Below, piece after piece: positions 1 to 64,000 of a DNA stretch of 64,000 nucleotides; within the stretch, counting starts at the first letter, position 1; each line of letters opens with the position of its first letter. Source of the stretch: Klenkia soli (GTDB lineage: Bacteria > Actinomycetota > Actinomycetes > Mycobacteriales > Geodermatophilaceae); assembly GCF_900103975.1 (NCBI RefSeq), contig NZ_FNIR01000007.1, positions 186,001-250,000 of the forward strand, in the 5' to 3' direction. The notes beneath the pieces were generated by a model. That model was not told the origin of the DNA. It searched no databases and saw only the letters and a list, made by a program, of their open reading frames with translations. The position numbers and the translations under genes are program-made.

Positions 1-242
1 ACGACCGGCCGGGGCGGGGCGGGCTCGCCGGGCGGTGGCGGGAGCTCGACCTCGAGCCAGCTGCCGGCGGTGAGCCGGTCACCCTTGCCGCGGGCCCGGC
101 CGTCGACGATCACCCGGCCCTCGTCGGCGAGGTCGGCGGCGGCGCCGCGGCTGAGGCCGAACAACCGGGCCAGGGCCTGGTCGACCCGCTGGCCCTCCAG
201 GCCGTCGGGGACCGGGAGCTCGCGGTGCAGGCTGGCGGTCAT
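1..242 (-). CDS. RluA/RluD-family pseudouridine synthase, N-terminal part (cut by window edge)
   Basis: Only the first 80 or so codons are present; the gene runs off the left edge. The visible protein begins [14 protein letters not shown] and continues with an S4-like RNA-binding segment ([15 protein letters not shown], then [14 protein letters not shown]), the usual N-terminal domain of RluA/RluD-type 23S rRNA pseudouridine synthases. The catalytic domain lies outside the window. The gene starts 20 bp after the lspA stop on the same strand, a pairing common in bacteria. An upstream ATG at 250 is closed by a stop after three codons, so 242 is the start. The family is clear, but the exact target uridine cannot be told. 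Confidence 0.75.
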
Positions 243-262
243 CCCGCCATTGTGACCGACGA

Positions 263-871
263 TCAGTCGTCGGCCGGCCGCGTCGCCGGGGCGTCGCCGG
301 CCGCGGTGCCGGCGGCGTCGTCGGCGGGCTTGCCGCGCGAGCCGTCGAACTCGATGCCGCGGACGGCGAGCACGGCGCCCAGGATGCCGCCGCAGACGAT
401 GGCGGAGTCGGCCACGTTGAAGATCGGCCACACCCGGCCGTAGGGGTCGAACAGGGACAGGAAGTCCACGACCCCGCCGCGCAGGAACCCCGGGTCGCGG
501 AACACCCGATCGGTCAGGTTGCCCACCGCCCCGCCGAGCACGAGGCCCAGCGCGACCGCCCAGCCGGTGCTGAACAGCCGGCGGGCCGCCCGCACGATCA
601 CCACGACGACGACCGCCGCGATCAGGCTGAACACCACCGTGGCGCCCTCGGCGAAGGAGAACGCGGCGCCGGTGTTGCGGGCCTCGGTGAGGTACAGCAC
701 CCCGCCCAGCAGCCGCAGCGGCTCGCGGTCGGACAGTGTCGCCACCACGACCAGCTTGGTCACCAGGTCCAGGGCCAGGACACCGGCGGCCAGCCCGACC
801 AGCAGGAGGGTGCGCGGCCGCCGGGCGGTGGCCGGCTCGGGCGCGGACGGGCTGGTGGGTTCCTCGGGCAC
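263..871 (-). CDS. lspA: Lipoprotein signal peptidase (signal peptidase II)
   Basis: LspA removes the signal peptide from diacylglyceryl-modified prolipoproteins in the cytoplasmic membrane. The 202-residue product has four hydrophobic segments (about 21-43, 75-95, 103-118 and 150-170). It also has the two catalytic aspartate motifs, NLTDR (D121) and FNVADS (D155), of this aspartic protease family. The GTG start at 871 is preferred because an extended -10 hexamer (TACCGT) lies exactly 6 nt upstream, implying a leaderless mRNA; the reading frame stays open further upstream but encodes only low-complexity sequence. The N-terminal 20 residues and the C-terminal Asp/Ala/Pro tail are disordered extensions. 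It is followed by the pseudouridine synthase gene. Confidence 0.93.
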
Positions 872-877
872 GGGGCG

Positions 878-883
878 ACGGTA
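878..883 (-). promoter_or_regulatory. Leaderless -10 hexamer of lspA
   Basis: The minus strand reads TACCGT (TANNNT type) ending 6 nt before the lspA GTG. This is the spacing expected when the transcript starts at the start codon. No Shine-Dalgarno sequence is present. Confidence 0.5.
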
Positions 884-1079
884 CCGAGGTGGCTGCGCAC
901 CCCGGGTCCTGGCGCGCACCGGGTCACCCCTGCGTGCAGCATGGTGAGGGTCACACCGCCCGGGTGAGGTGCCCGGCACCGGGTGGGACGACCATGGCAG
1001 GGACGAGCGGTGATCCCGCTCCCCCCTGAACGCATCGCCGGGCACCGACAGCCCGGGCGAGACCACCAGGAAGGCCCCC

Positions 1080-2642
1080 GTGACCAGCCCCGCCAGCACC
1101 CCCGCGACCAGCACCCCGGGTGAGTACGCCCACCCGGTCATCCCCGACACGTCGCGCCCCGACGTCGTCCTGGTCGGCGGCGGGGTGATGAGCGCGACGC
1201 TGGCGGCTCTGCTGGGCATCGTGGCGCCGCACTGGTCGATCACGCTGTTCGAGGCCGGGGACAAGGTCGCCGCCGAGAGCTCCGACGGCTGGAACAACGC
1301 CGGCACCGGGCACTCGGCGCTGTGCGAGCTCAACTACACGCCCGCCGGCGCGGACGGCACGGTCGACGCGACCAAGGCCAACCAGATCAACGAGCAGTTC
1401 CAGCTGTCCCGGCAGTTCTGGTCGCACCTGGTGCGCACCGGCCTGACCGGCTCGCCCAAGAACTTCATCACCCCGGTGCCGCACATCAGCTTCGTGCACG
1501 GCACCGAGGGCCAGGAGTACATGCGGGCCCGGCACGCCGCCCTGACGGCCTCCCCGCTGTTCGCCGAGCTCGAGCTGACCACCTCGCAGGACGAGCTGGC
1601 CGGCTGGGTGCCGCTGATGATGGAGGGCCGCGACCCGGCCCAGCCGGTCGCGGCGACCCGGTCGACCGCGGGCACCGACGTCGACTTCGGCTCGCTCACC
1701 CGGCTGCTGCTGGACCAGGCGACCAGCCGCGGCGTGGCCGTGCACACCGGCACCAGCGTGCAGGACCTGGAGCGGACGACGGACGGCCGCTGGAAGGTCA
1801 CCGCCCGGCACCACGCCAGCGGCGAGGAGTTCACCGTCAACGCGGGCTTCGTGTTCGTCGGCGCCGGGGGCGGCGCGCTGCCGCTGCTGCAGCGGGCCGA
1901 CATCCCCGAGATCAGGGGCTTCGGCGGGTTCCCGGTCTCGGGCCTGTTCCTGCGGTCGACCAACGACGCCCTCGCCGCGCGGCACCAGGCCAAGGTCTAC
2001 GGCCAGGCCGCCGTCGGCGCGCCCCCGATGTCGGTGCCGCACCTCGACCTGCGGCTGATCGACGGCCAGCAGTCCCTGCTGTTCGGCCCCTACGCCGGGT
2101 TCTCGCCCAAGTTCCTGAAGTCCGGCTCCTGGCTGGACCTCCCCCGGTCGGTACGCCTGGGCAACATCGGCTCGATGCTCGGTGTCGCCCGCACCCAGAC
2201 CGCGCTCACCCGCTACCTGGTCGGCCAGGTGCTGCAGCGCCCCTCCGACCGGCTCGAGGCGCTCGAGGAGTTCGTGCCCACGGCCGAGGGCGACGACTGG
2301 GAGATGATCCACGCCGGCCAGCGCGTGCAGGTCATCAAGCAGGACGCGAAGGGCCGCGGCGTCCTGCAGTTCGGCACCGAGCTGATCGTCGGCGGCGGGG
2401 GCACCATCGCCGGCCTGCTCGGCGCCTCCCCCGGCGCCTCGACCGCGGTGGCCGCGATGCTCGACCTGCTGCGCCGGGCCTTCCCCGACCAGCACGCCGA
2501 CTGGGAGCCGCTCCTGCGCGAGGCGATCCCCTCCTACGGCCGCACGCTGGCCGACGACCCGGCGCTGTTCGCCGAGGTCCGCGAGGAGACCACCCGCACG
2601 CTGGAGCTCACCGGCCCGGTCGAGCTGGCCGGCGCCCGCTGA
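1080..2642 (+). CDS. mqo: Malate:quinone oxidoreductase
   Basis: Membrane-associated FAD enzyme that oxidises malate to oxaloacetate and passes electrons to quinone, a tricarboxylic-acid-cycle entry to the respiratory chain. The 520-residue protein has an N-terminal Rossmann FAD motif ([14 protein letters not shown], about 29-42). It carries the family signatures [16 protein letters not shown] and [14 protein letters not shown], and a C-terminal FAD-contact region [22 protein letters not shown]. Length matches the family. GTG at 1080 has a good ribosome-binding site (AGGAAGG, about 6 nt upstream), so this start is well supported. It is a single-gene unit, divergent from lspA across a 208-bp gap and convergent with the PhyH-type gene after 22 bp. 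Confidence 0.96.
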
Positions 2643-2664
2643 GGCGGGCGCCGGCTCACCGGCG

Positions 2665-3624
2665 TCAGCTGACGACGGGGTTCAGCGGGGTGTCGATCAC
2701 CTCGCCGGGCTGCGCCCCGGGGAGGAACTGCTGCCACTGGCCCGACACCAGGGTCGGCGAGGGCACCACCGCGGCGCCGTCGGCGAAGTAGGTGGTGGCC
2801 AGCACCATCCGCGGTGCCGTCGTCCGGTTCGGGCCCGCGGTGTGGAAGCACAGGCTGGAGTGCACCGAGATCTCCCCCAGCTCGAACGGCCCGTCCTCGA
2901 CCGACACCCCGGCCTCGGCGAACGCCCGGGAGACCGTGCGGTCGTAGCTGGCGTCCTCGGTGGAGAACGACACGTCGTCCACCAGCCGGTGCAGGTCGAC
3001 CCCGCGGGCGAAGGACAACGGGCCCATCTCGCGGGGCGTGTGCTGCAGCGGCATCCACACCGTGGCGACCGCCTGGCTGTCGATCGGGAAGTGGTGGTCG
3101 TCGAAGTGCCACGGCGTCCGGCCGCACGCGGGCTCCTTGGCCAGCACGTTGTCGTGGTAGACCCGCACGTCCTCGACGGCGAGCAGGTCGGCGACGATCC
3201 GGCCCAGCCGGCGGCTGAGCACGAAGGCGGCGATCTCCGCGGAGTGCGTCCACATCAGCTCGTCGCTGGTGAACCGGCCCTCCGGCCGGTCGCGGCCGGC
3301 CGCCGCCAGGTGCTCGACCAGCAGTCGCCGCAGCCGGCTGACCGCGGCCGGCGGGAGCACCGCGGGCAGCTTGACGAAGCCGTCGCGGGCGAAGGACTCC
3401 CGCTGCTCTGCCGTCACCGGGTAGACCTCGGCCAGTAGGGCGTCGAGCTCGGCGGCGGAGGGCTCGGGCAGCTGGTCCGGCTCCTCGACCTCGGTCAGCG
3501 GGCCCTGGTCGCCGCCGTTGTCGGCCAGCGTCAGGTACCAGTCCCACCACTCGTTGTTGTCACCGGTCCAGGCGGTGTCCAGCCCGTCGCGCGCGGCGTG
3601 GGACTGGGAGACGTTGCCGCTCAC
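2665..3624 (-). CDS. Phytanoyl-CoA dioxygenase (PhyH) family Fe(II)/2-oxoglutarate oxygenase
   Basis: A 319-residue non-haem iron oxygenase of the PhyH family. The iron triad is visible as H173-F-D175 (in TPWHFDDHHF) and H261 (in CFHTAGPN), followed by the 2-oxoglutarate-binding R267 six residues later. The first 60 residues are a Trp/Asp-rich extension (EWWDWYLTL). The GTG at 3624 overlaps the stop of the upstream methyltransferase by 4 bp (GTGA), so the two are translationally coupled. PhyH enzymes in bacteria usually hydroxylate or halogenate small molecules, so a role with the two neighbouring methyltransferases in tailoring a metabolite is an inference. The substrate is unknown. Confidence 0.85.
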   Translation of the reverse strand: MSGNVSQSHAARDGLDTAWTGDNNEWWDWYLTLADNGGDQGPLTEVEEPDQLPEPSAAELDALLAEVYPVTAEQRESFARDGFVKLPAVLPPAAVSRLRRLLVEHLAAAGRDRPEGRFTSDELMWTHSAEIAAFVLSRRLGRIVADLLAVEDVRVYHDNVLAKEPACGRTPWHFDDHHFPIDSQAVATVWMPLQHTPREMGPLSFARGVDLHRLVDDVSFSTEDASYDRTVSRAFAEAGVSVEDGPFELGEISVHSSLCFHTAGPNRTTAPRMVLATTYFADGAAVVPSPTLVSGQWQQFLPGAQPGEVIDTPLNPVVS

Positions 3625-4493
3625 GCGTGCCGCACCGAGATCAGCGCGACCTGGTGGTCGAAGACCCAGCGGCCGTCCTCGGCGCAGGAGGCCAGGTAGC
3701 CACCCACGACGGGGTCGGCGAGCATCTGGTCCAGGGACACCGAGTCGTCGAAGACGCAGCGCTGCAGGAAGCCCTCGGCGGTGTCCCGGTCGTCCTGGGC
3801 GACCGACGTCCGGTAGGTCAGCAGCTCCTCGGCCACCGTGACCGGCAGCGCGTCCAGGGCGACGCGGACCTCCTCGGCTGCGGTGTAGGGCACCCGGACG
3901 CCGTCCGGGTCGAAGGAGCGCCGGAAGGCCTCGTCGACGACGAGGTAGTGGGAGGCGGCGGTGGCCTGCGCGACCACCCCCAGCCCGCCCGGGGCGATGG
4001 CCTCGACGAACCGGGCCATCCCGGCGTCGAGCACGTCGGGCGCCAGGGCGTACAGGCCGTGGGTGCTCCAGACCAGGTCCCAGCCACCGGGCCGGACGAC
4101 GAGGTCCTCCACGGTGCACTCGTGGTCGGCCGCGCCGACGAAGGGCGGGGCCAGGGTGCCGCGGGCCTCGTCCAGGCTGAACCGCGACGGGTCCAGCAGG
4201 TCGGTCTCGACCACGAGCTCACCGGCCAGCGCGGCGACGTCGGGGGTGGCCAGCAGCGCGGTGGGGAACTTGCCGCTGCCGCAGGCGACGTCCAGCAGGG
4301 TCAGGCGGTCCCCGCCGGCGGCCAGGTCGCGGAACGTGCCGGCCCAGTCCCGGGCGGCGGCCAGCTGCCGGTAGTCCTCGGTGGCCAGGGCGTAGAAGGC
4401 CTCCATGCCGCGGCGGCCGGCCTCGGACCAGTGCGCCAGGCTCGCCGCCGACGTCGCCGAGCTGGGGGTGGGTGGGCTGCTGGTGGGGTGCAC
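3621..4493 (-). CDS. SAM-dependent methyltransferase, class I
   Basis: A 290-residue Rossmann-fold methyltransferase. SAM motif I is LLDVACGSGKFP (about 85-96), and a motif-II-like acidic position follows in ELVVETDLLDPSRF. The region WDLVWSTHGLYALAPD resembles motif IV of small-molecule N/O-methyltransferases. It is the first gene of a two-gene unit with the PhyH oxygenase (4-bp GTGA overlap). It is divergent from a second methyltransferase across a 99-bp gap that probably holds both promoters. The start is GTG at 4493; no strong ribosome-binding site is seen, so the exact start is tentative. Substrate unknown. Confidence 0.82.
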   Translation of the reverse strand: MHPTSSPPTPSSATSAASLAHWSEAGRRGMEAFYALATEDYRQLAAARDWAGTFRDLAAGGDRLTLLDVACGSGKFPTALLATPDVAALAGELVVETDLLDPSRFSLDEARGTLAPPFVGAADHECTVEDLVVRPGGWDLVWSTHGLYALAPDVLDAGMARFVEAIAPGGLGVVAQATAASHYLVVDEAFRRSFDPDGVRVPYTAAEEVRVALDALPVTVAEELLTYRTSVAQDDRDTAEGFLQRCVFDDSVSLDQMLADPVVGGYLASCAEDGRWVFDHQVALISVRHA

Positions 4494-4592
4494 AGGTGCA
4501 GCCTGCGCCCCGTCCCGGACCGCCGTCCACCCGGGTCGTCACCGAGCATTTCCGCAGCTCGCTGCACACCGGGGTGTGGTTGAGTCGAGGCG

Positions 4593-5450
4593 GTGACCAC
4601 CAGCACGGCACCGCTGGACCTGCTGCGCGGCACCCTCGCCCGGCGACCGGCCCTGCCCCCCTTGACCCCCACTGCCTACGCCCGCGCGCACGCCACCTAC
4701 GAGGCGCACAGCGACCAGCGCGCGCTGCTGACCACCTGGCTGGCCAGCACGGTGGCCGACCGGCTCCCCGGGGCGGCGGCCCGCACCGTGCTCAGCGTGG
4801 GGCCGGGCGACGGCAGCGTCGACGCCCCGCTGGCCAGCTCCCTGGTCGGCGGGCGTGGACCGCTGCGCTGGGTGGTCGCCGAGCCCGACCCGGTGGTGGG
4901 CGAGCGCTGCCGGGCCCGGCTGGCACAGGCCGTCGGCCCGGCCGGCAGCGTCGTGCTGCACGCCGGCCCCTTCGACACCGTGGGCGAGACCGTCGGCGCC
5001 GAGCAGGTGGACCTGGTGCTGGCCGTGCACTCCCTGTACTACGTGCCCGACCTGGCGGTGGCCGTGGCCGCCGCCGCGGCCCGGCTGGTGCCGGGTGCCG
5101 CTCTGGTGGTGCTGCTCGCCCCGCTGGAGGCGCTGTGCCTGCTCACCGAGGCCGTCGACCCGGCCAGCCACCGCTGGTGGAGCGGTGACCTCCCCGACGC
5201 GCTCGCGGCCGCCGGGCTGCGCGGGTCGGCCGTCCGGCTGCCCGGCCGGCTGGACACCACCGACTGCTTCGACCCCGGGTCACCGACCGGTCGTGAGGTG
5301 CTGGACTTCCTGGTGGGGGCCGACTGCGCGGACCTGGACGACGTCGCCCGCGGCGTGCTGCTGGACGCCCTGGCCGACATCGGCACCCGGGACGGCGACC
5401 GCTGGTCCGTGCCGCACCCGGTCGACGCCGTGGTGGCCACCCGGGTCTGA
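4593..5450 (+). CDS. SAM-dependent methyltransferase, histamine N-methyltransferase-like fold
   Basis: A 285-residue protein. Its SAM motif is VLSVGPGDGSVDAPLA (about 65-80), followed by WVVAEPDPVVGERC. The GPGDG form of motif I and the region DLVLAVHSLYYVPDL recall histamine N-methyltransferase-like enzymes; this resemblance comes from the motifs only. It starts at GTG 4593 behind a GAGG element. It faces away from the PhyH/methyltransferase pair, so the two transcription units are probably co-controlled from the shared 4494-4592 gap. Its 3' end is 2 bp from the convergent MFS exporter gene. A substrate cannot be named. Confidence 0.8.
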   Translation: MTTSTAPLDLLRGTLARRPALPPLTPTAYARAHATYEAHSDQRALLTTWLASTVADRLPGAAARTVLSVGPGDGSVDAPLASSLVGGRGPLRWVVAEPDPVVGERCRARLAQAVGPAGSVVLHAGPFDTVGETVGAEQVDLVLAVHSLYYVPDLAVAVAAAAARLVPGAALVVLLAPLEALCLLTEAVDPASHRWWSGDLPDALAAAGLRGSAVRLPGRLDTTDCFDPGSPTGREVLDFLVGADCADLDDVARGVLLDALADIGTRDGDRWSVPHPVDAVVATRV

Positions 5451-5452
5451 CC

Positions 5453-6568
5453 TCACCGGCCGACCGGCGCCGGCGGCAGCACCCCGACCAGGGTCACCGC
5501 GGCGGCGAGCCCGAACGCCGGCAGCACACCGGCGCCCAGCACCGCCGAGGACAGCGGGGCACCCACGGCCTGCCCGAGCAGCAGGGCCACGAAGAACGCG
5601 GAGACGGCCGGCCCGGGGGTGCACGAGACCTGCCCGGCCCAGGCGATGAGCACCGTCGTCCCCACCGTGAACCCCAGCCCGAACGCCGCCGCGGCCAGGA
5701 ACGGCACCGGACCCACCGGCGGGACGGCGAGCCCGACCACCCCCGCGGCGGTGAGCCCGAGCGCGGCCGCCCGGGCCCGCCGCAGCCCGGCCCGCAGCCA
5801 GCGGGGTGCGACCACCGCGGCCCCCGTGGCGCCGACGCCCAGGGCCAGCCAGACCCACACCGCCGTGGCCTCGGCGAGGCCGGCGGCCTGCAGCACGGTC
5901 CGGCCGTGGGTCCAGACGGCGGCACTGCCCGCACCGAGCAGGAACGCAGCGCTCAGCGGGGCCAGCCATCGTCTGCCGGCGTCCACCGGAACCGCGGTAC
6001 CGCGGGTCCCCGCCCCGTGCGGGGCCAGCACCAGCACGGCCACCGTGACGGCGGCGGTCGCGGTCGCCGCCACCCACCACGCCGTCTGCCACCGGTCGCC
6101 CAGCAGCAGCGCGAGCAGCGCCGCCGCCACGAGGCCCGGCCCGGTGCCGGCGTTGACCAGGGCCTGCGCGCCGTCCTGACCCGGGCCGGGCACCGCGCGC
6201 CGGACCAGCACGACCAGGCCCGGCGAGGCCGCCCCGGCCCCCGCGCTCCCCAGCACCACGGCGACGGAGAAGACCGCGGCCGACCCCGCCGTCCAGACCC
6301 CCAGGGCGCCGACGGCGGCTACCGTCCCGGCCCCGGCCACCACCGTCCGGGGCCACCGCTCGCAGGCGACGAACGCCAGGCCCGCGGCCACGCAGTAGGC
6401 CACCGAGGTGGCCCCGGACACCGCGCCGACGGCGCCCGTGGACAGGCCGAGGTCGCGCTGGGCGTCGGGTGCGGCCAGCCCGTAGGCGTAGCGGACCAGG
6501 CCGTAGGTGCAGGCGATGAGTGCGGTGCCGGCGAGCACCAGGGCAGCAGGACGTAACGGTCGTTTCAT
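5453..6568 (-). CDS. MFS transporter (drug/metabolite exporter type)
   Basis: A 371-residue integral membrane protein with about 11-12 hydrophobic segments and the short loops of the major facilitator superfamily. The N-terminal segment is RPAALVLAGTALIACTYGLVRYAYGL. The ATG at 6568 lies inside a 31-bp palindrome shared with the divergent TetR gene, and a TAACGT -10 element sits 8 nt upstream, so the mRNA is probably leaderless. A TetR repressor bound there would block both promoter and start codon. The reading frame continues far upstream, but that part is antisense to other genes. The likely role is efflux of a toxic compound or of the product of the adjacent PhyH/methyltransferase genes. 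Confidence 0.88.
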   Translation of the reverse strand: MKRPLRPAALVLAGTALIACTYGLVRYAYGLAAPDAQRDLGLSTGAVGAVSGATSVAYCVAAGLAFVACERWPRTVVAGAGTVAAVGALGVWTAGSAAVFSVAVVLGSAGAGAASPGLVVLVRRAVPGPGQDGAQALVNAGTGPGLVAAALLALLLGDRWQTAWWVAATATAAVTVAVLVLAPHGAGTRGTAVPVDAGRRWLAPLSAAFLLGAGSAAVWTHGRTVLQAAGLAEATAVWVWLALGVGATGAAVVAPRWLRAGLRRARAAALGLTAAGVVGLAVPPVGPVPFLAAAAFGLGFTVGTTVLIAWAGQVSCTPGPAVSAFFVALLLGQAVGAPLSSAVLGAGVLPAFGLAAAVTLVGVLPPAPVGR

Positions 6569-6583
6569 CGAAACGGACGTTAC
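6553..6583. promoter_or_regulatory. 31-bp palindromic TetR operator spanning the MFS start codon
   Basis: Two nested inverted repeats form one symmetric element: GTAACG, 2 nt, CGTTTC, 3 nt (ATC), GAAACG, 2 nt, CGTTAC. All four 6-bp arms match perfectly. It covers the first codons of the MFS gene and both divergent -10 hexamers, and ends 9 bp before the TetR start codon. Its size and symmetry fit a TetR dimer or dimer pair, giving autorepression and repression of the exporter. Confidence 0.8.
6577..6582 (-). promoter_or_regulatory. Leaderless -10 hexamer of the MFS gene
   Basis: The minus strand reads TAACGT, 8 nt before the MFS ATG at 6568, inside the palindromic operator. It implies a leaderless transcript directly occluded by the repressor. 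Confidence 0.5.
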
Positions 6584-6586
6584 AGT
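6581..6586 (+). promoter_or_regulatory. Leaderless -10 hexamer of the TetR gene
   Basis: TACAGT lies 6 nt before the GTG at 6593 and overlaps the right end of the operator. There is no room for a Shine-Dalgarno sequence, so the tetR message should be leaderless and autoregulated. Confidence 0.55.
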
Positions 6587-6592
6587 GGATCC

Positions 6593-7144
6593 GTGACCCC
6601 GCGACCCGACGCCCGCCGACGCCTGCTGGACGCCGCCGACGAGCTGTTCGCGGTCCAGGGCTGCGCCGCCACCCCGGTGGACCAGGTGCTGACCCGCGCC
6701 GGGGTGGCCCCTGCGACGCTCTACGCCCACTTCGGCAGCAAGACCGGGCTGCAGGCCGCCGTCCTGGACGCCCGGCTGGCCCGCTGGGACACCACCTGGG
6801 CCGCGGCGGTCGACGCCGCGCCGGACGACCGGGGCCGTCTGCTGGCGGTGTTCGACGCGTTGGCGGAGTTCGCCCGCGGCGAGGCGGCGTCCCGGTGGTG
6901 CGCGTTCCTGGACGCCGCCGCCGGCGCCCCCGCCGACGACCCCACCGCCACGGCGGCGATCACCGCGGACACCGCCCTGCTGCGCGCGCGGCTGACCGAG
7001 CTGGCCGGACCGGTGGCCGGGGACCGGGCGGCCGAGCTGGCCGAGCAGCTGCTGGTGGTGGTCAGCGGCACCCTCGCGATGCACCTGCGGCCCGGCGGGT
7101 CCCTGGCCACCGGCCGGGCCACCGCGGAAGCGCTGCTGCGTTAG
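6593..7144 (+). CDS. TetR/AcrR family transcriptional regulator
   Basis: A 183-residue repressor. The N-terminal helix-turn-helix domain spans about 1-50: ARRRLLDAADELFAVQG, then TPVDQVLTRAGVAPATLYAHFGSK with the typical recognition helix. An all-helical ligand-binding domain follows. It is divergent from the MFS gene with only 24 bp between the start codons, the classic arrangement of a TetR regulator and the efflux pump it controls. The intervening palindrome is the obvious binding site. Its stop overlaps the stop of the convergent antiporter gene by a few bases (TTAG). The inducer is unknown; a product or substrate of the exporter is the natural guess. Confidence 0.92.
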   Translation: MTPRPDARRRLLDAADELFAVQGCAATPVDQVLTRAGVAPATLYAHFGSKTGLQAAVLDARLARWDTTWAAAVDAAPDDRGRLLAVFDALAEFARGEAASRWCAFLDAAAGAPADDPTATAAITADTALLRARLTELAGPVAGDRAAELAEQLLVVVSGTLAMHLRPGGSLATGRATAEALLR

Positions 7145-8652
7145 TCGATCTCCGTGGGCTCCCCGGCCTCGCCGCGCCAGCCGGCCAACCGGCCGGCGCG
7201 GCTGACCGCCCGCAGTCGGCGCTCGGCCTCGGCGCGGGAGCCGCGGGCCGAGACCAGCAGGGCCTGGTCCCCGCGCATCAACCGGGTCTCCGGGCCGGGC
7301 ACGAACGGTTTGCCGTCCCGCACGACGAGGACGACGGCGGCGTCCTCGGGCAACCGCAGCTCGGGCAGGTAGACCCCGTGCAGGCGCGAGCCCTGCGGCA
7401 CGGTCAGCTGCATGAGCTCGGCGCCGAGCTCGTCCAGCGGAGCGGACTCGACGTCGATGTCGCGCGGCGTGATCGGGGTGGCGATGCGCAGCAGCCGGGC
7501 CACCGCCGGCAGCGACCCGCCCTGCACCACGGTGAAGACGACGACCAGCACGAAGACGATGTCGAACACCCGGGTGGCCCCGGGCACCGACGCCGCGATC
7601 GGGAAGGTGGCCAGCACGATGGGCACCGCCCCGCGCAACCCGGCCCACGAGATGAACGCCTGCTGCGCCCACGGGACCTTGAACCAGGCCAGGCTGGCCA
7701 CCACCGACAGCGGCCGGGCCACCAGCAGCAGCGCCAGGCCCACCAGCAGGGCCTGCGGCACGGCCTCGAGCAGCCGGTCCGGGCTGGCCAGCAGGCCCAG
7801 CAGCACGAACAGGCCGATCTGGGCGAGGCTGGCCATGCCCTCGGCGAACCCGATGGTGCCGGCGCGGTGCGGCAGCGGGGCGTTGCCCAGCACCAACCCG
7901 CAGAGGTACACCGCGACGAAGCCCGAGGTGTGCACCAGGTCGGCGGCGGCGAAGGCCAGCACGCACAGCGCCAGGGTGGCCAGCGGGTAGAAGCCGGCCA
8001 GCGGCAGCGCGGCCCGGCGCAGCAGCCAGGCCCCGCCGAACCCGATGGCCACGCCGATGACGGAGCCGCCGGCCAGCTCGCCGAGCACCTCGACCAGGGT
8101 GATCCACCAGGCGGCGGTCTCCCCGCCGACCAGCCGCTCGCTCAGCACGAGCACCAGCAGGATGACCGGGGCGTCGTTCAGCCCGGACTCCATCTCCAGC
8201 GCCGCGGCCATCCGCCGGGGCAGCGGCAGCCGGCGGAGCGTCGCGAAGACCGCCGCGGCGTCGGTGGAGCTGACGACGGCGCCCAGCAGCAGGGCGAAGG
8301 TCCAGGAGAAGTCGAGCAGCCAGACCGCCACGGCCGCCGTGACCACGATGGACACCACGACGCCCACCGTGGCCAGGGTCAGCCCGGGCCCCACCGCCCG
8401 CCGGACGTCGGACCACCGGGTGGTCAGACCGCCCTCGGCCAGGATCACCACCAGCGCCGCGACACCGAGGGTCTGGGTGAGCTCGACGTCCTCGAACTGG
8501 ACGCCGGCACCGCTCTCGCCCAGCGCCACGCCGAGGGCCAGGTAGATCAGCAGGGCCGGCAGCCCGAGCTTGTCCGACAGACGCAGGGCGAGCGCCGCGG
8601 TGAGGACGACGAGGGCGCCGACGGCGAGCGCGATGGTCACCGTCGTCGACAT
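7141..8652 (-). CDS. CPA1-type potassium/proton antiporter with C-terminal TrkA_C domain
   Basis: A 503-residue membrane protein of the NhaP2/CvrA type that exchanges K+ or Na+ for protons. About 12 transmembrane segments occupy residues 1-390. They include the CPA motif region SSTDAAAVFATLR and ESGLNDAPVILLV, where the buried aspartates bind the ion. After the last membrane helix, residues about 405-485 form a cytoplasmic TrkA_C regulatory domain (GSRLHGVYLPELRLPED to RGDQALLVSA), known for nucleotide or ion sensing. The start is ATG at 8652. It lies divergent from ileS with an 83-bp gap and converges on the tetR gene with overlapping stops. Confidence 0.9.
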   Translation of the reverse strand: MSTTVTIALAVGALVVLTAALALRLSDKLGLPALLIYLALGVALGESGAGVQFEDVELTQTLGVAALVVILAEGGLTTRWSDVRRAVGPGLTLATVGVVVSIVVTAAVAVWLLDFSWTFALLLGAVVSSTDAAAVFATLRRLPLPRRMAAALEMESGLNDAPVILLVLVLSERLVGGETAAWWITLVEVLGELAGGSVIGVAIGFGGAWLLRRAALPLAGFYPLATLALCVLAFAAADLVHTSGFVAVYLCGLVLGNAPLPHRAGTIGFAEGMASLAQIGLFVLLGLLASPDRLLEAVPQALLVGLALLLVARPLSVVASLAWFKVPWAQQAFISWAGLRGAVPIVLATFPIAASVPGATRVFDIVFVLVVVFTVVQGGSLPAVARLLRIATPITPRDIDVESAPLDELGAELMQLTVPQGSRLHGVYLPELRLPEDAAVVLVVRDGKPFVPGPETRLMRGDQALLVSARGSRAEAERRLRAVSRAGRLAGWRGEAGEPTEID

Positions 8653-8722
8653 CTGCCCCCCGTCACCCCCGCAGTGTCCCGCACCCAGGTGTCGGGCCGG
8701 TGACGCCGTCGCACCCCCCTGG

Positions 8723-8728
8723 GATGAT
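8723..8728 (+). promoter_or_regulatory. Leaderless -10 element (GATGAT) of ileS
   Basis: GATGAT, within TGGGATGAT, lies 7 nt before the GTG at 8736. The same nonamer occurs at the same distance before ybaK (54695) and before the upstream ORF at 55214. This supports 8736 as the ileS start. Confidence 0.45.
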
Positions 8729-8735
8729 GGCGGGC

Positions 8736-11700
8736 GTGAGCAGCCCCACCTCCCCGTTCCGCCCCCTCCCCGCCCAGGTGGACCTCCCGGCCCTCGAGCA
8801 CGAGGTGCTCGACCAGTGGGCCGCCGACGAGGTCTTCGCGCGGTCTCTGGAGGCCTCCGCGGGCCGTCCGCAGTGGACCTTCTACGAGGGCCCCCCGACC
8901 GCCAACGGCCGGCCGGGCACCCACCACATCGAGGCCCGCGCGTTCAAGGACGTCTTCCCCCGCTTCAAGACCATGCAGGGCTTCTCGGTCCCCCGCCGCG
9001 CCGGCTGGGACTGCCACGGGCTGCCGGTCGAGATCGCGGTCGAGAAGGAGCTCGGCTTCAGCGGCAAGCCCGACATCGAGGCCTACGGCATCGCCGAGTT
9101 CAACGCCCGCTGCCGGGAGTCGGTCGAGCGGCACGTCGCCGACTTCAGCGAGCTCACCGACCGCATGGGCTACTGGGTCGACCTGTCCACTGCCTACTGG
9201 ACGATGAACCCGGAGTACGTCGAGAGCGTCTGGTGGTCGCTGAAGACGATCTTCGACAAGGGCCTGCTGACCGAGGACCACCGGGTTGCCCCCTACTGCC
9301 CGCGCTGCGGCACCGGCCTGTCCGACCACGAGGTGGCCCAGGGCTACGAGACGGTCACCGACCCCTCGGTCTACGTGTCGCTGCCGGTCACCAGCGGCGA
9401 GTGGGCCGGCAAGGCCGACCTGCTGGTCTGGACGACGACCCCCTGGACGCTGCCGTCGAACACCGCGGTCGCGGTCAACCCCGACGTGACCTACCTGGTC
9501 GTGCGGGCCGACCACGCGGGCACCGAGCGCACCGTCGTCGTCGCCGAGCCGCTGGTGGCCGCCGTCCTCGGGGCCGACGTGCCCTACGAGGTGCTGGCCA
9601 CCACCACCGGTCGCGACTGGGAGCGGGTCACCTACCAGCGCCCGTTCGAGCTGGTCGAGTTCCCCGCCCCGGCCCACTTCGTGCTGCTGGCCGACTACGT
9701 CACCACCGACTCGGGCACCGGTCTGGTGCACCAGTCCCCCGCCTTCGGCGCCGAGGACCTCGCCGTCTGCCGCGCCTACGGCCTCCCGGTCGTCGTCCCG
9801 GTCGACGCCACCGGGCACTTCGCCGCCGACGTCCCCCTGGTGGGCGGGCACTTCTTCAAGGCCGCCGACCCGACGCTGGTGCAGGACATGGCCGACCGCG
9901 GCGTGCTGTGGCGCGAGCAGCGCTACGAGCACCCGTACCCGCACTGCTGGCGCTGCCACACGCCGCTGATGTACTACGCCCAGCCCTCCTGGTACATCCG
10001 CACCAGCGCGGTGAAGGACCAGCTGCTGGCCGAGAACGAGGCCACCCGCTGGCACCCCGAGAACGTGCAGTGGGGCCGCTACGGCGACTGGCTGAACAAC
10101 AACGTCGACTGGGCGCTCTCGCGCGACCGGTACTGGGGCACCCCGCTGCCCATCTGGCGCAACGAGCTCGACCCGGCGAACCTCGTCGCCGTCGGCTCGC
10201 TGGCCGAGCTCTCGGAGCTGACCGGGCGCGACCTCGCCGACCTCGACCCGCACCGGCCCTTCATCGACGACGTGACCTTCACCCTGCCCGGGGTCGAGGG
10301 CGAGTTCCGCCGGCTCCGCCAGGTCATCGACGCCTGGTACGACTCGGGCTCCATGCCCTTCGCCCAGTGGGGCGCCCCGCACCGCAACCAGGAGCAGTTC
10401 GAGGCCGCCTACCCGGCGCAGTTCATCGCCGAGGCGATCGACCAGACCCGCGGCTGGTTCTACACGCTCATGGCCGTGGGCACCCTGGTGTTCGGCAAGT
10501 CCTCCTACGAGGACGTGCTGTGCCTGGGCCACATCCTGGCCGAGGACGGCCGGAAGATGAGCAAGCACCTGGGCAACATCATCGAGCCCATCCCGCTGAT
10601 GGACCGGCACGGCGCCGACGCCGTCCGCTGGTTCATGCTCGCCGGCGGCTCGCCGTGGCAGGCCCGGCGGGTCGGCCACGAGACGCTGTCCGAGGTCGTG
10701 CGCAAGGTGCTGCTGACCTACTGGAACACCGCGTCGTTCTTCACCCTGTACGCCTCGACCAACGGGTGGGACCCCGCCACGACCCCGGCTCCCCCGGCGG
10801 CCGACCGGCCGCTGCTGGACCGCTGGGCGCTGGCGTCGCTGGCCACCGTCACCGCGGGCGTCACCGACGCCCTGGAGGCCTTCGACACCCAGACGGCAGG
10901 CCGGCTGCTCGCGCAGTTCGTCGACGACCTGTCCAACTGGTACGTCCGCCGCTCCCGCCGCCGCTTCTGGGACGGCGACCCGGCCGCGCTGGGCACCCTC
11001 CACGAGGTGCTCGACGGCCTGACCCGCCTCATGGCGCCGTTCACCCCGTTCGTCACCGAGCGGGTGTGGCACGAGGTGGTCGCGCCCGGGCTCGTGGACG
11101 CGCCGGACTCCGTGCACCTGGCCTCGTGGCCGGCGGTCGACGAGGACGCCCGCGACGACGAGCTGGTCGCGCAGATGGACGTCGTCCGTCGGCTGGTCGA
11201 GCTGGGCCGGTCGGCCCGCACGGCGTCCAAGGTGCGCACCCGCCAGCCGCTGGCCCGCGCCCTGGTCGCCGCACCGGGGTGGGCCGAGCTGCCCCGCGAC
11301 CTGGTGGCCGAGGTGGCCGAGGAGCTCAACGTGGTCGCCCTGGCCCCCGTCGCCGAGGCCGGCGGCGACCTGGTGGACGTCGGCGTCAAGGTCGACTTCC
11401 GCTCGGTTGGCCGCCGCATGGGCAAGCAGGTGCAGGCCGTCGCGCAGGCCGTCGCCGCCCGCGACGCGGCTGCACTGGTGGCCGACTACCGGGCCGGGAC
11501 GGCGACCGTGGTCGTCGACGGCGCGGACGTGCCGCTGGTCGAGGGCGACCTGGTGATCACCGAGACCCCGCGCGAGGGCTGGACCGTGGCCTCGGGCGGT
11601 GGTCTGACCGTGGCGCTGGACCTCACCCTGACCCCGGAGCTCGAGCGTGCCGGGCTCGTGCGCGAGGTGGTCCGCCTGGTGCAGGACGCCCGCAAGGCCG

Positions 11701-11891
11701 CCGGGTTCGAGGTCAGCGACCGGATCCAGCTGTGGTGGACCGCCGACGGCCAGCTGGCCCAGGCCCTCATCGAGGCCCAGGACGCCCTGGCCGCCGAGGT
11801 GCTGGCCACGACCGTGCACGCCGACGCCCCCGGCAGCGGTGACGGCACCGAGGCCCCGGCCGGCGGCCGCGTCTGGGTCGCCCTCGCCTGA
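8736..11891 (+). CDS. ileS: Isoleucyl-tRNA synthetase
   Basis: Class I aminoacyl-tRNA synthetase charging tRNA-Ile, 1051 residues from the chosen start. The ATP-binding HIGH-like motif is PTANGRPGTHHIE (GTHH at 61-64) and the second signature is KMSKH at 607-611. An editing (CP1) domain lies between. The long form with a C-terminal anticodon-binding and extension region matches the eukaryote-like IleS subtype common in Actinobacteria. Cys pairs CPRCG and CWRC suggest zinc sites. Alternative in-frame starts are GTG 8700, ATG 8724 and ATG 8727; GTG 8736 is preferred because of the GATGAT element 7 nt upstream. No T-box leader is visible in the short 83-bp gap. Confidence 0.96.
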   Translation: MSSPTSPFRPLPAQVDLPALEHEVLDQWAADEVFARSLEASAGRPQWTFYEGPPTANGRPGTHHIEARAFKDVFPRFKTMQGFSVPRRAGWDCHGLPVEIAVEKELGFSGKPDIEAYGIAEFNARCRESVERHVADFSELTDRMGYWVDLSTAYWTMNPEYVESVWWSLKTIFDKGLLTEDHRVAPYCPRCGTGLSDHEVAQGYETVTDPSVYVSLPVTSGEWAGKADLLVWTTTPWTLPSNTAVAVNPDVTYLVVRADHAGTERTVVVAEPLVAAVLGADVPYEVLATTTGRDWERVTYQRPFELVEFPAPAHFVLLADYVTTDSGTGLVHQSPAFGAEDLAVCRAYGLPVVVPVDATGHFAADVPLVGGHFFKAADPTLVQDMADRGVLWREQRYEHPYPHCWRCHTPLMYYAQPSWYIRTSAVKDQLLAENEATRWHPENVQWGRYGDWLNNNVDWALSRDRYWGTPLPIWRNELDPANLVAVGSLAELSELTGRDLADLDPHRPFIDDVTFTLPGVEGEFRRLRQVIDAWYDSGSMPFAQWGAPHRNQEQFEAAYPAQFIAEAIDQTRGWFYTLMAVGTLVFGKSSYEDVLCLGHILAEDGRKMSKHLGNIIEPIPLMDRHGADAVRWFMLAGGSPWQARRVGHETLSEVVRKVLLTYWNTASFFTLYASTNGWDPATTPAPPAADRPLLDRWALASLATVTAGVTDALEAFDTQTAGRLLAQFVDDLSNWYVRRSRRRFWDGDPAALGTLHEVLDGLTRLMAPFTPFVTERVWHEVVAPGLVDAPDSVHLASWPAVDEDARDDELVAQMDVVRRLVELGRSARTASKVRTRQPLARALVAAPGWAELPRDLVAEVAEELNVVALAPVAEAGGDLVDVGVKVDFRSVGRRMGKQVQAVAQAVAARDAAALVADYRAGTATVVVDGADVPLVEGDLVITETPREGWTVASGGGLTVALDLTLTPELERAGLVREVVRLVQDARKAAGFEVSDRIQLWWTADGQLAQALIEAQDALAAEVLATTVHADAPGSGDGTEAPAGGRVWVALA

Positions 11892-11909
11892 CCCGCCCGG
11901 CGCAGCATG

Positions 11910-11972
11910 GATCAGGGGCCCTGATCGAACTCCGTCCTCCTCCGGCAGATCTGGTGGAGGAGGACGGAATTC
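11910..11972. terminator. Double hairpin element between ileS and the convergent gene
   Basis: Two inverted repeats follow the ileS stop. At 11910-11926 there are 7-bp arms, GATCAGG and CCTGATC, around a 3-nt loop. At 11931-11968 there are perfect 13-bp arms, TCCGTCCTCCTCC and GGAGGAGGACGGA, around a 12-nt loop, extendable to 17 bp with one mismatch (11927-11972). Because it lies between two converging genes it can terminate both. There is no T-tract, which is usual in high-GC actinobacteria. It may also be a dispersed intergenic repeat. Confidence 0.6.
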
Positions 11973-11998
11973 GGCGGCGGAGGACGGCGGGCGACCGC

Positions 11999-12832
11999 TC
12001 AGGCCTTGGCGGCGGCGCGGCGGCGGCGCTCGGCGTCGGCGAGGTGTCGATCGGGGCGGCAGACGCCGCACGCGGTGAAGCCGTCCTGCTTGGCCTCGGT
12101 CAGCGGGAGGCCGAAGACCTCCTCGCCCGCGGTCACCGAGCACCCGGCCAGGTGGTAGCGGGGGTGCTCGTCGACGACCTCGACCTCGTCGGTGAGGTCG
12201 AGCACCAGCAGCAGATCGGTGACCTCGACGTCCTCCTCGACCGGCTCGCCGTCCTCGTCCAGGCTCGCGGGCGGACGGTGGCTGTGCGACCCGGTCGAGG
12301 GCCCGGCGACCGCCGGAGGCGCCTCGGGGGCCACCGCGGGCGCGGGGACCACGGGTTCGGGAGATGCGGACGCGGTGGTGTCCCCCACCGCGGGGGTCAC
12401 CAGCGTCTCGGCCTCCGCAAGCGGGGAGACCTCCGCAGCCGGTGCGGCCTCCGCGGGCGACGCGGCCGCCGCAGCCGCCGGGGGCTCCTCCGGGGCCGCT
12501 GCCTCCACCGGCGCAGCCTGCACCGGGCGGGACGGCTGCGCGGGGATCACCGGGGCGGGAGGCTCGGGAGGGGACACGGCCGCGGGGGTCGACGCCGGGG
12601 ACCCTGCCGAGGACGAGCCGGCGGCGGTGGTCGCCCCGACCAGCACGGGCTCGTCGTCCTCGGCGTCGGCTCGGGCGGCGCGGGCCCGTCGCACGCTCTG
12701 CAGCACGAGGGCCACGGCGGCCAGGGCGCTCACGCCCACCGACCCCCACAGCATGGCGGTCTCGCCGTTGCCGAGCCCGCCGACCAGCAGGGCCCCGGCG
12801 ACGAGGATGAGCAGGCCGGCCAACACGATCAC
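11999..12832 (-). CDS. Membrane protein with low-complexity linker and C-terminal Cys/His metal-binding-like motif
   Basis: No family name is certain. The 277-residue protein begins with two closely spaced membrane segments (about 1-18 and 25-42, MIVLAGLLILVAGALLVGG). A long Ala/Pro/Glu-rich linker of about 150 residues follows, then a compact C-terminal domain at about 225-277. That domain holds a Y-H-x4-C ... G-x2-A-C-x2-C-x-P pattern (YHLAGCSVTAGEEVFG, FTACGVCRPDRH). Such Cys/His arrangements bind zinc in small domains found at the ends of bacterial nucleases and membrane proteins; a zinc site here is inference. It lies downstream of wag31 on the same strand, but a strong terminator separates them. 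The start is GTG 12832. Confidence 0.7.
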   Translation of the reverse strand: MIVLAGLLILVAGALLVGGLGNGETAMLWGSVGVSALAAVALVLQSVRRARAARADAEDDEPVLVGATTAAGSSSAGSPASTPAAVSPPEPPAPVIPAQPSRPVQAAPVEAAAPEEPPAAAAAASPAEAAPAAEVSPLAEAETLVTPAVGDTTASASPEPVVPAPAVAPEAPPAVAGPSTGSHSHRPPASLDEDGEPVEEDVEVTDLLLVLDLTDEVEVVDEHPRYHLAGCSVTAGEEVFGLPLTEAKQDGFTACGVCRPDRHLADAERRRRAAAKA

Positions 12833-12860
12833 GGGCGGATCGTAACCGGCACCACACGAC

Positions 12861-12896
12861 GGAGCCCCCGCAGACCACGAGGTCTGCGGGGGCTCC
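12861..12896 (-). terminator. Intrinsic terminator downstream of wag31
   Basis: A perfect 16-bp stem (left arm GGAGCCCCCGCAGACC) closes a 4-nt loop ACGA, 18 bp beyond the wag31 stop. It is the strongest simple hairpin in this part of the window and marks the end of the dcw-side transcript before the 12.8-kb membrane protein gene. Confidence 0.85.
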
Positions 12897-12914
12897 GGCG
12901 TGCAGTGCGGACGA

Positions 12915-13631
12915 TCAGGCGCCGGCGTGCTGGTTCTGCCGGGCGTTGGAGGCCGGCTCGGCCGAGCCGCGGCTGTCCAGGTCGCGCAGGTGCGACTCGA
13001 GGTAGGACCGCAGACGGGTGCGGTACTCGCGCTCGAAGGTGCGCAGCTCCTCGATCTTGCGCTCGAGGCTGCTGCGCTTCTCCTCCAGGGAGCCCATGAC
13101 CTCCACGTGCTTGCGCTCGGCCTCCTGGTCGAGCGCGGTGGCCTTGGCGCGGGCCTCGCGCTCCATCGTGTCGGCGCGGGTGCGGGCGTCGCCCACCATC
13201 GCGTCGGAGCGCTGCTTGGCCTCGGCGAGCTGCTGCTCGCTCTTGGCACGCGCGTCGGCCAGCATGCGGTCGCTGTTGGTCTTGGCGCTGCCGACCAGCT
13301 GGTCGGCCTGCTGCTTGGCCTCGTTGACGTACCGGTCGGCCGTCTCGGTGGCCAGGGTCAGCATCCGGGAGGCCCGGACGCCGTCGTCCTCGCGCGGCTG
13401 CTGCACGGGGGGCGGCGGCGGGGTGGCGGCGACCGGCTCGGCCGGGCGCTCCTCGGCGCGGGAGGCACCGCCGCCGTTGCTGCGGAGCTCGTTGTTCTCC
13501 TCGATCAGGCGGGCGAGCTCGGCCTCGACCACGTCGAGGAAGGCGTCGACCTCGTCCTCGTCGTAGCCACGCTTGCCGATCGGCGGCTTCTTGAAGACGA
13601 CGTTGTGCACGTCGGCGGGCGTGAGTGGCAT
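12915..13631 (-). CDS. wag31: Wag31/DivIVA polar growth scaffold
   Basis: Cytoplasmic coiled-coil protein that marks negatively curved membrane and cell poles and organises apical growth in Actinobacteria. The 238-residue product has the conserved N-terminal DivIVA lipid-binding domain ([35 protein letters not shown]). A disordered Pro-rich insert with PPPPP follows at about 65-80. A long heptad-rich coiled coil runs from about 85 to 220 ([40 protein letters not shown]). A GAGG-type ribosome-binding site precedes the ATG. It lies after sepF and yggT, the canonical actinobacterial order, and is followed by a strong terminator. Confidence 0.95.
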
Positions 13632-13724
13632 CGGGTCACCTCGGGTCGGACGGGCGGAACAAGGACTCGGTCTGACGAGCGGTGCGTGACCGCCCGCCCG
13701 ACCGGCCCCCAGGACAGGAGCTGG

Positions 13725-14012
13725 TCACGCGTACGAAGCGATGATGCTGCGCAGGATGACCACGGCGATCAGGAGCACCATAAACCCGAGGTCCAACCTG
13801 ATGCTTCCCAGGTTCAACGGCGGGATGACCTTCCGGACCGCCTTGAGCGGCGGGTCGGTCGCCGCGTACACGACCTCCAGGCCCGCGGCGACGGCGCCGG
13901 AGGGGCGCCAGCTGCGGGCCAGGACAATCACCCAGTCCACCACGAAACGGGCGAACAGCAGGATCAGGAAGACGAGCAGGACCGATGACACGATCTGCAG
14001 GAGAAGGGACAC
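13725..14012 (-). CDS. YggT family membrane protein
   Basis: A 95-residue protein with two hydrophobic blocks (about 1-32 and 72-95) separated by the YggT signature region TDPPLKAVRKVIPPLNLGSIRLDLG. YggT proteins sit next to sepF/divIVA in many bacteria and are thought to affect cell envelope or osmotic functions; the molecular role is not established. It lies between sepF (54 bp upstream) and wag31 (93 bp downstream), all on the minus strand, so it is probably co-transcribed in the division gene cluster. Confidence 0.9.
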   Translation of the reverse strand: MSLLLQIVSSVLLVFLILLFARFVVDWVIVLARSWRPSGAVAAGLEVVYAATDPPLKAVRKVIPPLNLGSIRLDLGFMVLLIAVVILRSIIASYA

Positions 14013-14066
14013 GGTCCTCGCTCGTTCGGGGGCTGGGCGGACGGGTGCCCGGCGGCAGCCGATGGG

Positions 14067-14840
14067 TCAGGACTGGGTGAGGAAGCCACCCTCACGGATG
14101 CGGGCCTTGTCCTCGGCGGTCACGTCGGTGCCCACCGGGGAGAGCAGGAACACCTTGGCCGTGACGCGCTCGATACTACCGTGCAGGCCGAAGGACAGAC
14201 CGGCGGCGAAGTCGACCAGGCGCTTGGCGTCGGCGTCCTCCATCTCGGCCAGGTTCATCAGCACCGCGTTGCCCTCGCGGAAGCGCTCGCCGATGGTGCG
14301 CGCCTCGTTGTAGGTCTGCGGGTTCAGCGTGGTGATGCGGTAGGCCTTGGGGGCGGCCACCGGGGGCGTGACGACCGGCGCGGGGGTCGGTGCCGGCTCG
14401 GGCGCCTGCAGGGCCGCGGCGGTGGCACCCACCGGGCCGGAGGTGGCCGTGCCACCGGACAGCCCGCCGGACAGCGCCGAGGCGGTGCCGCGGGCGCTGC
14501 CGCTCAGCCGCGGACCGACGGTGGCGGGGGCGGCGAGGTCCAGCCGCCGCGGCCCGGTCCGGCGCGGCAGCGCGGGCTCCGCCACCGGCGGGGCCTGCAG
14601 CGCCTCGACCGGCAGCTCCTCGGAGGGGTACTCGGCCGAGGGGTAGCTGGTGTCGTACCGGTCGTCGTACCGGCTGTCGGTCTCGTAGCGTTCCCGGTCG
14701 GTCGAGCGACGGTCGACCCGGCGCTCCGCCCGGTCGTCGTAGTCGGACTGTCGTGCGTCGTACCGCCCGTAGGCGGCCCGGGTGTCGTCGTCCTCGACGA
14801 GTCCGAGGTAGATGCCCATCTTGCGCATGGCGCCGGCCAT
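14067..14840 (-). CDS. sepF: SepF cell division protein
   Basis: SepF tethers FtsZ to the membrane and is the main Z-ring membrane anchor in Actinobacteria. The N-terminus [19 protein letters not shown] forms the amphipathic membrane-targeting helix. A disordered region rich in Arg, Asp and Tyr ([16 protein letters not shown]) and a Pro/Ala linker follow. The folded SepF domain covers about 165-257, with the typical [21 protein letters not shown] and [20 protein letters not shown]. Total length is 257 residues, longer than Bacillus SepF because of the linker, as is usual in this phylum. It is downstream of yggS and upstream of yggT. The ATG at 14840 has an AGAGGGG element about 9 nt upstream. 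Confidence 0.95.
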
Positions 14841-14911
14841 CGAAGGGCCCCTCTCTGCTGGTCGTCATCCGTGACTGGTGGGACTCGTGCGACGGTGGTG
14901 CCTGGTGTGTC

Positions 14912-15619
14912 CTACGGTCCTGCACCGGAGGCTAGGGCGCGGTCGCCGAACAGTGCGGTTCCGACACGCACGACCGTGGCGCCGGCCGCCACCGCCTCCT
15001 CGAGGTCGGCCGACATGCCGGCCGAGAGCTCGACGGCGCCCGGGTGGTCGGCCCGCACCCGGGCGGCGAGCCCGGCCAGCTGCTCGAAGGCGGGGCCCGG
15101 CGCCCCCTCACGCGGCGCTACGGCCATCAACCCGCGCAGCTGCAGCGCCGGCTGGGCGGCGACCGCGTCGGCCAGCTCGACCACGTGCTCGGGGGCCACG
15201 CCTCCGCGGGCCGCCGTGCGCCCCTCGGGGCCGCCCAGGTCGACCTGGACGTAGACCTCGGTGACCACGTCGGCGCGCTCGGCCACCCCGGCCAGCCGCT
15301 CGACCAGCGAGACCCGGTCCACCGACTGGACGACGGCCCCGAGCCCGACCACCGCGGGGGCCTTGTTCCGCTGCAGCTGACCCACCAGGTGCCAGCGCAG
15401 GTCAAGGTGGGCCAGCTCCTCGGCCTTGGCCACCAGCTCCTTGACCTTGTTCTCGGCGAACTCCCGCTGCCCCAGGGCGGCCAGCGCGGCGACGTCGGCG
15501 GCCGGCCAGGTCTTGCTCACCGCGAGCAGGCGCACCGACCCCGGGTCCCGCCCGGCGGCCCGCTCGGCCCGCTCGATCCGGGCCCGGACGGCGGCCAGCG
15601 CGTCGGCGAGGTCGCTCAC
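14912..15619 (-). CDS. YggS family pyridoxal-phosphate homeostasis protein
   Basis: A 235-residue PLP-binding TIM-barrel protein (alanine-racemase N-terminal fold) that buffers free PLP. The lysine-bearing strand is VRLLAVSKTWPA (Lys about 36), followed by FAENKVKELVAKAEEL and the phosphate-binding C-terminal part ELSAGMSADLEEAVAAGATVVRVGTALFG. Its GTG start at 15619 overlaps the pgeF stop by 4 bp (GTGA), so the two are coupled. It is placed between pgeF and sepF, the standard order downstream of ftsZ in Actinobacteria. Confidence 0.94.
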   Translation of the reverse strand: MSDLADALAAVRARIERAERAAGRDPGSVRLLAVSKTWPAADVAALAALGQREFAENKVKELVAKAEELAHLDLRWHLVGQLQRNKAPAVVGLGAVVQSVDRVSLVERLAGVAERADVVTEVYVQVDLGGPEGRTAARGGVAPEHVVELADAVAAQPALQLRGLMAVAPREGAPGPAFEQLAGLAARVRADHPGAVELSAGMSADLEEAVAAGATVVRVGTALFGDRALASGAGP

Positions 15620-16362
15620 GCCGGCTCCAGCCACGCCACGCCGGCCTGCCGACCGGTGACGCCGTCCCGGCGGTGGGAGAACAGCCGCCGGTCCTCGACG
15701 GTGCAGCGGGGGTCCTGCACGACCTGGCCGACGCCCGCGGCGCGCAGCACCTGGGTCAGGCCGGCGCGGAGGTCCAGCGCCGGCGTGCCGGTGCGCGAGG
15801 ACACCGCGGCGTCCTTCGCGACCCGGGCGACCTGCACCTGCATCGCCCGCGGCACCTCGTAGTCGGCCCCGCACACGGCCGGGCCGAGCAGCGCCTGCAC
15901 GTCGGCGGGCCGGGAGCCCAGCCCGACCATCGCCGCCAGCGCGGCGGTGACCACTCCCTGCCGGACACCCTCGCGCCCGGCGTGCACCGCGGCCACGACG
16001 CCGCCGACCGGGTCGGCCAGCAGCACCGGCACGCAGTCGGCGACCAGGACGCAGAGCACCAGCCCGGGGGTGGCGGTGACGAGGGCGTCGACCTGCGGCG
16101 GCGGACCCGTCTGCGGTCGGTCGACGACGGCCACCCCGGTGCCGTGCACCTGCTCCATCCAGACCAGCGCGCCCGGGTCCACCCGCAGCTCGCCGGCCAG
16201 CCGGGCCCGGTTGGCCGCGACGTCGGCGGGGTCGTCGCCGACGTGCCCGCCCAGGTTGAACGCGTCGTAGGGGGACGACGAACGGCCACCCCGCCGATCC
16301 GTGACCACCCGCCGGGGGCGGAGGGACCGGGTCGGCGGGGTGGCCGATGCGCTCGTGCTCAC
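15616..16362 (-). CDS. pgeF: Peptidoglycan editing factor PgeF / YfiH family (multicopper polyphenol oxidase-like fold)
   Basis: A 248-residue protein of the YfiH/PgeF family, described as a cytoplasmic amidohydrolase that removes mis-incorporated L-Ser from peptidoglycan precursors; earlier annotation called it a laccase. The family metal/catalytic motifs are visible: WMEQVHGTGVAVVD (His), LVADCVPVLLADP (Cys) and AAVHAGREGV (His). It begins 10 bp after the ftsZ stop and overlaps yggS by 4 bp. GTG 16362 is chosen because it starts MSTSASATPPTRSL directly after ftsZ; the residues before RGGRSSSPYDAFNLG are variable. Confidence 0.92.
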   Translation of the reverse strand: MSTSASATPPTRSLRPRRVVTDRRGGRSSSPYDAFNLGGHVGDDPADVAANRARLAGELRVDPGALVWMEQVHGTGVAVVDRPQTGPPPQVDALVTATPGLVLCVLVADCVPVLLADPVGGVVAAVHAGREGVRQGVVTAALAAMVGLGSRPADVQALLGPAVCGADYEVPRAMQVQVARVAKDAAVSSRTGTPALDLRAGLTQVLRAAGVGQVVQDPRCTVEDRRLFSHRRDGVTGRQAGVAWLEPA

Positions 16363-16372
16363 GTCGCGTTCG

Positions 16373-17620
16373 CTACTGGGAGCGCAGGAACTCGGGGATG
16401 TCGAGCTCTTCCTCGAAGTCGTCCGAGGACAGCGGACGACGGGCCCCCTGGCCCTGCACCGGCGGCAGCGGCGGCACGGTGATGCCACCGCCCTGCGGGG
16501 CCCGGGGGGCGGGCTGCTGCGGGGCGGACCGCTCCTGGGAGACCAGACGCTCACCGGTCTGCCGGGGAGCCAGCGGGGCCGGCTGGACCGGCCGTTGCTG
16601 CGCCGCCGCCGGGGCCTGGGACACCGGGGGCGCGGCCGCCGGCTGGGCGTCCTTGCGGGCCGTGCCGCTGGGCTTGCCGTTGTCGAACCCCGCGGCGATG
16701 ACCGTCACCCGCACCTCGTCACCGAGGGCGTCGTCGATGACGGCGCCGAAGATGATGTTGGCGTCGGCGTGGGCGGCGTCCGAGACCAGCGAGGCGGCCT
16801 CGTTGATCTCGAACAGGCCGAGGTCCGAACCACCCGAGATCGACAGCAGGACGCCGTGGGCGCCCTCCATCGAGGCTTCCAGCAGCGGCGAGGCGATCGC
16901 CTGCTCGGCGGCCAGCAGCGCACGGTTGTCGCCGCGGGCGCTGCCGATGCCCATCAGCGCCGAGCCCGCCCCGGACATGACCGACTTCACGTCGGCGAAG
17001 TCCAGGTTGATCAGGCCGGGCGTGGTGATCAGGTCGGTGATGCCCTGCACACCGGACAGCAGCACCTGGTCGGCGGTGCGGAAGGCGTCCATGACGGACA
17101 CGTTCCGGTCGCCGAGCTGGAGCAGCCGGTCGTTGGGGATCACGATGAGCGTGTCGCACTCGTTGCGCAGCTCGTCGATGCCGGACTCGGCCTGCACGGC
17201 CCGCCGCTTCCCCTCGAAGGAGAACGGCCGGGTGACCACGCCGATCGTCAGCGCCCCGAGCTTGCGGGCGATGGACGCCACGACGGGCGCGCCGCCGGTG
17301 CCGGTGCCACCACCCTCGCCGGCGGTCACGAAGACCATGTCGGCGCCCTTGAGCACCTCTTCGATCTCCTCGCGGTGGTCCTCGGCGGCCTGCCGGCCCA
17401 CGTCGGGCTGGGCACCGGCGCCCAGGCCGCGGGTGAGCTCGCGGCCGACGTCGAGCTTGACGTCGGCATCGCTCATCAGCAACGCCTGCGCGTCGGTGTT
17501 GATCGCGATGAACTCGACCCCCTTGAGGCCGACCTCGATCATGCGGTTGACCGCGTTCACCCCGCCGCCGCCGATGCCGACGACCTTGATGACCGCGAGG
17601 TAGTTGTGCGGAGGTGTCAT
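16373..17620 (-). CDS. ftsZ: FtsZ tubulin-like division protein
   Basis: Polymerising GTPase that forms the Z ring. The 415-residue protein has the N-terminal GTP-binding segment ([18 protein letters not shown]), the tubulin signature [12 protein letters not shown] at about 101-112 and the T7 loop [12 protein letters not shown] Pro/Gln/Ala-rich linker spans about 320-395. The conserved C-terminal peptide [10 protein letters not shown] binds SepF and other partners. The ATG at 17620 starts [12 protein letters not shown] as in other actinobacteria. The gene has a long upstream region (274 bp) with an unusual AT-rich block and a TTGACA element, so it has its own promoter(s) besides read-through from ftsQ. 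Confidence 0.97.
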
Positions 17621-17635
17621 GCTGCGCTCCCCAAC

Positions 17636-17690
17636 TGGACCCTCATCCTCAGGTTAAGCCTTATAGTTATGTCAACTAGGGCGATGGGGA
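17636..17690 (-). promoter_or_regulatory. AT-rich ftsZ upstream control region with TTGACA
   Basis: On the minus strand a TTGACA hexamer (17675-17670) is followed by TAACTATAAGG and TTAACC, a rare AT-rich patch in this GC-rich DNA, about 50 nt before the ftsZ ATG. A vegetative promoter is likely. Which hexamer is the -10 is uncertain, because none lies at the ideal 17-bp spacing. Confidence 0.5.
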
Positions 17691-17894
17691 CGAAGCTAGG
17701 TGCGCAGGTTGCCCGACGCCAGCACCCTCCCCGGCTACGGCGTGTCGTCATCAGCCGCCCCGCCCACCTCCGCCGACCCGTGCGTCACACCCTCCTCACG
17801 CCATGTGACGACCCGCCTCGGAGACGTCTCATCCCGGGGTCGAGACCGGTGTGGGGCAGATTCTGCCGACGGTCTCCGGACCGGGCGTGTCGGA

Positions 17895-18476
17895 TCACCT
17901 GCGCGGCTCGCGCCCCATGAGGAAGAACTCGGGGTTGGGCGGGATCGCCGCCCAGTGCGCGAGCCGGTTGGACAGCGCGAAGAAGCTCACGATCGCGCCG
18001 ACGTCCCAGACGTCGTCCTCGCTCAGCCCGTGCCCGCGCAACGCGTCCAGGTCGGCCGGCTCCACCAGCGCCGGGGTCACCGCCAGCCGCACGGCGACGT
18101 CGAGGACGGCGTGCATGCGGGGGTCCAGCGGGGCCTTGCGCCAGTCCACGGCGACCTGGTCGGCCAGGTAGGGGTCGCGGGACCGGATCCGCGCGATCGC
18201 CCCGTGCGCGACGACGCAGTACAGGCAGTCGTTGGCGGCACTGGTGGCCACCACGACCACCTCGCGGTCGGCCTTCGACAGCCCCGTCGTCTCCTTGTCC
18301 ATCAGCGCGTCGTGCATCGCGAAGAACGCCCGCGCCTCGTCGGGGCGGTGGGACAGCGCGGCGAACACGTTGGGCAGGAAGCCGGACTTCTCCTCGACGG
18401 CGTCGAAGCGCTCGCGGAGGTCTGCCGGCAGGTCGGCGCGCTCGGGGACCGGGAAGCGGGAGATCGGTGTGCTCAT
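17895..18476 (-). CDS. AhpD/carboxymuconolactone decarboxylase-like (peroxidase-related) protein
   Basis: A 193-residue alpha-helical protein. The redox motif CLYCVVAHG sits at about 89-97 and matches the CxxC-x3-H core of AhpD-like proteins, which reduce peroxides or peroxiredoxins. The tail WDVGAIVSFFALSNRLAHWAAIPPNPEFFLMGR is typical of the peroxidase-related subfamily. ATG 18476 (MSTPISRF) is the likely start; GTG 18506 and ATG 18488 are in-frame alternatives. It sits between ftsQ (33 bp downstream of its stop) and ftsZ on the same strand, where most actinobacteria have ftsQ and ftsZ adjacent, so it looks like an insertion into the division cluster. A role in division is not implied. Confidence 0.87.
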   Translation of the reverse strand: MSTPISRFPVPERADLPADLRERFDAVEEKSGFLPNVFAALSHRPDEARAFFAMHDALMDKETTGLSKADREVVVVATSAANDCLYCVVAHGAIARIRSRDPYLADQVAVDWRKAPLDPRMHAVLDVAVRLAVTPALVEPADLDALRGHGLSEDDVWDVGAIVSFFALSNRLAHWAAIPPNPEFFLMGREPRR

Positions 18477-18509
18477 CACCACACCCTGCATCACCACCCC
18501 CCGCACCGG

Positions 18510-19316
18510 TCAGCGCAGCACGACCTCCTCGGGCGAGCTGACGTCGATCTGCGCAGCGGGGTCCAGGGCGCCGGCGGCGAGCTGGTCGAGGACGGCGGCC
18601 AGCACCTGCGCCTTGCGGTCGGCGTCGTCGGCGCTGCCCCACAGCACGCTGGTGCCGTCGACCAGGGTGAGGGTGACGTCGTCCCCACCGGTGGCGGTCA
18701 CCTCGGTGACCTGGTCGCGGACGACGGCCGGCAGCGACACGATCGCGGCCAGCGCGGCGGTGGTGGCGCGGTCGCCCGGCCCGGGGTCGGCCACCTGCAG
18801 CGGCACCACCCCGGCCGGCGGGTCGCCGGTGATGGTGTCGAACAGCGTGCCCCCGGCGTCGACCAGCGAGCGGCTGCCGCCGACGGTCACCACGGCGACG
18901 GCCACCCGCTCGCGCAGGGTGACCACCACCCGGTCCGGCCACCCCCGGGTGACCTCGGCGTCGGCGACCTGGGGCAGCGCGGCGACCCGGGCAGCGGCGG
19001 CCGCGGTGTCGACCCGGGCCAGCGGGGTGCCCTCGGCGACGCCGGCGGCCTCCCGGACCTCGTCGGCGGTCAGCGTGGTCAGGCCGTCGACCTGCACCGT
19101 GCGCACGGCCAGCAGGGGGCTGGCGAGCACCACCCACGCGAGGACGGCGACCAGCACCGCGACGCCGCCGACCACCAGCAGCCGCCGGCGCCGGGGCCCC
19201 AGCGGCGGGCGGCGCGGGCGGATGCGGGTGACCCCCGCGTCGGCACGGGCCCGCCCCGGGGCACCCCGACGGGGGCCGCGGTGGCGGTCCCGGGTGGTGC
19301 TGCCCGTCCGCGGCAC
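18510..19316 (-). CDS. ftsQ: FtsQ division protein
   Basis: Bitopic membrane protein of the divisome FtsQ-FtsL-FtsB complex. The 268-residue product has an Arg/Pro-rich cytoplasmic tail (about 1-44) and one transmembrane segment (LLVVGGVAVLVAVLAWVVLA, about 46-65). An extracytoplasmic POTRA domain follows (VRTVQVDGLTTLTADEVREA through RGWPDRVVVTLRERVAVAVV), then the beta domain characteristic of FtsQ. GTG 19316 lies 3 bp after the murC stop, so it is in the same transcript. The order murC-ftsQ is standard. Confidence 0.94.
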   Translation of the reverse strand: MPRTGSTTRDRHRGPRRGAPGRARADAGVTRIRPRRPPLGPRRRRLLVVGGVAVLVAVLAWVVLASPLLAVRTVQVDGLTTLTADEVREAAGVAEGTPLARVDTAAAAARVAALPQVADAEVTRGWPDRVVVTLRERVAVAVVTVGGSRSLVDAGGTLFDTITGDPPAGVVPLQVADPGPGDRATTAALAAIVSLPAVVRDQVTEVTATGGDDVTLTLVDGTSVLWGSADDADRKAQVLAAVLDQLAAGALDPAAQIDVSSPEEVVLR

Positions 19317-19319
19317 GGT

Positions 19320-20771
19320 CTAGTGCACCCCGCCCGTGTGCTCCCCACCCGCGCGCTCGGTGAGGGCGGTCAGGATCTCGGGGCCGACCATGACGACGTC
19401 GCCGGCGCCCATCGTCAGGAGCAGGTCACCGGGCCGGGCGCGGTCGGCCATGGCGCCGGCCGCCGCGGACCAGGACGGCTCGAAGCGCACCTGACCGGCC
19501 GGCAGCGGCACGGCGTCGGCCACCAGGGCACCGGTGACGCCCGGGACGGGGTCCTCGCGGGCGCCGTAGACGTCCATGACCACGACCTCGTCGGCCAACC
19601 CGAGCGCCTCGCCGAACCCCGCGGCGAACTCCTGCGTGCGGCTGTAGAGGTGCGGCTGGAAGAGCACCACCAGCCGGCCCTCGCCCACCACCGCGCGGGC
19701 GGCGCGCAGCTGGGCGGTGACCTCTGTCGGGTGGTGGGCGTAGTCGTCGTAGACCCGCACGCCGGCCGCGGTGCCCTTCAGCTCGAACCGCCGGTGCACC
19801 CCGCCGAAACGGGCCAGCCCGGCCATCAGCCCGCTGGCCGGGAACCCCAGCTCGAGCCCGGCCAGCAGGGCCGCCGCGCTGTTGAGGGCCATGTGCGCAC
19901 CGGGCAGCCGCAAGCTGACCCGCCCCAGCTCGGCGCCGCGGTGCACCGCGGTCCAGCTGGTGCCGTCCGGGCCGACGACGAGGTCGCGCAGCTGCAGGTC
20001 GACGGCGTCGCCGAAGCCGTAGGTCAGCACCCGGGCTCCCCCGGTGGGCACGTCGCGCAGCCGGGCCGAGCCCGGGTCGTCGGCGCACAGCACGACGAAC
20101 CCGGTGGGATCGACGGTGGTCACGAAGCGGTCGAACGCGGCCTCGACCGCGGCCAGGTCGCCGTAGTTGTCCAGGTGGTCGGCCTCGACGTTGGTCACGA
20201 TGCCGGCGAAGGGGGCCAGCAGCAGGAACGACCGGTCGCTCTCGTCGGCCTCGGCCACGAACACGTCGCCGGAGCCGGCGTGCGCGTTGGACCCGGACTC
20301 GTTGAGGTCGCCGCCGATCGCGAACGACGGGTCGGCACCGCAGGCCTGCACGGCGACGGTGAGCATCGACGTGGTGGAGGTCTTGCCGTGGGTACCGGCC
20401 ACCGCGACGCTGCGCCGTCCGGCCATGACCGCGGCCAGCGCGACCGCGCGCGGCAGCACCCGCAGGCCCCGCTCGCGGGCGGCGGCCAGCTCGGGGTTGT
20501 CCGGCCGGATCGCGGTGGAGACCACGACCGTCGCGGCGTCGCCCAGGTGGGCGGCGTCGTGCCCGACCTCGGTGCGGGCGCCGAGGGCCGCGAGCGCCAG
20601 CAGCGTGGGGGTGCTGCGGCGGTCGCTGCCCGACACCGCGACGCCGCGGGCCAGCAGGATCCGGGCGATGCCGCTCATGCCGGCACCGCCGATGCCGATG
20701 AAGTGCACCGCGCCCAGGTCGGCCAGGGCCGGGATGGGGTCGCGCCAGGCGGCGACGTCGGCGGCGCTCAT
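19320..20771 (-). CDS. murC: UDP-N-acetylmuramate--L-alanine ligase
   Basis: Cytoplasmic ATP-dependent ligase adding the first amino acid to UDP-MurNAc. The 483-residue protein has the N-terminal UDP-binding motif [18 protein letters not shown] and the ATP loop [14 protein letters not shown]. It also has [12 protein letters not shown] and the Mur-ligase signature [18 protein letters not shown]. The ATG at 20771 overlaps the murG stop by 4 bp (ATGA). It sits between murG and ftsQ as in other actinobacterial dcw clusters. Confidence 0.97.
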
Positions 20772-21898
20772 GCCCGCACCACCGAGAGGGTCAGGTCGGC
20801 CAGCTTCTCGTCGGCGTCGGGGACGCCGGCCGCGGCCGCGTGCCGGGAGAGCTCGGCCAGCCGGGCGGGATCGGTGAGCACGGGCACCAGGGTGGACCCG
20901 ATCCACGCCGCGGACAGCTCGGCGTCCTCGACGAGCAGCCCTCCCCCGGCCTCGACGACCGGCAGCGCGTTGCGGCGCTGCTCGCCGTTGCCGATCGGCA
21001 GCGGCACGAACGCGCCCGGCAGGCCGACCGCGGACAGCTCGGCGACGCTCACCGCCCCCGAGCGGCACAGCGCCAGGTCGGCGGCGGCGTAGGCGAGGTC
21101 CATGCGGTCCAGGTAGTCGACGACGACGTAGGGCGGCTCACCGGCCGGGACGGACACCTCGGTGTTCTTGGGCCCGCGGGCGTGCAGCACCTGGATGCCC
21201 GCGGCCCGCAGCTGCGCGGCGGCGCCGGTCGCGGCGGTGTTCAGCGACCGCGCGCCCTGGGACCCGCCGAACACCAGGAGGGTCGGTCGGTCGGCGTGCA
21301 GACCGAAGTGCGCCCGCGCCTCCGCCCGCAGCGCCGCGCGGTCCAGCCCGGTGATCGACGGGCGCAGCGGCATGCCCACGTGCACCGCACCGCGCAGCGG
21401 GGTGCCCGGGGTGGTGACGGCGACCGCCGCGGCCAGCCGGGCGCCCACGCGGTTGGCCAGGCCCGGCAGCGGGTTCTGCTCGTGCACGACGACCGGGATG
21501 CCGGCGCGGCGGGCGGCCAGGTAGGCCGGCAGCGCCACGTAGCCGCCGAAGCCGACGACGACGTCGGCCTCCAGCTCGGCCAGCAGGGCCCGGGTGTCGG
21601 CCACGGCGCGGCGGACGCGGCCGGGCACCCGCAGGAGGTCCGGGGTGGGCTTGCGGGGCATCGGCACCGGCGGGATCAGCCGCAGCTCGTGCCCGCGGGC
21701 GGGCACCAGCCGGGTCTCCATGCCGCGGGCGGTGCCCAGGCAGGTGACCCGGGGGGTGCCGCCCGGGGCGTCGGTGCGCCGGACGAGGGCGTCGGCCAGG
21801 GCGAGCATCGGTTCGATGTGCCCTCCGGTGCCCCCTCCGGCGAGCACGACGCTGACCGGTCGGGTGCGGGCGGGGGGTCTCGGTGGTGCGGAGGTCAC
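20768..21898 (-). CDS. murG: MurG UDP-GlcNAc:lipid I N-acetylglucosaminyltransferase
   Basis: Peripheral membrane GT-B glycosyltransferase converting lipid I to lipid II. The 376-residue protein has the N-terminal glycine-rich G loop [19 protein letters not shown], the [12 protein letters not shown] motif and the C-terminal donor site [11 protein letters not shown] and [17 protein letters not shown]. The start at GTG 21898 follows the ftsW stop by 25 bp. Its own stop overlaps murC by 4 bp, giving translational coupling. Confidence 0.96.
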
Positions 21899-21923
21899 GG
21901 GGGCAGTCTCACAGGGTCGGTGC

Positions 21924-23525
21924 TCAGCGTGGACGGCGCGGCCGGTCCCGGGGCGTGCGGAGCGGCTCGCCGACGACCGACCCGACCCGCTCCCGGGACG
22001 CGGTCCGGGCTCCGCGGTCGGCGGACCGGGCCGCGTCGCGCCGGGGGTCGCGCTCAGGGTCGCGGCGGGCGGGGTCGCGGCGGGCGGGGTCGGGACGGCC
22101 CGCGCCGGCCCGCGCACCGTCGCGCACGCGGGCCACGGTGCGCCCACCCGTGCGCCGGGCACCCCGGCCGTCGGCGGGCGGGGCGCTCCGGCGGCCCAGG
22201 GTGGGCAGCGGGGCGACGGCGTGCTCGGGCACCGGCACCAGCCAGCGGCCCAGCCGACCCAGCGCCCCGACGGGGTGCGCGCGGCGGTGCGCCCGCAGGT
22301 GCTCGATCGCTGCCGGTTCGGCCCGCGCGAAGCGGACGAGCAGGCCGACGATGAACAGGGTGAGCACCAGCGAGGTCCCGCCCGCGGAGATCAGCGGCAG
22401 GGTGACGCCGGTGACCGGGAGCAGCCCGACGACGTAGCCCATGTTGATGAACGCCTGACCGATCAGCCAGACGGTGATCGCGGTGCTGGCCAGCTGGATG
22501 AACCGGTCGGTCGAGCGGCGGGCGATGCGGAACCCGGCGTAGGCCAGCACCCCGTACAGCGCGATGACCACCAGGCAGCCCAGGAAGCCCAGCTCCTCGC
22601 CGATGATGGCGAAGATGTAGTCGCTGGAGGCGTGCGGCAGCAGGTTCCACTTCATCGCGCTGTTGCCCAGGCCGACACCGGTGAGCCCGCCCGAGGCGAG
22701 GGCGTAGAAGCCGCGGATGGCCTGCAGGCCGTCGCCCATGGGGTCGTCGAAGGGGTGCAGGAACGAGGTGACGCGGGCCAACCGGTAGGGCGCCAGCTGG
22801 ACCATGACGACGACGAGCACCGCGACGACGCCGGCGGCGATGCCGATGTGCCGCCCGCGGATGCCACCGGCCCACAGCAGTCCCGCCACCACGAGCGCGT
22901 GGATCATCACGGCCCCGAAGTCGGGCTCGCGGATCAGCAGCAGGCTCAGCACGCCGAAGACCGGCAGGACCGGGACCAGCAGCGACTTCGTGGTCAGCCA
23001 CCGCTCCCGGAGGGCGATGACGTGCGCCCCCCACAGGGCCAGGACCAGCTTGCTCAGCTCGGAGGGCTGCAGGTTCACCACCCCGAGGTCGAACCACTGA
23101 CGGGCACCGTTGAGCTCGCTGCCGATGCCGGGGACCAGGACGACGACCAGCAGGAAGGCCACCACCAGCAGGGCCACGCCGGAGTACCGGCGCACGTGGC
23201 CGACCGGGAGGCGGACCGCGACCAGCATCGCCCCGATGCCCAGCAGCGCGAAGACCAGCTGCTGCAGGCCCGGGCCCCAGGCGGGCTGACCCGCGATGGC
23301 TGCCTTGACGCTCGAGGCGGAGAAGACCATGACCAGGCCGATCGCCAGCAGCAGGCCGGCCGAGCCCAGGACCAGGTGGGCGCTGGTCATCGGGCCGTCC
23401 AGCCAGGCCGGGGCCCGGAACAGCGGGGCGCGGGAGGCGAGGGCACCGCGCTGCGCGGCCCGCTCGGACGTCGCGGTGCGGGCGGGGCGGGTCGGGCGCT
23501 CGGTGCCGGTGTGCGTGGCGGCCAT
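21924..23525 (-). CDS. ftsW: FtsW lipid II polymerase (SEDS family)
   Basis: Septal peptidoglycan glycosyltransferase of the SEDS family. The 533-residue protein has a 45-residue cytoplasmic tail and ten hydrophobic helices. SEDS landmarks are [29 protein letters not shown] and the extracytoplasmic loop with [23 protein letters not shown]. It ends in [24 protein letters not shown] and an unusually long C-terminal tail of about 130 residues rich in Arg, Asp, Pro and Ala ([12 protein letters not shown]). A 15-bp unit is repeated in tandem in the DNA of this tail (22057-22086). It lies 14 bp downstream of murD, and FtsI is its expected partner. Confidence 0.95.
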
Positions 23526-23539
23526 GCCGTGGACCCCCG

Positions 23540-24952
23540 TCAGTGCAGGGCGTGGACCGCGTCGGTGAAGGCGCGGCCCCGGTGCCCGTAGTCGGTGAAC
23601 ACGTCCATGGACGCGGCGGCCGGTGCCAGCAGGACGGTGTCGCCGGGTCGGGCCAGATCGGCAGCTGCACGCACCACCTGGACCATCACCGCCTCAGCCG
23701 TCCCGCTCGTCGCACCAGCCACACCGACATCGTCGCCGCTGGGGACGACGATCCGTGGGACCGCCGGGGCGTGTCGCGCCAGCGAACCGGCCAGCACCTC
23801 GCGATCACGGCCCAGCAGCACGACCCCGGCCAGCCGCGGTGCGACCGCGGCGACCAGCGGGTCGACGTCGGCGCCCTTGAGCAGGCCGCCGGCGATCCAC
23901 ACCACCCGGGGGTAGGCGGCCAGGGAGGCACCGGCCGCGTGCGGGTTGGTGGCCTTGGAGTCGTCCACGTAGTCGACGCCGTCGACCGTGCCGACCAGGA
24001 CGTTGCGGTGCGCACCGCCGCGGAACCCGGCCAACCCCGCGGCGATGTCGGCGGCGCAGACCCCGGCGACCCGGGCGAGGGCGGCCGCGACCAGGGCGTT
24101 GACCACGTTGTGCGGCCCGGCCACCTGGAGCTCGGTGACGGCCAGCAGCGCCTCCTCGGCGGCGAACGCGCGGTCCACCAGCACCCCGGCACGCACGCCG
24201 AGCTGCCCCGGTGCCGGCTCGTCGAGGGTGACCGTGACCGGGTGGTGGTGCGCCGCGACCAGCGAGGCGGCGACCGGGTCGCCGGCGTCGGCGACCGCGA
24301 CCGGCGCCCGCTCGAGCACCTTCGCCTTCGCCTCGCGGTAGGCCTGCGGGCTGCCGTGCCAGTCGACGTGGTCGTCGGCGACGTTGAGCACCGCCGCGGC
24401 CGCGGGGGCCAGCGAGCTGGACCAGTGGAGCTGGAAGGAGGACAGCTCGACGGCCACGGCGTCGAAGGCCGCCACGCCGTCGTCGTCGACGGCGGTGACC
24501 ACCTCGACCAGCGGGCGCCCGACGTTGCCGGCCGCCACGGCCCGGCGTCCCCCGGCCAGCAGGAGTGCCTCGAGCATGGTGACCGTGGTGGTCTTGCCGT
24601 TGGTGCCGGTGACGGCGTACCAGGGCGCGGGCTGCCCGTCGGCCAGCGGCCGCCGCAGGCGCCAGGCGAGCTCGGGCTCCCCCACGACCTCGACGCCGGC
24701 ACGGGCGGCCGAGACCAGCAGCGGGGAGTCCGGCCGCCACCCCGGGGAGGTGACCACCAGGTCGACGTCCTCGGGGCAGTCGACCACGGCACCCAGCCAG
24801 ACCGCACCGGCGGCCTCGAGCTCGGCCCGCACCGCCGGGGTGCCGGCGTCGGCCAGCAGCACGGTGTCGCCGCGGGCCAGCAGCACGCGGGCGGCCGCGG
24901 CGCCCGAGACGCCCAGCCCGCAGACCAGGACCCGTCCCAGCGGGCCGGTCAC
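23540..24952 (-). CDS. murD: UDP-N-acetylmuramoyl-L-alanine--D-glutamate ligase
   Basis: Third Mur ligase step, adding D-Glu. The 470-residue protein starts with a Rossmann-like UDP-binding domain (RVLVCGLGVSGAAAARVLL). It has the ATP loop YAVTGTNGKTTTVTMLEALL, the VELSSFQLHW motif and the C-terminal signature VDYVDDSKATNPHAAGASLA. The GTG at 24952 overlaps the mraY stop by 4 bp (GTGA). It is placed between mraY and ftsW, which is standard. A much longer open frame upstream is antisense or out-of-frame over mraY and is not used. Confidence 0.96.
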   Translation of the reverse strand: MTGPLGRVLVCGLGVSGAAAARVLLARGDTVLLADAGTPAVRAELEAAGAVWLGAVVDCPEDVDLVVTSPGWRPDSPLLVSAARAGVEVVGEPELAWRLRRPLADGQPAPWYAVTGTNGKTTTVTMLEALLLAGGRRAVAAGNVGRPLVEVVTAVDDDGVAAFDAVAVELSSFQLHWSSSLAPAAAAVLNVADDHVDWHGSPQAYREAKAKVLERAPVAVADAGDPVAASLVAAHHHPVTVTLDEPAPGQLGVRAGVLVDRAFAAEEALLAVTELQVAGPHNVVNALVAAALARVAGVCAADIAAGLAGFRGGAHRNVLVGTVDGVDYVDDSKATNPHAAGASLAAYPRVVWIAGGLLKGADVDPLVAAVAPRLAGVVLLGRDREVLAGSLARHAPAVPRIVVPSGDDVGVAGATSGTAEAVMVQVVRAAADLARPGDTVLLAPAAASMDVFTDYGHRGRAFTDAVHALH

Positions 24953-26025
24953 AGGCCGGTGAGGGACAGCCAGTCGGCGTAGAAGGCGCCGATGCCGAAG
25001 GCGACCGCCATGCCGGTGACCAGCCAGAACCGCACGATCACCGTGTTCTCGGCCCAGCCGGCCAGTTCGAAGTGGTGGTGCAGCGGGGCCATGCGGAACA
25101 CCCGCCGTCGGGTGGCCTTGAAGAACGCGATCTGGATGGCCACCGACAGGGTCACGGCCACGAAGAGGCCGCCGAGCACCACCAGCAGCAGCTCGGTGCG
25201 GGTGACCACGGCGATGCCGGCCATCAGGCCGCCCAGGGCCAGCGACCCGGTGTCGCCCATGAAGATCCGGGCCGGGGAGGTGTTCCACCACAGGAAGCCG
25301 AGGCAGGCACCCATCGCCGCGGCGGCGACCAGCGTGACGTCCAGGGGGTCGCGCACGGTGTAGCAGCCGTCGACCGCCGCGGTGCTGCAGTCGTGGCCGA
25401 ACTGCCAGAAGGAGATGACGACGTAGGCGCCGAACACCATGGCGGAGCAACCGGCGGCCAGGCCGTCCAGGCCGTCGGTGAGGTTGACGGCGTTGGAGAA
25501 CCCGGCGATGAACAGCAGCGCGAACAGCACGAACACCGCCGACGGCAGCGCCAGCGGGGCGATCTCGCGGACGAAGGAGATCGTGGTCGAGGCCACCGGG
25601 GCGCGGCCGCCGATCTCGACGATGGCCAGCACCGCGAAGCCCAGCCCCACCACCGTCTGGCCGACCAGCTTGGCCGTGGAGTTCAGGCCCAGGCTGCGCC
25701 GGTGCCGGATCTTCAGGTAGTCGTCGAGGAAGCCGACCACCCCCAGCCCGACCAGCAGGAACAGCAGCAGCAGCCCGGTCGAGGTGACCCCGCGGCCGGC
25801 CTGGCCGAGCAGGAACAGGTGGGCCACCAGGTAACCGATGACCGTGGCCAGCACGATGACCGTGCCGCCCATCGTGGGCGTGCCCTTCTTGGACAGGTGG
25901 CTCTCGGGGCCGTCGTCGCGGATCTCCTGGCCGAAGCCCTGCCGGCGGAAGGCCTTGATGGCGACCGGGGTCAGCAGGATGGAGATGATCAGCCCGACGG
26001 CGGCGGCGATCAGGACGGACTTCAC
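24949..26025 (-). CDS. mraY: Phospho-N-acetylmuramoyl-pentapeptide-transferase
   Basis: Integral membrane enzyme that transfers phospho-MurNAc-pentapeptide to undecaprenyl phosphate to make lipid I. The 358-residue protein has about ten transmembrane helices. MraY signatures are KKGTPTMGGTVIV, FLDDYLKIRHRRSLGL, NAVNLTDGLDGLAAG, FMGDTGSLALGG and the C-terminal MAPLHHHFELAGW. The GTG at 26025 overlaps murF by 4 bp and the stop overlaps murD by 4 bp, so the three are tightly coupled. Confidence 0.97.
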   Translation of the reverse strand: MKSVLIAAAVGLIISILLTPVAIKAFRRQGFGQEIRDDGPESHLSKKGTPTMGGTVIVLATVIGYLVAHLFLLGQAGRGVTSTGLLLLFLLVGLGVVGFLDDYLKIRHRRSLGLNSTAKLVGQTVVGLGFAVLAIVEIGGRAPVASTTISFVREIAPLALPSAVFVLFALLFIAGFSNAVNLTDGLDGLAAGCSAMVFGAYVVISFWQFGHDCSTAAVDGCYTVRDPLDVTLVAAAAMGACLGFLWWNTSPARIFMGDTGSLALGGLMAGIAVVTRTELLLVVLGGLFVAVTLSVAIQIAFFKATRRRVFRMAPLHHHFELAGWAENTVIVRFWLVTGMAVAFGIGAFYADWLSLTGL

Positions 26026-27401
26026 TGGTGCGGCTCCCCGGTGGTGGCCCCGTCGGCGATGAGGTCGGCGGCCAGCAGCTCGAGCCCGTAGGAGCGGGAT
26101 GCCTTGACCAGGACGACGTCGCCCGGGACCAGCACCTCCGCGAGCAGCTGGCGGGCGGCAGCCCGGTCCGGCACGTGCACCGACTCCTCTCGGGCCGCGG
26201 CGATCGCCGCGGCGTCCGGTCCCACGGCGACGACGAGGTCCACGGCGGCTGCGGCGTCCGCGCCCAGCCGTCGGTGCTCGTCGTCGGCCCCGGGGCCGAG
26301 TTCCCCCATCGCGCCGAGGACGGCGACCCGGCGGGTGCCCGTCATCCCGCGGACCGCCGCCAGGGCGGCCCGCATCGACTCGGGGTTGGCGTTGTAGGCG
26401 TCGTTGACCACCACGACGCCGTCGGGGCGGCGGGTGACCTCCATGCGCCAGCGGCTCTGCGGCACCGCGGCCGACAGCCCCTCGGCGACCTGGGCGGGCC
26501 CGAGCCCGGCGGCCAGGGCGGCGCCGGCGGCCGACAGCGCGTTGGCCACCTGGTGGGCGCCGACGACCTGCAGCCGCACCGGGTGCTGCTCGCCCTGCGC
26601 GTGCAGGGTGAACGAGGCCCGGGCGGCGTCGTCGAGCTCGACGTCGGTGGCGCGGACGTCGGCGTCGGGCGCGGTGCCGGTGAGCAGCACCCGGGCGCCG
26701 GTGCGGGTGGCCACCCGCGATGCCATGGCGCGCACGCGGGAGTCGTCGGCGTTCAGGACGGCGGTGCCGGTGGCCGCCTCGGCCAGCTCGCCCTTGGCGG
26801 TGGCGATGACGTCGGCGCTGCCGAACTCGCCCAGGTGCGCCGACCCCACGTTGAGCACGACGCCGACGTCGGGCCGGGCGACGCGGCACAGCCGCGCGAC
26901 GTGCCCGACCCCGCGGGCGCCCATCTCGAGCACGAGGAAGCGGGTGCCGGCGTCGGCGGTGAGCACGGTGAGCGGGAGCCCGATGTCGTTGTTGAACGAC
27001 CCGGGCGGGCTGACCGTGGCCCCGGCGGTGCCGAGCACCTGGCCGAGGAGGTCCTTGGTGGAGGTCTTGCCCGACGACCCGGTGATGCCGACGGTGACCA
27101 GGTCGGGCAGCCGCTCGTGGACCGCGTGCGCCAGCCGGCCCAGGGCCTCGACCGGGTCGTCGACGACCACCACGGCGGCGCCCTCGTGCGGGTGGGTGCT
27201 GATCGCCCCGACCGCGCCGGCGGCCACGGCGGCGGCGACGAAGTCGTGGCCGTCGACCCGCTCGCCGGGCAGCGCGACGTACAGGTCGCCGGCGCCGACG
27301 GTGCGGGAGTCGACGGTGACGCCCCCCGTGACGTCGGCGCCCTCGCCGACCAGACGGCCACCCACGGCCGTCGCGATCTCTCCCAGGCCCAGTGCGATCA
27401 C
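26022..27401 (-). CDS. murF: UDP-N-acetylmuramoyl-tripeptide--D-alanyl-D-alanine ligase
   Basis: Adds D-Ala-D-Ala to complete the UDP-MurNAc-pentapeptide. The 459-residue protein shows the N-terminal domain GVTVDSRTVGAGDLYVALPG and the ATP loop VGITGSSGKTSTKDLLGQVL. It also shows VLEMGARGVGHVARLC and the C-terminal VVVNDAYNANPESMRAAL. The GTG at 27401 overlaps the murE stop by 4 bp and the gene's stop overlaps mraY by 4 bp. Length and order are normal. Confidence 0.97.
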   Translation of the reverse strand: MIALGLGEIATAVGGRLVGEGADVTGGVTVDSRTVGAGDLYVALPGERVDGHDFVAAAVAAGAVGAISTHPHEGAAVVVVDDPVEALGRLAHAVHERLPDLVTVGITGSSGKTSTKDLLGQVLGTAGATVSPPGSFNNDIGLPLTVLTADAGTRFLVLEMGARGVGHVARLCRVARPDVGVVLNVGSAHLGEFGSADVIATAKGELAEAATGTAVLNADDSRVRAMASRVATRTGARVLLTGTAPDADVRATDVELDDAARASFTLHAQGEQHPVRLQVVGAHQVANALSAAGAALAAGLGPAQVAEGLSAAVPQSRWRMEVTRRPDGVVVVNDAYNANPESMRAALAAVRGMTGTRRVAVLGAMGELGPGADDEHRRLGADAAAAVDLVVAVGPDAAAIAAAREESVHVPDRAAARQLLAEVLVPGDVVLVKASRSYGLELLAADLIADGATTGEPHQ

Positions 27402-28888
27402 GCCCGCGCCTCCAGTGCTCGTCGGAGTTCCACCCGGTCGTCGAAGGCGCTCACGACGCCGGCGACGTCCTGGCCGCTCTCGTGGCCCTTGCCGGCCACG
27501 AGCAGGGTGTCACCCGGTCGCGCGGCGTGCACCGCCGCCTCGATGGCCGCCCGCCGGTCACCCACCTCGCGCACCTCGCAGGCGGTGCCACCGGGCACCC
27601 CGGCGAGCATCGCGGCGCGGATCGCGGCCGGGTCCTCGGAGCGGGGGTTGTCGTCGGTGACCACCAGGAGGTCGCTGCCGGCGGCCGCGGCGGCCCCCAT
27701 GCCGGCCCGCTTGCCGGGGTCCCGGTCCCCGCCGCAGCCCAGGACGGTGATCAGCCGGCCCGGGGTGCTCGCCCGCAGCGCCCCCAGCGCGGTGGCCACC
27801 GCGTCGGGGGTGTGGGCGTAGTCGACGACGGCGACGAAGGGCTGGCCGGCGTCGACCGGCTCCATCCGACCGGGGACGACGGTGCCGGCGATGCCGGCCA
27901 GCGCGTCGGCCACCGACACCCCCACGGCGTCCAGCAGCGCGACCGCCAGCACCGCGTTGGCCACGTTGAACGCCCCCGGCAGCCGCAGCCGCCCGGGCAC
28001 CGCGTCGCCGGCCGGGGTGTGCAGGGTGAAGGCGGAGCCGCCGTCCTCGGTGGTCGCGACGTCGGTGGCCCGCCAGGCGGCGTCGCTCCCCCGACCCGAC
28101 ACCGTGACGGTGCCCGGGTGCAGCAGGCGGCGGCCGTGCTCGTCGTCGACGTCGACCACCTCGACCGCGGCCCGGCCGTCGAACAGCATCGCCTTGGCGG
28201 CGAAGTAGCTCTCCTCGTCGCCGTGGAAGTCCAGGTGGTCGCGCGAGAAGTTGGTGAACCCGGCCGCGGCGAAGCGCACCCCGCCGACCCGGCCCAGCAC
28301 GAGCGCGTGGCTGGAGACCTCCATGACCACCGCGGTCACGCCGGCCGCGCGCATGCCGGCCAGCATCGCGTGCAGGTCGGGGGCCTCGGGCGTGGTGCGC
28401 ACGCTGGACAGCTCGGTGACCACGGGCTCGCCCTGCGGGCCCGTGCCGCGGGTGCGGATCTGGACGGTGCCGATCAGCCCGCTGCTCCGCCCGGCCGCGG
28501 CCAGGCCGGACTCGACCAGGTAGGCGGTGGTGGTCTTGCCGTTGGTGCCGGTGATGCCGATGACCGCCAGCTGGTCGGCCGGCCGGCCGTGCACCCGGGC
28601 GGCGACCTCGCCGAGCACGGCCCGGGGGTCGTCGGCGACCAGCACGGGCAGGGCCGGGTCGTCGACCTCGGCCGCGCCGGCGGCGTCGGTGAGGACGGCG
28701 ACCGCGCCGCGCTCCCGGGCCTGGGCCAGGAAGCGGATGCCGTGCGCGCGGGCGCCGGGCAGCGCGGCGAACAGGTCACCGGGCCCGATGCGGTCCGACG
28801 CCAGGCCGACGCCGGAGACGACGGTCGAGGGGTCGCCCTGGACGGGTGCGCCGACCAGGTCGGCCAGGTCGGACAGGGCGGTGCTCAC
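27398..28888 (-). CDS. murE: UDP-MurNAc-L-Ala-D-Glu--meso-diaminopimelate ligase
   Basis: Adds the third residue of the stem peptide. The 496-residue protein has the ATP loop IGITGTNGKTTTAYLVE, MEVSSHALVLGRVGG and FTNFSRDHLDFHGDEE. The specificity motif DNPRSEDP reads DNPR, which in this family selects meso-diaminopimelate rather than lysine, so the wall is DAP-type. GTG 28888 is preferred because a TAGATT -10 hexamer lies 8 nt upstream; an in-frame ATG at 28927 would add 13 residues. The stop overlaps murF by 4 bp. It follows ftsI after a 65-bp gap that would carry this internal promoter. Confidence 0.95.
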   Translation of the reverse strand: MSTALSDLADLVGAPVQGDPSTVVSGVGLASDRIGPGDLFAALPGARAHGIRFLAQARERGAVAVLTDAAGAAEVDDPALPVLVADDPRAVLGEVAARVHGRPADQLAVIGITGTNGKTTTAYLVESGLAAAGRSSGLIGTVQIRTRGTGPQGEPVVTELSSVRTTPEAPDLHAMLAGMRAAGVTAVVMEVSSHALVLGRVGGVRFAAAGFTNFSRDHLDFHGDEESYFAAKAMLFDGRAAVEVVDVDDEHGRRLLHPGTVTVSGRGSDAAWRATDVATTEDGGSAFTLHTPAGDAVPGRLRLPGAFNVANAVLAVALLDAVGVSVADALAGIAGTVVPGRMEPVDAGQPFVAVVDYAHTPDAVATALGALRASTPGRLITVLGCGGDRDPGKRAGMGAAAAAGSDLLVVTDDNPRSEDPAAIRAAMLAGVPGGTACEVREVGDRRAAIEAAVHAARPGDTLLVAGKGHESGQDVAGVVSAFDDRVELRRALEARA

Positions 28889-28896
28889 GGGATTCC

Positions 28897-28902
28897 AATC
28901 TA
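28897..28902 (-). promoter_or_regulatory. Leaderless -10 hexamer of murE
   Basis: TAGATT on the minus strand ends 8 nt before the GTG at 28888. It suggests an internal promoter of the dcw cluster between ftsI and murE and favours this start over the ATG at 28927. Confidence 0.45.
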
Positions 28903-28953
28903 CCGGCGGGACGCACCGTCCCCTCATGTCGACCCAGCCTCCCGACCCGGTGA

Positions 28954-30804
28954 TCAGCCCGTCGGTGCGGTGCCGGTGAGCTGGAAGTCCGGACGGGCGG
29001 TGCCGGAGGGGACGACGTCGTCGGTCATGAGCACGTACCGCATGAGGTCGGCGAACACCGGCGCGGCGACCTGGCCGCCCTCGGCGTCGCTGGAGGGGCG
29101 CTCGAGGTCCACGGCGATCACGTACTGCGGGTCGTCGGCCGGGGCGAAGCCGACGAAGGTCGTGAAGTACCCACCGCCGTCGTAGCAGCCGCACTCGGGG
29201 TTGGCCCGCTGCGCCGTGCCGGTCTTGCCGGCCACCCGGAAGCCGTCGACCTCGCCCAGCGGCGCGGTGCCGCCCGGGCCGACCACGGCCTCGAGCATGT
29301 AGGCCATCTGCTGCGCGGTGGACGCGCTGATCACCCGGGTGCCGTCGGGCTGCGCCTCGGGGGTCACGGTGCCGTCCGGGGCGGTGACCGACTCGACGAT
29401 GCGCGGCGGGATGCGGACGCCCCCGTTGGCGATGGTCTGGTACACCGACGCCATCTGCAGCGCGGTCACCGAGACGCCCTGCCCGATCGGCACGTTGGCC
29501 GCTCGCGAGGCGGTCCAGTCGGCGGAGTCCTGCAGGATGCCGGCGCTCTCCCCGGGCAGCTCGATGCCGGTCTGCGCGCCCAGGCCGAAGGCCCGCATGT
29601 ACTCCTCGAGCCGGGCGTCGCCGACCTCGCGGGCCAGCATGATCGTGCCGACGTTGCTGGACTTCGCCAGGATGCCGGTGACGGTCCAGTCGATGTTCGC
29701 GTGGTCGTGCGCGTCGGTGACGACGACGTCCCCGGCCTGGATGTGCCCGGGGACGCTCAGCACCGTGTCGGGGGTGGCGTGGCCGTCCTCGATGGCCGCC
29801 GACAGCGTCACGGCCTTCATCACCGAGCCGGGCTCGAAGACGTCGGAGACCGCGGGCAGGCCCAGCAGGTCGGGGTCGGTGGTGCGGGCCTGGCTCGGGT
29901 CGTAGCCCGGGCAGGTGGCCATGGCGGCGACCTGGCCGGTGTGCACGTCGAGCACGACGGCGGAGCCCTGGGTGGTGGCGCCGTCGGCGCAGGCCTGGTC
30001 GAGGCGCTGCTGCACCGTGTACTGCAGGTCCTCGTCGATGGTCAGCGTGACGTCGGAGCCGTCCACCGCGGGGGTGGACTCGTCGATGCCCGCGGGGATG
30101 GCGACGCCGCCGGCGCCCACCTCGACCCGGCGCTGGCCGTCGGTGCCCGACAGCACGTCGTCGTAGCGCTGCTCGATGCCGGCCAGCCCGTCGCCGTCGC
30201 TGCCGACGAAGCCGACGATCTGCCCGCCGACCGCGCCGGCCGGGTAGAGCCGGACCGGGTCGTCCTCGAGCACGATGCCGGCCAGGGCCAGGTCGGTCAC
30301 CTGGTCGCTGGTGGCCGTGTCGACGTGCTCGGCCAGCACCACGTACCGGCCCTCGCCGGACAGCTTCTCCACCAGCTCCGAGGTGGGGACACCCAGCAGC
30401 GTGGTCAGCGCCAGCGCCGTGCGCTCGGGGTCCTCGACGATGCTGGGGTCGGCGACGACCCGGCTGGCGTCGACGGTGTAGGCCAGCGGGTTGCCGTCGC
30501 GGTCGAGCACCGCACCGCGGATGGCGGCGATGTCGAAGGTGCGCATGCGCTCGTCCGAGGCGTCGGCGGCGTAGGCCGCGCCGTCGAAGCCCTGCAGCAC
30601 GACCAGCTTGGTGGCCACCGCGACCAGCAGCAGCACCAGGACGGTCAGGCCCAGCTTGTTGCGCTTGGTCCGCACGGCCGGCGACAGGCCGCGGGTGCGC
30701 CGGGTGCCCGGCTCGCGCCGCGGGCGGAAGGCGTCGCCCGAGGACGGCCGGCGGGGGCCGCTCGCCCGGACGGGACGGCGGGAGGGGTCGGGTCGGCGGT
30801 CCAT
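28954..30804 (-). CDS. ftsI: FtsI/PBP3 septal peptidoglycan transpeptidase
   Basis: Class B penicillin-binding protein of the divisome. The 616-residue protein has an Arg/Pro-rich cytoplasmic tail, one transmembrane segment (about 50-70, GLTVLVLLLVAVATKLVVL) and the pedestal domain. The transpeptidase domain has catalytic SxxK as S327-V-M-K330, SSN at 382-384 and KTG at 527-529. Just after KTG it carries a Cys-x-Cys pair (PECGCYDGGG, about 536-545). It is 2 bp downstream of ftsL, as expected for an FtsL-FtsI pair, and acts with FtsW. Confidence 0.96.
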   Translation of the reverse strand: MDRRPDPSRRPVRASGPRRPSSGDAFRPRREPGTRRTRGLSPAVRTKRNKLGLTVLVLLLVAVATKLVVLQGFDGAAYAADASDERMRTFDIAAIRGAVLDRDGNPLAYTVDASRVVADPSIVEDPERTALALTTLLGVPTSELVEKLSGEGRYVVLAEHVDTATSDQVTDLALAGIVLEDDPVRLYPAGAVGGQIVGFVGSDGDGLAGIEQRYDDVLSGTDGQRRVEVGAGGVAIPAGIDESTPAVDGSDVTLTIDEDLQYTVQQRLDQACADGATTQGSAVVLDVHTGQVAAMATCPGYDPSQARTTDPDLLGLPAVSDVFEPGSVMKAVTLSAAIEDGHATPDTVLSVPGHIQAGDVVVTDAHDHANIDWTVTGILAKSSNVGTIMLAREVGDARLEEYMRAFGLGAQTGIELPGESAGILQDSADWTASRAANVPIGQGVSVTALQMASVYQTIANGGVRIPPRIVESVTAPDGTVTPEAQPDGTRVISASTAQQMAYMLEAVVGPGGTAPLGEVDGFRVAGKTGTAQRANPECGCYDGGGYFTTFVGFAPADDPQYVIAVDLERPSSDAEGGQVAAPVFADLMRYVLMTDDVVPSGTARPDFQLTGTAPTG

Positions 30805-30806
30805 CG

Positions 30807-31394
30807 TCAGCCTCCGGCCGGTGCGGGGGCCGCGCCGGCGTCCGGCGCGGGCTCGGGAGCGGGGGCGGGCACCGGGGCGCCGCGCACCACGGAGGTGCCG
30901 TCGGGACCGAGCACCAGGTGCCCGGCGGTGTCGGCCGGGACCAGCCCGGCCGCGGCGGCGTCGGCGGCCAGCTGGGCCGGGGTGCGCGCCGTGGTCACCT
31001 GCTGCTCCAGCCGGTCGACCTGCTGGGAGAGCTCGGTGTTCGCCGCCTTCTGCTGGCTGGCCCGCAGCGAGTCGACCGCGATCGCGGTGTTCAGCGCGAG
31101 CAGGCCCAGGGCGGTGGCCGAGATCAGCACGACCAGCAGGACCACGAACGGCGCACGGCGGGGTCGGGCGGCCGCCGCGCGGCGGGGCCGGGTGGGTGTG
31201 CCGACCGGGGCGGTGACCAGCCGCAGCTGCGGGCGGACGTGCACCGGTCCGGTGCGGCGGGTGGTCCCGGTGCGCGGGTGGGTCGACGTCGTCCGGGCAG
31301 CGGTCGAGCGGGCACTGGTGGTCCGGGCAGCGGTCGACCGGGAGGCGGTCGACCGGGAGGCGGACCGGGTGCTCGCCGCACGGGCCGCGCTCAC
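30807..31394 (-). CDS. ftsL: FtsL-like bitopic division protein
   Basis: Assigned by position and architecture, because FtsL sequences diverge quickly. The 195-residue protein has a long basic, Ser/Thr/Arg-rich cytoplasmic tail (about 1-85) and one membrane helix (PFVVLLVVLISATALGLLAL, about 87-106). A periplasmic leucine-zipper-like stretch follows (SLRASQQKAANTELSQQVDR), and then a Pro/Ala-rich tail. The tail-coding DNA contains two families of direct repeats (31291-31360). The GTG at 31394 overlaps the rsmH stop by 4 bp, and ftsI follows after 2 bp. Confidence 0.85.
   Translation of the reverse strand: MSAARAASTRSASRSTASRSTAARTTSARSTAARTTSTHPRTGTTRRTGPVHVRPQLRLVTAPVGTPTRPRRAAAARPRRAPFVVLLVVLISATALGLLALNTAIAVDSLRASQQKAANTELSQQVDRLEQQVTTARTPAQLAADAAAAGLVPADTAGHLVLGPDGTSVVRGAPVPAPAPEPAPDAGAAPAPAGG
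31291..31360. repeat. Direct repeats within the ftsL cytoplasmic-tail coding region
   Basis: A 17-bp unit beginning GTCCGGGCAGCGG occurs at 31291 and again at 31321. A 15-bp unit CGGTCGACCGGGAGG is in perfect tandem at 31331-31345 and 31346-31360. They encode the RSTASRSTAARTTS-type tail and are multiples of 3, so they change tail length without frameshift. Confidence 0.7.
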
Positions 31395-32365
31395 GAGCCG
31401 GCCCGCCGGACGCGCTCGGCGGCGCGGACGCGGGCCGAGGCGGCCCGGGGGTTGGCGGCGGTCTCGGCGTCGGAGGGGGCCTCGCCGCCCCGGGTCAGCA
31501 ACCGCAGGATCGGCGCGTGCTCGGGCATGGGCATCGGCATGCCCGGTGGGGTGGCGTCGGTGGCGCCGAGCGCCAGGGCCTGCTTCACGATCCGGTCCTC
31601 CAGGGAGTGGAAGGTGATGACGACGACACGGCCGCCGACGGCGAGGGCGTCCACGGCGGCCGGGAGCACGCGGGTGAGCACCCCCAGCTCGTCGTTGACC
31701 TCGATCCGCAGCGCCTGGAAGGACCGCTTCGCCGGGTGGCCACCGGTCCGTCGGGTGGCGGCGGGGATGGCGTCGCGGACGAGCTCGGCGAGCCGGGCCG
31801 TGCCGGTGAAGGGCTCGCGGGTCCGCTCGCGCTCGATCGCGGCGGCGATGCGGCCGGCGAACCGCTCCTCGCCGTAGACCTTCAGCACGCGGGTGAGCTC
31901 GCCGCGGGAGTAGGTGTTCACGACGTCGGCGGCGGTGCGCGGGCCGCTGGGGTCCATGCGCATGTCCAGCGGGGCGTCGGTGGCGTAGCTGAAGCCGCGG
32001 CTGGGCCGGTCGAGCTGGAGGGACGAGACCCCGAGGTCGAACAGGATGCCCTGCACCTCGTCGATGCCGAGGTCGGCGAGCACGTCGGGCAGCTCGTCGA
32101 ACACGGCGGGCACCAGGGTGACCCGGTCCGTGTGGCCGGCGGCGGCGATCCGCCGGGCTGCCTCGGCGCGGGCGTCGGGGTCGCGGTCCAGGCCGACCAG
32201 GCGCAACCCGGGGTGCGCGTCCAGCATGGCCAAGGAGTGCCCGGCCAGGCCCAGGGTGCAGTCGACCAGCACGGCGCCCTCGGCGGCGCACGCGGGGCCG
32301 AGGAGCTCGGTGACCCGGTCGAGCAGCACGGGGACGTGCAGCGCGGGCTGCTCGTCTGCGCTCAT
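31391..32365 (-). CDS. rsmH: 16S rRNA (cytosine(1402)-N(4))-methyltransferase
   Basis: MraW/RsmH methylates C1402 in the ribosomal P site. The 324-residue protein begins HVPVLLDRVTELLGP and has the SAM motif VLVDCTLGLAGHSLAML. It has the family-specific GILFDLGVSSLQLDRPSRGFSY and PLDMRMDPSG, and the C-terminal AKRSFQALRIEVNDEL and VITFHSLEDRIVK. The ATG at 32365 has a good AGGAGG site about 9 nt upstream. It is preceded by a long 519-bp gap after mraZ and overlaps ftsL by 4 bp. Confidence 0.97.
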   Translation of the reverse strand: MSADEQPALHVPVLLDRVTELLGPACAAEGAVLVDCTLGLAGHSLAMLDAHPGLRLVGLDRDPDARAEAARRIAAAGHTDRVTLVPAVFDELPDVLADLGIDEVQGILFDLGVSSLQLDRPSRGFSYATDAPLDMRMDPSGPRTAADVVNTYSRGELTRVLKVYGEERFAGRIAAAIERERTREPFTGTARLAELVRDAIPAATRRTGGHPAKRSFQALRIEVNDELGVLTRVLPAAVDALAVGGRVVVITFHSLEDRIVKQALALGATDATPPGMPMPMPEHAPILRLLTRGGEAPSDAETAANPRAASARVRAAERVRRAGS

Positions 32366-32884
32366 CGCGGGCCTCCTGGTGCGATCCGTGCTGCGGGGCG
32401 TCCGTCCCGGCCGTGGGACGTCGGTGCTGCTCCGGGGTTCTCGGCGAGTTCTGGCCGATCTCCACTCGGTGGTGCAGGTCGTGCGGTGCTCGTGGTGCGG
32501 GTGGGGCTGGTGTGACTGGTCGGAGCCGGGTGGTGCCCGGGTCCAGGTGGTGCGGGGTGTCCGGGTCGGCGCGCCCGGGGGCGTCCGGCAGGTGCGGCGC
32601 GGGGCGTTCCCGCCCCACCGCGGGGCCCGTCCGGCGACGGGGAAGGTCACCGGCATGGGCCCCGCATCGGGTGCGGCTGCTGCTCGGGTCAGGGAGCAGG
32701 TCGTGCTGTGCGGTCGTGCTGTGCGGTGGTGCTGGCCGCCGGCGCCGGGTCCAGCCGCGGGGAAGTCGGCTGGCGGGTCCGGGTCCGAGCCCCGGGGAAG
32801 TGGGCTCGGGCTGCTGGCGGGTGGGGCATCGTGGGTCCCGGGGGCCGCCGTGGGGCTCGGTGGCGGCGCGGTGGGGCCCGGGGG
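32366..32884 (-). other. Long mraZ-rsmH intergenic region
   Basis: 519 bp without a convincing gene. It holds a perfect 13-bp tandem repeat (TCGTGCTGTGCGG at 32701-32713 and 32714-32726) and imperfect repeats around GGGGAAGT and CTGGCGGGT (32760-32825). Near rsmH a small stem (CGTCCC, 6-nt loop, GGGACG at 32403-32420) lies within about 60 nt of the start codon. A conserved structured RNA called the mraW motif is known upstream of mraW/rsmH in actinobacteria. This region is where it would be, but I could not verify its consensus. Confidence 0.4.
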
Positions 32885-33319
32885 TCAGGACAGGGTCGGC
32901 ATCCCCTCGCTCTCGCTCTCCGCGTAGGCGGCCTCCTGCTCGGCGACGTAGGCGTCCCAGGCGGTGGCGTCCCAGATTTCGAACCGGGTGTCGACCCCGA
33001 CCACGACGACGTCGCGGTCGAGACCGGCGTAGTCGCGCAGCAGGGCCGGGAGCGTGATGCGGCCGGCCTTGTCCGGCTCCAGCTCGACCATCGAGCCGAA
33101 GCCGAGGCGGTTGACGGCGCGGGCCTTGGAGGTGTCGGCGGCCATGGCGGCCGCGCGGGCCCGCTGGACCTCGGCTACGCGCTCGTGGGTGAGGCCGTAG
33201 ACGCAGCGCTCCTGCCCCTTGGTCAGCACGACGCCGCCCGAGGCCAGCTCGCGGAAGCGCACCGGGAGGGCCAACCGGCCCTTCTCGTCGAGGCGCAGGA
33301 CGTGGCTGCCGAGGAACAC
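32885..33319 (-). CDS. mraZ: MraZ transcriptional regulator
   Basis: DNA-binding regulator at the head of the dcw cluster, 144 residues with two tandem SpoVT/AbrB-like domains: VFLGSHVLRLDEKGRLALP (about 1-19) and VELEPDKAGRITLPALLRDYAG. MraZ rings bind arrays of TGGGN repeats spaced 5 nt apart, and such an array is present upstream (33382-33426), so the gene is probably autoregulated. GTG 33319 has a GGTGG element about 5 nt upstream. It is the first gene of the minus-strand cluster and is divergent from moxR. Confidence 0.95.
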   Translation of the reverse strand: MFLGSHVLRLDEKGRLALPVRFRELASGGVVLTKGQERCVYGLTHERVAEVQRARAAAMAADTSKARAVNRLGFGSMVELEPDKAGRITLPALLRDYAGLDRDVVVVGVDTRFEIWDATAWDAYVAEQEAAYAESESEGMPTLS

Positions 33320-33381
33320 CGGTCCACCACCCCCACCCGCTCTTCCCGGGGGCCCGTCAGGTCCCCCTGTAGGCCCTGCCT

Positions 33382-33426
33382 CCCCATCGGGCGCCACAGT
33401 AACCCACCAGCCCCCACTGGACACCA
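33382..33426 (-). promoter_or_regulatory. MraZ-binding TGGGN repeat array
   Basis: Reading the minus strand from 33426, the pentamers TGGTG, TGGGG, TGGGT, TGGCG and TGGGG occur at exact 10-bp intervals with 5-nt spacers (33426-33422, 33416-33412, 33406-33402, 33396-33392, 33386-33382). Three fit TGGGN exactly and two deviate at one base. This is the known MraZ operator architecture. A TACTGT -10-like hexamer (33401-33396) is embedded in it, so binding would block the mraZ promoter. Confidence 0.8.
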
Positions 33427-33457
33427 CTTCGCACCCCGTGTCCCCTTTTCCCCCTCG

Positions 33458-33477
33458 GACCCCCACCGGTGGGGGTC
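33458..33477. promoter_or_regulatory. Perfect 20-bp palindrome between mraZ and moxR
   Basis: The half-site GACCCCCACC is followed directly by its exact reverse complement. It sits between the divergent mraZ and moxR promoters. It could be an operator for an unknown dimeric regulator; no family is assignable. Confidence 0.45.
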
Positions 33478-33540
33478 TGTGACAGGAGTGACGAGACCGG
33501 CACCGACGTGCGGAGCGGCCCCCCGGACGGCGGGGCCACG

Positions 33541-33546
33541 TACCGT
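33541..33546 (+). promoter_or_regulatory. Leaderless -10 hexamer of moxR
   Basis: TACCGT lies 7 nt before the GTG at 33554, with no Shine-Dalgarno sequence between. It favours 33554 over the in-frame GTG at 33545. Confidence 0.5.
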
Positions 33547-33553
33547 GGCGGGG

Positions 33554-34561
<1,008 letters not shown>

Positions 34562-34565
34562 GCGG

Positions 34566-35921
34566 GTGCGCCGTCGCCCCGGCCGGCTGGCCGAGCTCAC
34601 CTCCAGCCTCACGCTGCGCGGCGGCTGCCTGGTCGCCGCCGGGGTGACGCTGGTGCTGCTGGGCGCCCTGCTGGGCGAGCGATCGCTGGTGCAGGTGGCG
34701 GTGTTCGTCCTCGCGCTGCCGCTGCTGGCGACCGTCGGGGTGGCCCGGGCCCGGTTCCGGCTGGCCTCCCGGCGCACCGTCTCCCCCGCCCGGCTCCCGC
34801 GCGGGCAGGACGCCGAGGTGCTGCTGGAGGTCACCAACACCGATCGGCGCGTCGGCGGGCTGTGGGCGATGTCCGAGCAGCTGCCGGCCGAGCTCGGCCC
34901 CCGGCCGAGGTTCCTGGTCGAGCGGCTGCCGAGCGGGGCCACCGCGGCCCTGCGCTACCCCGTGCACGGGGCCCGCCGGGGCCGGATCCCGCTGGGTCCT
35001 CTCCGGCTGCGCCTGGTCGACCCCTTCGGGCTGGTCCTGCGGACCACGTCCGGCGTCGACACCGCCACCCTGCTCGTCGTGCCGCGCGTGCGGCCGCTGG
35101 GCGCCGTGTCGCTGTCCGGCGGCGCGGGGGGCGGTGCGGCGGGTGCCCGCCGGTCGCTGGCGGTGCACGGCGAGGACGACGTCAGCACCCGCGAGTACCG
35201 GCGCGGCGACGACCTGCGCAAGGTGCACTGGCGGGCGACCGCGCGCACCGGCGAGCTGATGGTCCGGCTCGAGGAGAAGCCGTGGCGGTCCTCGGCCACC
35301 CTGCTCGTCGACACCCGCGAACGCGCCCACGTGCTGGACGCCGCCGCCGTCGGCCCGACCGGCGATCCCGCTCCCCCGCCCGACACCCTGGAGTGGGTGG
35401 TGGAGGCGGCGGCCAGCATCGGCGACCACCTGCTGGCCCGGGGCGCCGACCTGCGGGTGGTCACCGAGGCGGGTGACCTCGCCGGCGCGGGTCTGGACCG
35501 CCCCGGTCTCGCCGAGCGGCTGGCCTCCGTGTCGGCCTCCCGCGCCGCCGACCTGGACACCGGGCTGCAGGCCCTCCGCCGGGTGGCCGAGAGCGGTCCG
35601 CTGGTCTGCCTGCTGGGTGCGGTGTCCCCGGCCGACGTCGCGGCACTGGTCCGCGCGCGGTCGGGGCCGGGCACCGACGTCGCCGTCCTGGTCGACGTCG
35701 CCGCCTGGCGCACGGCCCCCGGCCGGGGCGGCCGACGGCCCGCCCTGGCCCCGGGCGCCGCGCAGGAGCTCGCCGACCGGCAGCAGCAGGCCGCCGCCAC
35801 GCTGCGGGCCGCCGGTTGGCGGGTGGTCACCGCCGGCCCGCAGGACGCCGTCGAGACGGTGTGGGCCCGGCTGGGCAGCGCGACCACCGATGCCGAGCCC
35901 GGCCGGGCGGTGCCGGCGTGA
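34566..35921 (+). CDS. DUF58 domain-containing protein
   Basis: A 451-residue protein. Two hydrophobic segments lie near the N-terminus (about 20-55, GCLVAAGVTLVLLGALLGE and VAVFVLALPLLATVGVAR). A beta-rich region follows, and then the DUF58 core with the signature DDVSTREYRRGDDLRKVHWR and TGELMVRLEEKP. A VWA-like C-terminal half follows. DUF58 proteins are partners of MoxR ATPases; their exact job is not established. It starts 4 bp after moxR and overlaps the transglutaminase gene by 4 bp (GTGA), so it belongs to one operon. Confidence 0.92.
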   Translation: MRRRPGRLAELTSSLTLRGGCLVAAGVTLVLLGALLGERSLVQVAVFVLALPLLATVGVARARFRLASRRTVSPARLPRGQDAEVLLEVTNTDRRVGGLWAMSEQLPAELGPRPRFLVERLPSGATAALRYPVHGARRGRIPLGPLRLRLVDPFGLVLRTTSGVDTATLLVVPRVRPLGAVSLSGGAGGGAAGARRSLAVHGEDDVSTREYRRGDDLRKVHWRATARTGELMVRLEEKPWRSSATLLVDTRERAHVLDAAAVGPTGDPAPPPDTLEWVVEAAASIGDHLLARGADLRVVTEAGDLAGAGLDRPGLAERLASVSASRAADLDTGLQALRRVAESGPLVCLLGAVSPADVAALVRARSGPGTDVAVLVDVAAWRTAPGRGGRRPALAPGAAQELADRQQQAAATLRAAGWRVVTAGPQDAVETVWARLGSATTDAEPGRAVPA

Positions 35922-38212
35922 GCGGGCTGCGGTGGGGCACCTCGACCGCCGTCGCGGTGGCGATGCTGCTGGGCTCGCTGGCCCTCACCCCCGTCTTCCT
36001 GACCAGCGGGTGGGTCGTCCCGGTGGTGCTCGCGGTCCCGGCGGTCACCCTGTCCGGCGCGCTGGTCCGCGAGCTCGACGAGCGGTGGGGGCGGTCGAGC
36101 ACCGTGGCCGCCGAGGTGGTGGCCCCCGTCGTCCAGGTCCTGGCACTGCTGGTCGTGCTGACCCTCGTGTTCGCCCCCGGGCGGGCCCTGCTCGGCGTCC
36201 TGCCGACCCCGAGCAGCGTCGCGGACCTCGTCGGCGTGCTCGGGTCGGGCTTCACCGAGATCCGCGAGCAGGCCACCCCGGCGATCCCGCTGGACGGCCT
36301 GGTCGCCCTGACCACGCTGCTGGTCGGGGTCCTCACCCTCGTCGTGGACCTGGTGGCCGTGGGCGGCCGGCAACCGGCGGCCGGCGGGCTGGCCCTGCTC
36401 GTGCTGTGCTGCGTGCCGGTGGCCACGACGACCGGCGACGTGACGCTGCTGGTCTTCCTCGGCCCGGCCGCGGGGCTGGCCCTGCTGCTGTGGGCCGACC
36501 AGCGCTTGCGGCTGTCCGGGCGCCAGCGGTCGGGGCCCGGCGCCTTCGCCGGCACCGGGGTGCTGCCCGCCCTGCGCACCGGCGCGCTGGCCGTGCTGGC
36601 CGGCATCCTGCTGCCGGTGGTGGTGCCCACGCTCGCCGAGGGCTCCTTCGCCGCCGGGCTGAGCACCGGGAGCGGCTCCGGCCCGTCGAGCACGGGGACG
36701 TCGCTGGACCCGCAGGCCGCCCTGCAGGGTCAGCTGACCCAGCCCGACCCGATCGACCTGCTCCGGCTCGAGACCGACGTCACCGACCCGTCGTACCTGC
36801 GGGCGGTCGCGCTGGACCAGTACTCGGCCGACGGCTGGGGCATCGGCGACCTGGACGCCACCGAGTCCACCGACACCGCGGGCGACCTGATCCCGCTGGC
36901 CGACGGGGTGCCCTCGCGCGAGGTCCGGGCCCGGATCACCGCGGTGGAGCACGACGACCGGTTCCTCCCGCTGTTCTCCTCCGTCGACCAGGTGACGGTC
37001 GAGGACGCCGACGACGGCGAGTGGCGGGTCGACCCCACCAGCGGCACCGTGTTCGGCCGCGACGGCGCCCGGACCAGTGGCCGCACCTGGGACGAGGTCG
37101 CCCTGGAGGCCAGGCCGACGGTGGAGCAGCTGGCGGCCAGCCCACCGCTGCCCGGTGACGACCCGGTGCAGCAGGCGTTCACCGCACTGCCCGAGCTGGA
37201 CCCCCGGGTGACGAGCCTGGTCGGGCAGCTCACGAACGCGGGGCAGACCCCCGACCAACGGGTGCGGGCGGTCTTCGACTTCCTCACCGACCGGGCCAAC
37301 GGCTTCGTGTACAGCCTCAGCACCGCCCCCGGGACCACCGGTGACGACCTGGCCGACTTCCTCGAGCTGCGCCGTGGGTACTGCGAGCAGTACGCCGGGG
37401 CCATGGCGGTGCTCGTGCGGGCCGCCGGGGTGCCGGCCCGCGTGGTGCTGGGGTACACCCCGGGCCAGGAGCAGCCCGACGGCAGCCGGCTGATCACCTC
37501 CGCCGACGCGCACGCCTGGGTCGAGGTGTTCTACGACGGGCTCGGGTGGGTGACGTTCGACCCCACCCCGATCTCCGCGACCCGCGCCGTGGACTCGCCG
37601 TGGGCGCAGCGCGCCGACGCCCCGACCCCCGAGGCCACCGCGGCACCCACCGCGCCGACCAGCGCCCCGGCCGGCCCGAGCGCCGAGCTGGACCGGGACG
37701 ACGCCGTCGTGCCGCTGGCCACGCCGACCGCCGACGACGGACTCCCGTGGGGGGCGGTCGCGGCGTGGGGTGGCGGCTCGCTGGGGGTCCTGGCGCTGCT
37801 GGCGGTGCCGGCCCTCGCCCGCGCGGCGCAACGCAGGCGGCGCCTGGGCACGGGCGCACCGGGAGCGGTGTGGGACGAGCTGCTGGCCGTGGCGCTGGAC
37901 CTCGGGGTGCCGGTGCGGTCGACCGGGACCCCGCGGCAGCTGGCCGCGGACCTGGTGGAGCGGGTGGGTCCGGCAGCGGCCCCGGCGGTCGAGGCGTTGG
38001 CGCTGGCCCTGCAGGGCGAGGTCTACGCCCCGCCGACCGCGGCGACGGGCCCCACGGACCTGGCCACCCCGGCCGGGGAGGTCTCCCGGGCGCTGCGCCG
38101 GGGCGCACCGACGCGGGCCCGCGTGCGGGCCCGACTGCTCCCGCCGAGCACCGTCGCCGACACCAGGGCCTGGCTCGGCGCGCACCGCCCCCGCCGCCCG
38201 CACCCCGCCTGA
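35918..38212 (+). CDS. TgpA-type membrane transglutaminase-like protein with C-terminal DUF4129
   Basis: A 764-residue protein with about six N-terminal membrane helices (to about residue 240) and a large extracytoplasmic region containing a transglutaminase-like domain. The Cys-His-Asp triad is visible: C489 in RRGYCEQYAG, H532 in DAHAWVEVFYDG and D548 in WVTFDPTP. A Pro/Ala/Thr linker, another membrane helix (about 608-630) and a cytoplasmic DUF4129-like tail follow. It is the third gene of the MoxR-DUF58-TgpA operon, coupled to DUF58 by a 4-bp overlap. It probably acts on envelope proteins or peptides; the substrate is unknown. A strong hairpin ends the operon. Confidence 0.92.
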   Translation: MSGLRWGTSTAVAVAMLLGSLALTPVFLTSGWVVPVVLAVPAVTLSGALVRELDERWGRSSTVAAEVVAPVVQVLALLVVLTLVFAPGRALLGVLPTPSSVADLVGVLGSGFTEIREQATPAIPLDGLVALTTLLVGVLTLVVDLVAVGGRQPAAGGLALLVLCCVPVATTTGDVTLLVFLGPAAGLALLLWADQRLRLSGRQRSGPGAFAGTGVLPALRTGALAVLAGILLPVVVPTLAEGSFAAGLSTGSGSGPSSTGTSLDPQAALQGQLTQPDPIDLLRLETDVTDPSYLRAVALDQYSADGWGIGDLDATESTDTAGDLIPLADGVPSREVRARITAVEHDDRFLPLFSSVDQVTVEDADDGEWRVDPTSGTVFGRDGARTSGRTWDEVALEARPTVEQLAASPPLPGDDPVQQAFTALPELDPRVTSLVGQLTNAGQTPDQRVRAVFDFLTDRANGFVYSLSTAPGTTGDDLADFLELRRGYCEQYAGAMAVLVRAAGVPARVVLGYTPGQEQPDGSRLITSADAHAWVEVFYDGLGWVTFDPTPISATRAVDSPWAQRADAPTPEATAAPTAPTSAPAGPSAELDRDDAVVPLATPTADDGLPWGAVAAWGGGSLGVLALLAVPALARAAQRRRRLGTGAPGAVWDELLAVALDLGVPVRSTGTPRQLAADLVERVGPAAAPAVEALALALQGEVYAPPTAATGPTDLATPAGEVSRALRRGAPTRARVRARLLPPSTVADTRAWLGAHRPRRPHPA

Positions 38213-38251
38213 TCAGCGGTCGGTCAGCCCGCGGGAGCACCAGACGAACGA

Positions 38252-38285
38252 CCAGGACCCGTTCCGCGTGCGGAACGGGTCCTGG
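38252..38285. terminator. Bidirectional hairpin terminator after the MoxR-DUF58-TgpA operon
   Basis: A perfect inverted repeat with 16-bp arms (left arm CCAGGACCCGTTCCGC) separated by GT lies between converging genes. It can end both the tgpA-like transcript and the DUF3040 transcript. Confidence 0.85.
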
Positions 38286-38314
38286 CCGTCGAGGAGTGCG
38301 GGGCGCCGACCGGG

Positions 38315-38713
38315 CTACTGGTCGTAGCGGCGGCGGAAGCGCTCTTCCAGGCGGTCCTTGAGCGGCTGCTTGCGGGCCTTGGGGGCGCCACGGCCACCGG
38401 CCCTGGGCTGACCGCCGGTGGCGGTACCCGCCTCGACGGCGCCTGTGGCGTGCTTGTAGTTGAGCACCCCGAGCACGGCACCGGCCAGCATGACCAGGAA
38501 CCCGACGACACCCAGCGGCACGGATGGCAGGGCCGCACCGCCCACGAGCGCGGCGAGTCCGACGACGACGAGCAGGGCGCCCACCTGGAGCTTGCGGCGG
38601 GCGGCCTTGCGGCGATCACCGGTACGCACCTGGGAGGCGAACTTCGGGTCGTCGTCGACGAGCGCGCGCTCGATCTGCTCCAGCAACTTCTGCTCGTGCT
38701 CGGAGAGCGGCAC
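38315..38713 (-). CDS. DUF3040 domain-containing small membrane protein
   Basis: A 132-residue actinobacterial protein. The N-terminal MPLSEHEQKLLEQIERAL is the DUF3040 signature. Two membrane helices follow (about 45-65 and 68-88), and then a basic Gly/Arg/Lys-rich cytoplasmic tail. Function is unknown; the family is common near dcw genes in Actinobacteria. GTG 38713 is supported by a consensus AGGAGG 5 nt upstream; longer in-frame starts lack this. It shares the terminator at 38252-38285 with the convergent operon. Confidence 0.9.
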   Translation of the reverse strand: MPLSEHEQKLLEQIERALVDDDPKFASQVRTGDRRKAARRKLQVGALLVVVGLAALVGGAALPSVPLGVVGFLVMLAGAVLGVLNYKHATGAVEAGTATGGQPRAGGRGAPKARKQPLKDRLEERFRRRYDQ

Positions 38714-38839
38714 GACGACCTCCTGAGGTCCACCTTCGGTACCGCCGGTGGCGAGTCGCCGGCGGTGCACCTGAGGATACGAGCCCGGGCCTGGGTGCGA
38801 AAGGCGAGTCGCCCCCGACACGGGGATGTCTGTCGCGGA

Positions 38840-38870
38840 TCACCCGGAGGGGCGGTCCGCTACCGGGTGA
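38840..38870 (-). terminator. Possible terminator downstream of dinB
   Basis: Inverted repeat TCACCCGG and CCGGGTGA (8-bp perfect arms) with a 15-nt GC-rich loop, 40 bp beyond the dinB stop. It is weaker than the other hairpins in the window. Confidence 0.35.
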
Positions 38871-38910
38871 ACGACCCGGCAGGTGTGGACGTTCCCGCGG
38901 ACGGGGGGCT

Positions 38911-40158
38911 TCACACGTCGGGTGCGGCGCGTCGGTGGCCGGGCCGGTCGGTCGGGCGCGCGGCGTGGGCGCGGCCGGCACCGGCGCGGCCCAGCAGGGT
39001 GGCGGGGCGCACCGCGCCGGCCCCGAAGCGGCGGGCTGCGCGGTCGGCGGCGAGCTCGGCGTCGCGGCGACCGTGCTCGGGCGCGCCGAGCTCCAGCTGG
39101 GTGGGCGTGCTGCCGGTGCGGGCCAGCCGCTCGGCCCGGACGCCGACCAGCCGGACCCGCACCCGGTCCAGCCCCAGGGCGTCGAAGAGGTCCCGCGCCG
39201 TGCCGTAGAGCTGCTGGCCGACGTCGCTGGGCACCGCGAGGGTGCGGGAGCGGGTGATGGTCGTGAAGTCGGCGAACCGGACCTTGAGGGTGACGGTGCG
39301 GGCGAGGAACCCCGCCGAGCGCAGCCGGCCGGCGACCCGCTCGGCCAGGTGCAGCAGCTCGCGGTGGATGACGACCGGGTCGTCGACGTCGGCCCCGAAG
39401 GTCTCCTCGGCGCCGGTGGACCGCTCGGGCTCGTCGGGCACCACCCGGCGAGGATCCCGCCCCCAGGACAGCTCGTGCAGGTGGCCACCGGCACCTCGAC
39501 CCAGGGCGTGCTCGACGGTGCCGGCGGGGGCGTGCGCGAGGTCGCCGACGGTGCGCAACCCGAGCCGCAGCAGGGCCTCGGCGGTCTTCGGCCCCACGCC
39601 CCACAGCGCGGAGACCGGCAGCGGGTGCAGGAAGTCGACGACCTCGTGCGGCCGGACGACGAGCAGGCCGTCGGGCTTGCTGCGGGTCGAGGCGACCTTG
39701 GCCACGAACTTCGTGGGAGCCACCCCCACCGAGCAGGTGATGCCCTGCTCGTCGTGGATGCGGGCGCGGACCAGCTCGGCGATCGCCAGCGGGTCGCCCA
39801 GCCGGCGACCCGCGCCGGAGACGTCGAGGAAGGCCTCGTCGAGGGACAGCGGTTCGACGAGGGGGGTGATCGTGCGGAACACGGCCATGACGCCGCGGGA
39901 GACCTCGGAGTACAGCGCGAGGTCGCCGGGGACGACGACGGCGTCGGGGCACAGCCGCAGCGCCCGCGCGGTGGGCATCGCGCTGTGCACGCCGCGGGCC
40001 CGGGCCTCGTACGTGGCCGACGTGACGACACCGCGCCCGCCCGACCCGCCCACGATGACCGGCAACCCGGCCAGCGAGGGGTCGCGGCGGACCTCGACGC
40101 TGGCGAAGAAGGCGTCCATGTCCACGTGCAGCACGCGGCAGCCCTGAGCCCGGTCCAC
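38911..40158 (-). CDS. dinB: DNA polymerase IV (Y-family translesion polymerase)
   Basis: Error-prone translesion polymerase. The 415-residue protein has the catalytic motifs HVDMDAFFASVE (about 11-22) and PLSLDEAFLDVSG, the TCSVGVAPTKFVAKVAS segment, a helix-hairpin-helix (LWGVGPKTAEALLRLGL) and the little-finger domain (TVTLKVRFADFTTITRSRTL). GTG 40158 is chosen because a GAGGAGG ribosome-binding site is 3 nt upstream and a LexA box lies just before it. The longer in-frame GTG at 40191 would start upstream of the operator and is unlikely. The C-terminus is Arg/Ala-rich and ends without an obvious clamp-binding motif. It is SOS-regulated by inference. Confidence 0.94.
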   Translation of the reverse strand: MDRAQGCRVLHVDMDAFFASVEVRRDPSLAGLPVIVGGSGGRGVVTSATYEARARGVHSAMPTARALRLCPDAVVVPGDLALYSEVSRGVMAVFRTITPLVEPLSLDEAFLDVSGAGRRLGDPLAIAELVRARIHDEQGITCSVGVAPTKFVAKVASTRSKPDGLLVVRPHEVVDFLHPLPVSALWGVGPKTAEALLRLGLRTVGDLAHAPAGTVEHALGRGAGGHLHELSWGRDPRRVVPDEPERSTGAEETFGADVDDPVVIHRELLHLAERVAGRLRSAGFLARTVTLKVRFADFTTITRSRTLAVPSDVGQQLYGTARDLFDALGLDRVRVRLVGVRAERLARTGSTPTQLELGAPEHGRRDAELAADRAARRFGAGAVRPATLLGRAGAGRAHAARPTDRPGHRRAAPDV

Positions 40159-40172
40159 GGACCTCCTCGTCG

Positions 40173-40188
40173 TCGAACACGTGTTCGA
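40173..40188. promoter_or_regulatory. LexA (SOS) box of dinB
   Basis: TCGAACACGTGTTCGA is a perfect palindrome matching the actinobacterial SOS consensus TCGAAC-N4-GTTCGA. It lies 15 bp upstream of the dinB start and just downstream of a TAGGGT -10-like hexamer (40195-40190, minus strand), so LexA would block transcription start. Confidence 0.92.
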
Positions 40189-40200
40189 CACCCTACCGGG

Positions 40201-40917
40201 TCAGTCGCCGGCCAACCGGTCGAGGTCGGCCCCGAACCCGCCCGTCGCCCGGGGCCGGCGCCGGCCCGAGGTGACGACGGTGCCCGCCGGTGTCCGCAGC
40301 ACCGTGCGGCCGGCCAGCAGCAGGGCCCCCACCAGGGCGGCGTCCTCGGAGACCGCCAGCGGGGGGAAGCCGCCGACGGCCAGGTAGGCGTCGCCCCGCA
40401 CGCCGAGGTTGGCGCCGTGCACGTGCGGGTGCAGCGCGGCGGGACCGGCTGCCCGCCAGCTGTCGTAGGCGTGCGCGAACGCGGCGGCCACGTGCGGCGG
40501 GTGACCGGTCCAGTCCTCGACCCGGACCAACCCCAGGACGGCGTCCACGCCGGACTCGGCCGCCGCCCGCTGCAGGGCGAGCCAGTCGGCGGGCACCCTG
40601 CTGTCGGCGTCGGTGCTCGCCACCCAGACCCGGGCCGGTCGGGTGCCGGCCTCGGCGGCCTCGGCCAGCAGGGCCGACGCCCCGGCGTGCCGGGCGTCCC
40701 CGACGGTCTCCCCGTGGGCCTCGACCACCAGGGCACCGGCCGCGGCCGCCAGCGCGGCGGTGCCGTCGGTGCAGCGGTCGGCCACGACCACCACCCGGAC
40801 GGCGACCCCGGCCAGCTCGGGGTGCCGGGCGGCCCGGCTGATCGCGGCCAGGCAGGCCGGCAGCACCCCGGCCTCGTCCCGCGCCGGGACGACGACGCCG
40901 ATCACCGAGGGGATCAC
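40201..40917 (-). CDS. GT2 family glycosyltransferase
   Basis: A 238-residue glycosyltransferase of the A-fold GT2 type. The N-terminal nucleotide-sugar site is VIGVVVPARDEAGVLPACLA and VVVVADRCTDGTAAL, and the metal-binding DxD is TDADSRVP. The acceptor side has GANLGVRGDAYLAVGGFPPLAVSEDAAL. It is the last gene of the coupled four-gene operon; its ATG (40917) overlaps the preceding methyltransferase stop (40914) by 4 bp. Substrates are unknown. Confidence 0.88.
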   Translation of the reverse strand: MIPSVIGVVVPARDEAGVLPACLAAISRAARHPELAGVAVRVVVVADRCTDGTAALAAAAGALVVEAHGETVGDARHAGASALLAEAAEAGTRPARVWVASTDADSRVPADWLALQRAAAESGVDAVLGLVRVEDWTGHPPHVAAAFAHAYDSWRAAGPAALHPHVHGANLGVRGDAYLAVGGFPPLAVSEDAALVGALLLAGRTVLRTPAGTVVTSGRRRPRATGGFGADLDRLAGD

Positions 40918-41519
40918 CAGAGGTCCTCCCCCGCGGCGACCGACGCGGCCCGCGGGTCACCGGCGGGTGCCCGCACCCAGCAGTCCAGGAGGAGGTCGGG
41001 CTCCTCGTGCACGGCGACCCGGGGCCAGTCCAGCGTCGACCGCAGCGCGGCGTGGACGGCGTCCCCGGTCTGCGGGTAGTCGGCCACGGGGTGCCGCCAG
41101 TGCACCGCGAGCAGCGTCCCGCCGGGGCGCACCGCCGTCCGCACCTGGGCGAGGACGGCAGCCAGGTCGGCCGGCGACAGGTAGTAGAGGACCTCCGACA
41201 GCACGAGCAGGTCGACCTCGGGGAGCGGGTCACCGGGCACCGACCGCTGCGCGACGGCGACCCCGGGGTTCCGCAGGGCGGCCCGCGCCACGGCGGCGGC
41301 GCTGGCGTCCCAGGCGGTGAGCCGGTCGCAGCGCGGGGCCAGGGCGGCGGTCAGCTCGCCGACCGAGCAGCCCACCTCGAGCCCGTCGGGGTACCGCTCG
41401 CGCGGCAGCACCGCGGTGGTCAGGGCGTACTTGCGTCGCTCGTACCAGCGGCTGCGCATCGACCAGGGGTCGTCGGCGGCGGCGTAGAGGTCGTCGAAGT
41501 AGGACGGGGGAAGGGTCAC
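40914..41519 (-). CDS. NodS-like SAM-dependent methyltransferase
   Basis: A 201-residue methyltransferase whose start, YFDDLYAAADDPWSMRSRWYERRKY, and SAM motif, GLEVGCSVGELTAALAPR, resemble NodS, the N-methyltransferase of Nod-factor synthesis. The resemblance is to the fold and motifs, not proof of an aminosugar substrate. The GTG at 41519 overlaps the PIG-L stop by 4 bp and its stop overlaps the glycosyltransferase start by 4 bp. In combination with a PIG-L deacetylase, N-methylation of a freed amine is a plausible step. Confidence 0.85.
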   Translation of the reverse strand: MTLPPSYFDDLYAAADDPWSMRSRWYERRKYALTTAVLPRERYPDGLEVGCSVGELTAALAPRCDRLTAWDASAAAVARAALRNPGVAVAQRSVPGDPLPEVDLLVLSEVLYYLSPADLAAVLAQVRTAVRPGGTLLAVHWRHPVADYPQTGDAVHAALRSTLDWPRVAVHEEPDLLLDCWVRAPAGDPRAASVAAGEDLW

Positions 41520-42244
41520 CAGAGCACCTCGTGGTCGCGGTCGAAGTGGGCCAGGAACTCCGGCGGCAGGATCGCCGGGTCGGGGCCCAGCGGCTGGACC
41601 TGGGTGGTGAAGCACGCGACGGCGGCCCGCTTGGCCGCCCGCACGGAGGGCGGCAGCGGGACCGCCCGCGCCCGGTCCCAGGGCACCCGCGGGTCACCGG
41701 GTGCGGCCCAGTGCCAGGTCCACACCGGGAACTGCAGGACCGGGACGTCGCCGGCCGCGGCCACAGCGGCCCGGCCCACCGCCTCGTGGTCGGGGTGGCC
41801 GTCACCGGTCCAGGGCGCGAGGACGGCGTCCGCCCCCGCCAGCAGCGCACCCAGCGCCACGACGAGGTCGCCCTCGTGGGCGGAGACGGCGGAGTCCGGC
41901 AGGCCGAGCCGGGTGCAGGTCGTGGACCCCGCACCCAGGACGTCGAGGGCACGGGCGTGCTCGGCGACCCGGGCCACGGCCAGCGCGGCCGGGCCGAGCA
42001 CGGGGTTGCCGGGGTGGCTGGCCTCGCCGTCGGTGACCGCGACCAGGTGCAGCTGCACCCCGGCCCCGGCCAGCATCGCGAGGATGCCGCCGACGCCGAG
42101 CACCTCGTCGTCCGGGTGCGCCGCGCAGACGACCACCCGCCGCCAGGTCGGGTCGGGCACCCACTGCGGGAGGTCCGGGGCCCACCCGGCCCAGGCCGAC
42201 TCCGGGGTCGCGCCGGGACCGTGCCCGGCGGCGGGCGCGCTCAC
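41516..42244 (-). CDS. PIG-L family deacetylase
   Basis: A 242-residue metal-dependent deacetylase of the PIG-L/MshB/LmbE fold. The zinc-binding AHPDDEVLGVGG motif is at about 43-54 and the second metal motif is GDGHPDHEAVGRA. These enzymes remove acetyl groups from N-acetylglucosamine-containing molecules such as mycothiol and glycolipid precursors. It is coupled to the acyl-CoA dehydrogenase-like gene upstream (GTG 42244 overlaps its stop) and to the methyltransferase downstream. A dedicated small glycoconjugate pathway is inferred. It is not an obvious mshB, as the context differs. Confidence 0.9.
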   Translation of the reverse strand: MSAPAAGHGPGATPESAWAGWAPDLPQWVPDPTWRRVVVCAAHPDDEVLGVGGILAMLAGAGVQLHLVAVTDGEASHPGNPVLGPAALAVARVAEHARALDVLGAGSTTCTRLGLPDSAVSAHEGDLVVALGALLAGADAVLAPWTGDGHPDHEAVGRAAVAAAGDVPVLQFPVWTWHWAAPGDPRVPWDRARAVPLPPSVRAAKRAAVACFTTQVQPLGPDPAILPPEFLAHFDRDHEVLW

Positions 42245-43227
42245 CGGCCGGTCCGCACGACGTCGGCCGGCGCCGCTGCCCGCACGGCGTCGGCCAGCGC
42301 CGCGAGGTCCCGGTCGCCGTGGTGCTGGCGCAGGTAGACCTCCAGGTCGGCACGGCGGGCGGCATGGGCGCCGTCGTGCGCGGCGGGGCCGGCGCCCAGG
42401 GCGCGGCCCGTGGTGGCCAGCACCTCGAGCCCGGTGCGGACGGCCAGCCCGCGGACCCGGTGCGCCCGGGTGGCGGCGACCCCGGCGGCGTCGAGCGGGT
42501 CGGCGTCCACCTCGGCGGCCGCCACGGCCAGCGCGGCGTCCACGGCGTGCAGGGCGACGTCGACCGCTCCCCAGGCGGCGTCGCGGTAGGGGTCGGGGCC
42601 GGCCGCCACGGCCTCGGCCAGCGCGGCGGCGACCCCGTGGGCCCCGCCGGCCCAGACGGCGGCGACGCCGATGCCGCCGTGCCAGAAGCCGGGGCGGTCC
42701 AGGTACGCGCGCGGGCCGCCGACCGCGGTGGCGGGGACGTCGCACAGCTCGACGTCCACGGTGTCGCTGCCGGCCATCCCTGCGGCGCGCCAGCTGCCGG
42801 GTCGGGGGACGACCCCCGGGGCGGACAGGTCGACGAGGAAGAGCCGGCGGCCGTCCTCGGCGTGCGCGGTGACCAGCGCCGAGGTGCACGCCCGGGCACC
42901 GGAGCACCAGCGCTTGGTCCCGGTCAGCCGCCAGCCGCCGACCGACCGTGCCACGACCCGGCCGTCCGGTGGCTCGGCGGCCCACACCCCCAGCCGCTCG
43001 CCCGGGCCGGGGACCGGGCCGTCCAGCTCGGCCAGGACCGCCACGGCGTCGGCGTGGCCCTCGGCCAGCCGGGCCAGGGGCAGGTCCTGGGCGCCCAGGG
43101 CGGACAACCCGGACCAGCGGCGGGCCGTGTCACCGCCCCCGGGGAGCGGGAGGGACCAGCCGTCGTCGACCAGGTCGGCGAAGGCGGCAGCGGTGCGGGT
43201 GACCTCGGCGGTCCAGCGGTCGGTCAC
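42241..43227 (-). CDS. Acyl-CoA dehydrogenase-like flavoprotein (short form)
   Basis: A 328-residue acyl-CoA dehydrogenase-family protein, shorter than the usual 380-400. The N-terminal helical domain is reduced, while the central beta domain with GTKRWCSGARACTSALV and the C-terminal helical bundle are kept. I could not identify the catalytic glutamate with confidence, so its chemistry may differ from acyl-CoA oxidation. It is the first gene of the operon; GTG 43227 has a GAGG element upstream. Similar genes occur with PIG-L, NodS-like and GT2 genes in other bacteria as far as I recall, but I cannot check here. Confidence 0.82.
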   Translation of the reverse strand: MTDRWTAEVTRTAAAFADLVDDGWSLPLPGGGDTARRWSGLSALGAQDLPLARLAEGHADAVAVLAELDGPVPGPGERLGVWAAEPPDGRVVARSVGGWRLTGTKRWCSGARACTSALVTAHAEDGRRLFLVDLSAPGVVPRPGSWRAAGMAGSDTVDVELCDVPATAVGGPRAYLDRPGFWHGGIGVAAVWAGGAHGVAAALAEAVAAGPDPYRDAAWGAVDVALHAVDAALAVAAAEVDADPLDAAGVAATRAHRVRGLAVRTGLEVLATTGRALGAGPAAHDGAHAARRADLEVYLRQHHGDRDLAALADAVRAAAPADVVRTGR

Positions 43228-43348
43228 CCGGGTCCTCTACCCGTGCCCGGCGGGGTCCCAACCCGGATGTGTAGCGCGACGACCGCTGCGGTAGGACTCC
43301 CCCGGGACCGCCGACCGGCGGTCGCACGACGAGCTTGATGGAGGAATC

Positions 43349-43600
43349 GTGGCGTTCGACGACGACGACATGACCAGCACCGAGGGTCCCGCCGACAGCG
43401 GTGCCGGTGAGGGCACCCCGGGCCAGCACGACGGCGGTGCCGACGGCGGCGCCGAGGGCCCCGCGGACAGCGGTGCCGGTTCGGGTACCCCCGGCCAGCA
43501 CGACGGCGGTGCCGACGGCGGCGCCGAGGGCCCCGCGGACAGCGGCGCCGGCGAGGGCACCCCGGGCCAGAGCGACGGCGGCGCGGACGGGTCGGCCTGA
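43349..43600 (+). CDS. Small acidic Gly/Asp-rich protein made of three 24-residue repeats
   Basis: Not a family I recognise. The 83-residue product has an 11-residue head, MAFDDDDMTST, then three near-identical 24-residue units (residues 12-35, 36-59, 60-83). Each unit begins EGPADSGAG and contains GTPGQ-H/S-DGGADG. No hydrophobic segment, signal peptide or Cys is present. The GTG at 43349 has a clear GGAGG site 4 nt upstream, so it is translated. A 16-bp-stem hairpin follows 17 bp after the stop, and then a JmjC-type cupin oxygenase gene. Head plus repeated units beside a peptide-modifying oxygenase resembles a multi-core ribosomal peptide precursor; this is inference. Confidence 0.72.
   Translation: MAFDDDDMTSTEGPADSGAGEGTPGQHDGGADGGAEGPADSGAGSGTPGQHDGGADGGAEGPADSGAGEGTPGQSDGGADGSA
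43382..43597. repeat. Three 72-bp tandem repeats encoding the 24-residue units
   Basis: Units at 43382-43453, 43454-43525 and 43526-43597 are nearly identical at the DNA level, with a few synonymous changes plus E/S, H/S and G/S substitutions. This indicates recent duplication or strong homogenisation. Confidence 0.9.
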
Positions 43601-43616
43601 CGCCGACCCCGACCAC

Positions 43617-43654
43617 GCAGGGCCGGGCGGAGGAAGCTCTCCGCCCGGCCCTGC
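43617..43654 (+). terminator. Strong hairpin between the repeat peptide and the cupin gene (attenuator candidate)
   Basis: A perfect 16-bp stem (left arm GCAGGGCCGGGCGGAG) closes a 6-nt loop GAAGCT. It begins 17 bp after the small gene's stop and ends 15 bp before the GTG at 43669. It could partially terminate transcription, giving much more peptide mRNA than enzyme mRNA. Confidence 0.75.
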
Positions 43655-43668
43655 GGCGCTGCATCGGC

Positions 43669-44907
43669 GTGGACCCGGAGGTCTTCGCCGCGGCGTACTG
43701 GTCGCGCCGACCCCTCCTGACCAGCGCTGCCGAGCTGGGGCAGGACTTCTCCGACCTGCTCACCCTGGCCGACGTCGACGACCTGCTCTCCGTCCGCGGC
43801 CTGCGCACCCCGTTCCTGCGGATCGCCAAGGACGGCGCCGTCGTCGACCCCAAGCGCTTCACCGGCTCCGGCGGCGCCGGCGCCGAGGTGGCCGACCAGG
43901 TGTCCTCGGACTCCGTGCTCCGGCTGTTCAGCGAGGGCTCCACCGTCGTGCTGCAGGGCCTGCACCGGCTGTGGCCGCCGCTCATCGCCTTCGCCGACGC
44001 CCTGGCCGCCGACCTCGGCCACCCCACCCAGGTCAACGCCTACATCACCCCGCCGTCCTCGCGCGGGTTCTCCCCGCACTACGACGTCCACGACGTGTTC
44101 GTGCTGCAGGTGGCCGGCGAGAAGCACTGGACGATCCACGAGCCGGTGCTCACCGACCCGCTGCGCACCCAGCCGTGGGGCGACCGGGCCGACGCCGTCG
44201 CCGAGCGCGCCGCGCAGACCCCGGTCGTCGACGCCGTGCTCCGGCCCGGCGACGCCCTCTACCTGCCGCGCGGCTACCTGCACTCGGCGGTGGCGCTGGG
44301 CGAGATCAGCGCCCACCTGACCATCGGCGTGCACAACGTGACCCGGTGGGGCGCCGTCGAGTCCGCGCTCGACCTCGTCCGCACCCTGGCCACCGACGAC
44401 CCCGCCCTGCGCGCATCGCTGCCGCTGGGGGTCGACCTCTCGGCACCGGGCACGACCGCCGACGACGTCGCCGCCGTCCTGGCCGGGCTGCACGCGGCCC
44501 TGGACCGGGTCGACCCGGCCGCGGTGGCCGACCGGCTGAGGTCACGCACCTGGGCCCAGGTCCGCCCCGAGCCGGTGGCCCCCCTCGCGCAGTCGGCCGC
44601 CGCGGCCGCCCTCACCGCCGACACCGTGCTCCGCCTGCGGCCCCGGCTGCGGGTGCAGCTCCGCGACGCCGTCGGCGACGAGGTCGTGCTCGTGACCGGC
44701 CGCCAGCACCGCACGTTCCCGGCCGCCCAGCGGCCGGCCCTGGCCGGGTTGCTGGCCGCCGGCGAGCTGAAGGTCGGCGACCTGCCCGGTCTCCCGGCCG
44801 ACGAGCAGCACGAGCTGGCCCGGCGACTGGTGGTGGAGTCGGTGGCGGTGGTCCCGGACGCGCGAGCTGTGCACCATGGAGGGGATGAGCGCGGAACAGG
44901 TGCCTGA
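43669..44907 (+). CDS. JmjC-type cupin 2-oxoglutarate oxygenase
   Basis: A Fe(II)/2-oxoglutarate oxygenase of the cupin-like/JmjC family, whose known members hydroxylate residues in proteins such as ribosomal proteins. The iron triad is H137-x-D139 (FSPHYDVHDVFVLQVAGEKHW) and H205 (LPRGYLHSAVAL), numbered from GTG 43669. A C-terminal winged-helix-like region follows. The frame stays open back to CTG 43597, whose first bases overlap the preceding stop (CTGA). The 24 extra residues end in PALRRCIG, which looks like part of the conserved N-terminus, so the real start may be that CTG. The target could be the neighbouring repeat peptide. Confidence 0.85.
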   Translation: MDPEVFAAAYWSRRPLLTSAAELGQDFSDLLTLADVDDLLSVRGLRTPFLRIAKDGAVVDPKRFTGSGGAGAEVADQVSSDSVLRLFSEGSTVVLQGLHRLWPPLIAFADALAADLGHPTQVNAYITPPSSRGFSPHYDVHDVFVLQVAGEKHWTIHEPVLTDPLRTQPWGDRADAVAERAAQTPVVDAVLRPGDALYLPRGYLHSAVALGEISAHLTIGVHNVTRWGAVESALDLVRTLATDDPALRASLPLGVDLSAPGTTADDVAAVLAGLHAALDRVDPAAVADRLRSRTWAQVRPEPVAPLAQSAAAAALTADTVLRLRPRLRVQLRDAVGDEVVLVTGRQHRTFPAAQRPALAGLLAAGELKVGDLPGLPADEQHELARRLVVESVAVVPDARAVHHGGDERGTGA

Positions 44908-45838
44908 CGCGGCACCGGCAGACCCCTACTGCCAGGACGCCGACCCGCGCACCTACCCGGCGGGCCGGCTGGACGAGGGCCGGTGCTCGGTGCAGGCGCT
45001 GGTCGCCGGCGACTCCCCGATCGCGACGGCTCCCCCGGCCCGACGCTGGTTGCTGGTCGAGCAGCCCGGGCCGTGGGGCCGCGACGCGTTGCTGCAGTCC
45101 CGGTTCGACGCCGAGGTCGCCCCCCGGCTGGCCGAGCGCGCCCGCGCGGCGGGGCTGCGGATCCAGATGGTCCGTCGCCCCGGCGAGCGGTTGTCGGACT
45201 CCCGCGGGCGGTGGGCCGTGGCCGACGTGCACGCCCCGTGGGTCCGCTGGTCCACCCGCGACCAGGACGCCGACCTGCTCGACGTCCCCCTGGACGGGTC
45301 GGTCGGCATCGAGTCCGACGCCCCGACCTTCCTGGTCTGCACCCACGGCGGGCACGACGCCTGCTGCGCGGTCCGCGGCCGGCCGCTGGCCCGCACCCTG
45401 GCCGGGGACGTCTGGGAGACCAGCCACCTGGGCGGCGACCGGTTCGCCGCCAACGTGCTCGTGCTGCCCACCGGCCACCTCTACGGCCAGGTGCCCGAGG
45501 ACGGCGGCGGGCTGGTCGAGGCGCACGGCCGCGGCGAGGTGCTGCTGCCCGGCCTGCGCGGCCGGGCCGGGCTGACCCCGCCGGCGCAGGCCGCCCAGCA
45601 GTTCGCCCGGGTCGAGCTGGGTCTGGTCGGGGTGGCCGACCTCCCGGTCACCGGGGCGCGGGCCGACGAGGCCGCCCCGGACGGTTCGCAGCGCTGGACG
45701 GTGACGCTGACCGGACCGGTCGGCGAGGTCCGGGTCGTGCTGGACAGCCGGCTGTCCGGCGAGGCCCGGCAGCTCACCTGCGCCGCGCTGCGACCGGGCC
45801 GGTTCCGGACCTGGCACCCGGTCTCGGTGACCTCCTAG
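44876..45838 (+). CDS. Sucrase/ferredoxin-like family protein
   Basis: A 320-residue protein of the sucrase/ferredoxin-like family, which has a thioredoxin-like [2Fe-2S] ferredoxin fold. The signature lies at about 150-205: FLVCTHGGHDACCAVRGRPLA and VWETSHLGGDRFAANVLVLP, followed by GHLYGQV. These Cys and His residues are the likely cluster ligands. A second conserved Cys occurs near the C-terminus (LTCAALRPGRF). It overlaps the cupin gene by 32 bp (or 23 bp if ATG 44885 is used), so it is co-expressed and could supply electrons to the oxygenase system. It converges on the ferredoxin-like gene with overlapping stops. Confidence 0.85.
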   Translation: MEGMSAEQVPDAAPADPYCQDADPRTYPAGRLDEGRCSVQALVAGDSPIATAPPARRWLLVEQPGPWGRDALLQSRFDAEVAPRLAERARAAGLRIQMVRRPGERLSDSRGRWAVADVHAPWVRWSTRDQDADLLDVPLDGSVGIESDAPTFLVCTHGGHDACCAVRGRPLARTLAGDVWETSHLGGDRFAANVLVLPTGHLYGQVPEDGGGLVEAHGRGEVLLPGLRGRAGLTPPAQAAQQFARVELGLVGVADLPVTGARADEAAPDGSQRWTVTLTGPVGEVRVVLDSRLSGEARQLTCAALRPGRFRTWHPVSVTS

Positions 45839-46194
45839 AGCTCGGCCTCGGCCCGCACCCGGCGGGACGGCGAGAAGATCTGCAGGTCCAGGAAGTCCGG
45901 TGGCTCGGCGATGCCCGGGCCGCCGTCGGCGACCCAGCGCAGCACGTCGGCCGTCGTCTCCTCGTCGAGGACCCCACCCAGCCAGACGGGCCGGGCGCCC
46001 GCGGCGCGGCCGGCCGGGCTGGGGCTGACCACGACGACGTTGGACCGCTCGCACGCGTCCAGGCAGTCGACCACCCGCACCCGCGCGGTGCCGCGCTGGA
46101 GGGCGGTCAGCTGGGCGCGGTGGTCGGTCCCGGGGTGCTTCTCCACCCGGCCGCAGCAGCAGCCGCGGCACACCGTCAGGGTCGGGCCGCTCAC
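45835..46194 (-). CDS. Thioredoxin-like [2Fe-2S] ferredoxin domain protein
   Basis: A 119-residue protein. Cys 9, 12, 13 and 14 lie in VCRGCCCGRVEKHPGTDH, and Cys 44 and 48 in VVDCLDACERSNVVVV, the ligand spacing of thioredoxin-like [2Fe-2S] ferredoxins, which use four of them. GTG 46194 overlaps the stop of the phosphodiesterase gene upstream (GTGA), so it belongs to that minus-strand unit. It ends head-on with the sucrase/ferredoxin-like gene (4-bp CTAG overlap). Partner unknown. Confidence 0.82.
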   Translation of the reverse strand: MSGPTLTVCRGCCCGRVEKHPGTDHRAQLTALQRGTARVRVVDCLDACERSNVVVVSPSPAGRAAGARPVWLGGVLDEETTADVLRWVADGGPGIAEPPDFLDLQIFSPSRRVRAEAEL

Positions 46195-47339
46195 AGCGCG
46201 CTCCCCCGGGCGACCAGCAGCGGGATCGCCAGCTCGGTGGCGGTGAGCGAGCCGTGGTAGGCCGCGAGCATCGAGGGCACCTTCTCCTGCTGGGTGGCGG
46301 TGACGGCCCACGTGCCGCGGGCCAGGGCGACGACGTCGCCGATGCGGGCGGCCAGGTCGTCGTCGACCGGGCCGAAGACGCCGCTGGCGATCGCCTCGTC
46401 ACGGCCGACCACCCAGGCCCGGTCGCCGAGCTCGGCGCGCCAGGCGGCGAGGACGTCGCCGGCGGCACCGTCGACGGCGTGCACGTAGCGGGCCCGCGGT
46501 TCACCGGCGAGCAGGCGCACCCCGGCGCCCAGCGCCGGGGTGGCGTCGACGTCGACCCGGGTGTCGGCCGGGACGTCGAGCATGCCGTGGTCGGCGGTCA
46601 CCAGCAGGGCCGCGTCGTCGGGCAGGCCGTCGAGGACCTGGGCGACCATCAGGTCGACGTGGGCCAGCTGCTGCCGCCAGCTCGGGGAGTCGACCCCGCG
46701 GACGTGGCCGGTGAGGTCGAGCTCGGCGTGGTAGCCGTAGACGAGCGCGCGGTCGTGGGCGGTCAGGGCCTGGCCGAGGGCCGCGGCGAGGTCGCCGGGG
46801 CTCACCGCGGGGGCGTAGCGGGCGCCGCGGTAGGCGGCCCGGGTCAGCCCGGAGCCGGCGTAGGCGTAGGGCCCGACGACGGCGGCCGGGACGTCGGCGG
46901 CGGCCAGCTGCTGGAAGACGGTGGGGCGGGCCTGCCAGGTGGCGGGGTCGGGGTCGTCGGTCCACTGGGTGTGGGTCAGCGCGCGGTCCTGCCCGGGCAC
47001 GTCGGTGACGAAGCCGAGCACGCCGTGGCTGCCGGGCGGGAGACCGGTGCCCAGGCTGGTCAGGCTCACCGGGGTGGTGCTCGGGCAGGGCGCCTGCAGG
47101 TCACCGAGCGGGCCGGCCAACGCCGTTAGCGTGGGCGCCAGGTCGGGGTGGGCCCGCACGAGGTCGGCGCCGAGCCCGTCGACGAGCAGCACGGCGACCC
47201 GCCGCGCGCCGCGCAGCACGTCGGTGAGGCCGAGCGGGTCGGGCCCGCCCACGCCCAGGCAGGACGCCACCGACGGCAGGACGTCGGCGAGGGTGGCGGT
47301 GCCGTAGGCGGGACGGTGCAGGTCGGCCGGCAGGGTCAC
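46191..47339 (-). CDS. Alkaline phosphatase-superfamily nucleotide pyrophosphatase/phosphodiesterase
   Basis: A 382-residue enzyme of the type I phosphodiesterase/nucleotide pyrophosphatase branch. The N-terminal metal site is VLLVDGLGADLVRAH and the nucleophile region is PSTTPVSLTSLGTGLPPGSHG (Thr). The later metal site is LLVTADHGMLDVP, and a His-containing segment VPSMLAAYHGSLT lies near the end. No signal peptide is visible, so it is probably cytoplasmic. It is coupled to the upstream methyltransferase (GTGA overlap) and to the downstream ferredoxin-like gene. Substrate unknown. Confidence 0.87.
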   Translation of the reverse strand: MTLPADLHRPAYGTATLADVLPSVASCLGVGGPDPLGLTDVLRGARRVAVLLVDGLGADLVRAHPDLAPTLTALAGPLGDLQAPCPSTTPVSLTSLGTGLPPGSHGVLGFVTDVPGQDRALTHTQWTDDPDPATWQARPTVFQQLAAADVPAAVVGPYAYAGSGLTRAAYRGARYAPAVSPGDLAAALGQALTAHDRALVYGYHAELDLTGHVRGVDSPSWRQQLAHVDLMVAQVLDGLPDDAALLVTADHGMLDVPADTRVDVDATPALGAGVRLLAGEPRARYVHAVDGAAGDVLAAWRAELGDRAWVVGRDEAIASGVFGPVDDDLAARIGDVVALARGTWAVTATQQEKVPSMLAAYHGSLTATELAIPLLVARGSAL

Positions 47340-48103
47340 GGCTGACCGGCGCCCCGGGTGGCGATCACGTGCAGGCCGGTCGCGACGTCGCGGTAGGGCG
47401 AGACGCCGGCCAGCTCCAGCTCGAGGCGACGGAGGGCCTCGGGGTCGGCACCCGAGCTGGACTCGAGCAGGTCGGCCACGACGGACACCCCGCGCCACTC
47501 CCCCGCCTCCAGCCCGGCCCCGTGCACCAGCGCCAGCAGCTCGTCGGGGCTGAACCGACGGCGGGCTGCCCGGGTGCGCGAGCGGGCCGGGGCGGGGTCG
47601 CGGTCGTCGAGCAGCGCCCGCGCCTCGACCGGGTGGCCGCCCAGCGCCCGGGCGAGCACCGCCCCGGCCCGGTTGGCCGCGGTGACGCTCAACCGACCAC
47701 CGGGGCGCAGGGCCGCGGTGATGCCGGCCAGCGTGGTGGCCGGGTCGTCGACGACCTCGAGGACGGCGTGCACGAGCGCGAGGTCGTAGCCGGCATCCGG
47801 GCCCCGGACGGAGCCGAGCTGGTCGGCGTCGCCCTGCACGCCGTGCACCCGCCCGGCGACACCGGCGAGGTCCGCGCGACGACGGAGGGTCGCCAGGGCG
47901 TCGGCCGAGGTGTCGACGACGGTGACCGTGTGGCCCAGCTGGGCCAGCGGGACCGCGAACACCCCGGCCCCACCGCCCACGTCGAGCACCTGCAGCGGGC
48001 CACCGCCGACCAGCGGGTCGAGCGCGGCCCAGACCGCGGCGGCTCGGACCGGGGGCTCGGCGAGGCCGGCCGGCGCGGCGGGCGGGTTCTCGGGCTGGGG
48101 CAC
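47336..48103 (-). CDS. SAM-dependent methyltransferase
   Basis: A 255-residue class I methyltransferase with motif I LQVLDVGGGAGVFAVPLA (about 43-60), TVTVVDTSADALATLRR and YDLALVHAVLEVVDDP. The C-terminal region RFSPDELLALVHGAGLEAGEW is typical of UbiE/tRNA-carboxymethyl-type enzymes. GTG 48103 is the start because a TAGGGT hexamer lies 7 nt upstream, a leaderless arrangement. It is the first gene of a three-gene unit with the phosphodiesterase and ferredoxin-like genes. Confidence 0.86.
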   Translation of the reverse strand: MPQPENPPAAPAGLAEPPVRAAAVWAALDPLVGGGPLQVLDVGGGAGVFAVPLAQLGHTVTVVDTSADALATLRRRADLAGVAGRVHGVQGDADQLGSVRGPDAGYDLALVHAVLEVVDDPATTLAGITAALRPGGRLSVTAANRAGAVLARALGGHPVEARALLDDRDPAPARSRTRAARRRFSPDELLALVHGAGLEAGEWRGVSVVADLLESSSGADPEALRRLELELAGVSPYRDVATGLHVIATRGAGQP

Positions 48104-48110
48104 CCTCGCG

Positions 48111-48116
48111 ACCCTA
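48111..48116 (-). promoter_or_regulatory. Leaderless -10 hexamer of the 48103 methyltransferase
   Basis: TAGGGT on the minus strand ends 7 nt before the GTG at 48103. No Shine-Dalgarno sequence is needed. Confidence 0.5.
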
Positions 48117-48138
48117 GACGGCACCCGCCGCGGACGCG

Positions 48139-48888
48139 TCAGCCCCGGCGTACCGCCCGCAGGACGGCGTCGCGGACGCTCATCAGCTGGCCCTCGGGGC
48201 CGGGCGGGAAGACCGCCTCGCGGGTGGGGTCGGTGGCGCTGACCTCCCAGGTGTCGTCGAGTGCCAGACCATCGGCCATCTCCTGGGCGGTGGCGAAGAG
48301 GTCGGCGGTGAACGGGGTGCCCTCGCCGGCGTGGCTGTCGGCGTGGTGCGCGGTGATCAGCAGGGTGCCGCCGGGGGCCACCGCGCCGGCGAGCTTGCGG
48401 TGGAAGGCGCCCAGCTCGGGCCGCGGGAACTGCAGGAAGGAGGCGGTGACCAGGTCGTAGGCGCCGGCCGGCGGGGTCCAGTCGCTGCGGCCGTCGGCCT
48501 GCTCCCAGGTGATGGCCTCGCCCACCCCCGCGGACCCGGCGGCCTGGCGCGCCCGGTCCAACGCCACCGGCGAGACGTCGGAGGCGGTGACCTGCCACCC
48601 GCGGGAGGCCAACCAGATGGCGTCGCCGCCCTCGCCGCAGCCGACGTCCAGCGCCCGGCCGGGGGTCAGCTCGGCGGCCGCCTCGACCAGCCGCTGGTTG
48701 GCGTTGCCCGACCAGATCGGCCGTTCGCGGTAGCGGTCGTCCCAGAAGCTCTCGGTGAACCACTCAGCCGGGTCGGTCTCCTGCCAGGCCGCCATCTGCC
48801 CGGCGTCCCCGTGCTGGTGGGCGCCGCGCTCGTGCCCGCCGTGCTGGTCGGTGCCGTGGTCGTGGTCGTGGGGGTGCTGCGTCGCCAT
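48139..48888 (-). CDS. TehB/TPMT-like methyltransferase with His-rich N-terminus
   Basis: A 249-residue methyltransferase. Motif I is ALDVGCGEGGDAIWLASRGW, preceded by FWDDRYRERPIWSGNANQRL, as in TehB/thiopurine-type enzymes that methylate metalloid oxyanions or thiols. Residues 1-28 contain eight histidines (HPHDHDHGTDQHGGHERGAH and on), a likely metal-binding tail that is unusual for this family. ATG 48888 is preferred because it begins the His-rich segment; the frame extends to 48960. It is separated by 35 bp from the following gene's start and probably has its own promoter. Confidence 0.83.
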   Translation of the reverse strand: MATQHPHDHDHGTDQHGGHERGAHQHGDAGQMAAWQETDPAEWFTESFWDDRYRERPIWSGNANQRLVEAAAELTPGRALDVGCGEGGDAIWLASRGWQVTASDVSPVALDRARQAAGSAGVGEAITWEQADGRSDWTPPAGAYDLVTASFLQFPRPELGAFHRKLAGAVAPGGTLLITAHHADSHAGEGTPFTADLFATAQEMADGLALDDTWEVSATDPTREAVFPPGPEGQLMSVRDAVLRAVRRG

Positions 48889-48956
48889 GCCACGACTCTC
48901 GGTCAGGCCCGGCAGGTGGGCAAGCATCCGTGCCGATCCGGCAAAGCGCCGGCCGC

Positions 48957-49436
48957 TCACACCGACCGCAGGGGTGACACCCGCGCCGGCGGTGCCGGCC
49001 GGGCCGCCTCGGCCGAGACCGGCCGACCCAGGGTGGTCTCGACGACCGCCAGGAACGCCGTGGCGTCACGGACCAGGTCGTCGGCCTCCCGTTCGGTGAC
49101 CGCGGAGGACAGCCCCGCCTCGGCGGCCGCCCGCTTGGCCGCCCCGGCGGCGAAGAAGGCGGCCCACTCCCCCAGCTCGGGGGCGACCTGGCCGATGAGC
49201 ACCCAGGCGCTGCGCGGGCGACGGCGGCCGGACTCGGGCCGGGTGCGGGCGGCCAGGACGGCGGCGGCCCCCCGCAGCGCCGCCAGGTGCGCAGTCGCGT
49301 AGCGCCACCCGGCATCGCGGCAGGCCGCCGCCTCGGCCAGCCCGCGGTGGGCCTGCCCGAGCAGCTGCGACGCCGCCGGTGGCAACGGCGGGGTGAGCTC
49401 GAGCTGGGCGGGCGAGAGGACCCGGACGGCGCCCAT
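48957..49436 (-). CDS. SAV_6107-family HEPN domain protein
   Basis: A 159-residue all-helical protein: LGQAHRGLAEAAACRDAGWRY, TAHLAALRGAAAVLAARTRP, ELGEWAAFFAAGAAKRA and DLVRDATAFLAVVE. It matches the actinobacterial SAV_6107-type HEPN family, whose genes I know mainly next to the damage-inducible polymerase genes dnaE2/imuB. It overlaps the DUF6504 gene by one base (TGATG: stop then ATG 49436), so they form a coupled pair. The pair is under a perfect SOS box, but no polymerase gene is adjacent here. Function unknown; a role in DNA-damage tolerance is inferred. Confidence 0.82.
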   Translation of the reverse strand: MGAVRVLSPAQLELTPPLPPAASQLLGQAHRGLAEAAACRDAGWRYATAHLAALRGAAAVLAARTRPESGRRRPRSAWVLIGQVAPELGEWAAFFAAGAAKRAAAEAGLSSAVTEREADDLVRDATAFLAVVETTLGRPVSAEAARPAPPARVSPLRSV

Positions 49437-49744
49437 CAGTCGTGCACCCGGACCAGCAGCCACCGGTCGCCGGCCGGCTCCCACGACAGGTCGAACACCC
49501 CGGCGAAGGTGCTCCGGGACCGACCCGCGCGCACCGCCTCGATCCGCCACACGTGGCGCTGGGCCACCGGGGCGCCCGCGGCCGCGCCGCGCCACCACGG
49601 GTCGGGCTCGACCCGGTGGTCGATCAGCTCGCCCACCTCGTAGCGACCCTGACCCCGCCAGAACCGGATCGGACCACCGGGCCCCCGCTCGACCCGCACC
49701 TGCTCCTCGGTCCGCTCGTCCGTGCCCACCAGCACTCCGCTCAC
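49436..49744 (-). CDS. DUF6504 family protein, SOS-regulated
   Basis: A 102-residue protein with the pattern ERGPGGPIRFWRGQGRYEVG, WRIEAVRAGRS and VFDLSWEPAGDRWLLVRVHD, typical of DUF6504, a short actinobacterial family found beside Y-family or DnaE2 polymerase genes. GTG 49744 is supported by GGAGG 5 nt upstream. A perfect LexA box lies 49 bp before the start, and a weaker GAAC-N4-GTTC core lies 47 bp further upstream. It is the first gene of a two-gene operon with the HEPN protein. Biochemical role unknown. Confidence 0.82.
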   Translation of the reverse strand: MSGVLVGTDERTEEQVRVERGPGGPIRFWRGQGRYEVGELIDHRVEPDPWWRGAAAGAPVAQRHVWRIEAVRAGRSRSTFAGVFDLSWEPAGDRWLLVRVHD

Positions 49745-49792
49745 CACGGCCTCCGCACTCCCCGTCCCGCGACCGGCGACCCCACCGGCCGT

Positions 49793-49808
49793 TCGAACGC
49801 ACGTTCGA
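49793..49808. promoter_or_regulatory. LexA (SOS) box of the DUF6504-HEPN operon
   Basis: TCGAACGCACGTTCGA matches the actinobacterial SOS consensus TCGAAC-N4-GTTCGA perfectly; the flanks extend the symmetry to GTTCGAAC on both sides. A second, weaker core (GAAC-ACCT-GTTC, 49856-49867) lies 47 bp away. The box is 49 bp upstream of the DUF6504 start and 137 bp from the divergent gene. Confidence 0.9.
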
Positions 49809-49933
49809 ACACGTCGAGAACACCACGCCCGCACCCCGCCGTCAAGGCGACACCCGAACACCTGTTCCCCTGCACACGAGGAGCAGACCACCGACCACCG
49901 ACACTTCCGCCCCGTCCCGTCGGTCCCCCGCCC

Positions 49934-49939
49934 TACGGT
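49934..49939 (+). promoter_or_regulatory. Leaderless -10 hexamer of the MDMPI-like gene
   Basis: TACGGT ends 6 nt before the GTG at 49946. Confidence 0.5.
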
Positions 49940-49945
49940 GCCTGC

Positions 49946-50653
49946 GTGACCCTCGACCACCTCGCCCTGCTGCAGCACGGCACCGCGTCCCTCGCCGAGC
50001 TCCTGGCCTCGGCCGACCTCGCGGCGCCGGTGCCGTCCTGCCCGGGCTGGTCGCTGGCCGACCTGGGCCGGCACACCGGGTCGGTCCACCTGTGGGCCCG
50101 CGAGGCGCTGCGCGGCGACCGGGCCCCCGACGAGCAGCCCGGCCCGGCCGACGACGCCGCCGTCCCCGCCTTCTACGCGGACGCGGCCGGGTTGCTGCTG
50201 GAGGCGCTGCGCACCACCCCGCCCACCACCCCCTGCTGGACCCTCGACCGCACCGACCGCACCGCGGCCTCCTGGTCGCGGCGCCAGGCGCACGAGGTGA
50301 CGCTGCACCACCACGACGCCACGAGCGCCCTCGGCGAGCCGGCCGCCATCCCGGCCCCGGTCGCCCTCGACGGGGTCGACGAGGTGCTGGGCCTGTTCCT
50401 GCCGCGCCAGGTCCGCCTCGGCCGGGTCACCGCGACCGACGACGTGGTGCACCTGACGCCCGCCGAGTCCGGTGCCGTGCTGCCGGTCGGTACCGGCGAC
50501 CTCGCGGCCGCCCCCGTCGGCACGGTCGCCGGGCCGGCCGAGGCGCTGCTCCTCCTCCTGTGGCGTCGGATCACCCCCTCCGACGACCGGGTGGAGATCC
50601 GCGGTGACCGCAGCGCCGTCGCGGCGGTGCTCGACCGCCCGCTCACCCCGTGA
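49946..50653 (+). CDS. Maleylpyruvate isomerase N-terminal / DinB-like metal-binding domain protein
   Basis: A 235-residue protein of the mycothiol-dependent maleylpyruvate isomerase-like family. The N-terminal four-helix DinB_2-type domain has VPSCPGWSLADLGRHTGSVH and SWSRRQAHEVTLHHHDATSALG, whose His residues would hold a metal. An SCP2-like C-terminal domain follows. Such proteins often use mycothiol, the actinobacterial thiol; the exact reaction is unknown. The start is set by the leaderless promoter at 49934. It overlaps the next gene by 4 bp (GTGA). Confidence 0.86.
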   Translation: MTLDHLALLQHGTASLAELLASADLAAPVPSCPGWSLADLGRHTGSVHLWAREALRGDRAPDEQPGPADDAAVPAFYADAAGLLLEALRTTPPTTPCWTLDRTDRTAASWSRRQAHEVTLHHHDATSALGEPAAIPAPVALDGVDEVLGLFLPRQVRLGRVTATDDVVHLTPAESGAVLPVGTGDLAAAPVGTVAGPAEALLLLLWRRITPSDDRVEIRGDRSAVAAVLDRPLTP

Positions 50654-51348
50654 CCGGGCGAGCCCCCCGCACCCCGGCCGACCTCGAGGCCCGCACCCGG
50701 CAGGCCTACGACGCCGTCGCCGGGGCCTACGCCCGGCTGCTGGCCGACGACCTGGCGGGGGCGCCGTGGGACCGCGCGGTGCTCGCCGCCTTCGCCGAGG
50801 CCATGCCGCCCGGGCCGGTGCTGGACGCCGGGTGCGGGCCCGGCCGCATCACCGCCCACCTGGCCGGCCTCGGCCTGGACGCCCGTGGCCTGGACCTGTC
50901 GCCCCGGATGGTGGCGATCGCCCGGCGCACGCACCCGTCGTTGCGGTTCGTCGTCGGCTCGCTGACCGACCTGCCCGAGCCCGACGCCGGCCTGGCCGGA
51001 GCCCTGGCCTGGTACTCGCTCATCCACCTCGACCGGGCCGGCCGGGCAGACGCGCTGGCCGACCTGCACCGGGTGCTCGCCCCCGGCGGTCTGCTGCTGA
51101 CCGCCTTCCAGGTCGGCACCGACCACCTGCGCCGCACCTCGGCCTACGGGCACCCGGTGCGGCTGGACGTCTGGCGACTGGACCCCGCCGACCTCACCGA
51201 CCAGCTGCGGGCCGCCGGCTTCGAACTGGTCGACCGGTGGGACCGGCCGCCGTCCCGCCGCGAGACCACCCCGCAGACCGCACTGCTGGCCCGGGCCGCG
51301 CCTCGGCGTGCGGAACCGGCCCCCGAGGGGGACAGTCGTTGCCCGTGA
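50650..51348 (+). CDS. SAM-dependent methyltransferase
   Basis: A 232-residue class I methyltransferase: YDAVAGAYARLLADDL at the start, motif I VLDAGCGPGRITAHLAGLG (about 57-75), LDLSPRMVAIARR, and WYSLIHLDRAGRADALADL as motif IV region. It is coupled to the MDMPI-like gene by a 4-bp overlap and nearly overlaps the POT transporter gene. The substrate is unknown. The C-terminal 20 residues are low complexity. Confidence 0.87.
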   Translation: MTGRAPRTPADLEARTRQAYDAVAGAYARLLADDLAGAPWDRAVLAAFAEAMPPGPVLDAGCGPGRITAHLAGLGLDARGLDLSPRMVAIARRTHPSLRFVVGSLTDLPEPDAGLAGALAWYSLIHLDRAGRADALADLHRVLAPGGLLLTAFQVGTDHLRRTSAYGHPVRLDVWRLDPADLTDQLRAAGFELVDRWDRPPSRRETTPQTALLARAAPRRAEPAPEGDSRCP

Positions 51349-52808
51349 CAACCGCCAAGACCGCGGCCGCCCCGGCCGAGAAGACCTTCCTGGGCCAGCC
51401 GCGCGGCCTGGTGCACCTGTTCGGCGTGGAGATGTGGGAGCGGTTCAGCTTCTACGGCATGCAGGCGATCCTGCTGTACTACCTCTCCTACTCCGTCGCC
51501 GACGGCGGGTTGGGCATCACCACCTCGACGGCGGCCAGCATCGTGGGCGCCTACGGCGGCACCGTCTACCTGTCCACGATCGTCGGCGGCTGGGTCGCCG
51601 ACCGGCTGCTGGGCCCCGAGCGGGTGCTGTTCTGGTCGGCCGTGGTCGTCATGGCCGGGCACGTCGCGCTGTCGCTGGTCCCCGGGCTGGCCGGGGTCGG
51701 CGTCGGCCTGGTGCTCATCGCCCTGGGCAGCGGTGGCGTCAAGGCCACCGCGACCACCCTGGTGGGGCTGCTCTACAGCGCCGACGACGTCCGCCGCGAC
51801 GCCGGGTTCTCCGTCTTCTACCTGGGCATCAACGTCGGCGCCCTGGCCGGCCCGCTCCTGACGGGCCTGGCGCAGTCCACCGTCGGCTTCCACCTCGGGT
51901 TCGGGCTCGCCGCGGTCGGCATGGCGGCGGGGCTGGTGCAGTACGCCGTCGGCCGGCGTGGGCTCGAGGGCACCGGGCGCGAGGTCCCGTCCCCGCTGCC
52001 CGCGGCCGAGCGCGCGCGGTGGATCAGCGGCGCGGCCGTCGGCGTGCTGCTGCTGGTCGGGCTGGCCCTGACCGGGGTCATCCGCGCCGAGCGGCTGGCC
52101 ACGATCGTGGTCTGGGTCTGCGTGGTGGTGTCGATCGGCTACTTCGCCCAGCTGCTGCGCAGCGCCCGCATCGACCGCACCGAGCGCCGGCGGGTGCTGG
52201 CCTTCATCCCGATGTTCGTGGCCAGCGTGGCGTTCTGGTCGCTCTACCAGCAGCAGTCGACCGTGGTCGCCCTCTACGCCGACAGCCAGCTCGACCGCGA
52301 CCTGTTCGGCTGGACGGTGCCGGCGTCCTGGGTGCAGTCGATCAACCCGGTCTTCATCATCCTGCTGTCCGGCGTCTTCGCCGCGCTCTGGACCCGGCTC
52401 GGCCCGCGGCAGCCCTCCACCCCGGTCAAGTTCGCGGCCGGCACGGCGATCATGGGGCTCGCGTTCCTGCTCTTCCTGCCGATGGCCGGCTCCGGCCCGG
52501 GGGGTGCCCCGCTGCTGGGCCTGGTCGGCGTCCTGCTGGTGTTCACCGTGGCCGAGCTGCTGCTCTCGCCGGTCGGCCTGTCGCTGTCGACGAAGCTCGC
52601 ACCGGCCGCCTACCGCACCCAGATGGTGGCGCTGTGGTTCCTGTCCACCGCGATCGGCACCTCGCTGGCCGGGGTGTTCGCCGGGAAGTACGACCCGGAC
52701 ACCCAGGTCGCCTACTTCGGCACGCTGGGCGGGATCGCCGTCGTGCTCGGCCTGGTGCTGGCGCTGGCCACCCCGTTCATCCGGAGGTTGATGTCCGGGG
52801 TCCGATGA
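51345..52808 (+). CDS. POT/PTR family proton-coupled oligopeptide transporter
   Basis: A 487-residue membrane protein with about 13-14 hydrophobic segments. The POT signature is VEMWERFSFYGMQAILLYYLS (about 24-44), and the second hallmark is FSVFYLGINVGALAGPLLTG. It imports di- or tripeptides with protons. GTG 51345 is used; the TTG at 51339 is a serious alternative because GAGGGG lies 8 nt before it. It is the third gene of a compact unit and is followed by a hairpin. Confidence 0.92.
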   Translation: MTTAKTAAAPAEKTFLGQPRGLVHLFGVEMWERFSFYGMQAILLYYLSYSVADGGLGITTSTAASIVGAYGGTVYLSTIVGGWVADRLLGPERVLFWSAVVVMAGHVALSLVPGLAGVGVGLVLIALGSGGVKATATTLVGLLYSADDVRRDAGFSVFYLGINVGALAGPLLTGLAQSTVGFHLGFGLAAVGMAAGLVQYAVGRRGLEGTGREVPSPLPAAERARWISGAAVGVLLLVGLALTGVIRAERLATIVVWVCVVVSIGYFAQLLRSARIDRTERRRVLAFIPMFVASVAFWSLYQQQSTVVALYADSQLDRDLFGWTVPASWVQSINPVFIILLSGVFAALWTRLGPRQPSTPVKFAAGTAIMGLAFLLFLPMAGSGPGGAPLLGLVGVLLVFTVAELLLSPVGLSLSTKLAPAAYRTQMVALWFLSTAIGTSLAGVFAGKYDPDTQVAYFGTLGGIAVVLGLVLALATPFIRRLMSGVR

Positions 52809-52818
52809 GTCTGCCGCC

Positions 52819-52850
52819 GGGTCGGGGTCCCGTCCGGGAGACCCCGACCC
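52819..52850 (+). terminator. Hairpin after the POT transporter gene
   Basis: An 11-bp perfect stem (GGGTCGGGGTC and its complement) closes a 10-nt loop. It lies between the transporter stop and the GAGGAGG ribosome-binding site of the next gene, so it may terminate or attenuate. Confidence 0.6.
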
Positions 52851-52862
52851 GAGGAGGACCTC

Positions 52863-53429
52863 GTGCGACCGATCGTGATCACCCAGAACATCACCCTGGA
52901 CGGCGTCGTGGACGGCGAGCAGGGCTGGTTCGACGTCACCGCCGACACCGAGCACGGCCGCGAGCTCGCGGCAGCCACCGCCGATTTCGCGGCGAGGTCG
53001 GACGCCTTCCTGTGCGGCCGGACGACGTTCGAGGAGATGCGCGGGTTCTGGCCGAAGCAGCACGACGACCGCACCGGGGTGACCGAGCACCTGGACCGGG
53101 TGCAGAAGTACGTCGTCTCCTCGAGCCTGCAGGACCCGGGGTGGGCGGGCACGACGGTGCTGCGCGGGGGCGACGGCCTGGCCGGTGAGGTCCGCGGCCT
53201 GGCCGAGCAGGACGGCGCGGACGTCGTGCTGACCGGGAGCATCGCGCTGGGCCACGACCTGCTGCGGCTCGGGCTGGTGGACGAGCTGCGGCTGTTCACC
53301 TACCCGGTGGTGCTGGGCCGCGGCCGCCGGCTGTTCCCGGAGGGCCTCGACCTGCGGCTGGACCTGCAGGAGGAGCGTCGGTTCGGCAGCGGGGTGGTGC
53401 TGCTGCGCTACGCCGTCGGCCGCGGCTGA
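52863..53429 (+). CDS. Dihydrofolate reductase/RibD C-terminal family protein
   Basis: A 188-residue NAD(P)H-binding protein of the RibD C-terminal/dihydrofolate reductase fold: VITQNITLDGVVDGEQGWF, FLCGRTTFEEMRGFW, VLTGSIALGHDLLRLGLVDEL and YPVVLGRGRRLFPEG. Family members reduce small aromatic or unknown substrates, and few are characterised. An AGGAGG site upstream supports GTG 52863. Its stop lies 22 bp inside the convergent Fic gene's 3' end, an overlap of coding tails. Confidence 0.88.
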   Translation: MRPIVITQNITLDGVVDGEQGWFDVTADTEHGRELAAATADFAARSDAFLCGRTTFEEMRGFWPKQHDDRTGVTEHLDRVQKYVVSSSLQDPGWAGTTVLRGGDGLAGEVRGLAEQDGADVVLTGSIALGHDLLRLGLVDELRLFTYPVVLGRGRRLFPEGLDLRLDLQEERRFGSGVVLLRYAVGRG

Positions 53430-54619
53430 CCGCGCCGGCCCGACCGGGCGGCGAACGCGTCGAGGGCCTCGAGCACCTCGCCGGCCTGCCACATCCGGTT
53501 CCGCCGACGACCGGTGAACTCGGTGACCACCCCGGCCGCCTCCAGCGGGGCCAGGGCGCGGACGACGTTCTGCGCCGGCACCCCCAGCTCCCGGGTGACC
53601 GCGGCGGCGTCGACGACGGGCTGGCGCACCAGCAGGTCGGCGACCCGCCAGGCGGCGGCGTCCGAGCGGGCCCGGACGACGTCGTCCCAGCCGGCGCGGA
53701 CGGCCCGCAGCTGCTGGACCAGCTCCGCCGCGTTCGTGATGGCCGCCAGGGTGCCCCGGGTGAAGGCCGTGACGACGGGGTCGAGCTCGCCGCGCCGGTA
53801 CGCGGTCAGTGCGTCGAAGTACCCCTCGACGTCGACCAGCAGGCCCGCCGAGACCGGCACGGTGACCGCCCGGGTGACCCCGTGGTGGCGCAGCAGGCAG
53901 TGCACCAGTGCGCGACCGGTGCGGCCGTTGCCGTCGGGGAAGGGGTGGATGGTCTCGAACTGGGCGTGGGCGACGGCGGCCAGCACGAGCGGGGCGGTGT
54001 CGGTGCGGACGGCGAACCGGCTGAGGTCGGCGACCAGCTCGGGGACGTCGGCGGCCACGGGCGCCACGTACTCGGCCCCGTGCGGGCCGTAGGAGCTGCC
54101 CCCCACCCACACCTGCTCGCGGCGCCACCGCCCGGCGATGTCCGGATCGGTGTCGCGCAGGAGGGCTTCGTGCATCGCCAGGACGGCGGCCGGCGTCGGC
54201 GCCTCCGACAGCTCGAGGGCGGCCTGCATGGCCGCGACGTTGCCCACCACGGCCTCGGCGTTGCGGGTCGAGGGCGAGCCGAGCTCGGCGACGGCGATCG
54301 CCCGGGCGCCGGAGGTCAGCTGCTCGATGCGCGAGGACGACGCGGACTCCGTGCGCAGCAGGACGGCGGCGAACGGGGCGACCTCGGCGCCCATGCGGGC
54401 GTCGAAGCGGGCGATCTCGGCGACGGCGTCCTCGGCGGCGCGCAGCACGGGACCGCTGACCTGCGGCACCAGGTCGGCGATCGTCGGGACCACGGCGGCG
54501 CGGTAGGGCCCCGCGTGGCGGAGGCGGACCGCCCGGGGAACGACCTCGTCGGGCAGGTTCGGGCGCCACGGCACCTGCCGGGTGCCGATCGGCGGCCAAC
54601 CGGGTGCAGCTGCGCTCAC
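53408..54619 (-). CDS. Fic family protein with C-terminal winged-helix domain
   Basis: A 403-residue Fic enzyme, predicted to transfer AMP or a similar group to a target hydroxyl. The catalytic loop HPFPDGNGRTGR is at 225-236 with H225. The autoinhibitory helix S95-S-R-I-E99 (in ESASSSRIEQ) occurs N-terminally, as in class II Fic proteins, although the residue after Glu is Q rather than G or N. A winged-helix region lies near the C-terminus (AWRVADLLVRQPVVDAAAVT and AAGVVTEFTGRRRNRMW), suggesting DNA binding and autoregulation. No antitoxin gene is adjacent. The start is GTG 54619, behind a TAAGGT -10. Confidence 0.92.
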   Translation of the reverse strand: MSAAAPGWPPIGTRQVPWRPNLPDEVVPRAVRLRHAGPYRAAVVPTIADLVPQVSGPVLRAAEDAVAEIARFDARMGAEVAPFAAVLLRTESASSSRIEQLTSGARAIAVAELGSPSTRNAEAVVGNVAAMQAALELSEAPTPAAVLAMHEALLRDTDPDIAGRWRREQVWVGGSSYGPHGAEYVAPVAADVPELVADLSRFAVRTDTAPLVLAAVAHAQFETIHPFPDGNGRTGRALVHCLLRHHGVTRAVTVPVSAGLLVDVEGYFDALTAYRRGELDPVVTAFTRGTLAAITNAAELVQQLRAVRAGWDDVVRARSDAAAWRVADLLVRQPVVDAAAVTRELGVPAQNVVRALAPLEAAGVVTEFTGRRRNRMWQAGEVLEALDAFAARSGRRGQPRPTA

Positions 54620-54625
54620 GATGCG

Positions 54626-54631
54626 ACCTTA
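54626..54631 (-). promoter_or_regulatory. Leaderless -10 hexamer of the Fic gene
   Basis: TAAGGT on the minus strand, overlapping TATAAG, ends 6 nt before the GTG at 54619. Confidence 0.5.
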
Positions 54632-54643
54632 TACTCACTTGTA

Positions 54644-54653
54644 GCACATGTGC
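54644..54653. promoter_or_regulatory. 10-bp palindrome upstream of the Fic gene
   Basis: GCACATGTGC is a perfect palindrome about 13 bp upstream of the -10 hexamer, in an AT-rich patch between the divergent Fic and ybaK genes. It is a candidate operator, possibly for the winged-helix domain of the Fic protein itself. Confidence 0.4.
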
Positions 54654-54681
54654 GAATGATGATCCCGCTGCACTCGGATGG

Positions 54682-54687
54682 GATGAT
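54682..54687 (+). promoter_or_regulatory. Leaderless -10 element (GATGAT) of ybaK
   Basis: GATGAT, within TGGGATGAT, ends 7 nt before the GTG at 54695, as at ileS. Confidence 0.45.
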
Positions 54688-54694
54688 CGCCGCC

Positions 54695-55177
54695 GTGACG
54701 TCGTCCGAGCACCCGATGGTCGCCCACGTGCAGCAGGTCCTCCGGGACCACGGGGTCACCGGCGAGGTCCGGCACCTGGCCGACGCCGCCCCGACCGCGC
54801 AGGCCGCCGCCGACCAGCTGGGCGTCGAGGTCGGTGCCATCGCCAACAGCCTCGTCTTCGAGGTCGACGGCAACCCGGTGCTGGTGCTGACCAGCGGCGC
54901 GCACCGGGTCGACACCGCGAAGGTGGCCGCGCTGCTCGGCGTCCCGGCCCTCACGAAGGCGTCGGCGTCCTTCGTCCGGGAGCACACCGGGCAGGCCATC
55001 GGCGGCGTCGCCCCGGTCGGGCACCCCGAGCCGATCGGCACGCTGGTCGACATCACCCTGGCCCGGCACCCGCAGGTGTGGGCTGCAGCCGGCCACCCGC
55101 ACACCGTCTTCCCGACGACGTACGACGAGCTGCTGCGCATCACGGCGGGCACCGCGGCCGAGGTCGACGCCGGCTGA
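54695..55177 (+). CDS. YbaK/EbsC-type aminoacyl-tRNA deacylase
   Basis: A 160-residue YbaK/ProX-like trans-editing protein that hydrolyses mischarged aminoacyl-tRNAs (Cys-tRNA-Pro or similar). Motifs visible: AAADQLGVEVGAIANSLVFEVDG, TSGAHRVDTAKVAALLG, TKASASFVREHTGQAIGGVAPVGHP and PHTVFPTTYDELLRITAG. GTG 54695 is chosen from the leaderless promoter; an in-frame ATG at 54683 overlaps the -10 element and is less likely. It is divergent from the Fic gene. Confidence 0.92.
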   Translation: MTSSEHPMVAHVQQVLRDHGVTGEVRHLADAAPTAQAAADQLGVEVGAIANSLVFEVDGNPVLVLTSGAHRVDTAKVAALLGVPALTKASASFVREHTGQAIGGVAPVGHPEPIGTLVDITLARHPQVWAAAGHPHTVFPTTYDELLRITAGTAAEVDAG

Positions 55178-55201
55178 CCGACGGGGCAGCTCCGGCGGTG
55201 G

Positions 55202-55207
55202 GATGAT
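55202..55207 (+). promoter_or_regulatory. Leaderless -10 element (GATGAT) before the upstream ORF
   Basis: GATGAT, within TGGGATGAT (55199-55207), ends 6 nt before the ATG at 55214. It would start a leaderless transcript for the small ORF and the carotenoid operon. Confidence 0.45.
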
Positions 55208-55213
55208 CGAGCC

Positions 55214-55249
55214 ATGCCGTCCGTGGACCCCGCAGCACCCGCAGCATGA
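55214..55249 (+). CDS. 11-codon upstream ORF coupled to the GNAT gene
   Basis: A short ORF, MPSVDPAAPAA, begins 6 nt after a -10 element. It ends with a TGA that overlaps the ATG of the GNAT gene (ATGA), so ribosomes that start leaderless at 55214 can re-initiate at 55246. No Shine-Dalgarno sequence is visible for 55246. Its four GCA codons (Ala) and otherwise ordinary codons give no clear attenuation signal. Whether the peptide itself matters is unknown. Confidence 0.45.
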   Translation: MPSVDPAAPAA

Positions 55250-55812
55250 CCGCACCGACCACCCGGGTGACCGAGCTGCCGACCCCCTGGATGCGCGAGC
55301 ACCTGCACGAGGCGCTGGCGATCTACGGCCTGGCCATGGGCTACGGCGACTCCGTCGTGGCCGGTCGCTACGGCTACGCCGTCCAGCACACCGAGCGCCA
55401 GGGTTTCCGCGCGGTCGGCGCCTTCGCCGAGGGTCCGGACGGCGAGACCCTCGTCGGCTTCGGCTACGGCTACCTGGTCGCCCCCGGCCAGTGGTGGCAC
55501 GACCAGGTCAAGCACGCCCTCGACCGGCGCACCGCCAAGCGCTGGCTGCCCGGCGGCTTCGAGGTGTGCGAGCTGCACGTGCACCCGGCCCACCAGAGCC
55601 AGGGCCTGGGCCGGCAGCTGCTGCACGCGCTGGTCCACGACCTGCCGCACCCGGCCGCGCTGCTGTCCACCCCGGACGCCGACACCAAGGCCTTCCGGCT
55701 GTACCGCGCCGACGGGTTCGTCGACCTGGCGCGCAACCACCACTTCCCCGGTGATGCCCGGCCCTTCGCGATCCTCGGGGCGAGCCTGCCCCTCGGGTCG
55801 TCGTCGGAGTGA
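55246..55812 (+). CDS. GNAT family N-acetyltransferase
   Basis: A 188-residue acetyl-CoA-dependent acyltransferase. The acetyl-CoA loop is HPAHQSQGLGRQLLHAL (about 108-124), preceded by VCELHVHP, and the C-terminal part FRLYRADGFVDLARN is typical GNAT. It is the first main gene of a coupled run: its stop overlaps the carotenoid oxidoreductase start by 4 bp (GTGA), and it is preceded by an 11-codon ORF with the same type of overlap. A role in carotenoid tailoring is possible but unproven. Confidence 0.9.
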   Translation: MTAPTTRVTELPTPWMREHLHEALAIYGLAMGYGDSVVAGRYGYAVQHTERQGFRAVGAFAEGPDGETLVGFGYGYLVAPGQWWHDQVKHALDRRTAKRWLPGGFEVCELHVHPAHQSQGLGRQLLHALVHDLPHPAALLSTPDADTKAFRLYRADGFVDLARNHHFPGDARPFAILGASLPLGSSSE

Positions 55813-57410
55813 CCGACGCCGTCGTCGTCGGGTCCGGCCACAACGGTCTGGTCGCCGCCTGCCACCTGGCCGTCGCCGGGCTGTCCGTCGAGGTCGTCGA
55901 GGCCGACGACGTGCTGGGCGGGGCCGTCTCCACCGTCGAGCGCTGGCCCGGGGTGCTGGTGGACCGGGGCTCCAGCGCGCACGTGATCATCCGGCACTCC
56001 GGCGTCGTCGAGGAGCTCGACCTCGCCGCCCACGGCCTGCGCTACGTCGACTGCGACCCGTGGGGCTTCGCCCCCGCCCCCGACCCGGGCAGCGACGGAC
56101 CCGACGGGCGGCCGCTGGTGTTCAGCGTCGACCTCGACGCCACCTGCGCCTCGATCGAGGCCGCGTGCGGTCCGGGCGACGCCGCCGCCTACCGCCGGTT
56201 CGTCGAGGTGTGGGGTCCGCGCAGCGCGCAGGTCGTGCGCGCCTTCGGCGACCGGCCCAGCCCCGCCCGGCTGGTCCGCCACCTGTGGCCCCTCGGCGCA
56301 CCGGCGAAGGGCCGGCCCCGCACCCCGGGCGGCGAGCTGGCCACCGACTTCCTCGGCTCGGGCGACGCGCTGCTGGACAGGTGGTTCACCAGCGAGCGGC
56401 TCAAGGCGGCCCTGGCCTGGTTCGGCGCCCAGTCCGGCCCCCCGATGTCCGAGCCCGGGACGGCGGCCATGGTCGGCTGGGCGGCGCTGCTGCACACCAC
56501 CCCGCCCGGCCACCCCGTCGGCGGGTCCGGCGGGCTGACCACCGCGCTGCGCCGCAAGCTCGAGTCGCACGGCGGTCGGGTCACCCTGGGCGACGGCGCC
56601 GCCTCGCTGCTGGTCGAGGACGGCCGGGTGGCCGGGGTGGTCACGACGTCGGGACGCCGCATCGAGGCCGAGACCGTGGTCGCGGCCTGCCACGTCGGCG
56701 CCACCCAGGCCATCGCCGGCGAGCACGCCCCGCCCGCGCTGCGTGACGCCGACCCGCCGTTGGGCAACGGCTTCGGCCTCGTCGTCCGCTGCCTGACCGA
56801 CGCGCTCCCGGCCTACCCCGGGGTCGACCCCGCCGACTCGTTGCAGGGACTGCAACTGCTGTGCACCGACCGGGCCGTGCTGGCCCGGGCGCACGGCGAC
56901 TGGCAGGCCGGCGACCTGCCGCGCGAGCCCGTGCCGCTGGCGATGAGCTTCTCGGCCAGCGACGACACCCTGGCCCCGGCCGGTCAGCACGTGGTCACGA
57001 TCTGGGGCCAGTGGTACCCGTACCGGCTGGCCGACGGCTCGGACTGGACGACGATCGCCGACGCCGAGGCCGCCCGGTTGGTGGCCGCCGTCGACCGCTT
57101 CGCCCCCGGTTTCGCCGACTCGGTGCAGCGGCTGTACGTGCAGACCCCGCTGCTGCTCGAGCAGGAGCTGCGCCTGCCCCGCGGCAACGTCATGCACGTG
57201 GAGATGTCGCTGGCGTCGATGTTCGCCTTCCGGCCCACCCCCGAGCTCTCGGGCCACCGCGTGCCCGGCCTGCCCGGGCTCTACCTCACCGGCGCCTCGA
57301 CCCACCCCGGTGGCGGGGTCAGCGGCAACAGCGGCCGGACGGCGGCCCGCGTGGTGCTCGCCGACCGCGGCCGCCGGGCCCAGCTGGTCCGCCGGCTGCT
57401 GCGCCGGTGA
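55809..57410 (+). CDS. Phytoene dehydrogenase/CrtO-like FAD-dependent carotenoid oxidoreductase
   Basis: A 533-residue FAD enzyme of the CrtI/CrtO family. The N-terminal dinucleotide motif is VVVGSGHNGLVAACHLAVAG (about 5-24), then VEADDVLGGAVSTV, and the C-terminal FAD signature is YLTGASTHPGGGVSGNSGR. The GHNGLVAA form is typical of the CrtO-like group, which desaturates or ketolates carotenoids. Neighbouring cruF- and cruG-like genes support a carotenoid role. It overlaps both neighbours by 4 bp. Desaturase versus ketolase cannot be decided from sequence. Confidence 0.87.
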   Translation: MTDAVVVGSGHNGLVAACHLAVAGLSVEVVEADDVLGGAVSTVERWPGVLVDRGSSAHVIIRHSGVVEELDLAAHGLRYVDCDPWGFAPAPDPGSDGPDGRPLVFSVDLDATCASIEAACGPGDAAAYRRFVEVWGPRSAQVVRAFGDRPSPARLVRHLWPLGAPAKGRPRTPGGELATDFLGSGDALLDRWFTSERLKAALAWFGAQSGPPMSEPGTAAMVGWAALLHTTPPGHPVGGSGGLTTALRRKLESHGGRVTLGDGAASLLVEDGRVAGVVTTSGRRIEAETVVAACHVGATQAIAGEHAPPALRDADPPLGNGFGLVVRCLTDALPAYPGVDPADSLQGLQLLCTDRAVLARAHGDWQAGDLPREPVPLAMSFSASDDTLAPAGQHVVTIWGQWYPYRLADGSDWTTIADAEAARLVAAVDRFAPGFADSVQRLYVQTPLLLEQELRLPRGNVMHVEMSLASMFAFRPTPELSGHRVPGLPGLYLTGASTHPGGGVSGNSGRTAARVVLADRGRRAQLVRRLLRR

Positions 57411-58171
57411 GCTCCCGGGCCCTGCCCTGGGTGCTCACCGGGCTGCTGCTGGCCACCGCGATCGCCTACCCGCTGACCGGCGGCGGCGCCCGGGACGTCG
57501 TCAGCTGGACCATCGTGCTGCTGGGCTCGGCGCTGAGCGTCGTGCACGCATCGCTGTCCCGTCGGCTGGGGCTCGCGGTGCTCGGCACGGTCGCCGTCCT
57601 GGCGGTGGTGTTCGAGGCCGTCGGCCTGGCCACCGGGTTCCCCTACGGCAGCTACACCTACAGCGACACTCTCGGGCCCACGCTGCTCGGCGTGCCGTTC
57701 CTGGTCCCGCTGGCCTGGCTGATGATGGCCTGGCCCAGCTGGCTGCTGGCCCGCCGGCTCGTGCCCGGCCACCGGGTGGGCCGCATCGCCGTCGCCGCCT
57801 ACGTGTTCGCGGCCTGGGACGTCGTCCTGGACCCGCAGCTGGTGCAGGCCGGCTACTGGACCTGGGCGCACCCGAGCCCGGGGCTGCCGGGCATCGGCAC
57901 CGTGCCGCTGACCAACCTAGCGGGCTGGCTGCTCGCCGGGCTGGTGCTGATGACCGCGCTGGACCTGCTGGCCGCCCGCCGCACACCCACGGCCCCCGAC
58001 CACGCCCCGCTGGTGGCGCTGGCGTGGATGGTGCTGGGCGGTGCGCTCGCCCACGCCGGCTGGCTGGGCCTGCCCGGTTCGGCGGTGTGGGGCGTGGTGC
58101 TGGCGGTCCCCGTGCTCGCCGCCCTCGCGCGGCAGCACCGTCACCGCCAGCACGCCGCCCCCGTCCCGTGA
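57407..58171 (+). CDS. cruF: CruF-type carotenoid 1',2'-hydratase
   Basis: A 254-residue membrane protein with about seven hydrophobic segments. It contains the CruF-family stretch GFPYGSYTYSDTLGPTLLGVP followed by VPLAWLMMAWPSWLLA, FAAWDVVLDPQLVQAGYW and GIGTVPLTNLAGW. CruF adds water to the psi-end of carotenoids to give 1'-hydroxylated carotenoids, which CruG then glycosylates. It starts at GTG 57407 overlapping the oxidoreductase stop (GTGA). The assignment rests on motifs and on the neighbouring glycosyltransferase. Confidence 0.85.
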   Translation: MSSRALPWVLTGLLLATAIAYPLTGGGARDVVSWTIVLLGSALSVVHASLSRRLGLAVLGTVAVLAVVFEAVGLATGFPYGSYTYSDTLGPTLLGVPFLVPLAWLMMAWPSWLLARRLVPGHRVGRIAVAAYVFAAWDVVLDPQLVQAGYWTWAHPSPGLPGIGTVPLTNLAGWLLAGLVLMTALDLLAARRTPTAPDHAPLVALAWMVLGGALAHAGWLGLPGSAVWGVVLAVPVLAALARQHRHRQHAAPVP

Positions 58172-59259
58172 CGCCCGGGGGGCGGGTGCTGCGGGGGTTG
58201 GCCGGGGTCTCGGTGGTGACCGCCGTGCACGCCGCGGTCAACGTCCGGTTGCTGCGCACGCCGGCCGCCGACCCGCCGCCCACCGCGGCCCGGGTGCGGG
58301 TGGTCGTGCCTGCCCGCGACGAGGAGACCGAGCTCGGCGGGTGTCTGGACGCCCTGGCGGCGCAGACCGGCGTCCCGCAGCTGCAGGTCGTGGTGGTCGA
58401 CGACGGCTCCGCCGACGGCACGGCCGCGGTGGCCCGGGCCCACGGTGCCGCGGTGCTGGCCGCGACCGCGCCGCCGGCCGGGTGGCTGGGCAAGCCGAAC
58501 GCCTGCGCGCAGGGCGCCGCCGGGGCCGAGGACGTCGACGTGCTGGTGTTCGTGGACGCCGACGTCCGGCTGGCCCCGCACGCCGTGGCCGCCGCGGTCG
58601 CGCTGCTCGACGCGCACGGGCTGGACCTGGTCTCGCCGTGGCCCCGCCAGCTCGCGGTGACCGCCGCCGAGCGGTTGGTGCAGCCGCTGCAGCAGTGGCT
58701 GTGGGCCACCCTGCTGCCGCTGCGGGTTGCCGAGCGGTCACCGCGCCCCAGCCTGGCCGCCGCCAACGGGCAGTTCCTGGTCGTCCGGCGCAGCACCTAC
58801 GAGCGGGCCGGTGGGCACGGGGCCGTCCGGGGTGAGGTGCTGGAGGACATCGCGCTGCTGCGGGCGGTCAAGCGCGCCGGCGGCCGGGGCGTCGTCGTCG
58901 ACGGGTCGACGCTGGCCGCCACCCGGATGTACGACGGCTGGCCCGCGCTGGCCGCCGGGTACGAGAAGTCGCTGTGGGCGGCGCTGGGCGGCTCGCCGGC
59001 CGGGAGCCTGGCCGCCGCGGCGGTGCTCACGGCACTGTTCGTGCTACCCCCGCTGACGGGGTCCCGGGCGGGGGTGGTCGGCTACCTGGCCGGGGTGGCG
59101 GGCCGGGCGGTCACCGCGCACCGCACCGGCGGTCGGGTGTGGCCCGACAGCCTGACCCACCCGCTGGGCGTGCTCGCGCTGGACCTGCTGCTGCTGCGGT
59201 CGGTGCTCGGCCACCGCCGCGGCACGCTGCACTGGCGGGGCCGCACACTGGACCGGTGA
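58168..59259 (+). CDS. CruG-like GT2 glycosyltransferase
   Basis: A 363-residue membrane-associated GT2 glycosyltransferase. The GT-A core has RVVVPARDEETELGGCLDALAA, VVVDDGSADGTAAV, DxD as VFVDADVRLAP, and the C-terminal GEVLEDIALLRAVKRAGGR (E/QxxRW-like region). Membrane helices lie near the C-terminus (LAAAAVLTALFVLPPLTG, GVLALDLLLLRSVLG). Directly downstream of cruF, it is the expected carotenoid 2'-O-glycosyltransferase. It overlaps cruF and the flavin reductase gene by 4 bp each. Confidence 0.85.
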   Translation: MTPGGRVLRGLAGVSVVTAVHAAVNVRLLRTPAADPPPTAARVRVVVPARDEETELGGCLDALAAQTGVPQLQVVVVDDGSADGTAAVARAHGAAVLAATAPPAGWLGKPNACAQGAAGAEDVDVLVFVDADVRLAPHAVAAAVALLDAHGLDLVSPWPRQLAVTAAERLVQPLQQWLWATLLPLRVAERSPRPSLAAANGQFLVVRRSTYERAGGHGAVRGEVLEDIALLRAVKRAGGRGVVVDGSTLAATRMYDGWPALAAGYEKSLWAALGGSPAGSLAAAAVLTALFVLPPLTGSRAGVVGYLAGVAGRAVTAHRTGGRVWPDSLTHPLGVLALDLLLLRSVLGHRRGTLHWRGRTLDR

Positions 59260-59903
59260 CCGCACACGAGCGCACCCGCTTCGACCCCGCCGAGATGGCG
59301 CCCAAGGACTTCTACCGGGTGCTGAACTCCGTCGTCGTCCCCCGACCCATCGCCTGGGTCTGCACCAGGTCCGCCGAGGGCGTGCACAACCTCGCGCCGC
59401 ACTCCTTCTACACGGTGGCCTGCGTCGACCCACCGGTCGTGCAGTTCACCAGCGTCGGCCGCAAGGACAGCCTGACCAACGCCGAGGCGACCGGCGAGTT
59501 CACGATCAGCCTGACCCCCGAGGAGCTCTTCGAGCAGGTCAACGCCACCGGCACCGACTTCCCGCCCGACCACGACGAGGCCGAGCAGACGGGGATCGTG
59601 CTCGAGGACAGCGACGTCGTGTCGGTCAAGCGGGTCGCGGCCAGCCCCGTGACGCTGGAGTGCCGGCTGCACTCGACGCTGTCGTTGGGTGACTCCACGA
59701 TCGTGTTCGGCCAGGTGGTGGCCGTCAGCGCGCACGCCGCGGCGGTGCGCGACGGCCGGCCCCGCATCGAGGCGCTGCGCCCGCTGGCCCGCCTGGGCGG
59801 CAACGAGTGGTCCACCGTCGGCGAGCTGAAGGAGATCAAGCGGATCCCCTTCACCGACTGGCAGGCCGACCCGACGATCGGTCAGGCGCTGCGCGGCGAC
59901 TGA
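59256..59903 (+). CDS. Flavin reductase family / FMN-binding split-barrel protein
   Basis: A 215-residue FMN-binding protein with the flavin reductase-like pattern FYRVLNSVVVPRPIAWVCTRS, HNLAPHSFYTVACVDPPVVQF, NAEATGEFTISL and FGQVVAVSAHAAAVRDGRP. It could supply reduced flavin to a monooxygenase; its place as the last gene of the carotenoid run (GTGA overlap with the glycosyltransferase) suggests a link to pigment tailoring, but this is inference. Its 3' end overlaps the convergent PfkB gene by 22 bp. Confidence 0.88.
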   Translation: MTAHERTRFDPAEMAPKDFYRVLNSVVVPRPIAWVCTRSAEGVHNLAPHSFYTVACVDPPVVQFTSVGRKDSLTNAEATGEFTISLTPEELFEQVNATGTDFPPDHDEAEQTGIVLEDSDVVSVKRVAASPVTLECRLHSTLSLGDSTIVFGQVVAVSAHAAAVRDGRPRIEALRPLARLGGNEWSTVGELKEIKRIPFTDWQADPTIGQALRGD

Positions 59904-60874
59904 GGCAGGTGGGGGGCGACCTCGTCGGCGGCCTGCGCGCCGAAGGCGAGGGCGAACCGCTCCAGGAACGACTCGTGCGGCAGGTCGTACTCCTGGGTGC
60001 CGATCACCTCGACGGCGGCGGTGGCCACCGCCGAGCCGACCTGGGTGGCCCGCTCGATGCCCAGCCCCCACTGCCGGGCCGCGACGAACCCGGCACGCAG
60101 GGCGTCGCCGCCACCGGTGGGCTCCACCGGCTTGGTCTCGGGCACCGCGATGACCTCGATGGTGTCGGCGGTGCGGCTCTCGACCCGCACGCCGTTGGCC
60201 GCCCGGGTGGTGACCCAGGTGCCCACGCGGTCGAGCACCTCGTCGTGGCTCCAGCCGGTCTTCTGCTTGAGCAGGGCGGCCTCGTACTCGTTGGTGAACA
60301 GCAGGTCGGCGCCGTCGACGAGGGTGCGGATCATCTCGCCGTCGGCCCACGCCAGCTGCTGGGAGGGGTCGGCCAGGAACGGGTAGCCGCGCTCCCGGCA
60401 CTCCTGCGTGTGCCGCACCATCGCGCCCGGGTCGTTCGGGCCCACGATCACCAGGTCCGGCGCACCCACCCGGTCGGCGACCGGGGCCAGCTCGATCAGG
60501 GCGGCCTCGGCCATGGCGCCCGAGTAGAAGGACGCGATCTGGTTGTTGGTCGAGTCGGTGGTGCAGGTGAAGCGTGCGGTGTGCTTCACGTCGGACCACC
60601 GGATGGAGCCGGTGTCCACCCCGTGGCGCTGCAGCCAGGCGTCGTACTCGTCGAAGTCCCCGCCCACGGCACCGACCAGCACCGGCGTCAGCCCCAGCAG
60701 CCCCATGCCGTAGGCCATGTTCGCCCCGGCGCCGCCGCGGTGCTGGACCAGGTCGTCGACCAGGAACGAGAGGGAGACGTTCTCCATCTGGCCCTCGACG
60801 AACTGCTCCGCGAACTTCCCCGGGAAGGTCATGAGGTGGTCGGTGGCGATCGAACCGGTCACGACGACGGACAC
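59882..60874 (-). CDS. PfkB family carbohydrate/nucleoside kinase
   Basis: A 330-residue ribokinase-fold kinase. The N-terminal substrate motif is HRGGAGANMAYGMGLLG (about 46-62), the first PfkB-like signature. The ATP/anion-hole motif is PTGGGDALRAGF (about 259-270), with GGGD in place of the common GAGD but the catalytic Asp kept. The QHRGGAGANMA form resembles actinobacterial adenosine kinases. An AGGAG site precedes the GTG at 60874. It is followed convergently by the flavin reductase gene. Confidence 0.87.
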   Translation of the reverse strand: MSVVVTGSIATDHLMTFPGKFAEQFVEGQMENVSLSFLVDDLVQHRGGAGANMAYGMGLLGLTPVLVGAVGGDFDEYDAWLQRHGVDTGSIRWSDVKHTARFTCTTDSTNNQIASFYSGAMAEAALIELAPVADRVGAPDLVIVGPNDPGAMVRHTQECRERGYPFLADPSQQLAWADGEMIRTLVDGADLLFTNEYEAALLKQKTGWSHDEVLDRVGTWVTTRAANGVRVESRTADTIEVIAVPETKPVEPTGGGDALRAGFVAARQWGLGIERATQVGSAVATAAVEVIGTQEYDLPHESFLERFALAFGAQAADEVAPHLPQSPRSA

Positions 60875-60960
60875 GGTGGGGCTCCTGGAGGGGGGTGGGG
60901 GCAGGTACCCGTCGTTCGACGCCTACGTCGTGCGGGGTTCACCGGAGCGTAACGGGCCGG

Positions 60961-61623
60961 TCAGCCCAGGGCCCGCCGCAGCTGCAGGCCCAGCTGCGTG
61001 CTGCCCACGACGCCCAGCAGCGCCCCGACGGCCGCCCCGGCCGTGACCACCAGGTCAGCGGCACCGAGCGCGGACACCACCCCGGCGCCGCCGAGGGTCA
61101 TGCCCACCATCGCCACCCGGGTCGGGCGCTCCCACACCGAGATCGCCCCGGTCTCGTCCACCCCGGCCTGCCCGGCCCGCGCCCGCAGGTAGTCGGGGAA
61201 CCAGCACAGCGCGCCGAACAGCACGGCCAGCCAGCCCGGCGCCCCCGCCGCCCAGAACGCCGCGGCGTAGGCCACCTCGGTCAGCCGGTCGACCGCGGAG
61301 TCCAGCACGTAGCCACGACGCGAGGCCCGCCCCCCGGCGATGGCGAGGGCGCCGTCCAGGGAGTCCAGCAGGCCCGAGACCCCGACCAGCACCCCCGCGA
61401 GGACCAGCCAGCCACCTCCGGCCGCGGCCGGGCCGACCGCGGCGGCCGCGACCACCAGCCCGACGGCCGTCACCAGGGTCGGCGAGAGCCCCGCCAGCGG
61501 CCGGGCGAGGGTGTGGGCGATCGTCAGCCAGCCCCGCACCACGGCGGAGGCACGCGGGTCGGTGCCCCCGTGCCACTGCGACCAGGCTGTGAAGTACTCC
61601 TCCCGGGTCAGGAACGGCGGCAT
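60961..61623 (-). CDS. CDP-alcohol phosphatidyltransferase family protein
   Basis: A 220-residue membrane enzyme of the CDP-alcohol phosphatidyltransferase family, with about six hydrophobic segments. The active-site signature is visible as DSLDGALAI, then G-YVLDSAVDR: D-x2-D-G-x2-A-x9-G-x3-D-x3-D. The Arg that usually follows the Ala of this signature is Ile here, with an Arg displaced by four residues, so the subfamily differs from standard PgsA/PIS enzymes. The polar head substrate is unknown. It is divergent from the lipase-like gene. Confidence 0.88.
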   Translation of the reverse strand: MPPFLTREEYFTAWSQWHGGTDPRASAVVRGWLTIAHTLARPLAGLSPTLVTAVGLVVAAAAVGPAAAGGGWLVLAGVLVGVSGLLDSLDGALAIAGGRASRRGYVLDSAVDRLTEVAYAAAFWAAGAPGWLAVLFGALCWFPDYLRARAGQAGVDETGAISVWERPTRVAMVGMTLGGAGVVSALGAADLVVTAGAAVGALLGVVGSTQLGLQLRRALG

Positions 61624-61640
61624 GCGCCCAGTGCACCAGG

Positions 61641-61646
61641 GACAGT
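61641..61646 (+). promoter_or_regulatory. Leaderless -10 element of the lipase-like gene
   Basis: GACAGT ends 6 nt before the ATG at 61653. Confidence 0.4.
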
Positions 61647-61652
61647 GGACTC

Positions 61653-62459
61653 ATGCTCGCCGGCCTCTCCCCCGCCCGCCGTCGCCTGGTCCTCGGGGTG
61701 CTCGCCGCGGCGGTGGTCGGCCTCCTGGCCGTCGTCGGCGCCGTGCTGGTACCGCGGTTGACCGCCCCCACCCCGGCGCCGGTCAGCCAGGCCGAGCCCG
61801 GTCCGGTGCTGCTGGTGCCCGGCTACGGCGGCTCCACGACCGGGCTGCAGTCGCTGGCCGACGCGCTGACCGCCGTCGGCCGGGACGCCACGGTGGTCAG
61901 CCTCCCCGGTGACGGCACCGGTGACCTGCGGGAGACCGCTGCGGTGCTCGGCGACGCGGTCGACGCCGCCCTGGCCCGCACCGGTGCCGACAGCGTCGAC
62001 GTCGTCGGCTACTCCGCCGGCGGGGTGACCGCACGCCTGTGGGCGGCGGACGGCGGTGCCGCGCAGGCCCGGCGCATCGTCACCCTCGGCTCCCCCCACC
62101 ACGGGACGACGATCGCCGACCTGGGCGCCACGCTGGCCCCCGACCAGTGCCCCGAGGCCTGCCAGCAGCTGACCACGAGCAGCGACCTGCTGCGGCAGCT
62201 CAACGCCGGCGACGAGACCCCAGCGGGGCCGACGTGGGTCTCCATCTGGACCGAGGTCGACCAGACCGTCACCCCGCCGGACTCCGCCGACCTCGAGGGC
62301 GCCCTGGACATCACCGTGCAGTCGGTGTGCGCCGACAGCACGGTCGCCCACGGCCAGCTGCCCAGCGACCCCCTGGTGCAGGGCATGGTGATCGCCGAGC
62401 TGGCGGCGGGGCAGCCGGTGGACCTGGGTCCGGCCGACTGCGCCCGCCTGTCCTCGTAG
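61653..62459 (+). CDS. Secreted or membrane-anchored alpha/beta hydrolase (lipase-like)
   Basis: A 268-residue alpha/beta hydrolase. The N-terminal membrane segment RRLVLGVLAAAVVGLLAVVGAVLVP (about 10-34) could be a signal anchor. The oxyanion strand is PVLLVPGYGGSTTGLQSL and the nucleophile elbow is VVGYSAGGVTARLW (Ser about 119). LGSPHHGTTIADLGATL follows as in triacylglycerol lipases, and a catalytic His is likely in DSTVAHGQLPSDP. Cys pairs (PDQCPEAC) suggest an extracytoplasmic location with a disulfide. The substrate is unknown. Its stop is 3 bp from the convergent asparagine synthetase stop. Confidence 0.87.
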   Translation: MLAGLSPARRRLVLGVLAAAVVGLLAVVGAVLVPRLTAPTPAPVSQAEPGPVLLVPGYGGSTTGLQSLADALTAVGRDATVVSLPGDGTGDLRETAAVLGDAVDAALARTGADSVDVVGYSAGGVTARLWAADGGAAQARRIVTLGSPHHGTTIADLGATLAPDQCPEACQQLTTSSDLLRQLNAGDETPAGPTWVSIWTEVDQTVTPPDSADLEGALDITVQSVCADSTVAHGQLPSDPLVQGMVIAELAAGQPVDLGPADCARLSS

Positions 62460-62462
62460 CGG

Positions 62463-64000
62463 CTACAGCTGCACGTCCACGTCGTACTCGCGCAGCCAGC
62501 GGTCGACGAACAGCAGCCGGTCCTGCACGTTGCGCGGCGCCTCGCGGCCGGCGTCCAGGTCGACCAGGTCCGCCAGCGGCGACGACGTGTCGTCGGCCAG
62601 CGCGCCGAACCGGCGGCTGATCTCCGCGGCGTACCGCGGGTCCTGGGTCGAGGGGTAGGGGCTCTTCACGCGCTCCACGACCGACTGCGGCAGCAGGTCG
62701 GCGGTGGCCGCGCGCAGCAGGCTCTTCTCCCGGCCGTCGAAGTTCTTCAGGTGCCACGGGGCGTTGAAGACGTACTGCACCAGCCGGTGGTCGCAGAAGG
62801 GCACCCGCACCTCCAGCCCGACCGCCATGCTCATCCGGTCCTTGCGGTCCAGCAGCACCGGCAGGAACCGGGTCAGGTAGGCGTAGGAGACCTCGCGCAT
62901 GCGGGCGTCGTGCCCGGTCTCCCCGGCCAGCCGGGGCACCTCGGCCATCGTCTGCCGGTAGGCGTCGTCCACGTGCCCGGTGAGGTCGAGCTCCTTGGCC
63001 ACCCGCTCGTGCAGCAGGTCGCCGGCGGAGTAGCCGGCGATCATCCGCCCGGCCAGCCACGGGAAGGTGTCCGCACCGGTGGCGACGGGGTCGTGGAAGT
63101 CGATGTAGCCGCCGAACACCTCGTCGGCGCTCTCCCCCGACAGCGCCACAGTCGAGCTCTTCCGCACCGCGCCGAACAACAGGTGCAGCGAGGTGTCGAT
63201 CTCGCCCATGCCCGGGGTGTCCCGGGCCCGCAGGACGGCGTCCCGGGCGGCGGGGTCCAGCAGCCCGGCGTCGTCCAGCACGACGTCGGTGTGGTCGCTG
63301 CGCACGTGCGCGGCGACGTCGCGGACGTAGGGGGCGTCCGGGGTGCCGCGGACGTCGTCGGGCACGAAGTCGGTGTCGTTGCCGGCGAAGTCCACGGAGA
63401 ACGAGCGCACCGGGCCCTGGCCGGCCTCGGCGAGCTGGCGGGCCGCGAGCGCGGTGAGCGCGGAGGAGTCGAGCCCCCCGGACAGCAGGGTGCACAGCGG
63501 GACGTCGGCGATCAGCTGCCGGCGGGCGGTGTCGTCGAGGATCTCGCGCACCCGGGCCACCGTGGCGTCGACGTCGTCGGTGTGCGGGGTGGACTCCAGC
63601 GCCCAGTAGCGCAGCTCCTGCACCCCCGACCGGCTGATCCGGACGACGTGGCCCGGAGGCACCTCGCGCAGGCCGGCGAACGGGGTGTGGGCGGGGTCGG
63701 CGACCATGCCGAACACCTGCCGCAGCCCGGCGGCGTCGACCACCCGCGGGACGTCGGGGTGGGCCAGCACCGCCTTGGGCTCGGACCCGAACAGCACGCC
63801 GTCGGGCGTCTGCCGGTAGTACAGCGGCTTCACGCCGAGCCGGTCGCGGACCAGCAGCAGCTCCTCGCGCCGGGTGTCCCACAGGGCGTAGGCGAACATC
63901 CCGTTGAACCCGGCGACCACCTCGCGGGGGTCGCGGTCGCCGGCCGCCCGATGCGCCCGCAGCACGACCTCGGTGTCGCTGTCGGTGTCGAACCGGCCGC
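62463..64000 (-). CDS. asnB: Asparagine synthetase (glutamine-hydrolysing), cut by right window edge
   Basis: The C-terminal part, about 512 residues, of a glutamine-dependent asparagine synthetase; the N-terminal Cys and the first part of the glutaminase domain lie beyond the window. Visible are the end of the glutaminase domain (GFNGMFAYALWDTRREELLLVRDRLGVKPLYY and FGSEPKAVLAHPDV) and the synthetase domain. That domain has the PP-loop CTLLSGGLDSSALTALAAR, VALSGESADEVFGGY and LDRKDRMSMAVGLEVRVPF. The frame is open to position 64000. A specialised (natural-product) homologue cannot be excluded. Confidence 0.9.
   Translation of the reverse strand, partial: GRFDTDSDTEVVLRAHRAAGDRDPREVVAGFNGMFAYALWDTRREELLLVRDRLGVKPLYYRQTPDGVLFGSEPKAVLAHPDVPRVVDAAGLRQVFGMVADPAHTPFAGLREVPPGHVVRISRSGVQELRYWALESTPHTDDVDATVARVREILDDTARRQLIADVPLCTLLSGGLDSSALTALAARQLAEAGQGPVRSFSVDFAGNDTDFVPDDVRGTPDAPYVRDVAAHVRSDHTDVVLDDAGLLDPAARDAVLRARDTPGMGEIDTSLHLLFGAVRKSSTVALSGESADEVFGGYIDFHDPVATGADTFPWLAGRMIAGYSAGDLLHERVAKELDLTGHVDDAYRQTMAEVPRLAGETGHDARMREVSYAYLTRFLPVLLDRKDRMSMAVGLEVRVPFCDHRLVQYVFNAPWHLKNFDGREKSLLRAATADLLPQSVVERVKSPYPSTQDPRYAAEISRRFGALADDTSSPLADLVDLDAGREAPRNVQDRLLFVDRWLREYDVDVQL

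Follow-up and report, generated by a model that had tools for sequence, protein, structure and literature searches.

The locus raises the question of whether a small repeat peptide is the substrate of the oxygenase encoded immediately after it. In the window, the whole 64,000-nucleotide stretch of Klenkia soli DNA analysed here, an operon encodes a repeat peptide of 83 residues, followed by a JmjC oxygenase and then a Suc_Fer-like protein. All features described below lie on the forward strand, except for an upstream inverted repeat to which no strand was assigned.

The repeat peptide gene (43349..43600) begins with a GTG codon preceded by the ribosome binding site GGAGGA (43340..43345), and its product contains 13 Asp and 2 His residues. 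An 11-residue head, MAFDDDDMTST (43349..43381), which falls in the acidic class captured by our regular expression and is a putative leader, is followed by three core units of 24 amino acids (72 nt) with the pattern EGPADSGAGxGTPGQxDGGADGxA (43382..43597). The open reading frame, its good Shine-Dalgarno site and its division into a short head and three units are all as described in an earlier, sequence-only reading of this DNA. A strong Shine-Dalgarno sequence precedes the chosen peptide start in 124 of 134 loci, a count obtained with a start picker that favours such sites and still misplaces a few starts. Codon differences between units of the window peptide are mostly synonymous (synonymous to nonsynonymous 4:1, 7:2 and 7:3), and against the K. 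marina copy the ratio is only 4:3. Homologues of the peptide occur in 39 of 60 genomes, its own genome counted, and have two, three or four units inside the genus Klenkia, the kind of variation the earlier reading had looked for; the median peptide length is 90 aa. Neither Pfam nor NCBIfam gave a family above cut-off for the 11 peptides tried (that of the window and ten further, divergent ones), and the L157 peptide gave a sub-threshold match to 'Ribosomally synthesized peptide in Bacteroidetes' (E 0.34). The annotation name 'BatC' may apply to small proteins of this kind, although the literature searched gave no confirmation of it.

The JmjC (PF08007) 2-oxoglutarate oxygenase gene (43597..44907) matches its Pfam family with an E value of 1e-26. 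The HxD element of the iron-binding triad (His-Tyr-Asp, 44077..44085) and the distal His (44281..44283) are invariant in alignments of 18 and 48 rows, and PF08007 is matched by all 48 clade rows, which places the domain in the NO66/MINA type and bears out the intact HxD...H triad noted earlier. The third gene (44876..45838) encodes a Suc_Fer-like, thioredoxin-like ferredoxin (PF06999, E 3e-16), overlaps the JmjC stop as previously reported, and has a counterpart downstream of JmjC in 96 of 116 testable loci. According to PMC8482512, the Apd1/Aim32 ferredoxins share with these proteins the Suc_Fer family and the C-X8-C motif, the latter present in 108 of 108 rows (not deduplicated). However, the H-X3-H motif of Apd1/Aim32 is replaced here by H-X3-D or H-X3-C: Asp takes the place of the second His in 93 of the 108 rows, and Cys does so in the other 15.

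Upstream of the peptide gene, a block conserved by eye in most aligned Geodermatophilaceae (GATGTGTAG ... GGTAGGACT, 43266..43298) may have a promoter-like role and contains no sigma-70 consensus. It is followed by an inverted repeat, GACCGCCG-AC-CGGCGGTC (43306..43323), which recurs over loci and could be an operator or a 5'-UTR hairpin. Within the 52 nt searched, the best inverted repeat has at least seven of eight pairs in 46 of 57 loci, with several pair types per position, and the mean is 7.2 against 6.3 in mononucleotide shuffles.

Pairing of the repeat peptide with the oxygenase

In many actinobacteria an Asp-rich repeat small protein is encoded directly before the JmjC oxygenase. Under a fixed rule, an Asp-rich small ORF is present at this place in 113 of 116 unique JmjC loci collected through the enzyme (among them L144, whose ORF passes on composition and has no clear repeats), and it was found on inspection in the remaining three. 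Applied to 219 other genes, all of them from named loci, the same rule gave 6 positives. A larger set of 137 loci contains some that were first detected through their peptide, and the fair basis for the count is therefore the 116 collected through the enzyme. The sample is non-random, because the 80 best were kept out of at least 569 relatives and 60 regions were picked by hand from match lists. Among 246 genomes of the class, 39 contain the JmjC clade and 24 are matched by the peptide profile; all 24 are within the 39, and none of the 207 others is matched. The sequence-only reading had expected repeat peptide and cupin gene to be paired in relatives, and nowhere among the 116 orthologous cupins is the small ORF absent.

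A small precursor gene conserved beside a modifying enzyme is a feature of ribosomally synthesized and modified peptides (RiPPs), and the proposed precursor-plus-enzyme layout is thereby supported. As to the conserved leader and variable core expected of such systems, the picture is mixed: the acidic head is matched in 107 of 134 peptides and precedes both ADGG-type and DxD-type cores, but several members have none (for example L126, L130, L131, L133 and L134). In the neighbourhoods of 30 loci, no linked leader peptidase or exporter recurs, such genes being usual for RiPP systems and not strictly required; JmjC was clustered in 29 loci, Suc_Fer in 17 and every other cluster in at most five. 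A plasmid search gave no match to the JmjC protein.

Because the peptide lies directly ahead of an enzyme of the side-chain-hydroxylase type across many actinobacteria, the enzyme probably modifies the repeats. We therefore favour, with moderate confidence, a repeat-core, RiPP-like substrate and oxygenase pair in which Asp beta-hydroxylation is the most likely reaction. The repeat peptide would be the dedicated substrate and its Asp-rich units the repeated cores, while the acidic head would probably serve for recognition, perhaps by binding to the C-terminal winged helix of the enzyme. The oxygenase would most likely add one hydroxyl on the beta carbon of the repeated Asp, and the Suc_Fer protein would probably supply electrons, for example by re-reducing the JmjC iron. 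Since the operon has no recurring peptidase or transporter gene as a neighbour, the product is more likely kept in the cell or exported by unlinked machinery; it may reasonably be guessed to be a metal-binding polyhydroxyaspartate peptide.

Candidate target of the oxygenase

Asp, Gly and Ala are each present in all 134 cores, and the number of Asp residues in a core ranges from about 5 to 30. Outlying members shift from ADGG to DxD-type repeats and never lose Asp, whose commonest spacing is 4 in one core type and 2-3 in the other. Any assignment of the target residue is nevertheless weak, since the composition of the cores is low-complexity D/G/A. The same pair could instead act on the His of the xHDGG motif, with Asp serving composition only, a histidyl hydroxylation like that of NO66 and MINA, which are the nearest PDB relatives of the JmjC protein. 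His occurs in 110 of 134 cores, and the residue before DGGADG is His in 170 of 328 non-Ala cases. However, 24 of the 134 cores are free of His, including 9 of the 12 DxD-type cores, and S, Q, G and T also occur at the position. We consider this alternative unlikely, and the earlier suggestion of His as a target is not supported as a general rule.

A second alternative, also unlikely, is that the JmjC protein works as a ribosomal oxygenase whose substrate is a ribosomal protein, the repeat peptide being a partner, inhibitor or regulator. A ribosomal substrate is conceivable because the closest solved relatives hydroxylate ribosomal proteins and no second PF08007 gene was found in the genome. 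According to PMC6006756, NO66 (RIOX1) and MINA53 (RIOX2), which have been studied in eukaryotes, target His of RPL8 and RPL27a. They have the JmjC domain and the HxD...H triad in common with this clade, and residues 8 to 398 of the clade profile align, nearly end to end, with NO66 chain residues 38-447 (E 5e-34), so that the C-terminal dimerisation and winged-helix regions are included at the level of sequence. YcfD (RoxA), described in the same source as the arginyl hydroxylase of L16, is bacterial and has the PF08007-type fold, as does this clade, but its match is much weaker (38 bits, spanning about 95 residues, compared with 121 bits for NO66). The near-strict pairing argues against a ribosomal role, and so does the patchy presence of the clade (39 of 246 class genomes), which is odd for a ribosome modifier. 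To our knowledge, neither NO66 nor MINA53 is encoded beside a repeat peptide.

The enzyme tree, built from the clade and ten other, peptide-free actinobacterial JmjC proteins, bears on the same point. The 47 rows with ADGG-type partners (L144 among them; the labels of L146 and L164, wrong by the score rule, were corrected by hand) form one clade with support 93/91, just short of the star of the tool, and the DxD cores lie around it. Core type thus broadly follows the enzyme tree. Nine of the ten peptide-free proteins fall beyond a weakly supported branch (37/87), and the tenth, L149, is a long branch of unsure place on the peptide side. The sequence-only reading would have been refuted by a tight grouping of the cupin with ribosomal-protein hydroxylases that lack such a peptide, and this point is answered in part: the nearest PDB entries are NO66 and MINA, and nine of the ten peptide-free actinobacterial proteins lie beyond the weakly supported branch.

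The hairpin at the gene junction

The JmjC gene probably starts at CTG 43597, which overlaps the peptide stop in a CTGA (43597..43600). In the window the stretch from the peptide stop to the conserved ALRRC core contains no ATG, GTG or TTG, and the alignment with close homologues stays in frame back to this CTG. Among 134 loci, an in-frame NTGA at the junction is CTGA in 61, GTGA in 12, TTGA in 8 and ATGA in 3; in 42 of the CTGA loci, the window included, this is the sole start ahead of the conserved core, and in 13 of the 134 junctions the in-frame NTGA overlap is missing and no ATG, GTG or TTG follows the peptide stop. GTG 43669 was rejected as the likely start, since the ALRRC core, which lies upstream of it, is conserved and the NTGA overlap carries GTG, TTG or ATG in 23 loci from other lineages.

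A hairpin with a perfect 17-bp stem and a 6-nt loop (43616..43655) begins 15 nt past the peptide stop. The sequence-only reading was right that a perfect hairpin follows the stop, but had given it as 16 bp at 17 nt. The absence of a start before ALRRC and the in-frame alignment, which runs across the hairpin, put it inside the probable JmjC coding region. The 75-nt stretch around it has a folding z of -6.7, and z is below -2 in 93 of 121 junctions (thirteen of the 134 were left out for length). Its covariation score is 0.197 against 0.087 in shuffles (reached in 0 of 500) and at most 0.062 in slid versions; two of five covariation measures are weak, namely pairs with two-sided change (3 against 2.0; 94/500 shuffles) and further pair types (11 against 8.7; 20/500). 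The alignment comprised 36 of 39 references, L013 (a differently built junction), L025 and L055 being left out. A scan of 43000-46000 gave no terminator-like site, and Rfam returned only sub-threshold microRNA matches on the stem. An intrinsic terminator combines a GC-rich stem with a T-run outside coding sequence; here the stem falls within what is probably JmjC coding sequence and no T-run follows it, and the plain leaky terminator between precursor and enzyme that had been proposed is therefore not supported. The CTG start and the hairpin might instead hold the enzyme low relative to the peptide.

With a covarying hairpin and a weak, overlapping start directly after it, the repeat ORF could also be a leader for attenuation of transcription or translation, in which ribosome speed on Asp, Gly and Ala codons controls the hairpin and JmjC expression. 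We find this highly improbable, as the median peptide is 90 aa long, changes between the units of the window are mostly synonymous, outlying members keep Asp-rich cores of another make-up, and the T-run is missing. Similarly improbable is that the peptide is a disordered acidic protein which stays unmodified, for instance one that buffers metals or solutes, and shares an operon with the oxygenase and ferredoxin only by chance: its composition and the lack of a recurring peptidase or transporter would suit it, but the peptide is not seen away from JmjC, and 24 of 24 profile-matched genomes hold the JmjC clade.

Relation to known peptide systems

Our preferred reading, hydroxylation of the repeats by the adjacent oxygenase, resembles in part the biphenomycin-type RiPP pathways, in which, according to PMC12257519, the JmjC-related oxygenases PbsQ and BpmG hydroxylate ornithine on a ribosomal precursor peptide. 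Those systems differ in that the oxygenase is one step among MNIO, arginase, B12-rSAM and protease, the target is ornithine and the precursor has an FRF motif. Bregman et al. 2025 (PMC12710340) reported RRE-like folds fused to PF08007 in eukaryotes, with bacterial homologues in RiPP-like contexts. Section 6 of that paper, on proteins that may or may not include this clade, names no repeat peptide, Asp core or ferredoxin partner. In the open-licence literature we found no description of the repeat peptide and JmjC pair and none of four repeat strings in print, and the passages of PMC4295552 consulted yielded nothing.

More tentatively, and with some doubt, the locus may represent a phylum-wide three-gene system of Actinomycetota, in which an NO66-like oxygenase would convert its native Asp-repeat substrate to polyhydroxyaspartate, helped by a ferredoxin of unusual ligand set. 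If so, it would be a widespread peptide modification system without a name in the curated family libraries searched, and peptide tailoring would be an old, perhaps ancestral, job of a family known from human ribosome hydroxylation, suggesting an evolutionary link between the two. An orphan bacterial branch of the human NO66/MINA family is in any case tied to a concrete neighbouring candidate substrate, which makes its JmjC chemistry directly testable by one co-expression experiment.

The operon and its peptides

The first gene of the operon (43349–43600, forward strand) encodes an 83-residue repeat peptide and, as read from the sequence, is preceded by a GGAGGA site. The peptide consists of the head MAFDDDDMTST followed by three 24-residue units. 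A JmjC_2 protein (PF08007) is encoded 3′ of it, followed by a Suc_Fer-like protein (PF06999; 44876–45838, forward strand) whose gene overlaps that of the JmjC protein. In Klenkia soli our genome search finds each of these two families represented once. The JmjC protein is 89% identical to that of Klenkia marina. Synonymous codon changes exceed nonsynonymous ones when the units of the window peptide are compared with each other, while comparison with the K. marina copy gives a ratio of just 4 to 3. At 43266–43323 the window carries two features seen in Geodermatophilaceae: a promoter-like block, which is conserved, and an inverted repeat some 43 nt 5′ of the peptide start. The inverted repeat shows several pair types per position and is possibly an operator.

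Searches of Pfam and NCBIfam with the window peptide and ten divergent peptides returned nothing above cut-off. Named hosts of such peptides include Geodermatophilus, Blastococcus, Modestobacter, Kribbella, Actinokineospora, Micromonospora, Paractinoplanes, Cellulomonas, Curtobacterium, Herbiconiux, Saccharopolyspora, Actinomycetospora and Motilibacter. Beyond Geodermatophilaceae a common unit is GEGPADGGANPGGHDGGADGSA, preceded by a head like MSINDDDITT. A DxD-like core, for example DADAVDGDALDAVDGDASDADAV in locus L155, is carried by twelve outlying loci, of which three (L146, L148 and L164) belong to the class and nine do not; the heads preceding such cores include LSDEDINTV (locus L157). 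Asp, Gly and Ala are present in all 134 cores and His is lacking from 24 of them. Gly follows 85% of Asp residues in the first (ADGG) type, where the commonest Asp spacing is 4; in the DxD type the spacing is mostly 2–3. A match to the acidic head was obtained for 107 of the 134 peptides; part of the remainder reflects misplaced starts, and in some peptides (e.g. loci L131 and L133) the head is truly missing. Two loci contain an additional ORF that includes a stretch rich in Asp and Gly (L054, 1339–1854; L065, 2958–3527), ending about 430–470 nt upstream of the JmjC match.

Pairing of the peptide with the JmjC enzyme

Of 60 genomes searched with the peptide, 39 contain it, Klenkia soli included. 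Thirty loci were fetched from this peptide-chosen set, and in 28 a JmjC gene adjoins the peptide; in the other two (L021 and L023) the peptide lies at a contig end. Because this set had been picked via the peptide, loci were then collected with the enzyme as the sole criterion. This gave 80 named loci, which are the best 80 of at least 569, and 59 regions chosen from class- and phylum-wide enzyme searches (a sixtieth, L150, came from a peptide search and was left out of the count). Of the 126 unique clade members so collected, 116 have at least 500 nt available upstream, and in 113 of these a fixed composition rule detects a small Asp-rich ORF upstream of the JmjC gene, including one locus (L144) that passes without clear repeats. 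Inspection of the remaining three reveals an Asp-rich ORF farther upstream (L071), a short one (L147) and, in a partly masked region, a visible head and first unit. Among 219 other genes the same rule was positive for only 6, in four cases on what is the JmjC protein's own C-terminus, and it was negative at ten more distant JmjC proteins. The conserved pairing in relatives for which the sequence-only reading had suggested looking is thus borne out, and it is the main support for the reading proposed below.

Among 246 class genomes, 39 contain a member of the JmjC clade (above 340 bits). An eight-row peptide profile matches 24 genomes, all belonging to these 39, and none of the 207 without the clade. 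Direct reading of the 15 genomes missed by the profile reveals an upstream Asp-rich small ORF in every one, the genome of L144 being the one doubtful case.

More distant JmjC genes at four loci (L163, L165, L166 and L167) adjoin a different precursor-like peptide of 35–38 residues ending in DSDGTDSSSDFI (DNDGTDSSSDFI in L165), with an apparent partial prolyl-oligopeptidase-like ORF upstream. This arrangement is a candidate second JmjC peptide system.

All 48 aligned clade members match PF08007, and the HxD...H triad is invariant among them. The clade profile aligns nearly end-to-end with the ribosomal histidyl hydroxylase NO66, C-terminal winged-helix region included (E 5e-34, 121 bits); the match to the arginyl hydroxylase YcfD is far weaker (38 bits). 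In a 70-row enzyme tree, from which NO66, MINA and YcfD were left out, the partners of ADGG-type peptides form one clade of 47 rows, L144 included (support 93/91, just below the tool's star). Partners of DxD-type peptides are placed around this clade (two labels corrected by hand), and core type and enzyme lineage therefore broadly track each other. Nine of ten peptide-free JmjC proteins lie beyond a weak branch (37/87); the exception is L149, a long branch that falls on the peptide side.

Junction, hairpin and third gene

The JmjC frame overlaps the peptide stop as NTGA in 84 of 134 loci (61 CTGA, 12 GTGA, 8 TTGA and 3 ATGA), where frame alone predicts one third, the related loci not being independent. 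The stretch from the peptide stop to the conserved ALRRC core lacks any ATG, GTG or TTG in 42 CTGA loci, including that of the window. As no other start precedes this core in the window, its JmjC gene probably begins at CTG 43597. Contrary to one uniform junction rule, 47 loci show another frame relation, 13 of them with no usual start anywhere after the peptide stop. In three loci of the same genus (L003, L004 and L008) the conserved JmjC core begins 165–169 nt past the peptide stop; counted from the same stop, the first GTG in frame is at 79 nt in L003 and L004 and at 147 nt in L008. A different hairpin lies between these two points in L004.

Given the probable start at CTG 43597, the window hairpin would lie inside the JmjC gene. 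It is conserved as a structure, with 21 cells of two-sided changes (4.0 in shuffles) and a covariation score of 0.197 (0.087 in shuffles; at most 0.062 in slid controls). One pair occurs as GC, CG, AU, UA and GU, pairing in 36 of 36 sequences, and z is below -2 in 93 of 121 folded junctions across the clade. The signal is weak by two other measures: 94 of 500 shuffles reached the number of pairs with two-sided change, and 20 of 500 reached that of further pair types. The leaky terminator earlier suggested between the peptide and enzyme genes is not supported as stated, the hairpin being within the probable JmjC gene and the terminator scan finding no T-run at it. The hairpin probably reduces the enzyme level relative to the peptide, via transcription or translation.

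Of 116 testable loci (match found or DNA long enough; 21 further loci were too short), 96 have the Suc_Fer-like gene 3′ of the JmjC gene on the same strand, the DxD group included. It is absent from the other 20, of which 12 are named hosts that we take to be Micromonosporaceae. A survey of 30 neighbourhoods, less sensitive than this later profile search, found the JmjC cluster in 29 and that of Suc_Fer in 17, every other gene cluster being confined to five or fewer. The operon Suc_Fer proteins retain C-X8-C, with H-X3-D in 93 and H-X3-C in 15 of 108 aligned rows, whereas the cluster ligands described for yeast Aim32 are H-X3-H (PMC8482512).

Proposed mechanism

We favour a reading in which the repeated peptide cores are modified by the JmjC oxygenase, most likely by Asp beta-hydroxylation, the site being our inference. 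The head would act as a leader and the ferredoxin-like protein as a helper of the enzyme; the function of the product is likewise conjectural. We do not class the system as a RiPP, because the core modification is putative and no linked peptidase or exporter was seen. Ornithine is described as hydroxylated by JmjC-related enzymes in biphenomycin-type RiPP pathways (PMC12257519), and section 6 of PMC12710340 places bacterial PF08007 homologues in RiPP-like contexts. The latter remark makes the general idea less new; as it stands in that section, it mentions neither this repeat peptide nor this operon, whose working principle, in our best reading, would resemble that of a multi-core RiPP pair.
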